This document shows positions 1-64,000 of a DNA stretch of 64,000 nucleotides, piece after piece. The DNA is from Rhodopseudomonas faecalis. Its GTDB lineage: Bacteria; Pseudomonadota; Alphaproteobacteria; Rhizobiales; Xanthobacteraceae. Both the position numbers and the translations under genes were made by a program. Each line of letters begins with the position of its first letter. Position 1 is the first letter of the stretch. The notes beneath the pieces are model-generated. The model saw nothing but the letters and a program-made list of their open reading frames with translations. It had not been told where the DNA came from and searched no databases. The DNA is taken from contig NZ_QJTI01000010.1 of the NCBI RefSeq assembly GCF_003217325.1, positions 62,001-126,000 on the forward strand. The letters run 5' to 3'.

Positions 1-35
1 CGTTCAGATCGCGATCACCTTAAGCCTGCTCGACA

Positions 36-413
36 TTAAGGCTGCTCGACATCGCCATCGGCATCGAGCCAGGTCTTGAAGGCACCCAGATTCTTGACGT
101 TCTTGTAACCGAGTTCGAGCAGCGCCTTGCCGACCAGCGCGGAGCGTCCGCCCGACGCACAATAGGCGACGATGGAGCCGGCGCGATCGAACGCCGCATC
201 ATGCAGCGGCGAGTTCGGATCGGCCCGGAATTCCACCAGACCGCGCGGCACGTTCAGCGCCCCCGGAATCTTGCCCGAGGCAGCCACTTCACCCGGCTCA
301 CGGACGTCGAGAAACAATACGTCCGTTCGTCCAACCAGCTCCTTGGCATCCTGCGGGCTGATCCGCGGCACCACTGCGTCCGCCTCTGCGATCATCGCCT
401 GCACCGTCTTCAT
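36..413 (-). CDS. Rhodanese-like domain protein
   Basis: This 125-residue protein is a single rhodanese (sulfurtransferase) domain. The N-terminal half carries the family strand with DVREPGE near residues 36-42. The loop CASGGRS begins with Cys85, which fits the persulfide-carrying active-site cysteine. There is no signal peptide, so it is probably cytoplasmic. The start is preceded by a strong GGAGGG ribosome site on the minus strand. The family moves sulfane sulfur or detoxifies cyanide, but the substrate cannot be read from sequence. It stands alone at the window edge. The family call is secure and the physiological role is unknown. Confidence 0.9.
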   Translation of the reverse strand: MKTVQAMIAEADAVVPRISPQDAKELVGRTDVLFLDVREPGEVAASGKIPGALNVPRGLVEFRADPNSPLHDAAFDRAGSIVAYCASGGRSALVGKALLELGYKNVKNLGAFKTWLDADGDVEQP

Positions 414-683
414 TCCTATCCCTCCAAATCATTGGCCGCATGTCTGACGATCTAACCACCGACACCTTTCGGTGCAAATCGCGACTGCATCGGCTGATGG
501 TGAATTGAATGACCGATGCTGTGTCAAATCGCATCACGATCGCTGGCGGCCGGGCCTTGGCCTCGTCTGAACCGTCTGCTTGCGACGCACCGGCCGGGCG
601 GCTGCGCCGCAAGGGCTTGAGGAGTAACGGGTGACCGCAAGATGCGCGGTCCGTTCGCGGCAATTCGGTGCGCCGCAGCTCGA

Positions 684-938
684 TCAATGGTCCCGGGGCG
701 GGCGGGTGACGGCCGGTCGGCCGTCCTGGTCCAGGCTCGCTTCCAGGGTGCGCGCGGCGTGAAAATCGTCCAGATGGTGCAGATTGGGCTGCCGGTCCGC
801 CTGTTTAGCGAGCAAATGGTAGAGTCGGCCGATCAGCCGTTGCCGCGATTTGCGCCAGCCGGCGTTCATCACCCGGGCTTTGTTCAGCGCGCGCACGGCA
901 TAAGCGCGGAAATAGTCGCTGGCATCGGACACCGGCAT
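684..938 (-). CDS. Small protein of unknown function (84 aa)
   Basis: I do not recognise this basic 84-residue protein. It starts MPVSDASDYFRAYAVRALNK and has an amphipathic, arginine- and lysine-rich first half suggesting two helices, then a polar tail. There is no membrane segment or signal peptide. An AGGAGG lies only two or three bases before the ATG on the minus strand, close but consistent with translation. A longer plus-strand frame overlaps it, but its composition there is not protein-like. It is probably a real lineage-specific gene of unknown role. Confidence 0.5.
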   Translation of the reverse strand: MPVSDASDYFRAYAVRALNKARVMNAGWRKSRQRLIGRLYHLLAKQADRQPNLHHLDDFHAARTLEASLDQDGRPAVTRPPRDH

Positions 939-1094
939 AGCCTCCTCAAGCCTGATCGCATCCTCCGACCAGACGCTGCTGACATCAAGAGTTCAGCAGC
1001 GCTGCAGTTCCGTGCGTGCAACACCGTTGCGCACAGCGCCTGGAACAACCCCGCTCCGGTTGAATTACTGGTGCACGTGATCGGGAGTGTCATC

Positions 1095-1325
1095 ATGCTG
1101 AAGACTCGTTTCGGGATCGCAGCGCTGATCTATGCGATGATCAATGCGGTGCTATTCGGCGCCGGGCTGATTATCCTGCTGCTGGTGCCGGCATTGGCGA
1201 CCTACGCCATGGAGCTGATTCCGCTGCTGGTGCTCACCAGCTTCGTCGTCGCCATGCCAATCGCCTGGCAATTGGCGCCCGCGCTGCTGGCACGCTACGA
1301 GCGGCGCCGGATGGCGGCATCCTAG
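1095..1325 (+). CDS. Small two-helix membrane protein (76 aa)
   Basis: This short protein starts MLKTRFGIAALIYAMINAVL and holds two hydrophobic stretches, about residues 7-33 and 38-62, ending in a basic RYERRRM tail. It is therefore a small inner-membrane protein with its C-terminus probably in the cytoplasm. The frame stays open far upstream, but the upstream translation is low-complexity and out of character. The ATG at 1095 has GGGAG eight bases before it, which is why I chose it. I do not recognise a family and no neighbour suggests a function. Confidence 0.6.
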   Translation: MLKTRFGIAALIYAMINAVLFGAGLIILLLVPALATYAMELIPLLVLTSFVVAMPIAWQLAPALLARYERRRMAAS

Positions 1326-1476
1326 CGGCGGACGCTCGCCGTCGCTCCGTCATCTGGCGATCACGGCTCAGCAGTAACCTGAAAGGCAAGTTGCGAGCGG
1401 AGCCGAGCGCTGCGCCCGCCTGCACAGCATAACAACGAGAAAGTTCAACATCGCCAAACCCTGGAGGAGAGGATCC

Positions 1477-1656
1477 ATGACTGACTTATCGCAAGAAGAT
1501 ATCGCGCGCCGGGCCCGCGAAATGTGGGAGATCGCCGGTCGTCCGGAAGGGCGCGACGAGGAGTTCTGGTTCAAGGCCGAGGAACAGGTGCTTGGCGAAC
1601 GCGAGACGAGGGAGAAGCTGCAGGCCGATCCCACGACGACCAAGAATAGTCTGTAA
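1477..1656 (+). CDS. DUF2934 family small protein (59 aa)
   Basis: This 59-residue protein contains the signature of DUF2934: an IARRAREMWEIAGRPEGRD helix-turn followed by a WFKAEEQVL helix. GGAGGAGAGG lies just upstream of the ATG. Proteins of this family are common and multicopy in rhizobia and related phototrophs, and their function is not established. It is highly charged and has no membrane segment. It is read on the same strand as the small membrane protein upstream, about 150 bases away, so it probably has its own transcript. Confidence 0.8.
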   Translation: MTDLSQEDIARRAREMWEIAGRPEGRDEEFWFKAEEQVLGERETREKLQADPTTTKNSL

Positions 1657-1706
1657 TTGGGCGCTGCTCGGGAAGCCCCACCCCGGCCTCCGCTTCGCTC
1701 GGCCGA

Positions 1707-1734
1707 CCCTCCCCGCCGCTACGCGGGGGGAGGG
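1707..1734. repeat. GC-rich intergenic hairpin repeat
   Basis: CCCTCCCCGC and a matching GCGGGGGGAGGG arm flank a short CGCTAC loop, with two extra G in the second arm. The surrounding intergenic sequence (about 1660-1780) has no coding signal. Such CTCCCC/GGGGAG palindromes are typical interspersed intergenic repeats of Bradyrhizobium and Rhodopseudomonas. It may also end the transcript of the upstream DUF2934 gene. No poly-T follows. Confidence 0.5.
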
Positions 1735-1782
1735 AGGCACGAATCTCTCTGCCAGCGATGAGTCTCGACGAAATCGAGAGGA

Positions 1783-2109
1783 CTAACCGCCAGGGCCGTT
1801 GCGGTCGATCGCGATCAAGAACACCAGCTGTAGATCATCACACTCGAGTTCGTCGCATTCGGCCTGATCCGGCGCAGTGCCAGCGGCGCGATAGGCGGCC
1901 TTCTCGTTGTCATCGGCGTAGCGGGCGCGCAACTTGGTCTTACCGTCCCAGAGCTGCTCGCCATTTGAGCGCAGCTCTTTCAAGTCACTGAGCAGCCAGC
2001 TCTCGTGGCACATCTCATGCGCTTCCCGCAAATTCTTGGCCTCAAAGGCCAGGACCGGACGCTGCCCCACGTCGATCGTGAAGATCAAAGGCTGTAGTGC
2101 AACGCTCAT
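1783..2109 (-). CDS. Hypothetical protein (108 aa)
   Basis: I do not recognise this protein. It is acidic, 108 residues, with no signal peptide or membrane helix. It contains two cysteines close together in an acidic stretch (AECDELECDDLQL, near residues 84-96), and a final strand FLIAIDRNG. GGAG lies about six bases before the ATG on the minus strand. It is read in the same direction as the VOC-family gene, which ends 40 bases before its start codon, so the two may share a transcript. Function unknown. Confidence 0.65.
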   Translation of the reverse strand: MSVALQPLIFTIDVGQRPVLAFEAKNLREAHEMCHESWLLSDLKELRSNGEQLWDGKTKLRARYADDNEKAAYRAAGTAPDQAECDELECDDLQLVFLIAIDRNGPGG

Positions 2110-2149
2110 TCGTCACTCCAGTGCTGTTGTTGTTCGTATCTGTTGTGGG

Positions 2150-2740
2150 TCACGGCTTGCGCCGCGAGGGCTTGATCACCTTGTCGGTGTTGCGGTCGGT
2201 GTCGTCGAGCGGTGGACCGTCGTCGGCACGTGGCGGCCAATGATGACCGCCTTGCTTGTTCTGAATGCGGCGTTCCTGCTCGGCGCGCTTGCGGTCGTCG
2301 TCAGCAGCAGCCATCGGCGCATCTTTCAGATAATTATCCCACAGCCCGGGAGTGGCGAGTTCGACCAGATGGCCCTCGGGATCGCGGAAATAGATGCTTT
2401 CGCCGCCGCGCGGCCAACTGACCCGGCCTTCGATCGCGATCTGATGCGCGGCGAGCCGTTGTTCCCAGACTGGCAGCTGATCATCGGGGATGGCGAACGC
2501 GACGTGCAGCGGCCCGTGGCCATCATGCGGCGGGATCAGCCCGCCCGGCAACCTCGCTGGTGTGGTCGAGCCGCCGCGCGCGAATACCAGAAAGGCGCTG
2601 TGATTGCCTGCGTCATAGGCCGACATGCGCTGATCATCATGCATCGAGCGTAGCCCGATCAACTCGCCATAGAAGGCGCGGGCACGTTCGAGATCGTCCA
2701 CATAAATCGCGGATTCAAGAATGCCGTTGATCTTGGCCAT
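2150..2740 (-). CDS. VOC (glyoxalase/dioxygenase) family protein
   Basis: A vicinal-oxygen-chelate fold: the N-terminal beta-alpha-beta unit runs ILESAIYVDDLERARAFYGE, and the C-terminal unit ends in SIYFRDPEGHLVELATPG. The latter is the typical motif with a metal-ligand Glu near residue 127. Members include glyoxalases, dioxygenases and fosfomycin-type resistance enzymes; the substrate cannot be assigned. After about residue 135 a charged tail (KRAEQERR, ending PSRRKP) of about 60 residues is unusual for the family and probably disordered. A TTG nine bases upstream keeps the frame open, but the ATG at 2740 is the better start. Confidence 0.85.
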   Translation of the reverse strand: MAKINGILESAIYVDDLERARAFYGELIGLRSMHDDQRMSAYDAGNHSAFLVFARGGSTTPARLPGGLIPPHDGHGPLHVAFAIPDDQLPVWEQRLAAHQIAIEGRVSWPRGGESIYFRDPEGHLVELATPGLWDNYLKDAPMAAADDDRKRAEQERRIQNKQGGHHWPPRADDGPPLDDTDRNTDKVIKPSRRKP

Positions 2741-2796
2741 GACGCACAATCCTCGCCCGGGTTAACGAGGCAGCGCTCGCTCCGTTCCTCGCAGCG

Positions 2797-4647
<1,851 letters not shown>

Positions 4648-4702
4648 GACCTGACTATCCCAAAGGCTGCGTGACGATCCGTGAGGTGGAGGTTGTGCGG
4701 AA

Positions 4703-6994
4703 GTGGTGAGCGCGTCGGAACAAACGGCTGGCCGTCACATCGGTTCCGGCGTGAGGCGACTGCGAACGCTGAACTTTTTCGCCAGTTCCGGGTTGATGGC
4801 AGTTGGAATGAAAAAGGGGGCTCTTTCCGTGGACCAAATTGCTCGTGTGATCGGCAGCGTGCCCGCGAATGCGCCGGCGATCCTGCGCCATCGCGTGCTC
4901 GAGGGCCGGCCATTTCCGCTCGGCGCCACCTGGGATGGGCTCGGCGTCAATTTCGCGCTGTTTTCTGCGCACGCCACCAAGGTCGAGCTGTGCCTGTTCG
5001 AGAGTGGCGGCAGCCGCGAGATCGAGCGCATCGAGCTGCCGGAATACACCGATGAGGTCTGGCACGGTTATCTGCCCGATGCGCGGCCGGGTCAGATCTA
5101 TGGCTACCGCGTGCATGGCCCCTACGCGCCAACCGAAGGCCACCGCTTCAACCCCAACAAGCTGCTGCTCGATCCCTACGCCCGCCAGATTGTCGGCGAG
5201 CTGCAATGGGACCCGGCACTGTTCGGCTACACGATCGGCTCGCCCGACGCCGATCTGTCATTCGACGAGCGCGACAGCGCGCCGTTCATGCCGAAAAGCC
5301 GGGTGATCGACCCGGCTTTTACCTGGGGTGAGGAGCGCCGCCCCAACGTGCCTTGGGAGCGCACCGTGCTCTATGAGGCCCATGTGCGCGGCTACACCAT
5401 GCGCCATCCGGCGGTGCCGGAAGTGCTGCGCGGCTCTTTTGCCGGCATGATGTATCATCAGGTGATCGATTACATCCGCGATCTCGGCATCACCGCGGTT
5501 GAGCTATTGCCGATCCATGCCTTCATCGACGATAGCTATCTGGTCGACAAGGGCATGCGCAATTACTGGGGCTACAACACGATCGGCTTTTTTGCCCCGC
5601 AGGCGCGCTATCTGTCCGGCCCCTCGGTCAATGAATTCAAGGAAATGGTCTCGCAATTCCACCGGGTTGGAATCGAGATCATTTTGGACGTGGTCTATAA
5701 CCACACCGCCGAGGGCAATGAGCTTGGCCCGACGCTATCGTTCAAGGGCATCGACAACGCCTCGTACTACCGGCTGGCGCCGGACCGGCGCTATTACATC
5801 AACGACACCGGCACCGGCAACACGGTGAATCTGTCCCACCAGCGGGTGTTGCAGATGGTCGCCGACAGCCTGCGCTATTGGGCGCAGGATATGCGGGTCG
5901 ATGGCTTCCGCTTCGACCTCGCCACCATTCTGGCGCGCGAGCCCTATGGCTTTGATGAGGGCGGCGGCTTCCTCGATGCCTGCCGCCAGGACCCGGTACT
6001 GAGCCAGGTCAAGCTGATCGCCGAGCCCTGGGATTGCGGGCCGGGCGGCTATCAGGTCGGCCGGTTCTCGCCGGGCTGGGCGGAGTGGAATGATCGCTTT
6101 CGCGACACGGTGCGGGCGTTCTGGAAGGGCGACGAGGGCAAGCTCGCCGAATTCGCGACGCGGCTGTCGGCTTCGCCCGATCTGTTCAACAAGCGCGGTC
6201 GCAAGCCGTGGTCGTCGGTGAATTTTGTCACCGCCCATGACGGCTTCACGCTCAACGACCTCGTCTCCTACAATGACAAGCACAACGAGGCCAATGGCGA
6301 GGACAATCGCGACGGCCACTCCCATAATCTGTCGTGGAACCATGGCGTCGAGGGGCCGACCGACGACCGCGCCATCGTTGATCTGCGCTTCCGGCAGATG
6401 CGCAACCTGCTCGCCACCACGCTGCTGTCGCGCGGTACGCCGATGATCCTGGCCGGTGATGAGTTCGCCCGGACCCAGCAGGGCAATAATAACGCCTACG
6501 CGCAAGACAACGAGATCAGTTGGCTGAACTGGGACGCGATCGATGATGACGGCCGCGCGCTGATCGACTTCACCCGCAAGCTGATCCAGACCCGGCAACG
6601 TCAACCGCTGTTTCATCGCGGCCGGTTTCTCACCGGCGCATTCAATGAGGAATTGGGGATCAAGGATGTGACCTGGGTCGATCCGGCCGGGTCGGAAATG
6701 ACGCCTGATCAGTGGAACGACGGCAATGCCCGCTGCGTCGGCATGTTGCTGGATGGGCGGGCGCAGGTCACCGGCATCCGGCGCAAGGGCTCGGACAACA
6801 CGCTGTTTATGATGTTCAACGCCCACCATGACACGGTGCGCTTCGTGTTTCCCGATGTGCCGCGCTGCCGGGTCTGGGAATGCCTGATCGATACCAACCG
6901 GCCGGGCGAAAACCGGATACCGCTGGCGCGAAAGGGCGCTCACTACGACATGGCGGGCCGCTCGCTGTCACTGTGGGAAGCGCGGCAATCTTGA
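4703..6994 (+). CDS. glgX: Glycogen debranching enzyme GlgX
   Basis: GlgX hydrolyses alpha-1,6 branch points of glycogen trimmed by phosphorylase. The protein has a CBM48-type sandwich (RPFPLGATWDGLGVNFALFS) followed by a GH13 barrel with DVVYNHTAEGNE near residue 330, VDGFRFDLA with the nucleophile near 406, LIAEPWD near 440 and TAHDGFTLND near 512. The GTG at 4703 gives 763 residues, about 30-60 more than usual. ATG codons at 4796 and 4808 would give more typical proteins, but neither has a clear ribosome site, so the true start is uncertain. With treZ and pgm nearby it suggests glycogen-to-trehalose turnover. Confidence 0.95.
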   Translation: MVSASEQTAGRHIGSGVRRLRTLNFFASSGLMAVGMKKGALSVDQIARVIGSVPANAPAILRHRVLEGRPFPLGATWDGLGVNFALFSAHATKVELCLFESGGSREIERIELPEYTDEVWHGYLPDARPGQIYGYRVHGPYAPTEGHRFNPNKLLLDPYARQIVGELQWDPALFGYTIGSPDADLSFDERDSAPFMPKSRVIDPAFTWGEERRPNVPWERTVLYEAHVRGYTMRHPAVPEVLRGSFAGMMYHQVIDYIRDLGITAVELLPIHAFIDDSYLVDKGMRNYWGYNTIGFFAPQARYLSGPSVNEFKEMVSQFHRVGIEIILDVVYNHTAEGNELGPTLSFKGIDNASYYRLAPDRRYYINDTGTGNTVNLSHQRVLQMVADSLRYWAQDMRVDGFRFDLATILAREPYGFDEGGGFLDACRQDPVLSQVKLIAEPWDCGPGGYQVGRFSPGWAEWNDRFRDTVRAFWKGDEGKLAEFATRLSASPDLFNKRGRKPWSSVNFVTAHDGFTLNDLVSYNDKHNEANGEDNRDGHSHNLSWNHGVEGPTDDRAIVDLRFRQMRNLLATTLLSRGTPMILAGDEFARTQQGNNNAYAQDNEISWLNWDAIDDDGRALIDFTRKLIQTRQRQPLFHRGRFLTGAFNEELGIKDVTWVDPAGSEMTPDQWNDGNARCVGMLLDGRAQVTGIRRKGSDNTLFMMFNAHHDTVRFVFPDVPRCRVWECLIDTNRPGENRIPLARKGAHYDMAGRSLSLWEARQS

Positions 6995-7116
6995 CTGCCG
7001 CGCGGACTAGGTGCGCTTGATGCCCTTCCGCCCTGGGATGATCCACAGGAAGCTCGCAACGAGCGGGAACAATAGCGGCATCAAGCACTTGGTTAAGCTT
7101 GAACGAGGTTGATCAG

Positions 7117-7491
7117 ATGTCGGGATTGGCGCACCCGCGGCCAGTAATCTTGGTAGTCGAGGACGAGCCCTTGCTGCGAATGCACGCCGTCGACATGATC
7201 GAGTCGGCGGGTTTTGTCGTACTGGAAGCCGCCAATGCCGACCAGGCGATCGCGATCCTGGAAAGCCGCAACGACATCCGCGTGGTGTTTACCGACATCC
7301 AGATGCCGGGCTCGATGGACGGCCTAAAACTGGCCCAGGCGGTCCGCGGCCGGTGGCCGCCGATCGAGATCATTACCACCTCCGGCCATGTCCATATCAA
7401 CGAGCCGGACCTGCCGGTACGCGCCCGGTTTGTACCGAAACCGTACAGCGCGGCGCAGATTGAAAGCACGCTGGCCGAACTGACACGCTGA
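7117..7491 (+). CDS. Single-domain response regulator
   Basis: A stand-alone receiver domain of 124 residues with no output domain. Acidic residues at the start of the domain (VVEDEP), the phospho-acceptor Asp in VFTDIQMPG, the conserved Thr/Ser in ITTSGH and the Lys in FVPKPY are all present. It would act by passing phosphate or by protein contact rather than by binding DNA. The ATG at 7117 is preceded by GAGG; a TTG 18 bases upstream is the weaker alternative. No histidine kinase lies beside it. RPKPY-type receivers like this one are abundant in rhizobia and relatives. Confidence 0.9.
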   Translation: MSGLAHPRPVILVVEDEPLLRMHAVDMIESAGFVVLEAANADQAIAILESRNDIRVVFTDIQMPGSMDGLKLAQAVRGRWPPIEIITTSGHVHINEPDLPVRARFVPKPYSAAQIESTLAELTR

Positions 7492-7600
7492 GCGGACAAC
7501 CGCGGTAAACATACCTACGAGTCCGTCAACACAGGGCGTGCAAAACCCTGTGGTTTCGCGCTATCAATTGGTGTCTCAACATCGCAGGCCAGTTGCGCGG

Positions 7601-8440
7601 ATGACGATAAAGAAGAAACTCTTTGTGCTGCTGGGGATCTTGGTGCTCGCGACCGCGCAGTACTACCTGGCAAGTAAGTTCGCTATCCGGCACGAAACCG
7701 TGTCCTGGCTTGATGCGTCTCGCAACCGCGAGGTGGTGGTGGCGCTGGCAGTGCGGCGTGACGTCGAGATGAAAGCCATTGCCGGCATCCAGAAATTGCC
7801 GGTGGCGATCGTCAGCCATGGCAACACCGTGCGCAACACGGAATATTCTTTCATCGCCAACGTGCTGGCGGCGCGCGGCTATCTGGTCGCCAGCATCCAG
7901 CATGATCTGCCGTCCGACGTGCCGCTGATGACCAAGCCGGGTTCGCTCTATGTCGGCCGGCTCGGCGTCTATGAGCGCGGCTTGAAGAATATTTTCTTCG
8001 CGCTCGGCAATCTGAAGAAACTGATGCCCGACGCCGACTACGACCACCTGACCTTGGTCGGTCATTCCAATGGCGGCGACATCTCGATGTTTTTTGCACA
8101 GCAGCATCCGGAAATGGTGCGCCGCGTCGTCACCCTGGACAATCTGCGCGTGCCGTTCGTGACCTCCGGCGCGGCGCGCATCCTGTCGTTCCGCTCCAAC
8201 GATCCGCGCTTCAAGACCGATCCCGGCGTGCTGCCTGACGACCAGACCGCCAAGGAAGCCGGCATCGATATCGTGCCGACCGACTTCCAGCACACCGACA
8301 TGAGCGACCGCGGTCCGGACGAGGTCAAGGAGAAGATCCAAAGTACGCTCGATCAGTTCCTCAGCAAGGAAGAGGCGAGCAACCTCGCGCCGGTGGTGCC
8401 GCGCAAGCCGGTGATCGATCCGCGCGCCATGGGTCCGTAG
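7601..8440 (+). CDS. Exported alpha/beta hydrolase
   Basis: An alpha/beta hydrolase of 279 residues from the ATG at 7601. The N-terminus MTIKKKLFVLLGILVLATAQ is a signal peptide or membrane anchor, so the enzyme probably works in the periplasm. The VSHGN oxyanion region and the nucleophile elbow GHSNGG are clear; a C-terminal HTDM histidine fits the catalytic base. The substrate is unknown; platelet-activating-factor acetylhydrolase-like esterases have a similar layout. The frame is open to 7538, but that extension places residues before the signal peptide and lacks a ribosome site. Confidence 0.8.
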   Translation: MTIKKKLFVLLGILVLATAQYYLASKFAIRHETVSWLDASRNREVVVALAVRRDVEMKAIAGIQKLPVAIVSHGNTVRNTEYSFIANVLAARGYLVASIQHDLPSDVPLMTKPGSLYVGRLGVYERGLKNIFFALGNLKKLMPDADYDHLTLVGHSNGGDISMFFAQQHPEMVRRVVTLDNLRVPFVTSGAARILSFRSNDPRFKTDPGVLPDDQTAKEAGIDIVPTDFQHTDMSDRGPDEVKEKIQSTLDQFLSKEEASNLAPVVPRKPVIDPRAMGP

Positions 8441-8527
8441 TCGGCGCCAGGAACCCGTTCGCCGGATCGGTTCGCCGAGGAACGAAATCGCGCACCATGT
8501 TTTCCACTCCTCAAAGGAGTGGCGCGT

Positions 8528-8746
8528 ATGCTGGCTTCCAATTCGCTCGCCGCCGGGTTTGCGGTGGTCGACGAGGCCTATGACATCGCCTTCGATTATC
8601 TGCGGCTTGCGGGTGCTATTCCGCCGATGTTCGGTGCCCATGAGCAACTGCTCGATGTGGTGGTCGATCTGTATTGCCGCGGCGAACGCAACAAGATCCG
8701 GATCGCCAACAAGGCGATCAAGGCGTTCCAGAATAGTCATCCCTGA
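8528..8746 (+). CDS. Small hypothetical protein (72 aa)
   Basis: An unrecognised 72-residue protein, MLASNSLAAGFAVVDEAYDI at the start and KIRIANKAIKAFQN near the end. It looks largely helical and soluble. AGGAG sits eight bases before the ATG at 8528, better placed than for the in-frame GTG nine bases upstream. It lies between the hydrolase and the short-chain dehydrogenase on the same strand, 63 bases before the latter, so co-transcription with the dehydrogenase is possible. No function is suggested. Confidence 0.6.
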   Translation: MLASNSLAAGFAVVDEAYDIAFDYLRLAGAIPPMFGAHEQLLDVVVDLYCRGERNKIRIANKAIKAFQNSHP

Positions 8747-8809
8747 TCAGTGACGACGACCGCGCCGAGCCCCGGTGATTTGTCCGGGCGCTGTGGCCAT
8801 GGAGGAACC

Positions 8810-9667
8810 ATGCTTGATTTTCCAAAGCCGCCCTTTACCTCGCCGCCGCAACCGATGCCCGGCAGCACCGCGGCGATGCAGCCGCGGCCTGATCATGGCG
8901 AGCACAGCTATCAAGGCTCCGGTCGGCTGCAGGGCTTGCGCGCGGTGATCACCGGCGGCGATAGCGGCATCGGCCGCGCGGTCGCGATCGCTTATGCGCG
9001 CGAGGGCGCCGATGTGCTGATCTCCTATCTCAACGAACATGACGACGCGCAGGAAGTGAAAGCGTTGATCGAGCACGAAGGCCGGCGTGCAGAGCTGGTG
9101 CCGGGCGATCTGCAGGACCCGGCGCAGTGCCGGCGGGTGATCGATCACGCAGTGCAGGCATTCGGCGGCATCGACATTCTGGTCAACAATGCCGCGCACC
9201 AAGCCTCGTTCAAGGACATCGCAGACATTTCCGACGAGGAGTGGGAGCTGACCTTCAAGGTCAACATCCACGCGATGTTCTATCTGACCAAGGCGGCGGT
9301 GCCGCATATCAAGCCGGGCGGCTCGATCATCAACACAGCCTCGGTCAATTCCGACAATCCGAACCCGACGCTGTTGGCCTATGCCACCACCAAGGGTGCA
9401 ATCCAGAATTTCACCGGCGGCTTGGCGCAGATGCTGGCGGAGCGCGGCATTCGCGTCAACGCGGTCGCGCCCGGGCCGATCTGGACGCCGCTGATCCCCT
9501 CGACCATGCCGCAGCAGGCGGTGGCTGAATTCGGCAAACAGACGCCGATGCAGCGCCCGGGACAGCCGGCCGAGCTCGCCACCGCCTATGTGATGCTGGC
9601 CGATCCGCTGTCGAGTTATGTCTCCGGTGCCACCATCGCTGTCACCGGCGGCCGGCCGTTCATCTAG
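8810..9667 (+). CDS. Short-chain dehydrogenase/reductase
   Basis: A 285-residue SDR of the long-N-terminus type (YghA/general-stress-like). After about 45 lead residues comes the NAD(P)-binding ITGGDSGIGRA, then NNAA, a serine strand (INTASVNS) and the catalytic YATTK with Tyr and Lys. The C-terminus ends SGATIAVTGGRPFI, normal for the family. GGAGG at 8801-8805 fixes the ATG at 8810. Relatives reduce aldehydes or ketones, or are stress-induced with unknown substrates. A strong hairpin follows the stop codon. Confidence 0.9.
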   Translation: MLDFPKPPFTSPPQPMPGSTAAMQPRPDHGEHSYQGSGRLQGLRAVITGGDSGIGRAVAIAYAREGADVLISYLNEHDDAQEVKALIEHEGRRAELVPGDLQDPAQCRRVIDHAVQAFGGIDILVNNAAHQASFKDIADISDEEWELTFKVNIHAMFYLTKAAVPHIKPGGSIINTASVNSDNPNPTLLAYATTKGAIQNFTGGLAQMLAERGIRVNAVAPGPIWTPLIPSTMPQQAVAEFGKQTPMQRPGQPAELATAYVMLADPLSSYVSGATIAVTGGRPFI

Positions 9668-9674
9668 CTGGAAA

Positions 9675-9701
9675 CGCTGCGATGTTGATGGCATCGCAGC
9701 G
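9675..9701 (+). terminator. Hairpin after the short-chain dehydrogenase
   Basis: A perfect 10-base stem, CGCTGCGATG (9675-9684) with CATCGCAGCG (9692-9701), encloses a 7-base loop just after the stop codon. There is no T run behind it, so termination may be Rho-assisted, or the hairpin may protect the 3' end. The rest of the gap up to pgm (to 9972) shows no gene. Confidence 0.6.
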
Positions 9702-9972
9702 CCGCTTCTCCCCAGGACAAAACTGCCGGCTCTTGACGGCCGCGCGGCACGCGCCTAGCGAGCCGCCAGCATAGGCGTGTCGTCGGCTGCCAATGGTTCC
9801 AACAGCTTGGGCAGCGGCCGTGGTCGGCGCGCGGCCGCCGGTCTGTGGGGCCGCCGGCGGGCCAGACCTTGGTCGCAGGCGAGGGAAATTCAAATCTGCT
9901 CGTCGGCGTGGCATGTTGCGGTCGGCCGGAGGCCATGGGCCGCGGTGATTCTGATTGATTCAGGAGTGGGGA

Positions 9973-11622
9973 ATGGTTGCGGAAGTCAGCCCGTTGGCGG
10001 GTCAGTTGGTGGAATCGTCAATGCTGGTGAATGTGCCTCGGCTGGTGACGGCATATTTTTCCGGCAAGCCCGACCCGGCCGTGCCTGCGCAGCGGGTGGC
10101 ATTCGGAACTTCCGGCCATCGCGGCTCCGCTTTCAACAACGCCTTCAATGAAGCCCACATTCTGGCGGTGGCGCAGAGCGTGTGCGACTATCGCCGCGAA
10201 GCCGGCATCGCCGGGCCGCTGTTCGTCGGCATCGACACCCATGCGCTCGCCGAGCCGGCGCTCGCCAGCGCGCTGGAAGTGTTCGCCGCCAATGAAGTCG
10301 ATGTGATGATCGACGCGCAGGACGGTTTTACGCCGACCCCGGTGATCTCGCACGCCATCCTCACCTATAATCGCGGCCGCGACAGTGGCTTGGCCGATGG
10401 CGTGGTGATCACGCCGTCGCACAATCCGCCCGAAGACGGCGGCTTTAAATATAATCCGCCCAATGGCGGCCCGGCCGACACCGACATCACCAGCGTGATC
10501 GAGAAGAACGCCAACGCGCTGCTCGAGAACATGCTGCGCGGCATCAAGCGGATTCCGCTCGATCGCGCCCGCAAGTCGCCGCATATTCACCGGCACGATT
10601 TCATCATGCCCTATGTCGAGGACCTCGGCAATGTGATCGACATGGAGGCGATCCGCGCCTCCGGCGTGAAGATCGGCATCGATCCGCTCGGCGGCGCCGC
10701 GGTGCATTACTGGCAGCCGATCATCGAGCGCTATGGCCTGAACGCCACCGTGGTCAGTGACGTCATCGACCCGACCTTCCGCTTCATGACCGCCGATTGG
10801 GACGGTAAGGTGCGGATGGATTGCTCCTCGCCCTATGCGATGGCGCGGCTGATCGGCATGCGCGACACCTTCGACGTCGCCTTCGCCAATGACACCGACG
10901 CTGACCGGCATGGCATTGTCACCCGGTCGGTTGGCCTGATGAATCCCAATCATTTCCTGTCGGTGGCGATCGACTATCTGTTCCGCCATCGTCCGGGCTG
11001 GCGCGCGGACAGCGCGATCGGCAAGACCATCGTGTCGAGCGCGATGATCAACCGCGTCGCCGCGCGGCTGGATCGCAAGCTGGTCGAGACCCCGGTCGGC
11101 TTCAAATGGTTCGTGGAAGGGCTCGAGGATGGCTCGTTCGGCTTTGCCGGCGAGGAAAGCGCCGGCGCCTCGTTCCTGCGCCGCGACGGCACGGTGTGGG
11201 CCACCGATAAGGACGGCTTGATCCTCGGTCTGCTGGCCGCGGAAATCACCGCCGTCACCAAGTCCGATCCGGGCCAGCTCTATCAGAAGCTCGCCGAGGA
11301 TCTGGGCCAGCCTTATTATGAGCGCATCGATGCGCCGGCGACCCGCGAACAGAAGGCCAAGTTCAAGTCGCTGACGGCGGAATCGCTTTGCATGCAGGAG
11401 CTCGGCGGCGAGCCGATCGAAGCGGTGATGACCAAAGCGCCGGGCAACGACCAGCCGTTCGGCGGCGTCAAAGTCGTGACCGCCAATGGCTGGTTTGCGG
11501 CGCGTCCATCCGGCACCGAGGACGTTTACAAGATCTACGCCGAGAGCTTTGTCAGCGAGGATCATCTGCGGCGGATCCAGGAAGAAGCCAAAGCGGCGCT
11601 GACGGCGGTGTTCAACGTGTGA
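9973..11622 (+). CDS. pgm: Phosphoglucomutase (alpha-D-glucose-specific)
   Basis: Interconverts glucose-1-phosphate and glucose-6-phosphate, linking glycogen and trehalose metabolism to glycolysis. It is 549 residues, matching the bacterial Pgm length. Visible motifs are the substrate-entry FGTSGHRG, the active-site serine loop [11 protein letters not shown] (Ser near 149), the metal-binding loop NDTDADRHG, the [16 protein letters not shown] loop GEESAG, and the phosphate-binding RPSGTED. AGGAG sits seven bases before the ATG at 9973, which is preferred over a TTG 18 bases upstream. It lies 3 kb downstream of glgX on the same strand but is separated by unrelated genes. Confidence 0.96.
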
Positions 11623-11766
11623 CGCGCTGCCCTGTCTGGAGGTGCGATTCCCAGTCGCACTCCAGGAGGGACGGGTGTTTCAGCACCGTAGATTAGCAGC
11701 GGAACGTCCGTACAAATCGAATTGTGTTGTGCATCTGCGTTGATAGATTTGTGCGCGGAGCAACGC

Positions 11767-12480
11767 ATGGAAATCGATCAAGCACTCACGGCTATCGAAC
11801 GCGCAACGAGCATGGATGGTCTGGCCAGCATCCTTGTCGATTGGCGCAGCGAAAGTGGGGTTGCGCATCTCGTTTATCACGCCACCGATGTTCCCTCCTG
11901 CGAACAGCCGAATCCGGTGCTGCTGCTGACCTATGACGACGCCTGGGTGAAGCGCTACGTGGAGCAGAGCTATTTTAGCATCGACCCGGTCGTCGTCGCT
12001 GGCAGACACGCCGTGCTGCCGATCGACTGGATGAGCGTCGAGCATGCCACGCCGGAGGCGTGCCACTTCTTCGCCGAGGCGGAGAGTTTTGGCGTTGGCC
12101 GCCATGGCTTTACCTTGCCGATCCGCGGCCCTGCCGCCGAGCGCGCGTTGTTCACCGTCACGACCAACGCCGCGGACGATCATTGGCATCGGTGGCGGTT
12201 CAGCTATTTGCGAGATTTTCACCTGCTGGCGCACTACCTTCACGATCGAGCGATGCGGCTGGCGGGCTTGCGGCTTGATTATGTGATGCGTCCGCTGTCG
12301 AGCCGCGAGCGACAATGCCTGAACGGCTTGGTTCGTGGCCGCACGGCGGCACAAATCGCCGGCGACCTGGATCTGTCGAACAGCGCCGTTCACGGCTACC
12401 TGCGAACGGCGCGGCGCAAGCTGGACTGCGCGACGCTCGAGCAGGCGGTCGCCAAGGCCGTCCGCCTCGACCTACTCTGA
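11767..12480 (+). CDS. LuxR-type regulator with autoinducer-binding-like domain
   Basis: A 237-residue regulator with an N-terminal autoinducer-binding-like domain (about 5-160) and a C-terminal LuxR helix-turn-helix (LSSRERQCLNGLVRGRTAAQ then IAGDLDLSNSAVHGYLRTAR). The N-terminal domain has the spaced aromatic and acidic residues typical of acyl-homoserine-lactone receptors (YFSIDPVV). No luxI-type synthase is beside it, so it is an orphan (solo) receptor in this window. The ATG at 11767 follows a GGAG; the frame is open 45 bases further up. The target genes are unknown. Confidence 0.85.
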   Translation: MEIDQALTAIERATSMDGLASILVDWRSESGVAHLVYHATDVPSCEQPNPVLLLTYDDAWVKRYVEQSYFSIDPVVVAGRHAVLPIDWMSVEHATPEACHFFAEAESFGVGRHGFTLPIRGPAAERALFTVTTNAADDHWHRWRFSYLRDFHLLAHYLHDRAMRLAGLRLDYVMRPLSSRERQCLNGLVRGRTAAQIAGDLDLSNSAVHGYLRTARRKLDCATLEQAVAKAVRLDLL

Positions 12481-12565
12481 GTGTCGATCTTAACCGTTTC
12501 TTCATACAAACGGCCAAAATCGTTGCCTTTCAACAGATTGTTGAGTTGCAGCAAGTTGCTACTTT

Positions 12566-12644
12566 GAGGCGAGATGTCGTTGCGGGCATCAGACCGAAAG
12601 GGAAGCGAGCCATGAGCACGATTGCCGCCGTCAATTCATCCGCC
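12566..12644 (+). repeat. Direct repeat copy A (leader and first codons)
   Basis: This 79-base stretch, from GAGGCGAGATG through the ribosome site and first eleven codons of the gene at 12612, recurs at 13361-13439 with nine mismatches and no gaps. It is a dispersed direct repeat carrying a translation start. Confidence 0.8.
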
Positions 12645-13319
12645 ACCAGTGCCGTCGCCTCTCTCTTGAGGAATGCGGCGTCGGCCGCGACCGTTGACGG
12701 CACGTCCGCCTCAGCGACCACGAAGTCAGACCAAGTCGCGTCATCGGCCAGCGGCAACCCGGTCGATATCGTCGATCTCTCCGACCGCGCTAAGCAGATT
12801 CTGGCGCGGGCCAAGACGGAGCAGGTCGCCGCCAGCAAACTCTCGGATCTGGTGCAATCGCTGCAGAGCCCTGAGGGCAAGACCTCCGCGTCGAAGGCAA
12901 AGTCCGACGATGGAACGTCGTTGTTCGACAAACTCAGCGGCCGCACGCAAACTCCAACCAGCGGCACAACCCAATGGGAAGCTGGCTCGAAATATGGCGA
13001 TCCTACGATCTCGGATGGTGCGTTTATCGACAAGATCAAAGATGCTCTCTTGACCTCCTTATCCGGGGCCCCCGCAGAGAAAGTCGCGGCGCTGCAGACG
13101 GCCATCGACAGTGGCACCATCCAGATTCAGAAAGCCTCCGACGTCGCTGGTCTCAATTATCAGTCGTCGGTCAGCTATTCTGGCAGCCCGGGGGGCTTGC
13201 AGGGGATGAGCGTCACGCATCAGTCCAATCCGACCGGGGCAGTTAAAGATGCCATCGATCAGGGGAAGGCCCTCGCAATGTGGACCGCTGATCGCGGTGA
13301 CATCTACATTACTTGGTAG
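12612..13319 (+). CDS. Hypothetical protein, Ser/Ala/Thr-rich (235 aa)
   Basis: I do not recognise this protein. It begins MSTIAAVNSSATSAVASLL, has a low-complexity Ser/Ala/Thr/Lys region to about residue 130, a short ordered motif VDIVDLSDRAKQILARA (about 50-66), and a C-terminal part ending DRGDIYITW. There is no signal peptide or membrane helix. The N-terminal style resembles flagellar-axial or secreted proteins of this lineage, but that is only an impression. The frame is open to 12315 inside the LuxR gene; the ATG at 12612 follows GGAAGCGAG and is conserved in the downstream duplicate. Its start was duplicated about 0.8 kb downstream. Confidence 0.65.
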   Translation: MSTIAAVNSSATSAVASLLRNAASAATVDGTSASATTKSDQVASSASGNPVDIVDLSDRAKQILARAKTEQVAASKLSDLVQSLQSPEGKTSASKAKSDDGTSLFDKLSGRTQTPTSGTTQWEAGSKYGDPTISDGAFIDKIKDALLTSLSGAPAEKVAALQTAIDSGTIQIQKASDVAGLNYQSSVSYSGSPGGLQGMSVTHQSNPTGAVKDAIDQGKALAMWTADRGDIYITW

Positions 13320-13360
13320 TTCCGCTCTGTCGATGTCGCTGGTTCCAGCATCGGCCCGCC

Positions 13361-13439
13361 GAGGCGAGATGCCGTTGTGGGCATCCGACCGAGAGGAAAG
13401 CGAACCATGAGCGCGATTGCCGTCGTCAACTCATCCGCC
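13361..13439 (+). repeat. Direct repeat copy B
   Basis: Second copy of the 79-base repeat at 12566-12644, differing at nine positions. It keeps the ATG (13407) and the codons for MSAIAVVNSSAA, after which similarity to copy A ends and a toxin-like remnant begins in another frame. Confidence 0.8.
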
Positions 13440-13603
13440 GCCATGACGCCGGCCCGGAGCGCAGCGACATTGCCGCCGACGCCAGGATGCTGGTGATCGA
13501 GCGCTGGATTGCGCTGTACCGCTCGGTCGAGCAGGGCGTGCAGATCGTCCGCATCGTCGACGGCGCCCGCGATGTGTCGCGGCTGATAGCACAGCAAGAA
13601 TAG
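13407..13603 (+). pseudogene. Duplicated gene start joined to a ParE/RelE-toxin remnant
   Basis: From ATG 13407 the frame gives MSAIAVVNSSAAMTPARSAA and stops after 29 codons. In the +1-shifted frame, 13445-13603 translates to a tail ending IVRIVDGARDVSRLIAQQE, preceded by RWIALYR. That pattern (basic strand, LYR, then IVRVxxGARD) is the C-terminal half of RelE/ParE toxins. The first half of the toxin and any antitoxin are missing. I read this as an inactive fragment left where a toxin gene and a duplicated leader were joined. A short functional peptide cannot be excluded. Confidence 0.6.
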
Positions 13604-13701
13604 CCAGAAGGTTGCCCTGCAACAAAGTCTCGGTGGCGGCAGTGCCCTAAGAGCGCATGATCGATGAATGCCGATCAAGCTCGACGGCACGAGGGCAGAG
13701 T

Positions 13702-14418
13702 ATGACAACGGCCGCAGTCGCGCCTGTTAGCGGTTGGTTCGAGTTCAGCGCCGCCTTTGTGCTGTTCCTGCTCAGCCATGCGCTGCCGGCGCGGCCTGCG
13801 GTGCGCGCCACGCTGATCCGCTGGTGCGGCGAGCGCTGGTTCCTGGTGCTGTACAGCACGGTGTCGCTGGCGGTGCTGAGCTGGCTGATCGTTGCCGCCG
13901 GGCGTGCGCCATTCGTGGAGCTGTGGCCATTTGCGACCTGGCAGATGCTTGGTCCCAATCTGGCGATGCCGCTCGCCTGTGTGCTGGCCGCGTTCGGAGT
14001 GGGCGCCGCCAATCCGCTATCATTCGGCGGCAATCCGAAGCTGGCGTTCGATCCTGATCATCCGGGTATCGCCGGCGTGGCGCGGCATCCGCTGCTTTGG
14101 GCGATCGCGCTGTGGGCCGGCGCGCATCTATTGCCGAATGGCGATCTCGCGCATGTCATTCTGTTCGGATTGTTCGTGCTGATCGCGCTGCTCGGCATGG
14201 TGATCATCGATCGCCGTAAGCGCCGCCAGCTCGGCGCCGCGCGCTGGACGGAGCTGGCGCGCAACACCTCGCTGCTGCCGTTGACCGCGCTTATCACCGG
14301 GCGTTGGCGCCCCGATCTGCGCGCCATCAGCGTGAAGCGGCTTTTGATCGCCATGGCCGTTTGGCTGACGCTGCTCGGGCTTCACGCACCAGTGATCGGC
14401 GTGTCGCCGCTGCCCTGA
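13702..14418 (+). CDS. NnrU family membrane protein
   Basis: An integral membrane protein of 238 residues with about six hydrophobic segments (first at about 9-25, last at about 215-232). The core FAFDPDHP-like stretch here reads KLAFDPDHPGIAGVARHPLLWA, characteristic of the NnrU domain. NnrU proteins are linked to nitric oxide and nitrite reduction in denitrifiers and to 15-cis-zeta-carotene isomerase in phototrophs; the biochemical role here is not settled. It precedes nnrS and a DUF2249 gene on the same strand, supporting a nitric-oxide context. The ATG at 13702 is preferred to an upstream ATG at 13657 because the extension is polar and unlike the family. Confidence 0.85.
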   Translation: MTTAAVAPVSGWFEFSAAFVLFLLSHALPARPAVRATLIRWCGERWFLVLYSTVSLAVLSWLIVAAGRAPFVELWPFATWQMLGPNLAMPLACVLAAFGVGAANPLSFGGNPKLAFDPDHPGIAGVARHPLLWAIALWAGAHLLPNGDLAHVILFGLFVLIALLGMVIIDRRKRRQLGAARWTELARNTSLLPLTALITGRWRPDLRAISVKRLLIAMAVWLTLLGLHAPVIGVSPLP

Positions 14419-14525
14419 TCAATCACCTCTGAGCTTGCGCTGGAACAACTTCGCCGTCTCGGTCCTGATTAAGACCATTAAGGCGGCGGCGTGCCGCGGC
14501 GTCCTTGATCCGGGAACCGCTAATC

Positions 14526-15743
14526 ATGAGTCCGATCCCCCGTTTTCATCCGCATCGTGGCCCGGCCGTGTTGTCGAGCGGTTTTAGGCCGTTCTTCTTC
14601 AGCGGCGCCCTGTTCGCGGCACTGGCGGTGCTGATCTGGCTGCCATTCTATGAAGGCGAGCTCAGTTTGCAGACCGCGTTCGCGCCGCGCGACTGGCACG
14701 CCCATGAAATGCTCTATGGCTATCTGCCGGCGGTAATCACCGGCTTCCTGTTCACCGCGATCCCCAATTGGACCGGACGGCTGCCGCTGCAGGGCGGCCC
14801 GCTGCTCACTTTGGTGGTGCTGTGGTTTGCGGGCCGGGTGGCCACCGCTTTTTCCGCCGATCTCGGCTGGCTGCCGGCGATGCTGGTCGATATCGCGTTC
14901 CTGGCCGCGGTGGTGGTGGTGATCGCCCGCGAGATCATCGCCGGGCGCAAATGGAACAATCTGCCGGTGGTGCTGCTGACCACGCTGCTGCTCGCCGGCA
15001 ATGCCGGTTTCCATCTCGAAGCGCATATGCAGGGCCGCGCCGATCTTTCCATCCGCATCGGTGCCGCGGTGGTGATCCTGCTGATCAGCCTGATCGGCGG
15101 CCGCATCATTCCGAGTTTCACCCGCAACTGGCTGGTGCGAGAAAACCCAGGCCGGTTGCCGACGCCGTTCAACCGCTTCGACACCGCGACGGTGGCGACC
15201 AGCGTGATCGCGCTGGCGCTGTGGGTGGCGCTGCCGAATGCGGTGATCGCCGGGCTGGCGCTCACGCTCGCCGGCTTCTTGCAGGCGGTGCGGCTTGGCC
15301 GCTGGGCCGGCTATCGCACCTTCAGGGACCGCTTGGTGCTGGTGCTGCATATTGGCTATCTGTTCGTGCCGGCCGGTTTCCTGCTCACCGCGGCGGCCTG
15401 TTTCGGCTGGCTGGCACCGAGCGCCGGTCTGCACGCCTGGATGGCGGGTGCGGCCGGCGTGATGACGCTGGCGGTGATGACCCGCGCCAGCCTCGGCCAC
15501 ACCGGCCAGCGCTTGGCGGCCTCGATCTCGACGCAGGCGATCTACGGCGCGGCGGCGGTGGCGGCGCTCGCGCGGATCTGGGCGGCGCTCGATACGGACT
15601 GGAGTTTTGTGCTGCTGCATGTGGCGGCCTTCGCCTGGGTGCTGGCGTTCCTCGGCTTTGCGATCAGCTTTGGTCCGCTGCTGTTTGGCTATCAGCGGCG
15701 ATCGCCGCCAATCTCGAAGCCATCCCCGGCGGTCGCGGAATGA
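14526..15743 (+). CDS. NnrS family heme/copper membrane protein
   Basis: A 405-residue protein with about twelve predicted membrane helices. The N-terminal GFRPFFFSGALFA and the loop DWHAHEMLYGY are hallmarks of NnrS, whose histidines are thought to bind heme and copper. Further histidines occur in FHLEAH and ASLGHTGQ. Published work on NnrS ties it to protection against nitric-oxide stress. It lies about 100 bases after the NnrU gene and 29 bases before the DUF2249 gene, so the three probably form a unit. No nitric oxide reductase genes are in the window. Confidence 0.9.
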   Translation: MSPIPRFHPHRGPAVLSSGFRPFFFSGALFAALAVLIWLPFYEGELSLQTAFAPRDWHAHEMLYGYLPAVITGFLFTAIPNWTGRLPLQGGPLLTLVVLWFAGRVATAFSADLGWLPAMLVDIAFLAAVVVVIAREIIAGRKWNNLPVVLLTTLLLAGNAGFHLEAHMQGRADLSIRIGAAVVILLISLIGGRIIPSFTRNWLVRENPGRLPTPFNRFDTATVATSVIALALWVALPNAVIAGLALTLAGFLQAVRLGRWAGYRTFRDRLVLVLHIGYLFVPAGFLLTAAACFGWLAPSAGLHAWMAGAAGVMTLAVMTRASLGHTGQRLAASISTQAIYGAAAVAALARIWAALDTDWSFVLLHVAAFAWVLAFLGFAISFGPLLFGYQRRSPPISKPSPAVAE

Positions 15744-15772
15744 CGGCCATCATCACTTCAGGGAGATCGTGC

Positions 15773-16036
15773 ATGCCAGATGTCCGGGACCATAACCCCG
15801 TCAACAACGAGGCCATTCTCGACGTGCGCACCATCGAGCCGCAACGTCGCCATGACACGGTGCGCCGGCTGATCGATCGCTTGCCGGAAGACGCCAGCCT
15901 GCAATTGATCTCCGACCATTCGCCGCAGCCGATCCGCGGCTATTTCGAGATGGTGCATGGCGACCAGGCGCAATGGCACGATCTCGAACTGGGGCCGACG
16001 GTGTGGCGGGTGCGGCTGACGCGCACCGCGCTGTAA
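15773..16036 (+). CDS. DUF2249 domain protein (87 aa)
   Basis: A small soluble protein with the DUF2249 (TusA-like) pattern: ILDVRTIEPQRRHDTVRRLI followed by a strand LQLISDHSPQPIRGYFE and a final W-rich strand. Family members sit near nitrite and nitric-oxide metabolism genes, as here after NnrU and NnrS. GGGAG seven bases upstream supports ATG 15773; an in-frame ATG at 15740 overlaps the end of the NnrS gene and is the alternative. Confidence 0.8.
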   Translation: MPDVRDHNPVNNEAILDVRTIEPQRRHDTVRRLIDRLPEDASLQLISDHSPQPIRGYFEMVHGDQAQWHDLELGPTVWRVRLTRTAL

Positions 16037-16052
16037 GGAAAGGCTACGCGGA

Positions 16053-16715
16053 TTACTGCGGGCTGAGCCAGCCGACGCTCAAGGCAAAGCGCACCACTTC
16101 GACGCGCGAGTGGAAGCCGAGCTTGGCCATGCCGCGCGCTTTATAGGTCTCGACGCTCTTGGAGCCGATCTGCAGCTTGGCGGCGATGGTCTTGTTGCTG
16201 TGGCCGGCGGCCGCCAGTTTCAGCACTTCGATCTCGCGGGCGCTCAGCTCGGCAACCGCCGCGCGGCTATCGGTTTCGGCCGGGCGGCTATGGACCAGCC
16301 GATCGCTGATCGCCGGGTCGCGGTACACGCCGCCGGCACCGACCGTGCGAATGCCCTGCATCAGTTCGGCGGCGCTGGAGCGCTGCGAGACATAGCCGGA
16401 GATGCCGGCATCGAGCAGCCGGCGCAGATAGCTGCGGTCGGCATCCTGCGCGGTCAGCGCCAGCACCCGGCATCCGGGGCTGTTGGCCATGAAGGCGCGC
16501 GCCGTTTCCAGGCCGTCGCTGTCCGGCGCCGTCAGATCGAGCACCACGACATTGGAGCGGCCATCGACGGCTGCGCGCGTCGCGGTCTCATCGGCTGAAC
16601 GGGTTCCATCAAAACCGCGCACCGTATCGACGCGGTTGAACACCATTGGGCAATCTTCTGCCACGAACGCGCGGAGCGGCGCCAACGTTTCCGTGTCCTT
16701 TAACCGTTGATCCAT
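16053..16715 (-). CDS. NarL/LuxR-type response regulator
   Basis: A 220-residue regulator: an N-terminal receiver-like domain (phospho-acceptor Asp in VVVLDLTAPDSDG, Lys position degenerate) followed by a LuxR helix-turn-helix (LSAREIEVLKLAAAGHSNKT then IAAKLQIGSKSVETYKAR). In the receiver the usual Lys loop reads GYVSQRSS, so the conserved lysine appears to be absent, which hints at phosphorylation-independent control. It converges on the DUF2249 gene and its start faces the puc regulatory region. Whether it acts on puc is unknown. The frame is open to 16817; ATG 16715 gives the normal start of a receiver. Confidence 0.85.
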   Translation of the reverse strand: MDQRLKDTETLAPLRAFVAEDCPMVFNRVDTVRGFDGTRSADETATRAAVDGRSNVVVLDLTAPDSDGLETARAFMANSPGCRVLALTAQDADRSYLRRLLDAGISGYVSQRSSAAELMQGIRTVGAGGVYRDPAISDRLVHSRPAETDSRAAVAELSAREIEVLKLAAAGHSNKTIAAKLQIGSKSVETYKARGMAKLGFHSRVEVVRFALSVGWLSPQ

Positions 16716-17461
16716 CGGGCACACCGGCATTCTGCGGTTGGGGCGGCAACAAGAGCGTCCGCGCTGGAACCGCGAAGCGGTTTCAGGCTGCTTGCAGGAA
16801 TGTCGCGGACCACCCAAAGCGTCATGCTAGATTGACAATGGTACTGCCGCATATCTTTGATGCGGCTCAAGAACCAGAGAACCAATCTCATCGGCGGCAG
16901 GTCGCGCCGTGATCGGCCGGGCCGGGCGGCCCACTCGGCCGAGTCAGAATATTCCTGACAGCGCCGCCCGCATGGCAGCACTGCGTGGGCGGGGTAGGCG
17001 CGGCCGTTGCATCGCCCGCAGCCGTGGCCGTAGCCGGACAAAAGCCGGAATGGGATGTGAATCAACCGATTAACCGGCTAGGAGCGCGTTGAGGCGATCG
17101 CCCCGTTCCGTGCGGGGCGCGAAACCTTCCGGTTCCAGTTCCAAAATCCGAACTTTCCGCCAAATCACAAAACAGCGGCCCATTGTCACGTTTAGTTGAC
17201 AAGAACCGGTGTCAGGTGTTTCTTACACCCGCTCTCACGGGAGCCTTTATCCAAGACCATAGGTCTGGCTTGAAGGCGCTGCAGTGAAGCCCAGAGCCAT
17301 CGCGCTGGTCGGACGTCGTCTTGTTTGAAAGTCAGACAAGACGGCCGGCGCCAAGCGGGACTTTGGACCGGCCGGGGCACACCGAGATTTTCTCGATGCC
17401 ACGGCAAAACCCTCGTGCGGGTTCAGCACGAATTGGTCGTAAGTCTCTGAGGAGGTTTCTA
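16716..17461. other. Intergenic region upstream of pucB
   Basis: About 750 bases between the divergent regulator gene and pucB. Except for the PpsR operators at 17184-17227 I see no gene. The 5' half is GC-rich with scattered short palindromes. The long leader between the operators and pucB (about 230 bases) probably includes the transcript start and an untranslated leader, and ends in the strong GGAGG ribosome site of pucB. Confidence 0.6.
17184..17227 (+). promoter_or_regulatory. Tandem PpsR/CrtJ operators of the puc operon
   Basis: Two perfect matches to TGT-N12-ACA lie 26 bases apart: TGTCACGTTTAGTTGACA (17184-17201) and TGTCAGGTGTTTCTTACA (17210-17227). PpsR/CrtJ binds paired sites of this kind and represses photosynthesis promoters under oxygen. 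The right half of the first site contains TTGACA (17196-17201), a good -35 element; the -10 is weak, suggesting an activator is also needed. The ppsR gene is in this window. Confidence 0.85.
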
Positions 17462-17617
17462 ATGGCAGACGATCTGAACAAGGTCTGGCCGACTGGTCTG
17501 ACGATTGCGGAGTCGGAAGAGCTCCACAAGCATGTGATCGACGGCACCCGCGTGTTCGGCGCGGTGGCGATCTTCGCTCACTTCCTCGCCTACGTTTACA
17601 CCCCCTGGCTGCACTAA
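17462..17617 (+). CDS. pucB: LH2 beta chain
   Basis: The beta apoprotein of the peripheral antenna LH2, 51 residues. The N-terminal helix carries [20 protein letters not shown], followed by one membrane helix with His40, the ligand of a B850 bacteriochlorophyll, and the conserved end YTPWLH. A consensus AGGAGG ribosome site precedes the ATG. It is the first gene of pucB-pucA-pucC and the two repeat-protein genes. Relatives carry several puc copies with slightly different absorption; this is one such copy. Confidence 0.97.
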
Positions 17618-17641
17618 GCGCTAAGCGAAGGAGTAGAAACA

Positions 17642-17821
17642 ATGAATCAAGGTCGTATCTGGACCGTTGTGAAGCCGACCGTTGGTCTGCCCCTCCTGCT
17701 GGGCAGCGTCACCGTGATCGCGATCCTCGTCCACCTCGCTCTGCTGTCGAACACCACCTGGTTCCCGAAGTACTGGAACGGTAAGACCGCGGCGATCGAG
17801 AGCTCGGTCAACGTTGGCTAA
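17642..17821 (+). CDS. pucA: LH2 alpha chain
   Basis: The alpha apoprotein of LH2, 59 residues, starting [20 protein letters not shown], a typical Rhodopseudomonas LH2 alpha start. Met1 would carry the B800 ligand group, and His31 in the single membrane helix binds B850. Tyr44-Trp45 (FPKYWNG) is the hydrogen-bonding pair found in B800-850 complexes; low-light B800-820 forms have other residues there. This chain therefore predicts a B800-850 spectrum. It starts 24 bases after pucB and is followed by a hairpin. Confidence 0.97.
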
Positions 17822-17850
17822 GCCAGCTCTTCAGTGAGCTAGTTTTGCTG

Positions 17851-17874
17851 GACCGGGATCTAAGGGTCCCGGTC
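17851..17874 (+). terminator. Intercistronic hairpin pucA-pucC
   Basis: GACCGGGA (17851-17858) pairs with TCCCGGTC (17867-17874) around an 8-base loop, just after pucA. There is no T run. In puc and puf operons such hairpins stabilise the abundant antenna message and limit read-through into the assembly gene, which fits this position. Confidence 0.65.
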
Positions 17875-18003
17875 GCTTACTTTGTGGTCATGAGGCGTTG
17901 GGTTGAACGGCGTGGCTACGAAGAGGAAATTCCACCTTCTCGATAGAGGCCGGTGCTGCATCCGTTTGATCCGCCTGTCTCGCATTAGTTGGAACGCTCG
18001 GCG

Positions 18004-19452
18004 ATGAATCCAGTCAGCCAAAAAGTGATGAAGGCTTGGATCGCGTTGGGCACCCGCTTTCTGCCTTTCGCGGATGCCGCAACGCCAGACTTGCCGCTGT
18101 CGCGGCTGCTGCGACTCTCCCTTTTTCAAGTTTCCGTCGGCATGTCCCTGGTGCTGCTCGTTGGCACGCTCAACCGGGTGATGATCGTCGAATTGAACGT
18201 GCCGGCGTCGATCGTCGGCGTGATGATTTCGTTGCCGCTGATCTTTGCGCCGTTCCGTGCGCTGATCGGCTATCGCTCCGACGTGCATCAGTCGGTGCTG
18301 GGCTGGCGCCGCGTGCCGTTCCTGTACAAGGGCACCATGGTGCAGTTCGGCGGTCTCGCCATTCTGCCGTTCGCGCTGCTGGTGCTGTCCGGCGGCGGTG
18401 AAGCCGGTCATGCGCCGGTGTGGATCGGCCAATTTGCAGCCGCGCTGTCATTCCTGCTAATCGGCGCTGGCGTGCACACCACCCAGACCGTTGGTCTGGC
18501 GCTGGCGACCGACCTTGCCGCGCCCGAGTCCCGCCCCAAGGTGGTGGGGCTGATGTACACCATGCTGCTGCTCGGCATGATCGTCGCGGCCTTCGTGTAT
18601 GGCGCGCTGCTTGCTGAATTTTCGCCGGGCCGCCTGATTCAGGTGATTCAGGGCGCCGCCGTGATTACCATCGTGCTGAACGCGATCGCGGTCTGGAAGC
18701 AGGAAACCCGCAGCAGCGCGGCCAAGGCGCGCGCGCAGCAGCAGGCCACCACCTTCCGCGATTCCTGGAACGTCTACATCAAGGGCGACAACGCGATGCG
18801 TCGCCTGATCGCCGTTGGCCTCGGCACCATGGCGTTCAGCATGGAGGACGTGCTGCTCGAGCCGTTCGGTGGCCAGGTGCTGCATCTCAGCGTCGGCGAC
18901 ACCACCAAGCTCACCGCTGCGCTGGCGGTCGGTGGTCTGTTCGGCTTCGGTCTGGCGTCGCGCGTGCTCAGCCGCGGTGCTGATCCGTTCCGGATGGCGA
19001 GCTATGGCGCGCTGGTCGGTATTCCGGCGTTCATGGCGGTGATTTTGGCCGCGCCGTTCTCATCGGCGCTGCTGTTCGGCTTCGGCACGTTGATGATCGG
19101 TTTTGGCGCCGGCCTGTTTGGTCACGGCACTCTGACCGCCACCATGAACGCTGCGCCGAAGGATCAAGCCGGTCTCGCGCTTGGTGCGTGGGGCGCGGTA
19201 CAGGCTTCCGCTGCAGGTATTGCGATCGCGCTTGGTGGCATCTTGAGAGACATTGTTCACGCTCTCGCACCAAATACTGTGCTCGGTCCTGCGGCGGGGT
19301 ACCACTTCGTTTACTCGCTCGAAATAGTTTTGCTGTTTGCGACACTCGTAGCAATGATCCCGCTGATCCGGCGCCCGAAAGGCTTCGCCGAGGCGGATGA
19401 GTTGCTGGCGCGGCCGGAGATCGGCCTTGAGACTGAAACGGAGAAGTCATGA
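18004..19452 (+). CDS. pucC: LH2 assembly factor PucC (BCD transporter family)
   Basis: A 482-residue, twelve-helix membrane protein of the PucC/LhaA (bacteriochlorophyll delivery) branch of the major facilitator superfamily. Typical stretches are LSLFQVSVGMSLVLLVGTLN, NRVMIVELNVPASIVG, the GWRRVPFLYKGT loop and MEDVLLEPFGG. PucC is needed for LH2 assembly, probably by guiding pigments or apoproteins. It lies 180 bases after pucA and its stop codon overlaps the next start (ATGA), so the repeat-protein gene is translationally coupled to it. ATG 18004 is preferred to a TTG 15 bases upstream; neither has a good ribosome site. Confidence 0.95.
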   Translation: MNPVSQKVMKAWIALGTRFLPFADAATPDLPLSRLLRLSLFQVSVGMSLVLLVGTLNRVMIVELNVPASIVGVMISLPLIFAPFRALIGYRSDVHQSVLGWRRVPFLYKGTMVQFGGLAILPFALLVLSGGGEAGHAPVWIGQFAAALSFLLIGAGVHTTQTVGLALATDLAAPESRPKVVGLMYTMLLLGMIVAAFVYGALLAEFSPGRLIQVIQGAAVITIVLNAIAVWKQETRSSAAKARAQQQATTFRDSWNVYIKGDNAMRRLIAVGLGTMAFSMEDVLLEPFGGQVLHLSVGDTTKLTAALAVGGLFGFGLASRVLSRGADPFRMASYGALVGIPAFMAVILAAPFSSALLFGFGTLMIGFGAGLFGHGTLTATMNAAPKDQAGLALGAWGAVQASAAGIAIALGGILRDIVHALAPNTVLGPAAGYHFVYSLEIVLLFATLVAMIPLIRRPKGFAEADELLARPEIGLETETEKS

Positions 19453-20099
19453 CGCAGATCACCCGACTGTACGACTCGACCCGACAGATTCCGTCGATCG
19501 AGACCGAGCTGAAGAACAACGGCTATCGGTACGCCGTGGTGACCAGCGCGCAGCCGAGCAATGGTGCGACCTTGGACGACAGCATCCTGGCTGCGCTTGG
19601 GCGCGCCGGTGTGTCGCGCGGCGAGCAGGCTGCCTGCCTCGATGCGATCAAGCGCGGTGGCGCTTTGGTGTCGGTGAATGCGTCGTTCGGCTTCGGCGCC
19701 AAGGCGTCGGCGCTGCTCGACAAGTTCGGTCCGGGCAAGATCACCGCGACCAGCAGCGCGTCGGTCAACGCTGATGATGAAGATTGCAAGGCTGCGCCGT
19801 TCTCCAAGATCGTGCGCGCCCCTGTGCTGCTCGATACGTCGGGCGAGTACAAGTCCTATTCGGGCACGCCGCTGCTGCTCGATAGCAAGAAGTTCTTGTC
19901 GGGCACGCCGCTTGTGCTCAAGGGCGACAAGTTCTTCTCTGGCACTCCCCTGCTGCTCGACAGCAGCGGTCCCTACAAGTCGTTCTCCGGCACTCCTCTG
20001 CTGATTGACGACAAGAAGTACTATTCGGGGACTCCGCTGCTGCTGAACAACCCGACCCCGCTGTCTTCTTGGCTGGGTCTTCCCGTCCTCTTGAAGTAG
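19449..20099 (+). CDS. puc-operon protein: globular domain plus seven LH2-gamma-like repeats
   Basis: A 216-residue protein in two parts. Residues 1-97 form an alpha/beta domain: SIETELKNNGYRYAVVTSAQ, a helix LAALGRAGVSRGEQAACLDA, and the strand RGGALVSVNAS. The order resembles small ferredoxin-like DUF1269/general-stress domains, a tentative match. After a charged linker come seven units of P-(L/V)-(L/V)-L/I type, five reading G-T-P-L-(L/V)-(L/I), beginning near residues 124, 139, 152, 165, 181, 194 and 210 (spacings 13, 15 or 16), joined by aromatic/lysine turns such as DSKKFLS. There is no membrane helix. Its ATG overlaps the pucC stop, so it is coupled to pucC. The repeats match the next gene. 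I infer a role in LH2 architecture or assembly; no function is known to me. Confidence 0.85.
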   Translation: MTQITRLYDSTRQIPSIETELKNNGYRYAVVTSAQPSNGATLDDSILAALGRAGVSRGEQAACLDAIKRGGALVSVNASFGFGAKASALLDKFGPGKITATSSASVNADDEDCKAAPFSKIVRAPVLLDTSGEYKSYSGTPLLLDSKKFLSGTPLVLKGDKFFSGTPLLLDSSGPYKSFSGTPLLIDDKKYYSGTPLLLNNPTPLSSWLGLPVLLK

Positions 20100-20109
20100 G
20101 ATCACCACC

Positions 20110-20364
20110 ATGAGCGAATACAAAGGTACCTCCGGCCAGCCGCTGCTGCTCGACAGCAACAAGTTCTTCTCGGGCACCCCGCTGCTGCTCGACAGCAACA
20201 AGTTCTTCTCGGGCATGCCGCTGCTGCTCGACAGCAACAAGTTCTTCTCGGGCACCCCGCTGCTGATCGACAGCAAGACCACTTTTTCGGGCTCGCCGCT
20301 GATCCTCGAGCAGAAGGGCGAGTACAAGTCCTTCTCCGGCCAGCCGCTGCTGCTGTCGAAGTAA
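20110..20364 (+). CDS. Candidate LH2 gamma subunit: six GxPLLL repeats (84 aa)
   Basis: An 84-residue protein that is almost entirely repeats. Six units with the core P-L-(L/I)-(L/I) start with Gly at residues 9, 22, 35, 48, 61 and 77, spaced 13, 13, 13, 13 and 16. Linkers read DSNKFFS, DSKTTFS and a longer EQKGEYKSFS. It has no signal peptide or full membrane helix, so it would form an extended ribbon. From memory, the gamma chain seen by cryo-EM in R. palustris LH2 winds past six alpha-beta units near the cytoplasmic side and binds six extra bacteriochlorophylls; six repeats fit one per unit. It starts 10 bases after the longer repeat gene and a strong terminator follows. The gamma identity is inference from repeat count, size and operon. 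Confidence 0.85.
   Translation: MSEYKGTSGQPLLLDSNKFFSGTPLLLDSNKFFSGMPLLLDSNKFFSGTPLLIDSKTTFSGSPLILEQKGEYKSFSGQPLLLSK
20140..20256 (+). repeat. Three near-identical 39-base tandem repeats in the gamma-like gene
   Basis: Units starting at 20140, 20179 and 20218 each encode PLLLDSNKFFSG(T/M). They differ at only a few bases, much closer than the protein constraint alone requires, so the array looks recently expanded or homogenised. Each unit is exactly 13 codons, so gain or loss keeps the frame. Confidence 0.9.
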
Positions 20365-20392
20365 GACGACACGTCCGTTTCGGACACGAAAG

Positions 20393-20430
20393 CGCCGCAG
20401 GCAGCAATGCCTGCGGCGTTTTGCTTTTTG
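20393..20430 (+). terminator. Rho-independent terminator of the puc operon
   Basis: A 10-base perfect GC-rich stem, CGCCGCAGGC (20393-20402) with GCCTGCGGCG (20409-20418), has a 6-base loop and is followed by TTTTGCTTTTTG. It ends the pucBAC-repeat gene operon. Confidence 0.9.
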
Positions 20431-20850
20431 CGCACGAGCCTGTGGTTCCGCGCAAGCGTCACCCGCCGCCGGCAGCGATCGCCAGTTCCTTGCGCCACTA
20501 CCGGGCGCGCCCCGGCGTTGCGTGGCTCCCCGCGGGGCGCTCGCAGACCGCAAACTTGCCTCATTGCCATTGCAAATGATCCGCGGTTCCGCCATCTGCG
20601 GAACGAGGATTTGGGCTGCCGGTGCCGCAAGACGCGGCCAATCGTCGCCGGGGGGAAAGTTTTTCCCTTTTGCGGCAATGGGATGGGGGAATGTGACAAC
20701 GCGCCGCCGTCGCCTTATGTTGTGCCGCACAAATCCGACATTAATGTCTGTTCATCTATTTCATGTGACCTCTGGGGGGAGGGGAGCAGGGAATATTGGT
20801 GAATTTTTCGTGGCGGCGTCCGGGGGACGACGCTTGAGAGGATAGGACTG
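20431..20850. other. Intergenic region before the efflux genes
   Basis: About 420 bases with no convincing gene. It contains GC-rich palindromes in its first half and, near the end, a perfect 12-base palindrome (20737-20748) and an AT-richer stretch that probably holds the efflux-operon promoter. Confidence 0.5.
20737..20748. promoter_or_regulatory. Perfect palindrome upstream of the RND operon
   Basis: GACATTAATGTC is a perfect 12-base palindrome about 100 bases before the adaptor gene, of the kind bound by TetR-type repressors of efflux pumps. No such repressor gene adjoins it. Operator function is inference. Confidence 0.35.
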
Positions 20851-22053
20851 ATGAGTCGGGTGATAAGACTGTTCGGATTGGCGGCGACGCTGAGCTTGGC
20901 GACGTTGCTGGCCGGATGCGATTCGCCGGGCGATGCCTCCGCCTCTTCCTCGACAGTCGCGCCAGACGTCACGATTTACACCGTCAAGGCGCAGCCCCGT
21001 TCCATCATCCGTGAGCTGCCGGGCCGTATTGCGCCGATCCGGGTTGCCGAGGTCCGACCGCGGGTCTCGGGGATCATTGTCGCGCGCATGTTCCAGCAGG
21101 GCAGCGAAGTGAAGGCCGGCGACCCGCTATACCGGATCGATCCGCGGCCGTTCGAGGTCGAATTGCAGGCCGCCGAGGCCGCGGTCGCCAAGGCCCACGC
21201 CGCGCTCGAGCAGGCGACGCTGCAGGCCGAGCGTATGACCTCGCTGGCCAGCCAGAATGCCGCCTCCAAGGCGCAGAGCGAGATCGCGACCGGCACCATG
21301 CGCCAGGCGCGCGCTGAACTGGCGGTGCGCGAGGCGGAACTGGCCCGCGCCAAGCTCAATCTCGATTACGCGACCATCCGCGCCCCGATCAGCGGCGTGA
21401 TCGGCGCCGCGCTGGTCAGCGAAGGCGCGCTGGTGGTGCAGAACGACTCGACCAGCCTCGCCACCATTCAGCAGATCGAGAACGTCTATGCCGACTTCAC
21501 CGAGCCGGTGGCGGAACTCAATCGACTGCGCCGCGCCTTCGATTCCGGCGAGCTTGACCAAATCGCGCCGGATGCGGTGCGCGTGCGGTTGGTGCTCGAC
21601 GGCGGCACCATCTATCCGCTGGCCGGCAAGCTGTTGTTCTCAGAAGCCAAGGTCGACGCCTTCACCGGCCAAGTGACGCTGCGCGGCGAGTTCAAGAATC
21701 CCGGCCGCGAGCTGCTGCCCGGCATGTATGTCCGGGTGCTGATCGAGAAGGGCGTCGACGCCGACGCGATCGCGGTGCCGCAGCAGGCGATCCAGCGCAA
21801 CGCCGCCGGCCGCAGTGAGGTGTTCGTGGTCAAGGACGACAACCGCATCGCGGTGCAGCCGGTTCGCACCGGTGGCCTGCAGGATGGCCAATGGCTGGTG
21901 CTCGATGGCTTGAAGCCCGGAGACCGCGTCGTGATCGAAGGCTTTCAGAAATTCGCCCCGGGCGATGAAGTGAAGCCGCGCCAAGTCGTCAGCGACCTTG
22001 GCGAGGACCAGGTCGAGACCAATTTCGCTACCATCGTCAAAGCGAGCCAGTAA
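20851..22053 (+). CDS. RND efflux periplasmic adaptor (lipoprotein)
   Basis: The membrane-fusion protein of a tripartite RND pump, 400 residues. A lipoprotein signal ends in LLAGC (Cys25), so it is anchored to the inner membrane. Then come the lipoyl half-motif GRIAPIRVAEVRPRVSGIIV, a helical hairpin (about 100-165), the second lipoyl half (LDYATIRAPISGVIGAALVS) and a beta-barrel domain. The pattern is that of AcrA/MexA. The transporter gene follows after nine bases. No outer-membrane channel gene is next to it, so the pump probably uses a shared TolC-type channel. Confidence 0.93.
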   Translation: MSRVIRLFGLAATLSLATLLAGCDSPGDASASSSTVAPDVTIYTVKAQPRSIIRELPGRIAPIRVAEVRPRVSGIIVARMFQQGSEVKAGDPLYRIDPRPFEVELQAAEAAVAKAHAALEQATLQAERMTSLASQNAASKAQSEIATGTMRQARAELAVREAELARAKLNLDYATIRAPISGVIGAALVSEGALVVQNDSTSLATIQQIENVYADFTEPVAELNRLRRAFDSGELDQIAPDAVRVRLVLDGGTIYPLAGKLLFSEAKVDAFTGQVTLRGEFKNPGRELLPGMYVRVLIEKGVDADAIAVPQQAIQRNAAGRSEVFVVKDDNRIAVQPVRTGGLQDGQWLVLDGLKPGDRVVIEGFQKFAPGDEVKPRQVVSDLGEDQVETNFATIVKASQ

Positions 22054-22062
22054 GCGCCCGCC

Positions 22063-25000
22063 ATGCCCTCTTTTTTCATTGACCGCCCCATCTTCGCATG
22101 GGTCATCGCGCTGTTCATCTGTCTGATCGGCGCCATCACGGTTCCGCAACTGCCGGTCGCGCAATATCCGATCATTGCGCCGCCTTCGATTTCGGTGTCG
22201 ACCAGCTATCCCGGCGCCTCGCCGGAAAACCTCTACAACAGCGTCACGCGGCTGATTGAAGAGGAGTTGAACGGCGCTAGCGGCATTCTGAACTTCGAAT
22301 CGACCTCGGACTCGCTCGGTCAGGTCGAAATCATCGCCAACTTCATGCCGGGCACCGATCCGAGCCTGGCCTCGGTGGAAGTGCAGAACCGCATCAAACG
22401 CGTCGAGGCCCGCTTGCCGCGGGCCGTGATGCAGCAAGGCATTCTGATCGAAGAAGCCTCGAGCGCGGTGCTGCAGATCGTGACGCTGAGTTCGACCGAC
22501 GGCACGCTCGATGAAATCGGGCTCGGCGACTTCATGATCCGCAACGTGCTCGGCGAAATCCGGCGTATTCCGGGCGTCGGCCGCGCCACGCTGTATTCCA
22601 CCGAACGTTCGCTGCGCATCTGGATCGATCCGGCCAAGCTGGTCGGCTTCAATCTGACCGCCGACGACGTCACCAAGGCCGTCACGGCGCAAAACGCCCA
22701 GGTCGCATCCGGCGCGGTCGGCGCCGAGCCGTCCAACAAGGACCAGAAGATCGCGGCGCTGGTGCTCGTGAAGGGCCAGCTGTCGTCGGCCGACGAGTTC
22801 GGCGCGATCGTGCTGCGCGCCAATCCCGACGGCTCGACCGTGCGGCTGCGCGACGTGGCGCGCATCGAGATCGGCGGTCTCAGCTACCAGTTCAACACCC
22901 GGCTCGACGGCAAGCCGGTGGCCGGTCTGTCGGTGCTGCTGTCGCCGACTGGCAACGCGCTGGCGACCGCGAGCGCGGTCGAAGCCAAGATGAAGGAGCT
23001 GTCGCGCTTCTTCCCGGCCAACATCAAGTACGAGATCCCCTACAACATCACCCCGGTGGTGCAGGCGTCGGTCAACAAGGTGTTGATGACGCTGGCCGAA
23101 GCGGTGCTGCTGGTGTTCGTGGTGATGTTCCTGTTCCTGCAGAACATCCGCTACACCATCATTCCGACCATCGTGGTGCCGGTGGCGCTGCTCGGCACTT
23201 GCGTGTCGCTGCTGCTGTTCGGCTATTCCATCAACATGCTGACGCTGTTCGGCATGGTGCTGGCGATCGGCATTCTGGTCGACGACGCCATCGTCGTGGT
23301 GGAAAACGTCGAGCGCATCATGTCCGAGGAAGGGCTGGCGCCGAAGGAAGCCACCAAGAAGGCGATGTCGCAGATCACCGGCGCCATTATCGGCATCACA
23401 TTGGTGCTGGTCGCGGTGTTCGTGCCGATGGCGTTCTTCCCCGGCTCGGTCGGCATCATCTATCGGCAGTTCTCGATCACCATGGTGTCGGCGATCAGCT
23501 TCTCGGCGCTGATGGCGCTGACGCTGACGCCCGCTTTGTGCGCGACGCTGCTCAAGCCGGTGACAGCGGGGCACGCCCACGCCGAAAAGGGCGTGTTCGG
23601 TTACTTCAATCGCGCGCTCGACGGCATCCGCAATCGCTACGCGCGGGTGGTCGGCTGGAATCTGAAGCGCACCGGCCGGCTGATGATCATCTATGCCGTG
23701 CTGGTCGCGGGGCTGGTGTTGGCGTTCGTGCGCATGCCGGGCGGCTTCTTGCCGATCGATGACCAGGGCTTCTTGACAGTCGACGTGCAGACGCCGCCGG
23801 AATCCTCCTATAACCGCACCTATAATGTCGTGCGCACGGTCGAGGATTGGCTGATCAACCGCGCGGGCGTCGAGAACGTCACGTTCCTGACCGGCTTCTC
23901 GTTCCTCGGCCAGGGCATGAACACGGCGCAGGCGTTCGTCACCCTGAAGGATTGGTCGAAGCGTGGATCGGAGGATTCGGCAGGCGCGATTGTCGATGAC
24001 GCCAATAAATCGCTGTCCACGATCCGCGACGCGCGTATTTCCGCGCTGGAGCCGCCGCCGATCGACAACCTCGGCAACTCGGCGGGCTTCAGCTTCCGTC
24101 TGCAGGACCGCGGCCAGAAGGGCTACACGGCGCTGATGGAAGCGACCGACCAGCTGATCAAGGCCGCCAATGCCAGCCCGGTGTTGCAGCGGGTCTATGT
24201 CGAAGGTCTGCCGCCGTCGCCGCAGGTCAATCTGATGATCGACCGCGAGAAGGCCGGCGCGTTCGGCGTCACCTTCGAGGACATCAACAACACCATCTCG
24301 ACCAATCTCGGCTCGGCCTACGTCAACGACTTCCCGAACCGCGGCCGCATGCAGCGTGTGATCGTGCAGAGCGACACGTTTGCGCGCATGAATGCCGACG
24401 AAATCCTGGCCTACAACGTCAAGAATTCGCGCGGCGAGCTGGTGCCGTTCTCGTCTTTCGCCACCATCGAATGGATCAAGGGACCGACCCAGATCGTCGG
24501 CTTCAACTACTATCCGGCGGTGCGTATCTCCGGCGAAGCTAAGGCCGGCTACACGTCGGGCGACGCCATCAAGGAGATGGAACGGCTGGCGGGGCAGTTG
24601 CCGCGCGGCTTCGGCTATGACTGGGCCGGTCAGTCGCTGCAGGAAAAGCTGTCGGGTTCGCAGGCGCCGTTCCTGCTAGCGCTGTCGGCGCTGGTGGTGT
24701 TCCTGTGCCTGGCCGCGCTCTACGAGAGCTGGACGATTCCGATCGCGGTGCTGCTCACCGTGCCGCTCGGCATGATCGGCGCCGTGGTTGCCGCGGCGGG
24801 CCGCGGCCTGCCCAACGACGTGTATTTCACCGTGGCGCTGATTACGATCATCGGTCTCGCGGCCAAGGACGCGATTCTGATCGTGGAATTCGCCAAGGAT
24901 CTGCGCAAGGAAGGCAAACCGCTGACCGCGGCGACCATGGAGGCGGCGCATCTACGCTTCCGGCCGATCTTGATGACCGGTCTTGCGTTCATCAGCGGCG

Positions 25001-25227
25001 TGCTGCCGATGGTGATCGCGAGCGGCGCCGGCGCCAAGAGCCAGCACGCGATCGGCACCAGCGTCGCTGGCGGCATGATTGCGGTGGTGGTGCTGGCGCT
25101 GCTGTTCGTGCCGGTGTTCTTCGTCACGGTGCAGCGGCTGCTGGCGCGCGATCGCTCCGACGAGAGTCCGTCCACGGAAAGCGGCAAGGCGGTGCCGGCT
25201 CACGGTCAGATCGACGCGCGAAACTGA
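22063..25227 (+). CDS. RND efflux transporter (AcrB/HAE1 family)
   Basis: A 1054-residue inner-membrane drug/proton antiporter of the hydrophobe/amphiphile type. It starts MPSFFIDRPIFAWVIALFIC and has two repeats, each with one helix, a large periplasmic loop and five more helices. The proton-relay aspartates lie in ILVDDAIVVVEN near residues 407-408, and the matching second-half helix reads IGLAAKDAILIVEFAKD. Length is normal. It forms an operon with the adaptor. Likely substrates are hydrophobic drugs or toxins; specificity cannot be read. The operon separates the puc genes from bciB. Confidence 0.95.
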   Translation: MPSFFIDRPIFAWVIALFICLIGAITVPQLPVAQYPIIAPPSISVSTSYPGASPENLYNSVTRLIEEELNGASGILNFESTSDSLGQVEIIANFMPGTDPSLASVEVQNRIKRVEARLPRAVMQQGILIEEASSAVLQIVTLSSTDGTLDEIGLGDFMIRNVLGEIRRIPGVGRATLYSTERSLRIWIDPAKLVGFNLTADDVTKAVTAQNAQVASGAVGAEPSNKDQKIAALVLVKGQLSSADEFGAIVLRANPDGSTVRLRDVARIEIGGLSYQFNTRLDGKPVAGLSVLLSPTGNALATASAVEAKMKELSRFFPANIKYEIPYNITPVVQASVNKVLMTLAEAVLLVFVVMFLFLQNIRYTIIPTIVVPVALLGTCVSLLLFGYSINMLTLFGMVLAIGILVDDAIVVVENVERIMSEEGLAPKEATKKAMSQITGAIIGITLVLVAVFVPMAFFPGSVGIIYRQFSITMVSAISFSALMALTLTPALCATLLKPVTAGHAHAEKGVFGYFNRALDGIRNRYARVVGWNLKRTGRLMIIYAVLVAGLVLAFVRMPGGFLPIDDQGFLTVDVQTPPESSYNRTYNVVRTVEDWLINRAGVENVTFLTGFSFLGQGMNTAQAFVTLKDWSKRGSEDSAGAIVDDANKSLSTIRDARISALEPPPIDNLGNSAGFSFRLQDRGQKGYTALMEATDQLIKAANASPVLQRVYVEGLPPSPQVNLMIDREKAGAFGVTFEDINNTISTNLGSAYVNDFPNRGRMQRVIVQSDTFARMNADEILAYNVKNSRGELVPFSSFATIEWIKGPTQIVGFNYYPAVRISGEAKAGYTSGDAIKEMERLAGQLPRGFGYDWAGQSLQEKLSGSQAPFLLALSALVVFLCLAALYESWTIPIAVLLTVPLGMIGAVVAAAGRGLPNDVYFTVALITIIGLAAKDAILIVEFAKDLRKEGKPLTAATMEAAHLRFRPILMTGLAFISGVLPMVIASGAGAKSQHAIGTSVAGGMIAVVVLALLFVPVFFVTVQRLLARDRSDESPSTESGKAVPAHGQIDARN

Positions 25228-25320
25228 TCGTGACCGCGGAACCGGCACGGGCGATCATTGGCTGGGAACTAACCGCGCAAAGCTCCGTTCCTTCGGTCGT
25301 CAACAGACCGGAGGAAAGTC

Positions 25321-25770
25321 ATGAACGGAGATCAACCCATCAGCTGGCTGATGTTCTTCACCCTGGCCGCAGGGGTGGTGATCGTCGGTGGTTTCATCAT
25401 CAACTTCCTGCGCTCGCGCAGCAATCGCGATGTCGCCGAAGATACGCTGGCCGGTGATGGCCACGGCCGCTTTCTGGCGCCGAGCGGCGCGGGACCGGAA
25501 CTGCTGGCCGTCACCGCATTCGCCCTGATCGCGATGGGGCTGCTGGCGGTGGGCTACAACAACAAGTCCGACTCGCTTACCGCGCAGGCGCCGTCGCCCG
25601 CCGGCCAGACCACCGGCCAGAGCGGCTTGCAGGCTCCTGGATCGCAGAACCAGCCAAAGCCCTATCAGCCGGCCAATCCGGCGACCGATCAGCGCGTCTC
25701 GCCGACCGGATCTGACGCTGGCGTTGGTGCCTCGCCCGGCAACACCGGCACGCCGACCAAAGAACAATAG
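25321..25770 (+). CDS. Hypothetical membrane protein with disordered tail (149 aa)
   Basis: An unrecognised protein. One hydrophobic helix (about residues 9-29, LMFFTLAAGVVIVGGFIINF) and a second at about 60-77 are followed by a Pro/Gly/Ser/Gln-rich, probably disordered tail to the end. GGAGG seven bases upstream marks the ATG. It begins 93 bases after the RND transporter on the same strand and may be co-transcribed. A bidirectional terminator follows. Confidence 0.6.
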   Translation: MNGDQPISWLMFFTLAAGVVIVGGFIINFLRSRSNRDVAEDTLAGDGHGRFLAPSGAGPELLAVTAFALIAMGLLAVGYNNKSDSLTAQAPSPAGQTTGQSGLQAPGSQNQPKPYQPANPATDQRVSPTGSDAGVGASPGNTGTPTKEQ

Positions 25771-25803
25771 CGCCCGCGATTGATTAGAATCGCGCCGCTG
25801 GTG

Positions 25804-25826
25804 ATGGCCGGGCTCGCCCCGGCCAT
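25804..25826. repeat. ATGGCCGGG palindrome, copy 1
   Basis: ATGGCCGGG, a 5-base loop and CCCGGCCAT form a perfect 9-base stem. The same stem occurs at 25986, 40401 and 47449, with a variant at 46170, always between genes. It is a dispersed intergenic repeat. Confidence 0.75.
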
Positions 25827-25851
25827 TGTTCGGCGTTGAGTTCGACACAGC

Positions 25852-25880
25852 AAAAAGGCCGGAGCTGCTCCGGCCTTTTT
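25852..25880. terminator. Bidirectional terminator
   Basis: AAAAAGGCCGGAG pairs with CTCCGGCCTTTTT across a 3-base loop. The stem ends in T runs read from either side, so it can terminate both the genes to its left and the leftward genes to its right. Confidence 0.9.
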
Positions 25881-25923
25881 CCATAAGGTCGCTGTGTCAT
25901 ACCATCAGGTCGTATCAATGACC

Positions 25924-26008
25924 GTCATACCCGCGCTTGTCGCGGGTATCCACGTCTTAAGATCGCTGCAAGATCAAAGACGTGGATGGCCGGGACGAGC
26001 CCGGCCAT
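25924..26008. repeat. Composite intergenic palindromic repeat
   Basis: A nested element: TACCCGCG...CGCGGGTA, then CCACGTCTT paired with the later AAGACGTGG, then the ATGGCCGGG stem (25986-26008, loop ACGAG). It is typical of mobile palindromic intergenic repeats in the Bradyrhizobium lineage. No coding content. Confidence 0.75.
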
Positions 26009-26073
26009 GACATGCGGATAGGTTGGTAGCAATCGCCGTTGCTATAAGCGCGACTAGGCCGACGCGCGATCGG

Positions 26074-26532
26074 CTACCGGGCTTCGGCCGCGGCGTGCTC
26101 GAACTCGGCCTGCTGCGCTTCCATCTTCGCGATCTGCTGCCGCAACTCGTCGCGCTGCGCGGTCAACAACGTGGCGAGCGGCGGGCGGGTGATGGCGCGC
26201 AGCGCGTCGTCATAGGTCTCGACATTGCGCTTTTCGCCGTCGATCAAGCCCGGCAGCACGCTTTCGTCGAGGCTGTTGAACAGCGCGCGCACATTCATGA
26301 TTGCCTCATGCACCAGGCTCATGAATGAGCCGCCATCGTCCGGCGTTTCGCCGGCTTTGGTCAGCTCAGCCGCCAGAGCGCGGGAGTGCCCCTCATGCAG
26401 TGCGATCATGTCGTGAAACAGCGCCGAACAGCCGTGGCCGTCGGCTTCGTCCAGCGCTTCCTGGTAGCCATTGCGGGCGTCGATCGCCCTGGTATGCAGT
26501 TTTCTCAGATGGTCGAGAATGTCCTGATCCAC
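26074..26532 (-). CDS. PA2169/DUF2383 family four-helix protein
   Basis: A 152-residue, all-helical soluble protein starting at GTG 26532 (MDQDILDHLRKLHTRAIDAR). The pattern of two ferritin-like helix pairs (DGYQEALDEADGH-type and a later YDDALR helix) fits the DUF2383/PA2169 family. GGAGG five bases upstream identifies the GTG; the frame is open further up without support. A coiled-coil C-terminal stretch (QRDELRQQIAKMEAQQAEFE) is present. Function of the family is unknown; a role in stress has been suggested. It is read in the same direction as bciB upstream of it. Confidence 0.75.
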   Translation of the reverse strand: MDQDILDHLRKLHTRAIDARNGYQEALDEADGHGCSALFHDMIALHEGHSRALAAELTKAGETPDDGGSFMSLVHEAIMNVRALFNSLDESVLPGLIDGEKRNVETYDDALRAITRPPLATLLTAQRDELRQQIAKMEAQQAEFEHAAAEAR

Positions 26533-26643
26533 GGTCGCCTCCGGAGCAAGTTGGATAACTTGCGCTGGCCGGAATGGCCGCGCGCGCTCCAACAACCAGA
26601 CCGCGCCGGTCTGGTTCCCGCGGCGCAACCGCGCATGGTGTGA

Positions 26644-27882
26644 TCAGCGGCGCTCGCCGTCCTGCGGCTCGACGCCGTACGGCTTCACCAGCTCCCAGAC
26701 ATGGGCCGGCACCATGTTCTTCATCTTGTGCGGATAGGCGCGGCGCAGATGCAGCACGGTTTCCACCGCCTTCATTTCCACGCGGGCGCGGGCGAATTCC
26801 AGGCCGCGCGGCCCGACCTTTGGCATCAGCCAGCCCATGAACGGCCGCAGCCAGTTCGGCATGCCGCGCACCGGCAGGCCGCCCGCGGCGAGTTCGGTGT
26901 TCTTCAAGAAGCCCTTCACCGGCGCGGCGCGCTTGCCGGCGCTGCCCGGCTCGCTCAGCAGCACTTCATCGCCGAGCAGTTTAAGGATTTCCTCGCCGCG
27001 CTCGTTGCGCACCAGCAGCCATTGCTGGCCCTGGCCGCCCATATAGCCGACGGTGATGTCGGCGAGCGTGTTGGTGTAGTCGACGCAGGTCCGGCAGGTG
27101 ATCGGGAAGAAGTCCGACGGCAGCTTTGAGATCGGCAGCAGCAGGAATGGGATTTCCTTGACCTTGCCGTCCTCGAACCGCAGCTCGACATGATAGTCGG
27201 CGCGGAATTCGAGATAGGTGATGGTCTCGGGCTGGTCCGACAGCAGGTCCAGGAACTGGTGGAAGCTCTTGGTGGTGGTGTTGTCGGAGCAGGGCGTGCC
27301 GATCACGTAGATGCGCTCGAAGCCGAGTTCTTTCTCGAGCCGGCGCAGCGCATAGATCTGGCACGGGATGCCGGTGACGGCGATGCGCTTGAAGCCGCGC
27401 GCGCGCGCCGGCTCCAGCAGCGACAGCAGCGGTGCATAGCCCATGCGCATGCCGCGGCACTGCGCCATTGCCTTGGGATCGGTGACGATCACCGGCGCCG
27501 GCTGCCATTTGTCACTCGGGTCGGCCGCCATGGTCAGCACTGCTTCGACCGTGCCGGTTTCGAGCAGGCGCTGGGCGAGGCTGGTGGTGATGCCGGTCCA
27601 TTGCGCGCCCTCGCGCGGCGCCTTCATCGCGGCGCGCAGCATGCGCCGGAACGGACCGAAAAACTGTTCGTCAGGCCGCGACGGGTCGCGGGTGCGGCCA
27701 TGCACCTGCCGCTCCATCGCCGGATAGTCCGGCTTGATGAACTGGCAGGCCTGCCCGCATTGCTTGGGGTCGCTCATCCGCGACACGCCGCAATCGGTGC
27801 ACAGCTCGCGCGGCGCGGGCTCGGCCAGCGGCGGGGTCCACAGCGGAGAGTTCGGGTTGGTGCGATCGAGCATGCCTGACAC
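26644..27882 (-). CDS. bciB: Divinyl (proto)chlorophyllide 8-vinyl reductase, BciB type
   Basis: A coenzyme-F420 hydrogenase beta-subunit (FrhB) family flavo/iron-sulfur protein of 412 residues. The N-terminus has the cysteine cluster C28-TD-C31 with C42 and C46 (QCGQAC), and further cysteines appear in GIPCQIYA, GTPCSDN and ITCRTCVDYTN. That set fits the two [4Fe-4S] clusters plus FAD of BciB. BciB reduces the C8 vinyl group of chlorophyll intermediates with reduced ferredoxin. It sits apart from the main pigment genes but within 5 kb of them. ATG at 27873 is an alternative start three codons in. Other FrhB-family enzymes are possible, but the phototroph setting favours BciB. Confidence 0.85.
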   Translation of the reverse strand: MSGMLDRTNPNSPLWTPPLAEPAPRELCTDCGVSRMSDPKQCGQACQFIKPDYPAMERQVHGRTRDPSRPDEQFFGPFRRMLRAAMKAPREGAQWTGITTSLAQRLLETGTVEAVLTMAADPSDKWQPAPVIVTDPKAMAQCRGMRMGYAPLLSLLEPARARGFKRIAVTGIPCQIYALRRLEKELGFERIYVIGTPCSDNTTTKSFHQFLDLLSDQPETITYLEFRADYHVELRFEDGKVKEIPFLLLPISKLPSDFFPITCRTCVDYTNTLADITVGYMGGQGQQWLLVRNERGEEILKLLGDEVLLSEPGSAGKRAAPVKGFLKNTELAAGGLPVRGMPNWLRPFMGWLMPKVGPRGLEFARARVEMKAVETVLHLRRAYPHKMKNMVPAHVWELVKPYGVEPQDGERR

Positions 27883-28113
27883 TCACTTGGTAGCGGAATT
27901 TGGCATCGGAATTGGCGTCGGAACCAGACCTCGCAGCCTGGCCACGGCTGAAAGCCGGCGCGCGCCACCACCTCACCGCCAATCGGCGCTGTTGTAGAAA
28001 GCGGCGTTCGCGCTCGCCATTCGCCATAAGTCCCGGCACTCTGATCCATAACGCCGGCGGCGCGCCGCGGTTAGATTTGGATCAAATGCCGCGCCGCGCG
28101 CCGGCTCGGGGCG

Positions 28114-29739
28114 TCAGCGGATCACCATCGGAAAAGTGATGCCGATCGCCCAGGCAAACACCGCGGCATTGGCGAGCGCGCCGGGCAGCGGATGGTTGGT
28201 GGCGCGGTAGCTCCAATTGCTGATCAGGCCGAATGCCAGGAACAGCAGCAGGATCGCCGGCACGATGATGATCAGGAAGAACAGCTTCTTCAGATTGAGC
28301 GCCACCGCGATCGCCAGCGACAGCAGGAAGCACAGCTTCACCAGCGCATAGGCGCCGCGCCGTGCATGCTTGCCGTGCGACATCCATTCCGCGGTGACGA
28401 AATAGATCACCGAACCGACCGCCACCGCGGCGATCAGATGCAGCCGTGGCTCGATCGGCATGAAGGAGAACGCATAGGCGTTCAGCGGCCAGCCGAATGC
28501 GAAGATGTTGTAAGCCGACACCGCCAGCGCCGCGATCGCGAGCTTGCCGGCCGACGGCACCACCGTGCCCGAGGCCAGGAAGCGGTCGAGCCGGGTGCCG
28601 GGGCCGTGATGCGGTGCGGGCAGCGGCCGGGGGCGCGGCTGGAACAAGCCGGTGCGAGTGTGGCGTTGCAGGTAAAGCACGATCGCTGCGGTGAGCAGGC
28701 CGTACACCAGAAAGTGCAGCGTCAGATAATCGCCGAGCAGGATGATCAGAAATTCGGTCGGCGCCTTCCACAGGATCAGCGGCGTCAGCACCGCCGGCAG
28801 CAATGCCGCTGGCAAAAGCTGCTTCCAAGTCAGGCTGGCGCCCATCGGTTCGGGGGCGGCCTGCGGCAGCAGTTTCGACAGCGGCCAGGCCAGCGCGATC
28901 AGCCCGGCAAACAAGAGCGCCATCCAGATCGGGCGGCGATCGATCCAGCCGTCGCCATGGCGGCCGAACGCTTCGTTCACCCATGTCAGTGCTTCGCGCA
29001 TGCTGTCCTGGCTGTACAAGACGCCGATATGTTCGACGCCCGAGGACAGCGCCAGCCGGCGCGCGCTGCCATCCTTGAAGTCGCCATAGGAGCGACCCGG
29101 CTCGGCGCCGCCGCCGACCGACAGGTTGATGATGCGCAGCCCCTCATTGATCAGCATCGACGGCTCGAGCGAGCCGATGATGATCAAGAGATTGCCCGGC
29201 CGCTCGCCGGTCGCCGCCGGCGAAAACACCGAAACCGCGACGGTCGCTTCGACCTCTGGATGGGCCTGGGCGTAGCGGATCACGATGTCGGAAGCCATCG
29301 AATGGCCGAGGATCGCGATCCGGCCATCGCTTTCCGGCAGCGCGCGCGCAAAATCGGCGACCCGGCCGGTCTCGGCCACCAATACGCCGGTGATCCGGGT
29401 CGGCTCGTCGACATCGCCGCGCATCGGCACCGGATTGCGGCCATGGCCGGTGAAATCGAAAGTCACCGCGACATAGCCGTTTTTGGCCAGCGTCAGCGCG
29501 AATGGCTGCATCAATTGCTGAGAGCCGGCAAAGCCGTGGGCGATCACCACCACCGGCGCCTTGTCGCCATGGGCCGGCCGGAACACCCGCACCGGCGTTT
29601 CCCCGACCGTGTGGTCGGTGATGCGCAGCCCCTGTTCCTGACGCTGCAATTGCACCAGCGACAGTACGATGGCGGCCAGCGCCAGCACGGCAACCAGCCA
29701 GCGCCACACCACGGCGAGATGACGAATCAAGACAGGCAC
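28114..29739 (-). CDS. Alpha/beta hydrolase fused to a multi-helix membrane domain
   Basis: A 541-residue protein. A first membrane helix (about 8-28) is followed by an alpha/beta hydrolase domain with IAHGFAGS, FDFTGHGRNP and the nucleophile elbow GHSMAS (near residues 144-149, with the second Gly replaced by Ala). From about residue 270 there are roughly seven to eight further hydrophobic segments. The hydrolase part probably faces the periplasm. The fusion layout is uncommon; the substrate is unknown. It starts 21 bases after the DUF3422 gene on the same strand, so the two form an operon. Confidence 0.75.
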   Translation of the reverse strand: MPVLIRHLAVVWRWLVAVLALAAIVLSLVQLQRQEQGLRITDHTVGETPVRVFRPAHGDKAPVVVIAHGFAGSQQLMQPFALTLAKNGYVAVTFDFTGHGRNPVPMRGDVDEPTRITGVLVAETGRVADFARALPESDGRIAILGHSMASDIVIRYAQAHPEVEATVAVSVFSPAATGERPGNLLIIIGSLEPSMLINEGLRIINLSVGGGAEPGRSYGDFKDGSARRLALSSGVEHIGVLYSQDSMREALTWVNEAFGRHGDGWIDRRPIWMALLFAGLIALAWPLSKLLPQAAPEPMGASLTWKQLLPAALLPAVLTPLILWKAPTEFLIILLGDYLTLHFLVYGLLTAAIVLYLQRHTRTGLFQPRPRPLPAPHHGPGTRLDRFLASGTVVPSAGKLAIAALAVSAYNIFAFGWPLNAYAFSFMPIEPRLHLIAAVAVGSVIYFVTAEWMSHGKHARRGAYALVKLCFLLSLAIAVALNLKKLFFLIIIVPAILLLFLAFGLISNWSYRATNHPLPGALANAAVFAWAIGITFPMVIR

Positions 29740-29760
29740 CGGGCGCGGCTGCGCATGGGA

Positions 29761-31074
29761 TTAGCTTTCCTTGCCGATATGGCGCTTGCGGATGCTCCGC
29801 ACCATCCACCAGATGCCGGCCGCCGCGAACGGCACGAACACCGCAACGGCAATGCCCGGGTCAATCGGCAGCAGCCCGGCGTCCTGCACGCCCTTCACCA
29901 GATAGCTATACAGGCCAACCACATAATAGGTGATGGCCGCGGTGGACAGCCCTTCGACCGTCGCCTGCAGCCGGATCTGCAGCCGGGTGCGGGCATTCAT
30001 CGATTTCAAGAGCTCCTGGTTCTGGTGCTCGAGTTCGACGTCGACCCGGGTGCGCAGCAGGTTGGCGGCACGCGCCAGCTTCTGCGACAGGTTGGACTGC
30101 CGCTCCTCGGTGGTGACGCAGGTGCGCAGTGCCGGCTTCATGCGCCGCGCCAGGAACGACGACCAGGTCGGCAGCCCGCCGACCTTGCGTTCGCCGATGG
30201 TCTGCAGCCGCTGGGTGACGATTTCCTCATAGGCGCGGCTCGCGCCGAATCGGAACAGGCTGGTGGCGGCGCCAGCCTCGACCTCGGCGGCCAGCGAGGT
30301 CAGCTCGTCGAGCAGCTTCTGATTGTTGGCAAGGTCACCGCCGAGCCGCATCTGCTCAGTCACTTCGGCGAGCCGCGCTTCCGAGGCGCCGATCGAGGGC
30401 AGCAGACGTTGCGCTTCCGGCAGGCCGAGCAGCGCCAGGGTGCGGTAGGTCTCGACCTCCAGCACGCGCTGCACCAGCGCGCCGGCGCGCTCGGCCGCCA
30501 TGCCGCGGTCGATCACCAATATCCGTACAAAACCGGATGGGCTGGGTTGGAAATCCGTGGCATAGAGCGCCGCCCCGTCGGAGTTTTCGGCGACGGCAAG
30601 GCTGGCCCGGTCGAACAGGTTTTCCGGGGTGGTGCGCGGGGGATCCTCAGCCAGCAGGTGCAGATCGATCGCGACCAGCAGCGGTCCAGGTTGCGGCAAT
30701 AGCCGCATGGGGGCGGCCAGCGTAGCTGCGTCGGGATAGAATGGCACCGCACCGGGGTCGGCGCGCATCTCCCAGGTGTAGGTGGTGAATTCGGAATGCT
30801 GCTCCCAGCGCAGCACGGTGGAGCCGAACGTCAGGCGATGGTGCTTCTCGGTGGGCGAGGGCGGCGGCAGGCCGCGTTCCTCGCAAAACGCTTGGAGCTG
30901 AGCACGGTCGTCGTGGGCGCGGTTGCCCGAGGTGTCGAAGGCGAAATGCACCACGCGGGACGGGGTCTTCAGCGGGGTGAAGGGGCGGGCATGCACTTCG
31001 CCGAGAACGGCAGCGCGCAGCGGATGAGGGACGAGACGCGACTCGCCGTCGCCAATCAGGACATCACTGCTCAT
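29761..31074 (-). CDS. DUF3422 family membrane protein
   Basis: A 437-residue protein with the DUF3422 opening HPLRAAVLGEVHARPFTPL and the later HRLTFGSTVLRWEQHSEFTT. A long helical middle (about 225-370) ends in two C-terminal membrane helices (about 378-395 and 403-420) and a basic tail. The family has no established function; it resembles RMND1/Rmd1-type proteins in overall order. The ATG at 31074 is preferred; an open frame continues 204 bases upstream but its translation is unlike the family. The hydrolase gene follows in the same operon. Confidence 0.85.
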   Translation of the reverse strand: MSSDVLIGDGESRLVPHPLRAAVLGEVHARPFTPLKTPSRVVHFAFDTSGNRAHDDRAQLQAFCEERGLPPPSPTEKHHRLTFGSTVLRWEQHSEFTTYTWEMRADPGAVPFYPDAATLAAPMRLLPQPGPLLVAIDLHLLAEDPPRTTPENLFDRASLAVAENSDGAALYATDFQPSPSGFVRILVIDRGMAAERAGALVQRVLEVETYRTLALLGLPEAQRLLPSIGASEARLAEVTEQMRLGGDLANNQKLLDELTSLAAEVEAGAATSLFRFGASRAYEEIVTQRLQTIGERKVGGLPTWSSFLARRMKPALRTCVTTEERQSNLSQKLARAANLLRTRVDVELEHQNQELLKSMNARTRLQIRLQATVEGLSTAAITYYVVGLYSYLVKGVQDAGLLPIDPGIAVAVFVPFAAAGIWWMVRSIRKRHIGKES

Positions 31075-31365
31075 TCCCACTCCCTGCCGGTCTCCGGGCT
31101 GAAATTGCATTTTGGGCACATCATCCTTGACTTGAGTAGCATTGCGTTGCGACAGACAGAAGCTGAAAGGTACCGCGTCGCGAAGCAGAGGGGGCGAACC
31201 CTTTGCCGCGCACGGAATCTGTCGCGAAAACAGAAGGTTCGCGACCAACACGAACAATCGCCGGAGACCTTGCGCCATCCGTTTGCATTTCGGCGCAGCC
31301 TGGTCTTATCTCCGGCGCCCAAAATACCGCGTACTTTCGCGCGGTTGTCGAATGGAGCGTAAGCG

Positions 31366-32346
31366 GTGGCAATTCCAGTCCGTATCGGCACTCGTAAGAG
31401 CGTAATGGCGCTCGCCCAGACGGAGGACATCGCGCGTCGTTTGTCGGCCGCGGCGTCCGAGCTCGATGTCCAGATCGTCAAGTTCGAGACCATCGGTGAT
31501 TCCGACCAGATAAGTAAGCTGCTTCCGCATGGCGGCAAGGGCGGCGCTTTCGTTCAAGAAATTCGCGGCGCGGTGGTGGCGGGCAAGCTCGACGCCTGCA
31601 TGCATTCGCTCAAGGACATGCCGGGTAACGAAGACACCCCCGGCCTGGTGATCGGCGCCACGCTGAGCCGCGATCCGCCGACCGACGCGCTGGTACTCCG
31701 CGAGGGCGTGACCCTGGAAGACCTGCGCAAGTCGCGCGGTAAGGGCTATTCGATCGGCACCAATGCGGTGCGCCGCGGCGCCTATGCCAAGCGGTTGTTT
31801 CCGGAGATCGAGATCATTCACTTCCGCGGCGCTGCTGACAGCCGGGTGCGCAAGCTCGACAATCGCGAGAAGCAGCGGCTGCCGGGCGGCGGTGAAGTCG
31901 GTCCGGTCGATGCGCTGATCATGGCGCGCTCCGGCTTGGAGCGGGTCGGTCTGATCCACCGCATGGCCCATGAGTTCTCGCCGCATGAAATGCTGCCCTC
32001 GGCTGGCCAGGGTATCGTGGCGGTGGAATGCGCCGTCAATGACTGGCAGACCCGCCGCTATCTGTCGCTGATCGACGATCCGGTGGCCCGGCTGAGCTGC
32101 GATGCCGAGCGCGAAGTGCTGTGGGTGCTGAACGGCCATTGCAACTCGCCGATGGCCGCTTTCTCCACCATCAATGGCTCGGAAATGACGCTGAGCGCCT
32201 CGGTGCTCGACGAGGAGGGCGGCTCGTTCATCGAGACCACCCGCACCGGCTCGGCCGATCGGCCGCGCGAGCTCGGCCGTGCCGTCGCCATGGAGTTGCT
32301 CGACAAGGGCGCCGCTGCGATCATCGAACGTACCCGGCCCGAGTGA
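31366..32346 (+). CDS. hemC: Hydroxymethylbilane synthase-like protein (divergent HemC)
   Basis: Porphobilinogen deaminase builds the linear tetrapyrrole precursor of heme and bacteriochlorophyll. The 326-residue protein has HSLKDMP (catalytic Asp), GGKGGAFVQEI, RSGLERVG and SAGQGIVAVE. The cofactor cysteine is present in NGHCNSPMAAF, near residue 259. It departs from usual HemC: GTNAVRR replaces GTSSLRR, RGAADSR replaces RGNVxTR, and TIGD replaces TRGD. It is a subfamily or second copy. A GTG start has GGAG seven bases upstream. It lies 41 bases before bchI on the same strand, which supports a pigment-specific deaminase. Confidence 0.8.
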   Translation: MAIPVRIGTRKSVMALAQTEDIARRLSAAASELDVQIVKFETIGDSDQISKLLPHGGKGGAFVQEIRGAVVAGKLDACMHSLKDMPGNEDTPGLVIGATLSRDPPTDALVLREGVTLEDLRKSRGKGYSIGTNAVRRGAYAKRLFPEIEIIHFRGAADSRVRKLDNREKQRLPGGGEVGPVDALIMARSGLERVGLIHRMAHEFSPHEMLPSAGQGIVAVECAVNDWQTRRYLSLIDDPVARLSCDAEREVLWVLNGHCNSPMAAFSTINGSEMTLSASVLDEEGGSFIETTRTGSADRPRELGRAVAMELLDKGAAAIIERTRPE

Positions 32347-32387
32347 CCGTTTCCCGCAAGATAAGTCTCACGTGACGAAAGCATAGC

Positions 32388-33410
32388 ATGGCGATTGTTT
32401 TTCCGTTTTCCGCCATCGTCGGCCAGGACGAGATGAAGCTCGCCCTGCTGATCGCTGCGGTTGATCCCAAGGTCGGCGGTGTGTTGGCCTTTGGTGACCG
32501 TGGTGCCGGCAAGTCCACCGCGGTTCGCGCTCTGGCGGCGCTGCTGCCGAAGATGAAGGTGGTCGTCGGCTGCCGCTACAATTGCGACCCCGAGCATCCC
32601 GAGCGCTTCTGCGAGGACTGCAAGGAGAAGCAGGCCGCCGGCAAGCTGAAGACCGTGCAGGCGCCGGTGCCGGTGGTCGATCTGCCGCTCGGCGCGACCG
32701 AGGACCGCGTGGTCGGTGCGCTCGATCTCGAACGCGCGCTGGCGCGCGGCGAGAAGGCGTTTGAGCCGGGCCTGCTGGCCCGCGCCCATCGCGGCTTCCT
32801 GTACATCGACGAAGCCAACCTGCTGGAAGACCATCTGGTCGACTTGCTGCTCGACGTCGCCGCCTCCGGCGAGAACGTCGTGGAGCGTGAAGGTCTCAGC
32901 GTCCGTCATCCGGCGCGCTTCGTGCTGGTCGGCACCGGCAACCCGGAAGAAGGCGAACTGCGTCCGCAGTTGCTGGACCGTTTCGGTATGTCGGTCGAGG
33001 TCAAGACCCCGGACGATCTGCCGAGCCGCATGGAAGTGGTGCGTCGCCGCGATGCCTTCGAGAACGATCCGGCCGGCTTCGTCGCCTCCTGGACCAAGGA
33101 AGAGGCCAAGCTGCGCAAGAAGATCACCACCGCGCGCGAACGGCTGCCCGAGGTCACGGTGTCCAATGCCGCGCTGGAGCGCGCCGCGACGCTGTGCATG
33201 ACGCTCGGCACTGACGGTCTGCGCGGCGAGCTGACGCTGATGCGCGCCGCGCGCGCGCTGGCGGCGATCGAGCACGCCAAAACCGTGACCGACGATCATC
33301 TTAAGCGCATTGCGCCGTCCGCGCTGCGGCATCGGCTGCGCCGTAACCCGCTCGATGACGCCGGCTCCACGGTCCGCGTCGATCGCGCTATCGCCGAAGT
33401 GTTCGGATGA
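32388..33410 (+). CDS. bchI: Magnesium chelatase subunit BchI
   Basis: The AAA+ ATPase subunit of Mg chelatase, which commits protoporphyrin IX to bacteriochlorophyll. It is 340 residues, with Walker A GDRGAGKS (36-43), the insertion between the strands, Walker B FLYIDEANLL, and the arginine-finger and sensor regions (LLDRFGMSVEVKTP). It works as a ring with BchD, and BchH inserts the metal; bchH is not in the window. Its stop overlaps the bchD start (ATGA), showing translational coupling. Confidence 0.97.
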   Translation: MAIVFPFSAIVGQDEMKLALLIAAVDPKVGGVLAFGDRGAGKSTAVRALAALLPKMKVVVGCRYNCDPEHPERFCEDCKEKQAAGKLKTVQAPVPVVDLPLGATEDRVVGALDLERALARGEKAFEPGLLARAHRGFLYIDEANLLEDHLVDLLLDVAASGENVVEREGLSVRHPARFVLVGTGNPEEGELRPQLLDRFGMSVEVKTPDDLPSRMEVVRRRDAFENDPAGFVASWTKEEAKLRKKITTARERLPEVTVSNAALERAATLCMTLGTDGLRGELTLMRAARALAAIEHAKTVTDDHLKRIAPSALRHRLRRNPLDDAGSTVRVDRAIAEVFG

Positions 33411-35176
33411 ACCTGGCACTGGCATGGTCCGATGCGGCGACCGCGGCGCAGTTGTTCGCGGTCGATCCGGTCGGCACCGGCGTGTTGCTGCGTTCGCGCG
33501 CCGGTCCGGTGCGCGACCGCTGGCTGACGATGCTGCGTGCGGCACTGCCGCCGACCGACGCGCATAAACATCTGCCGCTGCATATCGCCGAGGGCCGTCT
33601 GCTCGGCGGCCTCGACCTGTCGGCAACGCTGATCACCGGCCGGCCGGTGGCCGAGCGCGGCCTGCTGGCGGAAGCCGATGGCGGCGTGCTGGTGCTGGCG
33701 ATGGCCGAGCGCATGCCGTCCTCGACCACGGTGCATGTCACCGCGGCGATGGACTCGCACGAGACCCTGATCGAGCGCGACGGCCTGTCGCTGCGCATGC
33801 CGGCACGGTTCGGCGTGATCGCCCTCGATGAAGGGCTGGAGGATGAGTTCGCGCCGGCGGCGCTGCGCGACCGGCTCGCGTTCCATCTCGACCTCGATCG
33901 GTTCGCATTCCGCGACACCGAGGAATTCGACATCACGGCCAGCGATATCGACACGGCGCGCGCGCGCCTGCCGTCGATCCGGGCCACCGACGAGCAGATC
34001 GAGGCGATCTGCACCGCCGCGGCCGCGATGGGTATCGTCTCGCTGCGCGCGCCGCTTTTGGCGATCCGCGCGGCCCGTGCCGCCGCCGCATTGAGCGGCC
34101 ATAACGAGATCGACAAGGAAGACATTTCGCTGGCCGCGCGGCTGGTGCTGGCGCCGCGCGCGTTGTACTTCCCGCAGCCCGAGCAGCCGGATCAATCCGA
34201 GCCGCCGCCGCCCGAGCCGCCGCCGCCCCCGGAGGACAATTCCAACGACAACCAGGATCAGGAGCAGCAGACCCCTGATTTCGACAAGGCGTTGGAAGAG
34301 GTGATCCTGGCCGCGGCCAAGGCTGCGATCCCGGACGACGTGCTGGCCTCGCTGCGCGCCTCTTCGGGGCGCTCGCGGGCGCGCTCGTCCGGCAAGGCCG
34401 GCGAATTGCAGAAGTCGAACAAGCGCGGCCGCCCGACCGGCACGCTGCGCGGCGAATTGCGCGCCGGCGCCAAGCTGAGCGTGATCGAAACGCTGCGCGC
34501 CGCGGCGCCCTGGCAGCCGCTGCGCCGCCGCGAAGCCGCGGCGTCCGGCCGCGACAGCGCCCAGCCGGAAATTCTGATCCGCAAGGACGATTTCCGGATC
34601 GCGCGCTTCAAGATGCGCACCGAGACCACCACCATCTTCGTGGTGGACGCCTCAGGCTCGGCGGCGCTGCACCGGCTCGCCGAAGCCAAGGGCGCGGTCG
34701 AGTTGCTGCTCGCCGACTGCTATGTGCGCCGCGACCAGGTGTCGATGATCGCGTTCCGCGGCGAGATCGCCGAAATCCTGCTGCCGCCGACGCGGTCGCT
34801 GACCCGCGCCAAGCGTAGCCTGGCTGGTCTGCCGGGCGGCGGTGGCACGCCGCTGGCGGCCGGGTTGGACGCCGCGTTCGCGCTCGCCGACTCGATCCGC
34901 CGCAAGGGCCAGACGCCGACCGTGATCATGCTGACCGACGGCCGCGCCAACATCGCTCGCGATGGTGCGCCGGGCCGCCCGAAGGCCGAGGAAGACGCCT
35001 TGGCCTCGGCACGGCAGCTGCGCGCTGCCAACATCAACGCGGTGCTGATCGACATGTCGCCGCGGCCGGGCCCGCAGGGCGAGAAGATCGCCAAGGAAAT
35101 GGGCGCGCGCTATCTGCCGCTGCCCTATGCCAACGCCACGGTGCTGTCGCAGGCCGTGCTGGCCAGCACGCAGTAA
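33407..35176 (+). CDS. bchD: Magnesium chelatase subunit BchD
   Basis: The 589-residue partner of BchI. The N-terminal AAA+-like module (to about 260) lacks an intact Walker A. A proline- and acidic-rich linker (PPPPEPPPPPEDNSNDN) follows at about 263-282, then a von Willebrand A domain with the MIDAS motif DASGS near residue 411, a later TPLAAGLD and TDGRAN. The C-terminus is complete. It is coupled to bchI by a four-base overlap. A strong terminator follows, so hemC-like, bchI and bchD form one transcription unit. Confidence 0.97.
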   Translation: MNLALAWSDAATAAQLFAVDPVGTGVLLRSRAGPVRDRWLTMLRAALPPTDAHKHLPLHIAEGRLLGGLDLSATLITGRPVAERGLLAEADGGVLVLAMAERMPSSTTVHVTAAMDSHETLIERDGLSLRMPARFGVIALDEGLEDEFAPAALRDRLAFHLDLDRFAFRDTEEFDITASDIDTARARLPSIRATDEQIEAICTAAAAMGIVSLRAPLLAIRAARAAAALSGHNEIDKEDISLAARLVLAPRALYFPQPEQPDQSEPPPPEPPPPPEDNSNDNQDQEQQTPDFDKALEEVILAAAKAAIPDDVLASLRASSGRSRARSSGKAGELQKSNKRGRPTGTLRGELRAGAKLSVIETLRAAAPWQPLRRREAAASGRDSAQPEILIRKDDFRIARFKMRTETTTIFVVDASGSAALHRLAEAKGAVELLLADCYVRRDQVSMIAFRGEIAEILLPPTRSLTRAKRSLAGLPGGGGTPLAAGLDAAFALADSIRRKGQTPTVIMLTDGRANIARDGAPGRPKAEEDALASARQLRAANINAVLIDMSPRPGPQGEKIAKEMGARYLPLPYANATVLSQAVLASTQ

Positions 35177-35206
35177 CAGCGCGCTCAATCGACCAGGCAT
35201 TAACGT

Positions 35207-35253
35207 ACAACAGCCGCGGTTCTGATCAGCTCAGAACCGCGGCTGTTGTTTTT
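35207..35253 (+). terminator. Terminator after bchD
   Basis: A 19-base perfect stem, ACAACAGCCGCGG...CCGCGGCTGTTGT, with the loop TCAGC (35226-35230) and a following TTTTTG, is a strong Rho-independent terminator. From here to 35517 I see no gene or clear site beyond AT-rich sequence before the acyltransferase. Confidence 0.93.
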
Positions 35254-35517
35254 GTCGTCAGCGGCTGTTGATCGCATGACGCGCGTCAGGCGCACCGCAT
35301 TGGGTCGTGCGCCGCGCGGCCCGCGGGTGGATCTCGATGAATTGCGTCGTCACGATCAGCCCTGCTCAGCGCGAAACCGCCCAGCTCAACGGCGGACAGG
35401 GCGTCGGTCCTGCTGGCGGCGTTCAGAGCGATCGGCGAAATCACATCGAACGATCTGTTAACTCGCCTCGGTTATGCCGAAACGAATAGTAAAATAGTAT
35501 TGTGATCGAGAAACAAC

Positions 35518-36648
35518 GTGTCGCACAATCGCTTCGAAGCGTTGGATAGCTGGCGCGGAATTTGTGCGTGTATGGTGGCGCTGTTTCATTTCGCAGCTGT
35601 CAGCCACATTTCTGAATTCAGCTTGGTCAAGAACGCCTATCTGTTCGTCGACTTCTTCTTTGTTCTAAGCGGCTTCGTCATCGCAGCGAATTACCGGTCG
35701 CGACTCGCTCATGGATTCGGCTTCGGGCGGTTCATGCTGTTGCGGCTCGGCCGCATTTATCCGCTGCATTTCGTTCTGATGCTGCTGTTCATCCCGATCG
35801 ACATCGCCAAGGATGGCATCGGTCCCGATCTGTGGCGCGCGCTCGTCACGAACACGCTGCTGCTGCACAGCCTCGGCGTCAACAATGAGCTGTGGCTCAA
35901 TTTTCCGAGTTGGAGCATCAGCGCCGAGTTCGCCGCCTACATCGTGTTCGCGCTGGTCGTCATTCGCGTGGGCGAAGGGTTGCTGCCCTGGACGCTGCCG
36001 ATCATCGCTGGGCCCTTGGTGCTGGCGTTCGTCAGTCCGTATGCGATGGATTCGACCTACGATTACGGCTTCGTGCGCTGTATCTATGGCTTTGCGCTGG
36101 GCGTGATCTGCTTCGACCTGCGCCAAAGATGGCCGGAGCTGTCCCGTCCGCTCGGAATGGCCGCCGACACTTTGATCGAAGTCGCCGCGACGCTCATCGT
36201 CTTCGTTTGCCTCAGCCTCGCAAGCGGCCCTTATTCGTGGACGGTCGCCAGCCCATTTCTGTTTGCCGTGCTGGTGTTGGTTTTCGCACGCCAGGGCGGC
36301 GCGGTCAGCCGATTGCTGACCACTCGGCCGCTACTGCTGATCGGCGCTCTGTCCTATTCCATCTACATGGTTCATGCCCTGGTCCGCGCTGTGGTGCGGG
36401 CAAGCGCAATGGCGCTCGAACACAGTTTTGGTTGGCGTTTGTTTGTGGACAGTGTCGATTACCGCGGGGAACCAACGCGCCTGCTCTGGGTGGCCGGGTC
36501 GCCCTGGCTGGCCGATCTGCTGCAGATCGCGATGCTGCTCGCAACGATCGCCATGGCGATGCTCACTTGGCGTTATATCGAGGAGCCTGGCCGGCTATGG
36601 AGCCGCAGGCTGGTTTCCCAAGCGCCGAGACGAGTGGTTGCCGAATAG
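35518..36648 (+). CDS. Acyltransferase family 3 (OafA-like) membrane protein
   Basis: A 376-residue membrane acyltransferase with about ten helices. The opening FEALDSWRGICACMVALFHF carries the family histidine (near residue 23), followed by FFFVLSGFVIAANY and the arginine motif LRLGRIYPLHF. Such proteins O-acetylate surface polysaccharides, lipopolysaccharide or small molecules in the periplasm. The start is a GTG. No sugar-modifying neighbours are visible, so the target is unknown. It is the first gene of the block that separates bchD from hemE. Confidence 0.9.
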   Translation: MSHNRFEALDSWRGICACMVALFHFAAVSHISEFSLVKNAYLFVDFFFVLSGFVIAANYRSRLAHGFGFGRFMLLRLGRIYPLHFVLMLLFIPIDIAKDGIGPDLWRALVTNTLLLHSLGVNNELWLNFPSWSISAEFAAYIVFALVVIRVGEGLLPWTLPIIAGPLVLAFVSPYAMDSTYDYGFVRCIYGFALGVICFDLRQRWPELSRPLGMAADTLIEVAATLIVFVCLSLASGPYSWTVASPFLFAVLVLVFARQGGAVSRLLTTRPLLLIGALSYSIYMVHALVRAVVRASAMALEHSFGWRLFVDSVDYRGEPTRLLWVAGSPWLADLLQIAMLLATIAMAMLTWRYIEEPGRLWSRRLVSQAPRRVVAE

Positions 36649-36715
36649 CTTGATCCGTTCGTCGGCGGTGTGGATGGCGCGGCCGCTCCGCTGCCGAGCT
36701 TTGATCGCGCTGCGA

Positions 36716-37930
36716 CTAAGGCACTTCACGGCGGCGGGCGCGTTCCAGCGTCTCTGACGGCCGCTCGCCGAATGCCAGCCGATAGTCGCGCGCGAAATGG
36801 CCCTGATTTTGGAAGCAGCATTTCAGCGCCGTGCCGAGCACGGTGGTCGATTTGTCGGCCATCTGCAGCATCGCGCGGGCATGATTGAGCCGCACGAGCT
36901 TGATGTATTCCTGGGGCGTGTGGGCGCAGGCCAGCTTGAAGTGCTTGAACAGCGTCCGGCTGTTGACCCCGGCCACCTTGGCGAGACCGGCGACGCTGAG
37001 CGGCTGGTCCCAATGCTGATCGACATATTGCCGCACGGTCTGCACCGTGTGGCCATAGGGCGAATGTTCGGAAAGGCGCTTGGCGTCGGTAATGTCGAGA
37101 CAGGCGCCGACCGCGCCGATCACTTCACCGACCAGATTGATCACCGGCTTCATGGCCTGGTTGACCCAGCGCAGCTCGCCATTGCCGCGATAGATCCGGA
37201 ATTCGCTGGAGATGAAGATACCCTTCTTGACGCGCTGCATGTCGCTGAGCACGCGCATCTGATCGTCGGGATGGACCTGCGTCAGACAAGTTCGGAATTT
37301 CGGCACCGGCGCATTCGACGGTAGCCCCATCAGCTGCAGGAAGCCGGCTGAACAGACCCCGGTCCGATTCGGGAAATCATAGGACCAGAACGACACCCCA
37401 TGGAGGTCGCCACGGCTGCTGACGAATGAGTTCACCTCAGCCGCTGGCATGGACTGCGGCGCGGCCGTCTCGGTGGTATTCATCCGGGCGCAGGCGATCA
37501 AGCCGATAGTCAGTAGCCGGCCATTGTCCTCAGAGCGTTCCAGCGCGGTCATGGTGACACGCAGCGGAATCGGCGTGCCGCCTTTTTGAACGGCCCGGCA
37601 CTCAAGCGTGCAGCTGTCGACTTCCTCCCGTACCAGCTGGCGCACGGAATTGGAGCACAGCGCGAGCTGCTCGGGGTGGGCCAAATCTTCAGTTGTAAGG
37701 TGGCTGACGATCTCGTCATGCGAGTATCCGACCAGTTCGCAAAACCGCGGGTTGGCGGCGATTATTCGCTTGGTTGCAACGTCGATTTTGGCGAAGCCGA
37801 GATTGTTGCACGCGACGGTGTGTTCGAGAGCCGAAAACGGAACTAGTACATCGCCCAGCTGGGTCCGATGTACGTATTGCTGTGAACTCGATGGGGGTTC
37901 TTGCCGCGTCATGAAATTATGCGAATACAT
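36716..37930 (-). CDS. AraC-type regulator with PAS domains
   Basis: A 404-residue regulator. One PAS domain lies at about 40-145 (GFAKIDVATKRIIAANPRFC then LVGYSHDE) and a second, PAC-containing, at about 175-285 (WVNQAMKPV, GAVGACLDITDAK). The C-terminal AraC domain has two helix-turn-helix motifs (VAGLAKVAGVNSRTLFKHFK and a second ending FGERPSE). The PAS modules suggest redox, light or ligand sensing. Start chosen at ATG 37930; 18 bases further in is a second ATG. It is unlikely to be essential to pigment genes but lies within the cluster. Confidence 0.85.
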   Translation of the reverse strand: MYSHNFMTRQEPPSSSQQYVHRTQLGDVLVPFSALEHTVACNNLGFAKIDVATKRIIAANPRFCELVGYSHDEIVSHLTTEDLAHPEQLALCSNSVRQLVREEVDSCTLECRAVQKGGTPIPLRVTMTALERSEDNGRLLTIGLIACARMNTTETAAPQSMPAAEVNSFVSSRGDLHGVSFWSYDFPNRTGVCSAGFLQLMGLPSNAPVPKFRTCLTQVHPDDQMRVLSDMQRVKKGIFISSEFRIYRGNGELRWVNQAMKPVINLVGEVIGAVGACLDITDAKRLSEHSPYGHTVQTVRQYVDQHWDQPLSVAGLAKVAGVNSRTLFKHFKLACAHTPQEYIKLVRLNHARAMLQMADKSTTVLGTALKCCFQNQGHFARDYRLAFGERPSETLERARRREVP

Positions 37931-38251
37931 CTCACGATTAATGTCCAGGTAGCAAGCAGCGGTAGCCGGTTTGTCGACAGTTAGAATGAACTGAACAACA
38001 GTTATTGACCGTTTTTGATTTGTTGCGACTTCCAGAGAGACGTCTGCTCGCAGAGCGAACGGACGGGAACTCAAAGTTTGTACACCCGACACAAACGCTG
38101 TTCGCATTTTGAGCGCCGTGGGCGCAATTCTGCCGTCCGGTGATTTCAGAAAATTTCACCACCTTTGCGGCAATGTGTGGATGCCGTCGTCTTGGCATGA
38201 CCGGCATCATTGAGTTTATCGACCTACGCCTTTGACGGATGATCGATCCCT

Positions 38252-39958
38252 ATGAATACTTCGACCAGCACCAAACGACTGCGACTGACCATCGGACGGA
38301 AAATCTACGCGCTGATCGCAATTGGCTTTGTTGGCCTGATCGGCATTTCCGTCCTGGACTCCAACGAGCTGGCCAGCGGGCTAAAACGTCAGAAGCAGAT
38401 CGAGCTGCAGCATCTGACTGAGCTGGCCCTTGGTGTGATCAAGGACCAGCATGCCGCTGTGCAGCGTGGTGAGGTGTCGGAAGCGGAGGCGCAAAAGCGT
38501 GCGGCCGATCGCGTGTCGGCGATGCGCTATGGTAATGGCGACTACTTCTTTATCGCTGACATGCAGCGGCGCATGGTGGCGCATGGCACCACGCCGGCGC
38601 TGGTCGGCAAAGATATGTCGGAAACCAAGGACCCGAACGGCAAGCGCCTGGTCGTCGAGATGGTGGCGATCGTGCAGCAGAGCGGTTCCGGCTTTGTCGA
38701 TTATGTCTGGGCCAAGCCTGGTGCCGAACAGCCGCAGCCCAAGCTGTCTTACGTCGTGGGCTTCGCGCCCTGGGGCTGGGTGATTTCCACCGGCGTTTAC
38801 ATCGACGATCTCGACGCGCAGACCTGGGCCTCCACCGAAAACTCGCTGATCGCGGCAGGTATTGTGATCGTCATTCTTCTGGTCACGTCGGTGCTGATGG
38901 CGCGGCGTATCACCGGACCGCTGATCCGCATGACCGCGGCGATGAAGGAACTCGCGAGCGGTAAGCTCGAGGTCGAGGTTCCCGGCATCGGCCGCAGCGA
39001 CGAACTCGGCGAGATGGCCGAGGCGGTCGAAGTGTTCAAGGTCAACGCGATCGAACGGCAGCGGCTGGAAGCGGAGCATGCGTTGCAGGAGAGCCGTGCG
39101 GCTGACGAACGCCGGGCGCATAGCAACAAGCTGGCCAACGATTTCGAAGCGGCGATCGGCGAAATCATTCACACCGTCTCTTCGGCCTCGACCGAGCTGG
39201 AAGCGTCGGCGAGCTCGCTGACCGCCACGGCCTCGCGCTCTCAGGACCTTGCCACCGCAGTGGCTGCTGCGTCCGAGGAAGCCACCACCAATGTGCAGTC
39301 GGTTGCTTCGGCGGCCGAAGAGATGAGCTCGTCAGTGAACGAGATCAGCCGGCAGGTGCAGGACTCGGCGCGGATCGCGCACGAAGCGGTCGAACAGGCC
39401 CGCAAGACTAATGGCCGCGTCGAAGAATTGTCGCGCGCGGCGTCGCGGATCGGCGATGTGGTGGAACTGATCAACACCATCGCCGGTCAGACCAATCTGC
39501 TCGCGCTCAACGCCACGATCGAAGCGGCGCGCGCGGGCGAAGCGGGTCGCGGCTTTGCCGTGGTGGCGAGCGAAGTGAAGGCGCTGGCCGAACAGACTGC
39601 GAAGGCCACCGGCGAGATTGGCCAGCAGATTGATGGCATCCAGGCTGCGACTCAGGAGTCGGTGTTGGCAATCAAGGAAATCAGTGACACAATCGCGCAG
39701 ATGTCTGAGATTTCCTCCACCATTGCCGCAGCCGTTGAGGAGCAAGGTGCGGCGACCCAGGAAATCTCGCGCAACGTGCAGCAGGCGGCGGCGGGAACCG
39801 GCGAAGTATCGTCGAATATCGCCGATGTGCAGCGCGGAGCCGCTGAAACCGGCTCGGCCTCCTCACAAGTGTTGGCTGCGGCCCAGACTCTTTCGCGCGA
39901 CAGCGATCGGCTGAAGGTGGAAGTGTCCAAATTCCTCGACACTGTTCGGGCGGCATGA
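38252..39958 (+). CDS. Methyl-accepting chemotaxis protein
   Basis: A 568-residue chemoreceptor. Two membrane helices (about 16-37 and 198-218) flank a periplasmic single-Cache sensor with [18 protein letters not shown] and [19 protein letters not shown] segment ([20 protein letters not shown]) leads to the helical signalling domain with the conserved hairpin [20 protein letters not shown] and [20 protein letters not shown]. The sensor family often binds small carboxylates; the ligand is not predictable. The stop overlaps the start of the next small gene. Confidence 0.95.
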
Positions 39959-40287
39959 TGAGCGACGGCGAATCCTCAAAACCGGTCAACGAAGGCGGCG
40001 AAGCCGGTTCGGCAGCGCCGCCGGCGGAGGATTCGCCAGTTTCGCTCTCGACTGCGATTTCCGATGTCGCCGCCTCGGCGGCGCAGTGGCACTTTCGCAT
40101 CGACGAGCTGATCGCCCATCTCGATAGCGTCGAAGACACCATCGACTTTTTGCCGGATCAGGAGACCCGCCTGACGCTGCGCCGTAATCTGCGCAACAAG
40201 CGCTCGCAGCTACGCGATGCCGGCCGGCAATTGACGCATCAGGTGCGGACGCTGTCGCGTTTTGCCGCGGTGCGCGATCGGTCTTAG
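39955..40287 (+). CDS. Small hypothetical protein following the chemoreceptor (110 aa)
   Basis: A 110-residue acidic-to-basic protein with a disordered first 30 residues and a helical remainder ([20 protein letters not shown] and [18 protein letters not shown]). Its ATGATG start overlaps the chemoreceptor stop, so translation is coupled. Two helices with heptad-like leucines suggest a coiled coil. I do not recognise it; the coupling suggests it works with the receptor. Confidence 0.7.
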
Positions 40288-40337
40288 GACCGCGCCACGC
40301 GCTTGCTGTCGCGGCAGGCCGCGGAACTCAAAAAAAT

Positions 40338-40397
40338 CAGCCGACTGAAAATCGGCCGACAGAAAACCAGCAGACAGAAAACCAGCAGACAGAAATA
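40338..40397 (+). repeat. 15-base tandem repeat, four units
   Basis: Four imperfect 15-base units of the form CAGCAGACAGAAAAC start at 40338, 40353, 40368 and 40383. They lie between the small gene and the hemE 3' end. The period is five codons, but no open frame uses it. Confidence 0.8.
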
Positions 40398-40400
40398 AAA

Positions 40401-40423
40401 ATGGCCGGGGATCACCCGGCCAT
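40401..40423. terminator. ATGGCCGGG palindrome, probable terminator
   Basis: A 9-base stem ATGGCCGGG/CCCGGCCAT with loop GATCA, of the same family as 25804, 25986 and 47449. It lies between converging genes, so it may terminate both. An A run on its left acts as a T run for the leftward hemE transcript. Confidence 0.65.
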
Positions 40424-40450
40424 TGTCGTTTGCGTTGCCGTGCGTGCGGC

Positions 40451-41497
40451 TCAGCCCTTATAGGCGCGCACCCGCTTGATCATCTGCTCGACATGGGCGA
40501 TCGACGCGTCGGGCGTGATGCCATGGCCGAGATTGAAGATGTGGCGGCCAGCCGAGTAGCTCTTGAGCACGTCGTCGACGGCTTCGTCGAGCGCAGCGCC
40601 GCCCGCGATCAGCAGCAGCGGATCGAGGTTGCCCTGCACCACCACCTTGTTCTGCACCTTCTCGCGCACCAGCGACGGCTCCGCGGTCCAGTCGATCGAC
40701 ACGCCGTCGACGCCGGTCCGTTCGATGAACGCCGGCAGCAGCGCGCCAGCGCCACGCGGGAAGCCGATGATCTTGGCGTCCGGCTTGACCTTGCGGATGC
40801 CGTCGACGATGCGGCGGGTCGGCTCGATGCACCACTTCTCGAATTCACGCGGGGGCAGGATGCCGGCCCAGGTGTCGAAGATCTGCAGCACTTCGGCGCC
40901 GGCTTCGAGCTGCGCCAGCAGATACTGGATCGAGCTGTCGACCAGGGTGTCGATGATCTTAGCGAACGCGCCCGGGTGCTGATAGGCCATCAGCCGCGCC
41001 GGATGCTGGTCCGAGGTGCCCTGACCGGCGACCATGTAGGTCGCGACCGTGAACGGCGCACCGCAGAAGCCGATCAGCGTCGTCTCCTTCGGCAGTTCGC
41101 GGCGGACGATGCGCAGCGCGTCGAACACCGGCTGTAGCTTCGACAGGTCGATCGCCTTGCTGAGCGAGGAAACCTTGTCCGGCGAATCCAGCGGATCGAG
41201 CCGCGGACCTTCACCCACTTCGAACCGCACCGAGCGGCCGAGCGCGTAAGGCACCACCAGAATGTCGGAGAAGATGATCGCGGCATCGAAGCCGAATCGG
41301 CGAATCGGCTGTAGCGTGACTTCCGCAGCGAGCTCGGCGTTGAAGCACAGATCGAGGAAGCTGCCAGCCTTGGTACGGGTCTCCCGGTATTCCGGTAGAT
41401 AACGGCCGGCTTGGCGCATCATCCACATCGGCGGCGAGGCCTGCCGGTTGCCGGAAAGCACTTCAAGGAACGGTTTGGTTACGAGATTCTGTGTCAA
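40451..41497 (-). CDS. hemE: Uroporphyrinogen decarboxylase
   Basis: Decarboxylates uroporphyrinogen III to coproporphyrinogen III in tetrapyrrole synthesis. The family signature [17 protein letters not shown] lies near the N-terminus, and further motifs are [25 protein letters not shown] and WAGILPP. A TTG start at 41497 gives 348 residues, the usual length; the frame stays open to 41644 but that part is not homologous in style and overlaps the divergent gene. It is divergent from the hydrolase-bchO pair, so both may share a regulatory region. Confidence 0.93.
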
Positions 41498-41609
41498 GAG
41501 ATGTTCCCATTGTTGTTTGCCAAGATTTCTTGACGGGTCTGATACACTGCCGCCACCGTCTTGACCACGGCGAGATGCGGTCCAGATAGGCTGAAACAGG
41601 AATTCCGAG

Positions 41610-42563
41610 ATGAATGCTGACACTCCATCCCAAGCCTCGCCCACAACCCGTAGCGTTTCGGGTTTGCCCGCACCGGTCTCAGGACAACATCATGAGATCG
41701 ACAGCCCTGCCGGTCGGCTGAGCTATTGGACGGCACGGCCCGAGACCGTCACGACGACGACACCGTTGTTGCTCATTCACAGCATCAACGCTGCCGGATC
41801 GGCCTATGAGATGAAGCCGATCTATGAGCACTATAGCGCCGTCCGCCCGGTTTATGCGGTCGAGTTGCCCGGCTTTGGTCATACCAGCCGCGAAAAGCGT
41901 CAATACACAATTCGGATGATGACCGACGCGATTCTCGCTGTGACCAAAGAAATCCAGCGAATTCACGGTGATGCGCCGATCGACGCGATGGCGCTGTCGC
42001 TGTCTTGCGAATTCTTGGCGCGAGCCGCCAATGAGATGCCGAGCGCTTATCGCAGCATCGGTCTGATCAGTCCGACCGGACTCGAAGAGCGGCAAGGGCG
42101 CTGGATCAACGGCTCGCGCGCGATTCCCTGGCTGCACAGGTTCTTCGAGAACCCGTTGTGGAGCGAGACCATTTTCGGTCTGCTCACCCTGCGCCCGGTG
42201 ATCGGCTGGTTCTTGAAGAAGACTTTCGGCTCCAACGAGTACGATCGCGGCCTGCTCGACTACGACTATCTCACCACCCATCAGCCCGGTGCGCAGCACG
42301 CGCCGTATTATTTCGTCTCAGGCTATCTGTTCAGCCAGGATGCGCCGATGCTGTACCAGCAGCTGCGCATGCCGGTGTGGATGTCGCACGGCGTGCGCGG
42401 CGACTTCATCGACTATGGCAATAAGGGCTGGGTGTCGCGGCTGTCGAACTATGTGGTCACCGTGTATCAGACCGGCGCGATGCCGCATTTCGAGCTGCCG
42501 GATGCGTTCATGCGTGACTACGACATGTTCCAGGCCGCGATGCCGGCGCCGCGCACCGCCTAG
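41610..42563 (+). CDS. Alpha/beta hydrolase upstream of bchO
   Basis: A 317-residue alpha/beta-fold protein. It has [15 protein letters not shown] at the oxyanion strand, [11 protein letters not shown] as the second strand, and an elbow [11 protein letters not shown] where the usual G-x-S-x-G reads A-L-S-L-S. A late GAMPHFELP supplies the histidine. It lies 12 bases before bchO on the same strand, which suggests a role in pigment metabolism or a BchO-related accessory function. The substrate is unknown. Confidence 0.8.
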
Positions 42564-42575
42564 CCGGGGAGGCCG

Positions 42576-43463
42576 ATGTCGGACCTGGTCTGGAGCAGGG
42601 ATGGCAGGGACTGGCCCCATCGTCAGTCCAGCGAATTCATCGAAGCCGGTGGATTTCGTTGGCATGTGCAACGAATGGGGCAGGGACCTGTCGTCCTGCT
42701 GATTCACGGCACCGGCGCCGCGTCACATTCGTGGCGCGGCCTGGCGCCGTTGCTGGCGTCTGATTTCACGGTGATCGCTCCAGACCTGCCTGGCCACGGC
42801 TTTACCCAGACGCCGCTGGCGCACCGGCTATCGCTGTCGGGCATGGCCACTGATCTCGCTGCCTTGCTGCGCGTGCTGCAGGTCGAGCCGCGGATCGTGG
42901 TCGGCCATTCTGCCGGCGCGGCGATCGCAGCGCGCATGTGCCTCGATGGCCAGATTGATCCCGAGCTGCTGATAAGTCTCAATGGCGCTTTTCTGCCCTA
43001 TGGCGGCCACGCGGCCAACCTGTTCTCGCCATTGGCAAAAATGCTGGTACTCAACCCGTTTGTACCACGGCTGTTTGCGTTGCAGGCCTACATGCCGGGT
43101 GCGGTCGAGCGCCTGCTCGGTAACACCGGCTCTCGGATTGAGCCGGCGGGAACGGCGCTTTATGCCAAGCTGATCCGCAGCCCCGGCCATGTCGCATCCG
43201 CGCTGCGCATGATGTCGAATTGGGATCTGCAGCCGGTGTTGCAGGCTTTGCCGCGGCTTAAGCCGCAATTGGTGCTGGTCGCGGCCGAGCGCGACCGGGC
43301 GATTCCGCCCAGCGAGGCGGTGCGGGTTGCCGAGGTGCAGCGCCATGCGGTGATCGAAAGGTTGTCGGGCCTCGGCCATCTCGCACATGAGGAGCGACCA
43401 CAAATCATAGCAGGACTCATCCGGAAATATGCGAACATGGCTTTTCCGGATGCAGTCGCTTAA
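42576..43463 (+). CDS. bchO: Magnesium chelatase accessory protein BchO
   Basis: A 295-residue alpha/beta hydrolase with the BchO start WPHRQSSEFIEAGGFRWHVQ, LLIHGTGAASHSWRG, the canonical nucleophile elbow GHSAGA and a final GLGHLAHEE with the histidine. BchO is conserved next to bchI and bchD in purple bacteria, though its exact reaction is not settled; here it is about 7 kb from them. It follows a second hydrolase and precedes the crtI operators. Confidence 0.9.
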   Translation: MSDLVWSRDGRDWPHRQSSEFIEAGGFRWHVQRMGQGPVVLLIHGTGAASHSWRGLAPLLASDFTVIAPDLPGHGFTQTPLAHRLSLSGMATDLAALLRVLQVEPRIVVGHSAGAAIAARMCLDGQIDPELLISLNGAFLPYGGHAANLFSPLAKMLVLNPFVPRLFALQAYMPGAVERLLGNTGSRIEPAGTALYAKLIRSPGHVASALRMMSNWDLQPVLQALPRLKPQLVLVAAERDRAIPPSEAVRVAEVQRHAVIERLSGLGHLAHEERPQIIAGLIRKYANMAFPDAVA

Positions 43464-43476
43464 CCAGTGTCCCCAG

Positions 43477-43529
43477 TGTCATGAAAATCTTACAGGCCGA
43501 GGCTGGAAAACTGTCAAGAAACAGTTACA
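43477..43529 (+). promoter_or_regulatory. Tandem PpsR/CrtJ operators before crtI
   Basis: Two perfect TGT-N12-ACA sites: TGTCATGAAAATCTTACA (43477-43494) and TGTCAAGAAACAGTTACA (43512-43529), 35 bases apart, before crtI. A clear -35 is not visible; TACACT (43526-43531) could be the -10. The spacing differs from the 26 bases seen at the other three paired sites in the window. Confidence 0.85.
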
Positions 43530-43558
43530 CTCCAGGCCTCTGTTCCAGGTAGTGCCAA

Positions 43559-45091
43559 ATGCTCGACGCAGGTTCCAAACCCATTTCTCGCCTCCCCGAA
43601 AATAGTCCGCATGCCATCGTGATCGGCGCGGGGTTCGGCGGTCTGTCCGCCGCCGTGCGCTTGGGCGCGAAGGGCTATCGCGTCACGGTGCTGGAAAAGC
43701 TCGATGCACCTGGCGGCCGCGGCTACGTTTATCGCCAGGATGGTTTCACCTTCGACGCCGGTCCGACCATCGTCACCGCACCCTATCTGTTTGAGGAGCT
43801 GTGGAAGCTCTGCGGCAAGAAGCTGTCGGACGATATCATCCTAAAGCCGATGGACCCGTTCTATCGGATCCGCTTCAACGACGGCACGCACTTCGATTAT
43901 TCCGACAACAAGGAAGACGTGCTGCGGCAGATCGCGCAGATCTGCCCCGAAGATGTGCCGGCCTATGATCGCTTCATGAAGGCGTCGGAAGACATCTTCC
44001 GGGTCGGCTTTGAACAGCTTGGCGACATGCCGTTCAACAGCTTCACCGACATGCTGAAGATCGCTCCGGATATGATCAAGCTGGAGAGCTATCGCAGCGT
44101 GTACGGTCTGGTCGCCAAGCACTTCCGCGATCCCAAGCTGCGCGTGGTGTTCTCATTCCACCCGCTGCTGATCGGTGGCAACCCGTTCGCCGCGTCCTCG
44201 GTGTACTGCCTGATCACCTTCCTGGAAAAGCATTGGGGCGTGCACTTCGCCATGGGCGGCACCGGCAAGCTGGCCGAAGGGCTGGTCAAGTTGATCCAGG
44301 GCCAAGGCAACACCATCCGCTATCAGCAGGACGTGCGTGAGATCATCGTCGAGGGCGGCCGCGCCACCGGCGTGCGCCTGGCCAATGGCGAGGTGATCAA
44401 TGCCGACCTCGTGGTGTCGAACGCCGATTCGGCCTGGACCTATCGCTATCTGCTGCCGGCTTCGGTGCGCTCGCGCTGGACCGATCGCAAGATCGAGAAG
44501 TCGCGCTACTCGATGAGCCTGTTCCTCTGGTATTTTGGGACCAAGCGTCAGTATCCGGACGTCAAGCATCACACCATCATGCTTGGGCCGCGCTACAAAG
44601 AACTGATCAACGACATCTTCAATCGCAAGATCTGCGCTGACGATTTCAGCCTGTATCTGCACCGCCCGACCGCGACCGACCCGTCGCTGGCGCCTCCCGG
44701 CTGCGATACCTTCTATGTGCTGTCGCCGGTGCCGCATCTGGAAAGCGGCATCAACTGGCACACCAAGGCGGAAAGCTATCGCAAGCTGATCGCCACGGAG
44801 CTGAGCAACACCATTCTGCCCGACCTGGAAAACCAGGTGGTGACCTCGCGGATTCAGACGCCGCAGGACTTCCAGGACCGGCTGTCGTCGTTCCGCGGTG
44901 CTGCGTTCGGCCTCGAGCCGACTCTGACGCAGAGCGCCTGGTTCAGGCCGCACAATCAGAGCGAAGACGTTAAAGGCCTTTATTTCGTTGGCGCCGGGAC
45001 TCATCCCGGTGCAGGGTTGCCCGGTGTGCTGTCTTCGGCGCGGGTACTCGATGCGCTCGTCCCCGATGCCCACGCCTTGGTGAAGTCATGA
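43559..45091 (+). CDS. crtI: Phytoene desaturase
   Basis: CrtI introduces double bonds into phytoene to make lycopene in the spirilloxanthin pathway. It is 510 residues with the FAD-binding VIGAGFGGLSAAVRL near residues 21-35, YRQDGFTFDAGPTIVT, and the C-terminal YFVGAGTHPGAGLPGVLSSA, all typical. The start is ATG 43559 and its stop overlaps crtB (ATGA), so crtI and crtB are translationally coupled. Two PpsR sites lie upstream. Confidence 0.96.
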   Translation: MLDAGSKPISRLPENSPHAIVIGAGFGGLSAAVRLGAKGYRVTVLEKLDAPGGRGYVYRQDGFTFDAGPTIVTAPYLFEELWKLCGKKLSDDIILKPMDPFYRIRFNDGTHFDYSDNKEDVLRQIAQICPEDVPAYDRFMKASEDIFRVGFEQLGDMPFNSFTDMLKIAPDMIKLESYRSVYGLVAKHFRDPKLRVVFSFHPLLIGGNPFAASSVYCLITFLEKHWGVHFAMGGTGKLAEGLVKLIQGQGNTIRYQQDVREIIVEGGRATGVRLANGEVINADLVVSNADSAWTYRYLLPASVRSRWTDRKIEKSRYSMSLFLWYFGTKRQYPDVKHHTIMLGPRYKELINDIFNRKICADDFSLYLHRPTATDPSLAPPGCDTFYVLSPVPHLESGINWHTKAESYRKLIATELSNTILPDLENQVVTSRIQTPQDFQDRLSSFRGAAFGLEPTLTQSAWFRPHNQSEDVKGLYFVGAGTHPGAGLPGVLSSARVLDALVPDAHALVKS

Positions 45092-46140
45092 CATCATCTG
45101 CTGCCGACCTCGCTGCCTGCCGGGAAATGCTCAAGGAAGGTTCTCACACCTTCCACGCGGCCTCGCTGGTGCTGCCACGCTGGATCTGTGATCCGTCGGT
45201 GGCGCTGTATGCCTTCTGCCGCGTCGCTGACGACGCGGTCGACCTCGGTGTCGACCGCGCTGCCGCGGTCGAAGTGCTGAAGGACCGGCTGGACTGCATC
45301 TGCCGCGGTCTGCCGATGCCGTATCCCGCCGATCGCGCGTTCGCCGATGTGGTGGCGCGCTACGGTATTCCCGAAGCGGTGCCGGCGGCGCTGATCGAAG
45401 GGCTCGATTGGGACGCCCAGGGCCGGCGCTATGAGACGCTGTCCGATCTGTACAGCTACTGCGCGCGCGTGGCCGGTACGGTCGGCGTGATGATGACCCT
45501 GGTGATGGGCCAGCGCTCGCCCGAAGTGGTGGCGCGCGCCTGCGATCTCGGCTGCGCGATGCAGCTCACCAATATCTGCCGCGACGTCGGCGAGGATGCC
45601 CGCAACGGCCGCATCTATCTGCCGCTGTCCTGGATGCGCGAAGCCGGGCTTGATCCCGATCAGTGGCTGAAGAATCCGGAGTTCAATCCGCAAATCGCCA
45701 GCATCGTCAAGCGGCTGATCGACACCGCCGACATGCTGTACGACCGCGCCACCTATGGCATCGCCAATCTGCCGCGTGCCTGCCGTCCCGGTATCTACGC
45801 GGCCCGCGCGCTTTATGCCGAAATCGGCCGCGAAGTTGAACGCGCTGGTCTTGATTCGATCTCCAGCCGCGCGGTGGTGTCCACCGGCCGCAAGCTCGCC
45901 GTGTTGGCGCGCATGCTGGTGTTCAACGAAACCGAATGGAAGCCGGCCAAGAACGTTCAGAACCGGCTCGGCGACATGGCCGAAACCCGCTTCCTGGTCG
46001 ACGCCGTGATCGCGACCCAGGTGCGCGAGCAGCCCGCCGCCAAGCCCACCAAGCCGATTGAGACCAAGGTCGCCTGGCTGGTGGATCTGTTCTCGCGGCT
46101 CGAGCGCCGCGATCAGATGATGCAGCGCAGCCGCGTTTGA
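45088..46140 (+). CDS. crtB: Phytoene synthase
   Basis: CrtB joins two geranylgeranyl diphosphates to phytoene. The 350-residue protein shows the first aspartate motif in YAFCRVADDAVD and the second in LTNICRDVGEDARNGR, with the intervening YCARVAGTVG. The length is normal. It ends the crtI-crtB pair; a hairpin with a T run follows. Confidence 0.96.
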   Translation: MTSSAADLAACREMLKEGSHTFHAASLVLPRWICDPSVALYAFCRVADDAVDLGVDRAAAVEVLKDRLDCICRGLPMPYPADRAFADVVARYGIPEAVPAALIEGLDWDAQGRRYETLSDLYSYCARVAGTVGVMMTLVMGQRSPEVVARACDLGCAMQLTNICRDVGEDARNGRIYLPLSWMREAGLDPDQWLKNPEFNPQIASIVKRLIDTADMLYDRATYGIANLPRACRPGIYAARALYAEIGREVERAGLDSISSRAVVSTGRKLAVLARMLVFNETEWKPAKNVQNRLGDMAETRFLVDAVIATQVREQPAAKPTKPIETKVAWLVDLFSRLERRDQMMQRSRV

Positions 46141-46169
46141 AAGCGTACCGATCCTGAGTGATCGTTAAG

Positions 46170-46200
46170 ATGCCCGGGCCTGTCCCGGGCATTCGCTTTT
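46170..46200 (+). terminator. Terminator after crtB
   Basis: ATGCCCGGG (46170-46178) with CCCGGGCAT (46184-46192), loop CCTGT, then TCGCTTTTTG. It is a variant of the ATGGCCGGG palindrome family used as a terminator. The rest of the gap to hemF holds no gene. Confidence 0.8.
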
Positions 46201-46357
46201 TGGGACGACACCAGCAGCCGCGCGGCGGGTGAGGGCACCCGCCTCAAGCCGGTTCGACCCGCAAGCAGCCTTGCGATCGCCGCAACGGCATTTGTCGGTC
46301 GCTGGATTTACTGCTATTCATTCGCAATAAAACGCAAGCCGGCCACGCCACTCCGCA

Positions 46358-47263
46358 ATGGAACGTCTCATGACCATTGAAGCCGACGCTCCCCTTTCGC
46401 CGATCGAGCAGCAGCGCAGCCAGGCGCGGGCGTGGTTCGAGGGGCTGCGCGACCGGATCTGCGCCGCGCTGGAAACGCTGGAACGCGAGGCGCCGGCCGA
46501 ACTGTTTCCGGGAGAGCCCGCCACCTTCATCTTCAAGCCCTGGCTGCGTCAGACCGGGCAGGGCGGCGGCGTTGGCGGCTTTCTGTCGAATGGCCGGCTG
46601 TTCGAGAAGATCGGCATTCACACCTCATCGGCCAATGGCCGGCTGACGCCCGAGATGGCGCGCACCATGCCGGGCGACGGCCAGACGCTTGATTATGTTT
46701 CGACCAGCATCAGCCTGATCATCCACCCACGCAGCCCGCGTGTGCCGACCACCCATATGAACACCCGCTTTTTGTGCACCTCGCAGGGCTGGTTCGGTGG
46801 CGGCGCCGATCTGACGCCGACCACGACCGCGCAGCGCAACCCGCAGGCCGAGGATGTGGTCCTGTTCCACGCGGCCATGAAGCGCGCCTGCGACGCGCAT
46901 GACCTAAGCTACCACGCCAAGTTCAAGCCGTGGGCCGACAGCTACTTCTTCCTGCCGCATCGCGGCGTGGCGCGCGGCGCCGGCGGCATCTTTTTCGACA
47001 ATCTCAATAGCGGCGATTTCGCACGCGATTTCGCCTTCACCCGCGAGGTCGGCCAGGCGTTCCTGGATGTCTATCCGCAGATCGTGCGCCGGCGCATGCA
47101 GGAGTCTTGGACCGAGGCCGAGCGCGCCGAGCAGCTCAGCTATCGCGGGCTCTATGTCGAGTTCAACCTCTTGTACGATCGCGGCACCATGTTTGGTCTG
47201 CAAACCGGCGGCAATATCGAAACCATCATGAGCTCAATGCCGCCGCTGGTGAGCTGGAGCTGA
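46358..47263 (+). CDS. hemF: Coproporphyrinogen III oxidase, aerobic
   Basis: Oxygen-dependent decarboxylation of coproporphyrinogen III to protoporphyrinogen IX. It is 301 residues with the family signatures HPRSPRVPTTHMNTRFL, WFGGGADLTP and a C-terminal RGTMFGLQTGG. A second ATG at 46370 is an equally plausible start. Being oxygen dependent, it complements anaerobic coproporphyrinogen oxidases found in such phototrophs. It is followed closely by two tiny membrane proteins. Confidence 0.95.
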   Translation: MERLMTIEADAPLSPIEQQRSQARAWFEGLRDRICAALETLEREAPAELFPGEPATFIFKPWLRQTGQGGGVGGFLSNGRLFEKIGIHTSSANGRLTPEMARTMPGDGQTLDYVSTSISLIIHPRSPRVPTTHMNTRFLCTSQGWFGGGADLTPTTTAQRNPQAEDVVLFHAAMKRACDAHDLSYHAKFKPWADSYFFLPHRGVARGAGGIFFDNLNSGDFARDFAFTREVGQAFLDVYPQIVRRRMQESWTEAERAEQLSYRGLYVEFNLLYDRGTMFGLQTGGNIETIMSSMPPLVSWS

Positions 47264-47283
47264 GCGCAGCAGGCGAGGGCATC

Positions 47284-47418
47284 GTGGAAAATTACGCCGG
47301 ACTGATCGAACTGATCTTTGTCTTTGTGATGCTCGGTGTCGGCTGGCTGGTGCTGGACCGCCAGGGCAAGCGGCTCGACCGCGCCCGCGAGGCACGGGAA
47401 CGCGACCAGGACCGCTGA
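47284..47418 (+). CDS. Tiny single-helix membrane protein 1 (44 aa)
   Basis: A 44-residue protein starting at GTG 47284, preceded by GAGGG. One membrane helix (about 8-23, IELIFVFVMLGVGWLV) is followed by the basic LDRQGKRLDRAREARERDQD, so the C-terminus is cytoplasmic. It begins 20 bases after hemF and may be in its transcript. The helix end and basic tail match the next small gene (EWQGRRLDRKREA), so the two are tandem paralogues. Too short for standard ORF calling. Function unknown. Confidence 0.65.
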   Translation: MENYAGLIELIFVFVMLGVGWLVLDRQGKRLDRAREARERDQDR

Positions 47419-47448
47419 TACCAACGGCTACCAACCACTCCGCACGTC

Positions 47449-47471
47449 ATGGCCGGGCTCGTCCCGGCCAT
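47449..47471. repeat. ATGGCCGGG palindrome between the two small genes
   Basis: ATGGCCGGG, loop CTCGT and CCCGGCCAT: the same 9-base stem as at 25804, 25986 and 40401, inserted between the paralogous small genes. Confidence 0.75.
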
Positions 47472-47556
47472 CCATGCCTGGCAGGGGACGAGACTGTTAG
47501 CACATTGAGCTGTGTGTATGGATCGGCGTGGCGCCGATCGCATAGCGGAGAGGGCC

Positions 47557-47721
47557 ATGAACAGCGACAGCGCCGTCAACTACTTTGAACTGTTGATGCT
47601 CGGCACGTTTGTGGGCGGCTGGATGCTGCTGGAATGGCAGGGCCGCCGGCTCGACCGCAAGCGCGAGGCCGACAAAGCGCGCCGCGACGCCGAGAGCAGC
47701 AAAGCCCCCACAAAAAATTAG
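47557..47721 (+). CDS. Tiny single-helix membrane protein 2 (54 aa)
   Basis: A 54-residue protein starting MNSDSAVNYFELLMLGTFVG, with one membrane helix (about 10-27) and a charged tail LEWQGRRLDRKREADKARRD. It pairs with the 44-residue protein: same helix length, same W-Q-G-(R/K)-R-L-D-R block at the cytoplasmic face. GGAGAGGG precedes the ATG; an in-frame upstream ATG at 47512 is less likely. Tiny one-helix proteins in photosynthesis clusters can be antenna or reaction-centre accessories, but no homology is claimed here. Confidence 0.65.
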   Translation: MNSDSAVNYFELLMLGTFVGGWMLLEWQGRRLDRKREADKARRDAESSKAPTKN

Positions 47722-47754
47722 GGCCGCGTCGCCGCGGCCGCTAATCATCAAGTC

Positions 47755-48717
47755 TTAGCCGCGCCGCGGCATCCGGAATGGCAACATCGCCTGCACCACC
47801 GGCATCCGGAATCGTTCCAGCGACAGGCTTTCGTGCATCAAGGTGGTCTGCTCGCCGAGCAGCGTGGTGGCGATCATCGAGCGCGCATAGAACGGCGAAT
47901 CTTCCAGCGTCCGGACCACCGCAGCCTCGGTCTGGCTGCGCGCGCTGCGGCTGACGCGCCACGGCGTGCGCGGCAAGGGATGCAGCGTCGGGAAGTCGAA
48001 CATCTGCATCGCGCCGCTTTCGTCGAATTGCAGCGCGAGGTCGAGCCGGCTGCCGTCGCGGCGCTCGGCTTCGTACAGAATCGCGGTGCCGTTGCGCAGC
48101 GCGGCGCGCGACCATTCCCAGACCGTAAAACCCTGTTCGATCGGCACGTCGCCGACATTCATGTCGAAATAGCCTTTGCCGCTCCAGCGCAGCTTGGGCT
48201 TTTCCAGCTCGACTTCGACGCGCGAGCACGGCGCGATCGGCCACCAGCGGTGATTGCCGTCCTCGTTGAGCGTGAACGCCTGCTGGGTGATGGCGCGCGG
48301 AATCACGCGAACGCGGCCCTTGATGCGCGAGGGAATCGGCGCGGTGACTTCGTCGATCTCGAAATTCAGCGCGGTGCCGTCCCAGAACACCCGGCTCGGG
48401 CCGATCGACAGCTGCGTGGCGTTGCGCTCGACATGACCACGGCCGCGCTCGGTCATGGTCCAGCGATTGCCGTTCTCGCGATACAGCGCGACGTTGATCG
48501 CGCAGTGATTCATCGGATCGACCGGCTGATTGCGGCGCGCGAATCGGTAGTACGGCGAAAACACGCTGCCGATGAAGGTGATGATGGTCAGCCCTTCGCG
48601 GCCATCGTCGCTCATGGCGTCGATGTACCACCAGGCATAACCATTGTCCGGAACCTGCAGGTTGAAGCCGGCGCTGGCGGTGTCGGCAGTGGGGCGGTCA
48701 GGCCAATGCAGCATCAT
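47755..48717 (-). CDS. crtC: Hydroxyneurosporene synthase (carotenoid 1,2-hydratase)
   Basis: CrtC hydrates the carotenoid end group (C1,2) on the way to spirilloxanthin. The protein is 320 residues with the family opening NGYAWWYIDAMSDDGREGLT, FIGSVFSPYYRFARR, and W-rich core (WPIAPCSRVEVE). It starts 33 bases after crtD and shares its transcript from the crtD/crtE region. The start may be the first or second ATG of an ATGATG pair. Confidence 0.93.
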   Translation of the reverse strand: MMLHWPDRPTADTASAGFNLQVPDNGYAWWYIDAMSDDGREGLTIITFIGSVFSPYYRFARRNQPVDPMNHCAINVALYRENGNRWTMTERGRGHVERNATQLSIGPSRVFWDGTALNFEIDEVTAPIPSRIKGRVRVIPRAITQQAFTLNEDGNHRWWPIAPCSRVEVELEKPKLRWSGKGYFDMNVGDVPIEQGFTVWEWSRAALRNGTAILYEAERRDGSRLDLALQFDESGAMQMFDFPTLHPLPRTPWRVSRSARSQTEAAVVRTLEDSPFYARSMIATTLLGEQTTLMHESLSLERFRMPVVQAMLPFRMPRRG

Positions 48718-48749
48718 GTCTCCGGGAGTTCATTGGGCACGCTTGCAGA

Positions 48750-50300
48750 TCAACGCGTAGCCGGATCGCGCGCCTGTTTCCAGCCCCGCATCTCTGCGAG
48801 GTCATCATAGAGGCTTGCAGCGGCGGAGCGTCCGGATAACGCCGCCATTGGCACTCCGGGTCCAGGGTGCGTACTGCCGCCCGCGACATAAAGTCCCGGG
48901 ATGCGGGTGCGCGCGCCAGGGCGGCGGAACGAAGCGGTCCAGCCATGCGACGCGCGGCCGTACAGCGCGCCGCCGGTGGCGGGGAACATGCGGTGGAAAT
49001 CGTTGGGCGTGGTCGCGACCGTCGCTTGCGGATCATGCGTGACGGTCAGGCCGCAGCGTTGCAGCACGGCGAATGCGCGCTCGGCATAGCGCTCGACCTG
49101 AGCCGGCCCAAATGGATAGCGATCGCCGACCGCGGGCGCGTTGATCAGCACCAGCAGTTCCTCGGCGTCGTCGCGCAGCAGCGTCGCTTCGTTGTCGGCG
49201 CGGTCCTGCGCGCAGACATAGACGGTCGGGTCGTCCGGAACCGCGCCTTTGCTGAAAATGTCATCGAATTCGGCGGCGTAGTCGCGCGAGAAAAACACGT
49301 TGTGGCGGCTGAGCGGAAAGCCGCTGGTGCGCGCCACCAGGCTCCAGGTCACCGCCGACAGAGAACGCTCATTCAGCTTGACCGGCACCGCGGCGCGCGC
49401 GGGCTCGGCGCCGAACAAGCCGCTGCCGAGCGCGGTGACGTCGGCGCTGACGATGACATTGCTGCCCGCGATATGTTCGCCCGAACTGAGCAGCACGCCA
49501 TTGGCGCGGCCGGCGCCGATCGTGACCTCGCGCACCTCCTGCTCATAACGAATCTGCACGCCGAGCGCGATCGCGCAGTCCGCCAGCGCCGTCGCCAGCT
49601 GATGCATGCCGCCTTCGATCACCCAGACGCCTTCCTGCTCGACATGAGCGACCAGCATCAGCGTCGCCGGCGCCATATAGGGCGAGGAGCCGCAATAGGT
49701 GGCGTAGCGGCCGAACAATTGCCGCAGCCGCGGATCATGGAAGTAATCGCCGAGCGCATTCCACATCGTGGTGAATGGCCGGATTTTTGGCAGCTGCAAC
49801 AGGCCGCGCCAGCCGCTGCTGATGATCAGGCCGGGCAGGCTCGGTTTCGCAGAGCGCAGAAACGGCCGCTCCAGCCGGCGATAAGTCTCGCGCGCATCCG
49901 CGCAGAATTGCCGGAACCTAGCCGCTTCCGCGGCGCCGGCGAACGCGCCGATCGCATCGGCCGAGCGTGCTTCATCCGCAAACAAATCGAGATGGCCGCT
50001 ATCGTCCCAGGCGTGGCGCGCCAGCACGTCGAGCGGGCGCAGCTTGACGTGATCGGAAAAGTTGCGGTTCGCCGCGGCGAACAACTCCTCGAACACCCAG
50101 CGCATGGTGAATACGGTCGGCCCGGAATCGATCTGCGAGGCGCCGATCGGCACCGTTCGCATTTTGCCGCCGGGTTGCGCCGCCCGTTCCAGCACGGTGA
50201 CCGCGAGTCCCCGGCTCGCCAAAGCAATCGCGGCCGTCAGACCCGAAATTCCTGCGCCAACGATGACGGCTTGATCCTCCGCAATGCGTCGGTTCAGCAT
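48750..50300 (-). CDS. crtD: Carotenoid 3,4-desaturase (methoxy/hydroxyneurosporene dehydrogenase)
   Basis: A CrtI-family FAD enzyme of 516 residues with VIVGAGISGLTAAIALASRG near residues 12-31, IDSGPTVFTMRWVFEELFA and the C-terminal YVAGGSTHPGPGVPMAALSG. CrtD introduces the 3,4 double bond in acyclic carotenoids. It is divergent from crtE and is upstream of crtC. The position and size fit CrtD rather than CrtI. Confidence 0.92.
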   Translation of the reverse strand: MLNRRIAEDQAVIVGAGISGLTAAIALASRGLAVTVLERAAQPGGKMRTVPIGASQIDSGPTVFTMRWVFEELFAAANRNFSDHVKLRPLDVLARHAWDDSGHLDLFADEARSADAIGAFAGAAEAARFRQFCADARETYRRLERPFLRSAKPSLPGLIISSGWRGLLQLPKIRPFTTMWNALGDYFHDPRLRQLFGRYATYCGSSPYMAPATLMLVAHVEQEGVWVIEGGMHQLATALADCAIALGVQIRYEQEVREVTIGAGRANGVLLSSGEHIAGSNVIVSADVTALGSGLFGAEPARAAVPVKLNERSLSAVTWSLVARTSGFPLSRHNVFFSRDYAAEFDDIFSKGAVPDDPTVYVCAQDRADNEATLLRDDAEELLVLINAPAVGDRYPFGPAQVERYAERAFAVLQRCGLTVTHDPQATVATTPNDFHRMFPATGGALYGRASHGWTASFRRPGARTRIPGLYVAGGSTHPGPGVPMAALSGRSAAASLYDDLAEMRGWKQARDPATR

Positions 50301-50325
50301 TTGATATCGAGTCCAGGTGACGTCA

Positions 50326-50377
50326 TTGACAGGTGTCCATAATTATTTACACTTGCATGTGACAAGTCAAATTGACA
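50326..50377. promoter_or_regulatory. Divergent crtD/crtE promoters with PpsR operators
   Basis: A perfect site TGTCCATAATTATTTACA (50334-50351) and a near-perfect one TGACAAGTCAAATTGACA (50360-50377, TGA for TGT) lie 26 bases apart. Rightward, TTGACA (50326-50331) and TACACT (50348-50353, spacer 16) fit a crtE promoter. Leftward, TTGACT (50370-50365) and AATAAT (50347-50342, spacer 17) fit the crtD promoter. The operators overlap both, so one regulator would repress both directions. Confidence 0.8.
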
Positions 50378-50405
50378 CTTCTTCCGCGTGACCAGGGAGC
50401 CTGCC

Positions 50406-51272
50406 ATGGACGTCAGCAACCGGATCGAACGGGCTTTGACCGAAGCGATTGGGTTAGCTGCATCTGCAGGGTGCCCGCCGCGCCTTGCCGAAGCAATGCA
50501 TTATGCGGTGTTCCCGCGCGGCGCGCGAGTTCGCCCGCGGCTGTGCCACAGCGTCGCCTTGGCGTGCGGTGAGGATCACCCCGCGGCCACCGAAGCCGCC
50601 GGTGCCGCGCTCGAGCTGATGCACTGCGCCTCGCTGGTTCACGACGATCTGCCCTGTTTCGACGGTGCCGACACCCGCCGCGGCCGGCCCTCGGTGCACA
50701 AGACTTTTGGCGAGCCGCTGGCGGTGCTGACCGGCGACGCGCTGATCGTGCTGGCGTTCCAGACCATCGCCCGGGTCGATTGCCCGCCGGATCGTCTGCT
50801 CAAGCTGACCACCATCATCGGCGATGCCGTCGGCGTGCCGTTCGGCATCGTGGCCGGTCAGGCCTGGGAATGCGAGACCGAGATCGATCTGGCACATTAT
50901 CATCGCTCAAAGACTGGCGCGCTGTTCGTTGCCGCCACCGCCGCCGGCGCTGCCTCGGCCGGTGCGGACCCGGCGCCGTGGCGCCTGGTCGGCGAGAAGA
51001 TCGGCGAGGCCTATCAGGTCGCCGACGATCTGCGCGACGCCGCCGCTGATGCCGAGGAGATCGGCAAGCCGGTCGGTCAGGACATTGCCAATGATCGTCC
51101 GAGCGCGGTGCGTAAGCTCGGTATCGACGGTGCGATCGATCATCTGCAGGGCCTGGTACGCGGCGCCATCGAGGCGATGCCGCCGTGCAGCAACGGTCAG
51201 GAACTGCGCTCGCTGATCATGTCGGAAGCCAAGCGGCTCGTGCCGGCCAAGCTTGCGCAGTTCGCTGCCTGA
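50406..51272 (+). CDS. crtE: Geranylgeranyl diphosphate synthase
   Basis: CrtE makes geranylgeranyl diphosphate for carotenoids and for the bacteriochlorophyll tail. From ATG 50406 (GGGAG six bases upstream) it is 288 residues. The first aspartate motif is LVHDDLPCFDGADTRRGRP and the second is QVADDLRDAAAD, with the GKPVGQD segment. A GTG 18 bases upstream is the alternative start. CrtF follows after 38 bases, so they form a unit. Confidence 0.95.
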   Translation: MDVSNRIERALTEAIGLAASAGCPPRLAEAMHYAVFPRGARVRPRLCHSVALACGEDHPAATEAAGAALELMHCASLVHDDLPCFDGADTRRGRPSVHKTFGEPLAVLTGDALIVLAFQTIARVDCPPDRLLKLTTIIGDAVGVPFGIVAGQAWECETEIDLAHYHRSKTGALFVAATAAGAASAGADPAPWRLVGEKIGEAYQVADDLRDAAADAEEIGKPVGQDIANDRPSAVRKLGIDGAIDHLQGLVRGAIEAMPPCSNGQELRSLIMSEAKRLVPAKLAQFAA

Positions 51273-51310
51273 CCCCACATTCGAGCGGGTGAATCTATGA
51301 GCCTGCTGGT

Positions 51311-52456
51311 GTGTTGCAGAGAACAAACTCGATAAGCCTGCGCGACAGGTGGCTGCGTCTCCGGGATTCGGTGTTATCGAATCCCGGTTTTCAGCGTTTT
51401 GCGGCATTGTTTCCGTTGATGCGGCCGGTGGCGCGCCGCCGTGCCGGAGCGCTGTTCGATCTGTGCGCCGGCTTCGTCTATTCCCAGATTCTGTTGGCAT
51501 GTGTCCGGCTCAAGCTGCTCGATGAGCTGGCGCGCGGGCCGGTGAGCGCCGATGAGCTGGCGGCGCGGCTGGCGCTGCCTGCCGAGTCGATGCGGCTATT
51601 GCTTGAGGCCGCGGTGGCGCTGGAGCTGGCGCAGCCGCGCAGCGGCGGTCGCTATGGGCTCGGCCTGCTCGGCGCCGAACTGTTTGGCAATCCCAGCGTC
51701 GCGGCGCTGATCGAGCACCACGCCATTGTCTATCAGGATTTGCGTGACCCGGTGGCGCTGCTGCGCGGCGAAGTCGGTAACCGGCAGCTGACCGGCTATT
51801 GGCCCTACGTCAATGCCGAGACCCCGGCCGCCCTGTCCGGCGAGCAGGTCGCGCCCTATACCCAGCTGATGTCGGCCTCGCAGCCGATGATCGCCCAGCA
51901 CGTGCTGCACGCTTATTCGTTCCGCTCGCACCGCTGCCTGCTCGATGTCGGCGGCGGCAACGGCGCCTTTGTCAGCGCGGTCGCCGCGCAGGCGCCGGAG
52001 CTGCGCTGCATGCTGTTCGATCTGCCGGCGGTGGCCGAGCACGCCAGGGCCCGGTTCGCCGCCAATGGTCTGGCCGAGCGGGCGACCGCCTATGGCGGCA
52101 GTTTTCTCACTGACCCGCTGCCGCAGGGCGCCGACGTGATCTCGCTGGTGCGGGTGATCCATGACCATGACGACGAGGCGGTGTTGACGCTGCTGCGCGC
52201 CGCCCGTGCCGCGCTGCCGCCGGACGGTACCCTGGTCATTGCCGAGCCGATGCTCGAGGGTCGCGGGGCTGAGACTTTTGGCGCAGCCTATTTCGCATTT
52301 TACCTGCTGGCGATGGGCAGCGGTAAACCGCGCAGTTTCGCCCGGATCAGCGAAATGCTTGTCGAAACTGGGTTTTGCGGTATCAAGTTGCTGCCTTCGA
52401 CCATGCCGCTGGTCACCAGTGTCATCCTGGCGAGAACCACTCCGACATTGTGTTAA
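51311..52456 (+). CDS. crtF: Hydroxyneurosporene O-methyltransferase
   Basis: CrtF methylates the 1-hydroxy group of carotenoids in spirilloxanthin synthesis. It is 381 residues: an N-terminal dimerisation half (RAGALFDLCAGFVYSQILLA) and a SAM-binding half with LLDVGGGNGAFV near residue 215, and LVRVIHDHDDE with the catalytic His. The start is a GTG; no better codon is near. It ends 83 bases before bchC, with the bchC promoter between them. Confidence 0.94.
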   Translation: MLQRTNSISLRDRWLRLRDSVLSNPGFQRFAALFPLMRPVARRRAGALFDLCAGFVYSQILLACVRLKLLDELARGPVSADELAARLALPAESMRLLLEAAVALELAQPRSGGRYGLGLLGAELFGNPSVAALIEHHAIVYQDLRDPVALLRGEVGNRQLTGYWPYVNAETPAALSGEQVAPYTQLMSASQPMIAQHVLHAYSFRSHRCLLDVGGGNGAFVSAVAAQAPELRCMLFDLPAVAEHARARFAANGLAERATAYGGSFLTDPLPQGADVISLVRVIHDHDDEAVLTLLRAARAALPPDGTLVIAEPMLEGRGAETFGAAYFAFYLLAMGSGKPRSFARISEMLVETGFCGIKLLPSTMPLVTSVILARTTPTLC

Positions 52457-52494
52457 TCTGGCTTGACACTTTAAGCCGTCAGGTTAGCATGACA
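52451..52494 (+). promoter_or_regulatory. bchC promoter with paired PpsR operators
   Basis: A perfect TGTTAATCTGGCTTGACA (52451-52468) and a near-perfect CGTCAGGTTAGCATGACA (52477-52494, CGT for TGT), 26 bases apart. TTGACA (52463-52468) and TAGCAT (52485-52490), spacer 16, form a good sigma-70 promoter; the first site covers the -35 and the second the -10. This is the classical CrtJ/PpsR layout at bchC and would repress the bchCXYZ-puf operon. Confidence 0.85.
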
Positions 52495-52539
52495 CTGCGA
52501 GGCTCACGATCGGGCCCCGCTATGGACGCGGAGTAAGCG

Positions 52540-53478
52540 ATGGAAACCATCGCGGTAGTGCTGAAGCAGCCAAAACTCGTCGAAATCAACCGACTGGCTC
52601 TCACGGCTCCGACCCCCGAAGACGTGGTGGTCGATGTCGCGTGGAGTGGTGTCAGCACAGGAACGGAACGACTGCTGTGGTCGGGCCGGATGCCAGCTTT
52701 TCCTGGAATGGGATACCCTCTCGTTCCCGGCTATGAATCGGTGGGGGAGGTGGTCGAGGCCGGCTCCGAAACCGATTTGCGCCCGGGGCAGATGGTGTTC
52801 GTGCCAGGCGCCAAGTGTTTTGGTGAGGTGCGCGGTCTCTTCGGAGCGTCCGCGTCGCGTTTGGTGGTTGCCGCCAAGCGCGTGATCCCCATCGAAAAGA
52901 GCCTCGGCGAGCGCGGCATTCTGCTGGCGCTGGCGGCGACGGCCTATCATGCCATCGCGGCGCCCGGCGCGCGCAGCCCGGAATGTATTGTTGGTCATGG
53001 CGTGCTCGGGCGTTTGCTTGCGCGCATCGCCGTGGCGCTTGGCAATCCGCCGCCGGTGGTTTGGGAGAAGAACCCGATCCGTACCGGCGGGGCGATGGGC
53101 TATTCCGTGATCGATCCGGCCGAAGACCCTCGTCGCGATTACAAGAGCATTTATGACGTCAGTGGAGATCCAACTTTGTTGGACTCTTTGATTTCGCGCA
53201 TCGCGGCGGGTGGCGAGGTCGTGTTGGCTGGATTTTACAGCGAGCCGCTGTCGTTTGCCTTTCCGCCAGCCTTCATGCGCGAAGCGCGTATCCGGGTCGC
53301 CGCGGAATGGCAGCAACCCGACATCGCCGCGACTAAGGAACTGATCGAATCCGGACGCCTTTCGCTTGATGGGTTGATTACTCACCACCATGACGCGAAG
53401 GCTGCGCCCGATGCTTACCGAATCGCTTTCGAAGATGCTGCGTGTCTGAAAATGGTTTTAAACTGGAGATTGAGCTGA
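52540..53478 (+). CDS. bchC: Bacteriochlorophyllide a dehydrogenase BchC
   Basis: BchC oxidises the 3-hydroxyethyl group to acetyl in bacteriochlorophyllide a synthesis. It is a 312-residue medium-chain dehydrogenase-like protein with [20 protein letters not shown] near residues 53-72. Its stop shares one base with the bchX start, so bchC-bchX-bchY-bchZ is tightly coupled. Confidence 0.95.
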
Positions 53479-54473
53479 TGGTTGCTGGACCCCAGGTCGC
53501 CATGAAAGACGCCCTTCGCGAAGAAGCGGCGGTTGAGCCCGACGCACCGGCCACCGGGCCGGTGACGAAAGAGACTCAGATCATTGCGATCTATGGCAAG
53601 GGCGGTATCGGCAAGAGCTTCACGCTCGCCAACCTCTCCTACATGATGGCGCAGCAGGGCAAGAAGGTGCTGCTGATCGGTTGCGACCCGAAGAGCGACA
53701 CCACCTCGTTGCTGTTCGGCGGCAAGGCGACCCCGACCATCATCGAGACTTCGTCCAAGAAGAAGTTAGCCGGCGAAGAAGTGACCATCAGCGACGTCTG
53801 CTTCAAGCGCGACGGCGTGTTCGCGATGGAGCTGGGCGGTCCGGAAGTCGGTCGTGGCTGCGGTGGCCGTGGCATCATTCATGGCTTCGAGACCCTGGAG
53901 AAGCTCGGCTTCCACGAATGGGGTTTTGACTACGTGTTGCTCGACTTCCTGGGCGACGTGGTGTGCGGCGGCTTCGGTCTGCCGATCGCGCGCGACATGT
54001 GCCAGAAGGTGATCATTGTCGGCTCGAACGACCTGCAGTCGCTCTATGTCGCCAACAATGTCTGCAACGCGGTGGAATATTTCCGCAAGCTGGGCGGCAA
54101 TGTCGGCGTCGCCGGCATCGTGATCAACAAGGACGACGGCACTGGCGAAGCGCAGGCTTTTGCCAAGGCGGCCAGCGTGCCGATTCTCGCCTCGATCCCG
54201 GCGAACGAAGAAATCCGGCGCAAGAGCGCGGCCTATCAGATCGTGGCCCGTCCGGGCACCGAATGGGGTCCGCTGTTTGAACAGCTTGCTATCAATGTCG
54301 CTGAGGCGCCGCCGATGCGTCCGACCCCGCTTAGTCAGGACGGATTGCTGGCGCTGTTCTCCAGCGATGCCACCGGACGCGATGTGGTGCTCGAGCCCGC
54401 TACCATGGAAGACATGTGCGGCGCCTCGATCATCAACAAGCCGTCGCTCGAAGTCGTCTACGACGCAGCGTGA
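53478..54473 (+). CDS. bchX: Chlorophyllide a reductase iron protein BchX
   Basis: The NifH-like ATPase that donates electrons to BchYZ to reduce ring B. It has 331 residues with the P-loop GKGGIGKS (40-47), and the cluster cysteines in RGCGGRG and VVCGGFG. ATG 53478 overlaps the bchC stop; GGAG precedes it. An upstream in-frame ATG at 53442 lies inside bchC and is less likely. Two such subunits share one [4Fe-4S] cluster. Confidence 0.95.
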   Translation: MVAGPQVAMKDALREEAAVEPDAPATGPVTKETQIIAIYGKGGIGKSFTLANLSYMMAQQGKKVLLIGCDPKSDTTSLLFGGKATPTIIETSSKKKLAGEEVTISDVCFKRDGVFAMELGGPEVGRGCGGRGIIHGFETLEKLGFHEWGFDYVLLDFLGDVVCGGFGLPIARDMCQKVIIVGSNDLQSLYVANNVCNAVEYFRKLGGNVGVAGIVINKDDGTGEAQAFAKAASVPILASIPANEEIRRKSAAYQIVARPGTEWGPLFEQLAINVAEAPPMRPTPLSQDGLLALFSSDATGRDVVLEPATMEDMCGASIINKPSLEVVYDAA

Positions 54474-54496
54474 AACAGCAAGATGCGGAGTTCGAA

Positions 54497-56071
54497 ATGA
54501 ACGTCGTTCTGCCACGCTATGCCGGCGCGATTCCGGACTCGGTGGTCACCGATCCGGTCGAGCTGAACGCCGAGGTTGCCGGTGCAACCTCGGGCGACGG
54601 GCTCGGCTGCCATGCCGGCGCTGCGGAGATGAAGGCCGCGGCGGAAGCCGCCGGCAAGAGCGAAGTCCTGGAGCGTTATGCTGAGGACTATCCGAAGGGC
54701 CCGCACGATCAGCCGCAGAGCATGTGCCCGGCGTTCGGCAGCCTGCGCGTCGGTCTGCGCATGCGCCGCACCGCCACCATTCTGTCGGGCTCGGCCTGCT
54801 GCGTGTATGGCCTGACCTTCGTGTCGCATTTCTATGGTGCGCGCCGCACGGTCGGCTATGTGCCGTTCAGCTCGGAGACGCTGGTCACCGGCAAGCTGTT
54901 CGAGGACATCCGCGAGGCGGTGTACAAGCTCGCCGATCCGGCGCTGTACGACACCATCGTCATTACTAATCTGTGCGTCCCGACCGCGTCGGGCGTGCCG
55001 CTCGAGCTGCTGCCGAAGCAGATCAACGGCGTGCGCGTGATCGGCATCGACGTCCCCGGTTTCGGCGTGCCGACCCATGCCGAGGCCAAGGACGTGCTGG
55101 CCGGCGCCATGCTGGAATATGCCCGCAAGGAAGCCGAGCAGGGCCCGGTGCAGGCGCCGCGCGGCGGCCGCAATGAGCGGCCGACGGTGACGCTGCTGGG
55201 CGAAATGTTCCCGGCTGATCCGGTCGGCATCGGCATGATGCTGGAGCCGCTTGGTCTGGCCGTTGGCCCGGTGGTGCCGACCCGCGAATGGCGCGAGCTT
55301 TATGCCGCGCTCGATTGCAAGGTCGCCGCTGCGATCCATCCGTTCTACCGCTCCTGCATCCGGCAGTTCGATCTCGCCGGCCGCAAGGTGGTCGGTTCGG
55401 CGCCGGTCGGTCACGACGGCACCGAGGCCTGGCTGGAAGCGATCGGCACGGCCTGCAATGTCGAGCGCGCCAAGATCGATGCTGCGAAAAACCGCTTCCT
55501 GCCGATGATCAAATCGGCGCTGGCCGCCAAGCCGATCGATGCCCGCATCACGGTGTCGGGCTATGAGGGCTCGGAGCTCTTGGTGGCGCGGCTGCTGATC
55601 GAAAGCGGCGCCAAGGTGCCTTATGTCGGCACCGCCTGTCCGCGCACCGAATGGTCCGAGGCCGACCGGCAGTGGCTGGAAGCCAAGGGCGCGCGCGTGC
55701 AGTATCGCGCTTCGCTCGAGATGGACTTCGACGCCGTCGATGAGTTCAAGCCCGACCTGGCGATCGGCACCACGCCCGTGGTGCAGAAGGCCAAGCAGAT
55801 GGGCATCCCGGCGCTGTACTTCACCAACCTGATTTCGGCCCGTCCGCTGTTCGGCGCCGCCGGGGCTGGTTCGCTGGCGCAGGTGGTCAACACCGCGGTC
55901 GCCAACAAGGGCCGTTTCGACGAGATGAAAGCGTTCTTCGGTGAGGTCGGCCAGGGTTATGCCGCCGGCGTCTGGGAAGATACGCCGAAAGACAATGTGC
56001 CGTTCCGTGAGAAGTACAAGAAGCAGATCGAAGCTCTGGCCAAGAAGCGCAAGTCGGAGGAGATGATCTGA
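54497..56071 (+). CDS. bchY: Chlorophyllide a reductase subunit BchY
   Basis: The NifD/K-like catalytic subunit of chlorophyllide a reductase, 524 residues. It contains [16 protein letters not shown] and [20 protein letters not shown] with cluster-ligating cysteines, and a C-terminal [15 protein letters not shown]. The ATG 54497 is preceded by GGAG; an open frame into bchX is not coding. The stop shares one base with bchZ. Confidence 0.95.
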
Positions 56072-57519
56072 TGCTGGTGCTCGATCACGACCGCGCGGGT
56101 GGCTATTGGGGCGCCGTTTACGCGTTCACCGCGCTCAAGGGCTTGCAGGTGATCATCGACGGCCCGGTCGGCTGCGAAAACCTGCCGGTGACCTCGGTGC
56201 TGCATTACACTGACGGCCTGCCGCCGCATGAGCTGCCGATCGTTGTCACCGGCCTTGGCGAGGAAGAACTCGGCAAGCTCGGCACCGAAGGCGCCATGAA
56301 GCGCGCGCACCGCACGCTCGATCCGTATCTGCCGGCGGTGGTGGTGACCGGCTCGATCGCCGAGATGATCGGCGGCGGCGTCACGCCGGAAGGCACCAAT
56401 ATCAAGCGCTTCCTGCCGCGCACCATCGACGAAGATCAGTGGCAGAGCGCCGACCGCGCCATCGTCTGGCTGTGGAAGGAATACGGTCCGAAGAAGATTC
56501 CGGAACGTAAGCCGCGCCAAGAGGGCGAGAAGCCGCGCGTCAACATCATCGGTCCGATCTACGGCACCTTCAACATGCCGTCCGATCTCGCGGAAATCCG
56601 CCGCCTGATCGAAGGCATCGGTGCCGAAGTGAACATGGTGTTTCCGCTCGGCACCCACATCGCCGACATTCCGAAGCTGGTGAATGCCGACGTCAACGTC
56701 TGCATGTACCGCGAATTCGGCCGGCTGCTGTGCGAAGCGCTCGATCGGCCCTATCTGCAGGCACCGATCGGCCTGCACTCCACCACCAAGTTTCTGCGCA
56801 AGCTCGGCGAGCTGCTCGGTCTCGATCCGGAGCCGTTCATCGAGCGCGAGAAGCACACCACCATCAAGCCGCTCTGGGATCTGTGGCGTTCGGTGACACA
56901 GGACTTCTTTGGCACGGCGAGCTTCGCGATCGTCGCCAACGAGACCTATGTCCGCGGCGTCCGCAATTTCCTTGAAACGGAAATGGGCCTGCCGTGCACC
57001 TTCGCGATCGCGCGGCGTACGGGCTCCAAGACCGACAACGAAGCGGTGCGTAACGCGGTGCGTACTACGCCGCCGCTGGTGATGTTCGGCAGCTACAACG
57101 AACGTATGTATCTCGCCGAATGCGGCGGCCGGGCGATCTACATCCCGGCGTCGTTCCCTGGTGCAGTGATTCGCCGCCATACCGGCACGCCGTTCATGGG
57201 CTATTCCGGCGCGACCTACCTCGTTCAGGAGGTCTGCAATGCGCTATTCGATGCCCTGTTCAACATCCTGCCGCTCGCTTCCGATCTCGACCGCGTCGAC
57301 CCGACTCCGGCGCGTCGTCACGAAGAAATCGCCTGGAGCGATGAAGCGAAGGCGATGCTCGACGAAGTGTTGGAATCACACCCGGTTCTGGTGCGGATTT
57401 CGGCGGCCAAGCGGTTGCGCGATGCTGCTGAGAGCAGTGCCCGCCGGGCCGGTGAGGAACGTGTTACTACCGACTATGTCGCCAAGGCGCGTGCGCTGTT
57501 GGAAGGTCAATCGGTGTGA
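56071..57519 (+). CDS. bchZ: Chlorophyllide a reductase subunit BchZ
   Basis: The partner of BchY, 482 residues, starting [40 protein letters not shown] carries a conserved cysteine and [14 protein letters not shown] follows in the middle domain. The C-terminal helical part ends RALLEGQSV. It is coupled to bchY. The puf genes follow in the same direction, consistent with read-through from the bchC promoter. Confidence 0.95.
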
Positions 57520-57596
57520 GCATGATTGAGGCAAAACAATGCTTTCTGAATTTGCGCTGTGTCATATGCGCAAAGCAACATTCAGGAGTGTAATCG

Positions 57597-57824
57597 ATGT
57601 CCGAATATGTACATAGCGGCCGTCGTTTTAGATTGCTTCCCGAAGGCGCTGACAAGGAATGCCAGGTGATTTACGGTGCTTGCTACGCGCTGTTTTTGAT
57701 CCGAGCTGTGGCCACCCGGATGATTCCTTGGCGCGCAAAGAAATCAAACAACCATGAAACGGTATTCAACGAAGCCAGCAACGCGGCGCGCGTTTTGGTG
57801 ACGTCATCTTTCATGGGGATGTAA
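57597..57824 (+). CDS. pufQ: PufQ-like protein (75 aa)
   Basis: A 75-residue protein between bchZ and pufB, the usual place of pufQ. A short hydrophobic segment (YGACYALFLIRAVATRMIPW, about 26-45) is flanked by charged residues, and the end EASNAARVLVTSSFMGM resembles the C-terminal EA...A...FM pattern of PufQ. PufQ is needed for efficient pigment supply in Rhodobacter, reported at about 74 residues. Similarity is weak, so the name rests mostly on position and size. CAGGAG lies about six bases before the ATG. Confidence 0.65.
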   Translation: MSEYVHSGRRFRLLPEGADKECQVIYGACYALFLIRAVATRMIPWRAKKSNNHETVFNEASNAARVLVTSSFMGM

Positions 57825-57860
57825 TTCACGGATTTCGTCCGGTGTAAGCCGGGCGGATAA

Positions 57861-57909
57861 CTGCCGGTTCGGAAACGAAACGGTAATCCACTGTCGGTTC
57901 GGAAACGAA
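57861..57909 (+). repeat. 30-base-period direct repeat before pufB
   Basis: CTG(C/T)CGGTTCGGAAACGAA occurs at 57861-57879 and 57891-57909, with one mismatch over 19 bases. The exact 30-base offset is about three helical turns, so two proteins could bind on the same face. It sits 68 bases before the pufB start. Confidence 0.7.
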
Positions 57910-57976
57910 CGGCATTCGTTGCCGCCTCACTCGGGCGGCAGGACGGCCGAAAGGCCATCACTAGGAGGTGTACCAA

Positions 57977-58180
57977 ATGAGTGACGGTTCCATCTCGGGA
58001 CTTTCCGAAGCGGAAGCTAAGGAATTCCACTCGATCTTCGTGTCGAGCTTCTTCCTCTTCATCGTCGTCGCCGTGGTTGCCCATATCCTCGCTTGGATGT
58101 GGCGTCCGTGGCTCGCGCCCGTCGGCGGCTACAAGACCGCGCTGGAGAGCATCCAGCAGGTCGCTGCGTATCTTTGCTAA
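57977..58180 (+). CDS. pufB: LH1 beta chain
   Basis: The beta apoprotein of the core antenna LH1, 67 residues. [20 protein letters not shown] leads to a single membrane helix with His36, the bacteriochlorophyll ligand, then WRPWL. The C-terminal extension to [14 protein letters not shown] is longer than in many LH1 beta chains and ends in cysteine. AGGAGG ten bases upstream supports ATG 57977. Confidence 0.95.
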
Positions 58181-58195
58181 AGGGAGGACCTAATC

Positions 58196-58366
58196 ATGTG
58201 GCGTATTTGGCTTCTGTTTGATCCGCGTCGTGCTCTGGTCCTGCTGTTCGCGTTCCTGTTCGGCCTCGGGATCATCATCCACTTCATCCTGCTGAGCACC
58301 AGCCGCTTCAACTGGCTGGACGGTGCGAAGAAGACGGCTGAGGTCGTCACCAGCATGCTCACCTAA
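58196..58366 (+). CDS. pufA: LH1 alpha chain
   Basis: The alpha apoprotein of LH1, 56 residues, starting [20 protein letters not shown], with His29 as the pigment ligand and FNWLDG after the helix. It starts 15 bases after pufB with AGGGAGG upstream. Its end leads into the pufA-pufL hairpin. Confidence 0.96.
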
Positions 58367-58384
58367 GAGCGTGACGTTTGCTTT

Positions 58385-58433
58385 CCGGAAGGGACGAGAA
58401 ACGGAACGGGGTGCCGGGCTCGTCCACTTCCGG
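58385..58433 (+). terminator. pufA-pufL intercistronic hairpin
   Basis: CCGGAAGGGACGAG (58385-58398) pairs with CTCGTCCACTTCCGG (58419-58433), a 14-base stem with one bulged A. There is no T run. In puf operons such hairpins protect the pufBA mRNA 3' end, giving many antenna subunits per reaction centre. Confidence 0.85.
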
Positions 58434-58497
58434 GAGCTACGCAACTTCGATGGATTGAAGATGGATATTCCCTGGCTCGCACGCGGAGGAACGATCG

Positions 58498-59331
58498 ATG
58501 GCAATGCTCAGCTTTGAGAAAAAATACCGCGTTCGTGGCGGAACGCTTATCGGGGGGGACCTGTTCGACTTCTGGGTTGGCCCCTTCTACGTCGGGTTCT
58601 TTGGGGTGACCGCGGTCTTCTGCGCGCTTATGGGAACCGCGCTGATCATCTGGAACACGGCTCTCGGCCCCACCTGGAATCTGTGGCAAATCAGCGTAAA
58701 TCCGCCGGACGTTAAGTACGGACTTGGCTTCGCCCCGCTCGCCGAAGGTGGCATTTGGCAGTGGGTGACGATCTTCGCAACTGGCGCGTTCTGCTCCTGG
58801 GCGCTGCGCGAGGTCGAGATTTGCCGCAAGCTCGGCATCGGCTATCACGTGCCGTTTGCTTTCAGCTTCGCGATTTTCGCCTATTTGACCCTGGTGGTGA
58901 TTCGCCCGGTCCTCATGGGCTCCTGGAGCTACGGCTTCCCCTACGGCATCTTCACCCATCTCGACTGGGTTTCTAACACCGGTTACCAGTACGGCCAGTT
59001 CCACTGGAACCCGGGTCATATGATCGCGATCACGTTCTTCTTCACGACGTGTCTCGCCCTCGCTCTGCACGGTGGTCTGGTTCTGTCCGCCATCAATCCC
59101 GACCGCGGTGAACCCGTGAAGTCGCCCGAGCACGAAAACACCGTGTTCCGTGACCTGGTCGGCTATTCGATCGGCACCATTGGTATCCATCGCGTGGGTC
59201 TCTTCCTTGCTCTGAGCGCCGTGTTCTGGTCGGCGGTCTGCATGCTCATCTCCGGTCCGGTCCTGCCGGAAGGTGGTTCTTGGCCCGAGTGGTGGGAGTG
59301 GTGGCGCCGGATCCCGATCTGGAACCCGTAA
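58498..59331 (+). CDS. pufL: Reaction centre L subunit
   Basis: The L subunit of the type II reaction centre, 277 residues with five membrane helices. It starts [20 protein letters not shown] and has [13 protein letters not shown], the pigment-binding [33 protein letters not shown], and the non-heme iron region [22 protein letters not shown]-like sequence precedes the start. It lies 131 bases after pufA, with the hairpin between. Confidence 0.97.
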
Positions 59332-59361
59332 TTCAACCCGGTCACAAGAAAGAGTCTTGTC

Positions 59362-60282
59362 ATGGCCTATCAGAATATCTTCACACAGGTGCAGGTGCAG
59401 TGCGCTGCGCACCATGGGGTGGCCTTGCGGCCGGGGAGTTCCGAACGCGAGACCCAGACCACCTTCTCGTACTGGCTGGGTAAGATCGGCGACGCTCAGG
59501 TAGGGCCGATCTACCTCGGGTTCACCGGTGTGGTGTCGGCGATCTTCTTCGCTTTCGCGTTGTTGATCATCGGCCTCAACATGCTGGCCCAAGTCGACTG
59601 GAACGTGATCGCGTTCATCAAGAACTTCTGCTGGCTGGCGCTTGAGCCGCCGAAGGCAGAGTACGGCCTGAGCATTCCGCCGCTGGCGGAAGGCGGCTGG
59701 TGGCTGACCACCGGCTTCTTCCTCACCGCTTCGATCCTGTTGTGGTGGGTTCGCACCTATCGTCGCTCGCGGGCTCTCGGCATGGGTACCCATGTGTCCT
59801 GGGCCTTCGCCTCGGCGATCTTCCTGTACCTCGCGATCGGCTTCATCCAGCCGGTGATGATGGGAACCTGGAGCGAAGCTCCTCCGTTCGGCATCTTCCC
59901 GCACCTGGACTGGACCAACAACTTCTCGATCAAGTACGGCAGCCTGTACTACAATCCCTTCCACTGCCTCTCGATCGCGTTCTTGTATGGTTCGGCTCTG
60001 CTGTTCGCGATGCACGGTGCGACCATTCTCGCCGTGAGCCGCTACGGTGGCGAGCGTGAGATCGAGCAGGCTGTGGACCGTGGTACCGCTCTTGAACGCG
60101 CTGCTCTGTTCTGGCGCTGGACCATGGGCTTCAACGCCACGGCGGAATCGATCCATCGTTGGGCGTGGTGGTTTGCGGTTCTCTGCCCGCTGACCGGTGC
60201 CATTGGCATCATCCTGAGCGGTCCGGTTGTCGACAACTGGTTCGACTGGGGTGTCAAGCACGGTCTGGCGCCCCCGCGCTAA
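59362..60282 (+). CDS. pufM: Reaction centre M subunit
   Basis: The M subunit of the reaction centre, 306 residues, five helices. Visible are [33 protein letters not shown] with pigment histidines, [15 protein letters not shown] and [13 protein letters not shown] for the quinone/iron site. It ends HGLAPPR. No pufC or pufX follows; the next gene is ppsR. The reaction centre therefore probably lacks a bound tetraheme cytochrome, as in R. palustris. Confidence 0.97.
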
Positions 60283-60312
60283 CCGACCCTAACTAGTCCA
60301 GCGATCATGAAA

Positions 60313-60351
60313 GCGCGCGCCCGACTCGCATTATGCAAGTGGGGCGCGCGC
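60313..60351 (+). terminator. Hairpin after pufM
   Basis: GCGCGCGCCC (60313-60322) pairs with GGGCGCGCGC (60342-60351) and the loop can fold further. It lies 30 bases after pufM and probably ends the puf message. A T-rich stretch occurs about 20 bases later. The remaining gap to ppsR holds no gene. Confidence 0.7.
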
Positions 60352-60473
60352 AATCTCTTGCCCAACTGACTTTTCGTTTTGCGGGCCTTCCGAGACGGAC
60401 CCGCCAGTGATTGCATCGCGGCGATATAGGCACGGGCGGAGGATTAATTTCTTGCTGGAGGATATTTGCCCTG

Positions 60474-61907
60474 GTGCAAGTGTTCAAATCTCCAACCGAA
60501 ACGCTCGGAGATCTCGGAGCGCAAGCTGCAGCGAAGCTGATCGCCGCGGCCACTGACATTGCGCTGGTGGTTGACCGCCAAGGCGTTATCCTCGACATCG
60601 CATTCAACAAAGACGATCTGGCACTCGAGCTCGACGGCCAAGGCCGTTGGCTGGGATCCAAGCTCGTCGATATCGTCACCTCCGATACCCAGCTGAAAAT
60701 TCGAGAATTGCTGCAGGTCGCAATCGATCGCGGCAGCACCGGCTGGCGGCAGGTCAATCATCCCTCGCCAACCGGCGAAGACGTGCCCGTGCAATATGCC
60801 GCGATCGATTACGGCCGCGACAACCGCCTGATCGTGGTCGGGCGCGATCTGCGCCAGCTCGCCCAGATGCAGCGCCGGCTGGTCAGCGCCCAGCAGTCGA
60901 TGGAGCGCGACTACATCAAGCTGCGTCAGGCCGAGACCCGCTATCGGCTGCTGTTCCAGGTCGCGGCGGAAGCGGTGGTGATCGTCGATTCCACCACCGA
61001 GACCGTGATCGACGCCAATCCGGCCGCGCTGGCGCTGTTCGAGCAGAACGCGCCGCAGATGCTGAGCTCGCCGTTCCCGAGCCATTTCACCGGATCGAGT
61101 GCGCAGGCGATCATCAATCTTCTGTCCGAAGTGCGCGCCTCCGGGCGCGACAACCGCGTGCGGGTGCATCTCGCTAACGGCCCGCGCGATTGTGATGTCG
61201 CGGTGTCGCTGTTCCGCCAGGACAACGCCTCACTGTTCCTGATCCGGCTGTCGTCCTATTCGACCCTGCCGGAAGCCGGCGGCATGAAGGCCACCGGCAT
61301 GCTGGCCAATTATTTCGAATCCGCCGCCGACGCGCTGGTGATCACCCGCTACGACGGCCGGATTCTGAAAACCAATCTGGCCTTTCTGGAAATGGCCCAG
61401 CTCGGCACCGCCGAGCAGTCGCGCGGGGAATCGCTCGATCGCTGGCTCGGCCGCACCGGCGTTGATTTTAGCGTCGCGCTCGCCAATCTGCGGCAAAGTG
61501 GCTCGATCAAGATGTTCACCACCGCGCTGCGCGGCGAGTTCGGCGGCCTCACCGAGGTCGAGGTGTCGGCGGTGTCGCTGACCGACAGCGAGGACCAGCC
61601 GAGTTTCGGCTTCGCAATCCGCAACATCGAGAAGCGTTTACCCGCGGTAGCGCCCTCGAAACGCGAGCTGCCGCGCTCAGTGGCGCAGTTGACGGAACTG
61701 ATCGGACGTGTGCCTCTTCGGGATCTGGTCCGAGAGACCACGGATGTGATCGAGAAGCTGTCGATCGAAGCGGCTCTGGAATTAACCGGAGACAACCGCG
61801 CTTCGGCAGCTGATATGCTCGGTCTCAGTCGGCAAAGCCTGTACGTCAAGCTGCGCCGCTATGGCTTAGCGGAACATGCCCCCGAAGGAGAGACCAGTAA
61901 TGAATAA
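60474..61907 (+). CDS. ppsR: Photosynthesis repressor PpsR/CrtJ
   Basis: A 477-residue regulator that binds TGT-N12-ACA and represses pigment and antenna genes. Domains: an N-terminal region with a PAS-like fold (about 20-125), a Q-linker helix (about 130-155), two PAS domains (about 155-260 and 280-390), and a Fis-type helix-turn-helix (TGDNRASAADMLGLSRQSLY, about 445-465). From the GTG at 60474 there is only one cysteine, Cys240 (GPRDCDVA); the DNA-binding domain has none. GGAGG lies about 13 bases upstream, a long spacing, so the start is uncertain. Its end overlaps bchG. Confidence 0.93.
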   Translation: MQVFKSPTETLGDLGAQAAAKLIAAATDIALVVDRQGVILDIAFNKDDLALELDGQGRWLGSKLVDIVTSDTQLKIRELLQVAIDRGSTGWRQVNHPSPTGEDVPVQYAAIDYGRDNRLIVVGRDLRQLAQMQRRLVSAQQSMERDYIKLRQAETRYRLLFQVAAEAVVIVDSTTETVIDANPAALALFEQNAPQMLSSPFPSHFTGSSAQAIINLLSEVRASGRDNRVRVHLANGPRDCDVAVSLFRQDNASLFLIRLSSYSTLPEAGGMKATGMLANYFESAADALVITRYDGRILKTNLAFLEMAQLGTAEQSRGESLDRWLGRTGVDFSVALANLRQSGSIKMFTTALRGEFGGLTEVEVSAVSLTDSEDQPSFGFAIRNIEKRLPAVAPSKRELPRSVAQLTELIGRVPLRDLVRETTDVIEKLSIEAALELTGDNRASAADMLGLSRQSLYVKLRRYGLAEHAPEGETSNE

Positions 61908-62793
61908 CAGTATTGCGGCACGACCAGCTCCCTCAGCGGTATTGGAAGTGCTGCACCCCATTACGTGGTTTCCCCCGATGTGGGCGTTCGCCTGCGGCGT
62001 GGTGTCGTCGGGCGTGCCGCTCTCGGAGCGCTGGCTTGAAGTGATCGCCGGCATCGTGCTGTGCGGGCCGCTGCTGGTCGCCACCAGTCAGGTCGTCAAC
62101 GATTGGTACGATCGCGACGTCGACGCCATCAACGAGCCGAACCGGCCGATCCCGTCCGGCCGCATCCCCGGCCGCTGGGGCCTCTATCTGTCGTTCATGT
62201 GGACGGCTGCGTCGCTGCTGCTCGCCAGCCTGCTCGGTCCATGGGTGTTCGGCGCCGCCGCGCTCGGCCTGGTGCTCGCCTGGATGTATTCAATGCCGCC
62301 TTTCCGGCTGAAGCAGAACGGTTGGCTCGGCAACGGCGCCTGCGCCATCACTTATGAAGGCTTCGCCTGGTTCACCGGCGCCGCCGTGATGGTCGGCGGC
62401 CTGCCGCCGTGGTGGATCGTGACGCTGGCCTTGCTGTACAGCGCCGGCGCGCACGGCATCATGACCCTCAACGACTTCAAATCGATCGAAGGCGACATCA
62501 AGACCGGTGTCGGCTCACTCCCGGTCAAGCTCGGCGTCGACAACGCCGCGCGGGTGACCTGCGCGGTGATGGCGATTCCGCAGGTGATCGTGATTGCCCT
62601 GCTGCTCGCCTGGGATCGTCCGATCCAGGCTGGCATCGTCGGCTTCGTGCTGGTCGCCCAGCTCGCGTTGATGGTGCGGTTTCTGCGCGCGCCGGTCGAG
62701 CGCGCCACCTGGTTCTCTGGCCTCGGCGTCGCGCTCTATGTCTCGGGCATGATGGCGAGCGCGGTCGCCGTGTCCTCGTTCGGAGCTGCCTGA
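61900..62793 (+). CDS. bchG: Bacteriochlorophyll synthase BchG
   Basis: A UbiA-type prenyltransferase that esterifies bacteriochlorophyllide a with geranylgeraniol or phytol. It is 297 residues, about eight to nine helices, with HPITWFPPMWAFACGV, the aspartate-rich QVVNDWYDRDVDAINEPNRP and the second ITLNDFK-type motif MTLNDFKSIEGD. ATG 61900 has AAGGAG eight bases upstream and overlaps the ppsR stop by eight bases. bchG and ppsR are therefore coupled. Confidence 0.95.
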   Translation: MNNSIAARPAPSAVLEVLHPITWFPPMWAFACGVVSSGVPLSERWLEVIAGIVLCGPLLVATSQVVNDWYDRDVDAINEPNRPIPSGRIPGRWGLYLSFMWTAASLLLASLLGPWVFGAAALGLVLAWMYSMPPFRLKQNGWLGNGACAITYEGFAWFTGAAVMVGGLPPWWIVTLALLYSAGAHGIMTLNDFKSIEGDIKTGVGSLPVKLGVDNAARVTCAVMAIPQVIVIALLLAWDRPIQAGIVGFVLVAQLALMVRFLRAPVERATWFSGLGVALYVSGMMASAVAVSSFGAA

Positions 62794-62795
62794 TC

Positions 62796-64000
62796 ATGAC
62801 GCGACCGCTGTCCTGGCTGGGTATCGTTCGCATGGGGCTGGTCCAAACTGGACTGGGCGCCATCGTGGTGTTGACCACTTCAACGCTCAATCGCGTGATG
62901 GTCGTCGAACTGGCGCTGCCGGCCATGCTGCCGGGCGCGCTGGTGGCCATTCACTACGCGCTGCAAGTGTTCCGTCCGGCCTGGGGCCACGGCTCCGATG
63001 TCGGCGCACGTCGCACGCCCTGGATTGTCGGCGGCATGGCGGTGCTGGCGGTCGGCGGGTTTCTGGCGGCGGTGGCCACGGCCTGGATGGCGACCGAACC
63101 GCTGTTCGGTGTGCTGCTCTCGATTGTCGCGTTCTGCCTGATCGGCGGCGGCGTCGGTGCCGCGGGCACCTCGCTGCTGGTGCTGCTGGCGCAGCGCACC
63201 GATGAAAGCCGGCGCGCTGCGGCGGCGACCATCGTCTGGGTGATGATGATTGCGGGCTTCATCGTCACCACCGCGGTTGCCGGCCAGATGCTCGATCCGT
63301 TCTCGCCGTCGCGGCTGGTGATGGTGTCGGGCTGCGTGTCGGTGGCCGCGATGCTGCTCACCGTGATCGGCGTCTGGGGCGTCGAGCGCGCCAAGCCGGC
63401 GCCGCAGCGTCCGGCTCCGGTGCGCTCGGGTGAGGAACGCTCGTTCCGCGCGGCGTTCGCCGAAGTCTGGTCAGAGCCGCAGTCGCGGCGCTTTGCGATC
63501 TTCGTGTTTGTGTCGATGCTGGCTTACAGCGCGCAGGATCTGATCCTGGAGCCGTTCGCCGGCCTGGTGTTCGCGTTCACGCCCGGCGAGACCACCAAGC
63601 TCTCGAGCGTGCAGCACGCCGGCACCTTGATCGGCATGTCGATGGTGCCGTTGATCGGTGCGGTGTTCCCGCGCTCGCGCGGCAATCTGCGGCTGTGGAC
63701 CATTGGCGGCTGTATTGCTTCGGCGCTGGCGCTGATCGGCCTTGCCGTCGGCGCGCTGGTCGGCACGTCGTGGCCGCTGCGCGCCAACGTGTTCGCGCTC
63801 GGCGTCACCAACGGCGCTTATGCGGTCGCCGCGATCGGCTCGATGATGGCGCTGGTTAACAACGGCAATGAAAACCGCGAAGGCGTGCGCATGGGGCTGT
63901 GGGGCGCCGCGCAAGCGCTGGCTTTCGGCATCGGCGGGTTCGTCGGCACGCTGGCGAGCGATCTGGCTCGCCTCGTGCTGTCGTCGCCGGCGCTGTCCTA
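62796..64000 (+). CDS. PucC/LhaA-family bacteriochlorophyll delivery protein, partial
   Basis: A membrane protein of the same BCD branch as PucC, truncated by the window edge after about 401 codons. It opens MTRPLSWLGIVRMGLVQTGL and continues TTSTLNRVMVVELALPAMLP, then AWGHGSDVGARRTPWIVGGM and LILEPFAGLVF. It begins two bases after bchG. In purple bacteria a gene of this family lies between bchG and bchP (called orf428 or bch2). The product probably helps load pigment into LH1. Confidence 0.9.
   Translation, partial: MTRPLSWLGIVRMGLVQTGLGAIVVLTTSTLNRVMVVELALPAMLPGALVAIHYALQVFRPAWGHGSDVGARRTPWIVGGMAVLAVGGFLAAVATAWMATEPLFGVLLSIVAFCLIGGGVGAAGTSLLVLLAQRTDESRRAAAATIVWVMMIAGFIVTTAVAGQMLDPFSPSRLVMVSGCVSVAAMLLTVIGVWGVERAKPAPQRPAPVRSGEERSFRAAFAEVWSEPQSRRFAIFVFVSMLAYSAQDLILEPFAGLVFAFTPGETTKLSSVQHAGTLIGMSMVPLIGAVFPRSRGNLRLWTIGGCIASALALIGLAVGALVGTSWPLRANVFALGVTNGAYAVAAIGSMMALVNNGNENREGVRMGLWGAAQALAFGIGGFVGTLASDLARLVLSSPALS

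Follow-up and report, generated by a model that had tools for sequence, protein, structure and literature searches.

A likely LH2 gamma subunit of Rhodopseudomonas with shortened repeat steps appears related to a wider ribbon-tailed family encoded beside antenna genes

Organization of the puc operon

The window, the whole stretch of 64,000 nucleotides that was analysed, carries an LH2 operon in which pucB, pucA and pucC are followed by a gene for a two-part protein and then by a gene for a likely LH2 gamma subunit, the same order as in the genome G003 (Table 1). The initial annotation had placed this last gene in one operon with pucB, pucA and pucC, and that claim held, as the genes share a strand and the other three products give LHC, LHC and PUCC matches. 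It overlooked the second gene with SG units, which lies between pucC and gamma, ends 10 bases before the gamma start, and is the less known part of the locus.

Two palindromes upstream of pucB are features that we take to be PpsR/CrtJ-type sites. The hairpin between pucA and pucC could conceivably act as an attenuator that keeps pucC and the two genes after it at a lower level than pucBA; this role is inferred. The NCBIfam pufB equivalog model, which bears an LH1 beta name, passes on pucB with 66.8 bits against a cut-off of 61, so automatic annotation may mislabel the gene as LH1. The nearest solved chains of pucB and pucA are both from R. palustris LH2, and we regard pucB as an LH2 and not an LH1 chain.

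Table 1. Features of the puc operon in the window
Feature	Position	Strand	Remarks
TGT-N12-ACA palindrome, PpsR/CrtJ-type	17184..17201	+	upstream of pucB
Second TGT-N12-ACA palindrome	17210..17227	+	upstream of pucB
pucB, LH2 beta chain	17462..17617	+	PF00556 E 3.3e-10; closest solved chain 7zdi_B (R. palustris LH2), E 1e-29
pucA, LH2 alpha chain	17642..17821	+	PF00556 E 3.7e-15; closest solved chain 7ze8_A (R. palustris LH2), E 4.9e-32
Hairpin between pucA and pucC	17851..17874	+	-20.9 kcal/mol, z -3.5
pucC, LH2 assembly protein	18004..19452	+	PF03209 E 1e-153; ATG at 18004, mechanical ORF from TTG 17989
Two-part ribbon protein	19449..20099	+	216 aa; overlaps pucC stop by 4 bases
N-terminal folded domain of two-part protein	19449..19745	+	about residues 1-99; AlphaFold2 pLDDT 70 to 91 in residues 1-90
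Tail of two-part protein	19791..20096	+	cap AAPFSKIVRAPVLL, five SG units, cap PLSSWLGLPVLL
LH2 gamma (likely)	20110..20364	+	84 aa; six SG units; homologous to solved gamma chain
Terminator-like hairpin with T tail	20389..20422	+	-31.2 kcal/mol, z -4.6; probable operon end

The gamma gene

RPA1495, the gamma polypeptide of LH2 in R. palustris, was published in 2022. This chain encloses six of the nine alpha-beta pairs and carries one bacteriochlorophyll (BChl) at each of six apices, with the Mg ligated by serines and a mean distance of 27.6 Å between the gamma pigments (PMC9618040). Its presence in LH2, which shows an extra gel band of about 10 kDa, was confirmed by mass spectrometry, and the authors saw a single clear candidate gene for it; the upstream gene is not mentioned in the sections bearing on it (PMC9618040). 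The reason why gamma spans only part of the ring was called unclear, gamma was reported in Rhodopseudomonas only, and LH2 rings of 7, 8 and 9 are known (PMC9618040). Gamma (Q6N9P5) was also found in low-light LH2, where it was the one extra protein named (PMC9897067). PucE, a 14-kDa LH2 protein of Rhodobacter capsulatus that is likewise named gamma, is encoded after pucC too.

The product of the 84-codon frame in the window (MSEYKGTSGQPLLLDSNKFFSGTPLLL...) contains six SG-x-PL(L/I)(L/I) units whose serines are residues 8, 21, 34, 47, 60 and 76. The steps from unit to unit are thus 13, 13, 13, 13 and 16 residues, or 68 in total compared with 80 for five 16-residue steps. This bears out what had been proposed from sequence alone, namely an 84-residue product with six G-x-P-L-(L/I)-(L/I) units at 13- or 16-residue spacing and no membrane helix; the latter was judged by eye, without a predictor, and no run of sufficient length was seen. 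When the protein was shuffled 20,000 times, one shuffle reached two G-x-PL[LI][LI] units and no shuffle exceeded that number, compared with six in the real protein. Synonymous divergence exceeded nonsynonymous divergence in all three gamma pairs compared (dN 0.011 and dS 0.105 between this copy and that of G002, R. palustris JSC-3b). A chance or low-complexity reading of the frame was ruled out by the shuffles, dN/dS and conservation. Matches to Pfam MinC_N and LRR_2 were below cut-off and taken as repeat artefacts, and neither this protein nor the 216-residue one matched the LHC alpha/beta profile PF00556 at E up to 1.

A phmmer search of PDB sequences with the 84-residue protein returned the R. 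palustris LH2 gamma chain as its sole match (7zcu_S, with the sister entries 7zdi, 7ze3 and 7ze8; E 5.9e-30). Alignment to this deposited chain had been set beforehand as a check, and the facts given in the initial annotation (six of nine pairs, six extra BChl) are confirmed by the text of PMC9618040. All six serines, which are pigment ligands in the solved structure, are kept despite the shorter steps. Since the protein is homologous to 7ZCU_S, gamma itself is already known and this copy is a variant; the identification was right and, given the 2022 publication, there is no novelty in gamma as such. The protein likely serves this Rhodopseudomonas as its LH2 gamma subunit, with the reservation that there is no biochemistry for the strain and that its presence in LH2 and its BChl binding are inferred. 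In common with R. palustris gamma (RPA1495, Q6N9P5; chain S of 7ZCU, 7ZDI, 7ZE3 and 7ZE8) it has six SG-x-PL(L/I)(L/I) units, comes last in the pucBAC operon, as it does in G003, and is small. In contrast to that protein it has 84 rather than 97 residues, steps of 13, 13, 13, 13 and 16 rather than 16 throughout, and fewer charged linker residues.

Unit number and spacing across Rhodopseudomonas

Twenty-two gamma copies were found, of which 21 are complete. The remaining one, in G012, is truncated where its contig ends; as the contigs break inside gamma, the two-part gene is unseen there. At all 21 complete loci the two-part gene directly precedes gamma. The gamma of G003 is letter-identical to the printed Q6N9P5 and occupies an operon position equivalent to that of the window gamma.

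Six units are present in 20 of the 21 complete copies, and four in the other, at one of two loci in G007. The steps of 13, 13, 13, 13 and 16 are shared by this genome (G000) and G002, and G060 (R. rhenobacensis DSM 12706) has 13, 13, 16, 13 and 16; all other complete copies have 16 throughout. These three genomes form one clade with support of 100/93 in the tree of the neighbouring gene's N-domain. In our view even 16-residue spacing is typical of gamma and does not define it. A unit length that varies while unit number is mostly fixed is what a one-to-one match between units and alpha-beta pairs would predict. For R. palustris, the correspondence of one unit, one pair and one pigment has been demonstrated; for the window gamma it is inferred, and the contacts in the coordinates were not examined. 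That repeat number sets the reach of the ribbon also remains an inference, with which six units at either spacing in 20 of 21 copies agree. An extended peptide covers about 3.3 Å per residue. Thirteen extended residues would therefore span about 43 Å, more than the distance between gamma pigments, so that a shallower ribbon is possible.

The two-part protein upstream of gamma

The two-part protein itself matches the solved gamma chain (E 1.1e-17), and the five SG serines of its tail are invariant in 12 aligned members. AlphaFold2 folded the N-domain as strand-helix-strand-helix-helix-strand-helix, with pLDDT of 70 to 91 per ten-residue block, and a second model gave identical elements (mean 77.5, pTM 0.65). 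The tail was left unstructured, which is uninformative without the LH2 ring. A fold search of the PDB gave only weak nucleoside-diphosphate-kinase-like matches, with best E values of 0.12 for the whole model and 0.065 for the domain.

Comparison of family profile A4 with 17M/YflT-like proteins by hhalign gave a probability of 97.8% and E 1e-12, values that apply to that single comparison only. Both halves of the N-domain align, flanking a Gly-zipper insertion of the 17M-like proteins, one of which matches YflT (PF11181) at E 3.7e-7. The window protein had no match in Pfam, PF11181 included, at E up to 1 and a single NCBIfam match far under cut-off. YflT was absent from the matches of the 15 A4 members at E up to 0.1, and these members gave only single weak Pfam matches, the best to PF00156 (E 0.0012, one of 15) and three other families weaker. 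No Pfam or NCBIfam model is passed at its cut-off by the relatives located near puc. As the PF11181 cut-off is not met, we treat the two-part protein as a distant YflT relative and do not file it as a member. Its domain can be aligned to each half of the YflT/17M-like stress proteins, whereas the two-part family lacks the Gly-zipper insertion and a Pfam match, has a ribbon tail and is encoded beside LH2 genes. PucC (PF03209) has the operon in common with this family but is a 12-helix membrane protein of another superfamily.

For the pairs G008/G009 and G001/G014, the tail has dN of 0.035 and 0.025 and dS of 0.216 and 0.145, compared with dN of 0.136 and 0.123 and dS of 0.433 and 0.324 for the N-domain. 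The dN/dS ratio is therefore about 0.16-0.17 in the tail and 0.31-0.38 in the domain, making the tail about two-fold more constrained by ratio in these two pairs.

No description of the upstream family, including RPA1494, which we take to be the CGA009 tag of the upstream gene (deduced from RPA1495), was found in the open-access literature searched; most subscription papers and the supporting information of the structure paper were outside the search. Given these limits, and since R. capsulatus PucD and PucE were not compared, an earlier description is not excluded.

The family in puc regions of other bacteria

A family gene was found within 3.2 kb of pucA or pucB in 54 alphaproteobacterial genomes, 18 with the SG array and 36 without. 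This set was picked from hits and is not a census. The order-level association rests on profile A2, whose rows come only from the Rhodopseudomonas line and from G150 and G331; in these two the family protein lacks an SG array and is located after pucC. Profile A4 has 15 members, three of them with an SG array, and was built mostly from puc-linked proteins; against the PDB its only significant match was the solved gamma chain (E 2.3e-14).

In the order sample (397 genomes, A2), matches adjoin pucBA in 20 genomes, this one included. With four or more LHC matches as a proxy for LH1 plus LH2, a family gene lies beside pucBA in 19 of 23 such genomes and in 1 of the other 374 (Fisher test, p 1e-27, which ignores shared descent and uneven locus reading). 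The reading was uneven because four of the counted 19 (G438, G449, G485 and G643) entered through partial hits chosen by location. Among genomes with one or two LHC matches, 1 of 54 has a family gene (G569, with two LHC hits, one of them in the puc locus). Four genomes of one genus with 6 to 11 LHC matches (G420, G462, G526 and G575) showed no family gene near puc at the one puc locus read in each; the partial hits of G420 and G462 are distant from the listed LHC genes or on different contigs. The partial hits of ten genomes of the order sample that have one or two LHC matches (G394, G504, G553, G559, G580, G601, G652, G660, G693 and G761) are on different contigs from, or more than 170 kb off, the listed LHC match.

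The class sample (385 genomes) yielded 19 matched genomes including this one; 12 of the other 18 were read, and in 10 the gene lies beside pucA or pucB. In the remaining two (G889 and G1113) no puc gene was seen in the 10 kb read, and six partial hits were left out of the reading. Twelve genomes of the phylum sample (388 genomes) were matched, with the partial hits of G559, G688, G713 and G1099 left out; five genomes of the taxonomic family f74 have the family gene about 0.2 kb or less after pucC. The remaining partial hits were uncounted in all samples. Weak hits covering part of the profile were read at ten loci and rejected: nine are 17M-like proteins that have the Gly-zipper insertion, and the tenth (G1113, L192) is of another kind.

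Across 391 genomes of the taxonomic family, the SG two-part protein occurs within the genus, in G060, and in two genomes that share a GTDB genus, G020 (Rhodopseudomonas sp. Cfx3-05) and G064; the same search returned the G150 and G331 proteins, which lack the array. Outside the Rhodopseudomonas line the tails have no SG-x-PLLL array and at most isolated SG dipeptides, so that pigment binding there is unsupported. In a tree of 119 N-domain columns, 23 SG-array rows form one clade (98/90) and 36 of 66 inner branches are well supported; support for the array having arisen only once comes from this one tree. Related Rhodopseudomonas genes away from puc exist, and because some have one or two SG units, single units may predate the array. 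A cap-like motif matched 59 of 69 tails compared with 573 of 13,800 shuffled tails; the expression was fitted by eye on those same tails and is descriptive only. Two alpha chains from family-bearing loci had R. palustris LH2 alphas as their best solved matches.

Ribbon length variants

A 145-residue ribbon without an N-domain occurs in four genomes: G007, G010, G012 (R. pseudopalustris DSM 123) and G020. Its eight SG units, spaced 16 residues apart, and the cap that ends it make nine positions, as in the R. palustris ring; the units are partly non-canonical, the third being SGSLILL. In G007, G010 and G020 its gene comes after a further gamma gene. In G007, the four-unit gamma adjoins the nine-position ribbon gene in one of two pucBAC-type loci (L046 and L016).

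A family protein of G1337 (f74) has eight MA-x-x-P-x-PL units of exactly 25 residues each, the last diverged, and since the repeat ends in an LGLPTL cap it too has nine positions. G1337 falls outside the SG-array clade on the N-domain tree, and the arrays have therefore probably expanded independently. A 399-residue frame in G1289 (L206, 4990-6186) combines the N-domain with twelve MA-x-(W/F)-P units of 15 to 30 residues; no puc gene was seen near it in the 11 kb read. Variants with 4, 6 and 9 positions, together with 13- and 16-residue steps at constant number, would make the question of how a linear peptide measures a protein ring open to direct tests.

Proposed function and origin

We propose that gamma is stretched out as a ribbon along the cytoplasmic side of the LH2 ring, where each SG-x-PLLL unit would dock on one alpha-beta pair and its serine would hold one extra B800-type bacteriochlorophyll. 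Six pairs with six pigments are in print for R. palustris gamma and inferred for the window gamma. The three residues missing from four of its five linkers would make the undulation shallower and leave the register unchanged. Gamma would most likely descend from a copy of the two-part gene that was reduced to its tail, without the N-domain. Efficient LH2 assembly in Rhodobacter sphaeroides needs PucC (PMC4949548), and the wider family probably helps PucC to assemble or complete LH2 rings: the proline-leucine tail would thread along and bind nascent alpha-beta pairs as PucC supplies the pigment. Within the Rhodopseudomonas line, a serine-ligand array would have been added to the tail, which would thereby have become a permanent pigment-bearing subunit. 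Gamma would then belong with a wider ribbon-tailed family encoded beside antenna genes in many bacteria, a relationship that is inferred. Such a family broadens the subject from one genus to the LH2 operons of many Alphaproteobacteria and offers a candidate assembly partner for PucC that is open to deletion tests.

Taken in full (gamma identity, docking, tail origin and assembly family), we consider this explanation likely. The origin of gamma from the tail and the setting of reach by unit number are untested inferences within it; tails are too short for a tree, and descent is inferred from similarity and adjacency. Several points stand against it. There is no biochemistry for the strain, and 13-residue steps do not occur in the solved gamma. 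The two-part protein is unreported in purified R. palustris LH2 in the sections bearing on it of PMC9618040 and PMC9897067. In four genomes with many LHC matches the family was not found near puc at the one locus read in each, relatives exist away from puc, and the N-domain has no significant fold match in the PDB.

A bolder reading may be offered, in which many Alphaproteobacteria build LH2 rings with, or keep on them, ribbons of one undescribed operon-linked family. Unit number would fit the ring, with Rhodopseudomonas gamma as the pigment-loaded six-unit form. The nine-position ribbons of four genomes, and independently that of G1337, could close round a whole nonamer, and the published gamma on six of nine pairs would be one among several natural lengths. 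Taken whole, we are more inclined to doubt this reading than to accept it.

Alternative explanations

The two-part protein could instead be a second structural LH2 subunit, a gamma with a cytoplasmic head, present on some rings only or on the three gamma-free pairs and lost or sub-stoichiometric upon purification. We consider this possible but not likely. The five invariant serines and the unit held in common with gamma favor it, as do the diverged copies found alongside additional pucBA pairs in G005 and G014. It is weakened by the lack of any report of the protein from LH2 preparations in the sections cited above, by the mismatch of five SG units plus caps with three free positions, and by the absence of the SG array from the two-part protein outside the Rhodopseudomonas line. 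A less favored view is that the family merely regulates or protects, with a stress-protein-like N-domain and a tail that acts as a membrane anchor, and that gamma was recruited separately. The alignment with 17M/YflT-like proteins, seen in a single comparison, and the related Rhodopseudomonas genes away from puc speak for this view; however, the tail is more constrained than the domain in the two pairs compared and bears the gamma unit, and a family gene lies beside LH2 genes in 54 genomes. We think it unlikely.

It is also improbable that the window gamma, with its 13-residue steps, was made for a different ring size or for fewer than six pairs. The shorter sum of the five steps (68 residues compared with 80) and the known rings of 7, 8 and 9 (PMC9618040) leave room for this idea. 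Against it, 13 extended residues still exceed the pigment spacing, unit number stays constant at six, and steps of 13 and 16 are mixed in G060. The preferred reading remains that of a six-pair gamma drawn from the tail of an assembly family.

Additional observations

Two further family proteins of this genome (G000:C28:14108-14608, read at L011 and L058, and G000:C17:239-934, read at L121) carry GLPVLL caps; SG units are scarce or missing in them, and the stretches read around their genes show no puc gene. Beside an additional pucBA pair, G005 (L059) and G014 (L061) each encode a diverged two-part protein with SG units that lacks the C-terminal cap; L059 also has a luxR-type regulator and a pucBA pair in convergent orientation nearby. 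R. palustris rpa3011 is reported to be low-light induced and to adjoin pucBAd (PMC6879726). Its equation with the diverged gene of G005 and G014 was considered and dropped, as a pucBAd-like locus in G011 has no detectable gene of this kind.

Fourteen TGT-N12-ACA sites occur in the whole window compared with 5.3 expected, including a second close pair at 43477-43494 and 43512-43529. The alpha chain encoded by pucA has GLPLLLGS near its N-terminus (17684-17707), resembling the gamma unit GTPLLLDS, and VGLPLFLG or a similar motif occurs in most LH2 alphas from family-bearing loci; mimicry and chance are both possible. Long C-terminal extensions are present on the LH2 alpha chains of L119, L146, L152 and L154, giving total lengths of 125-133 residues.
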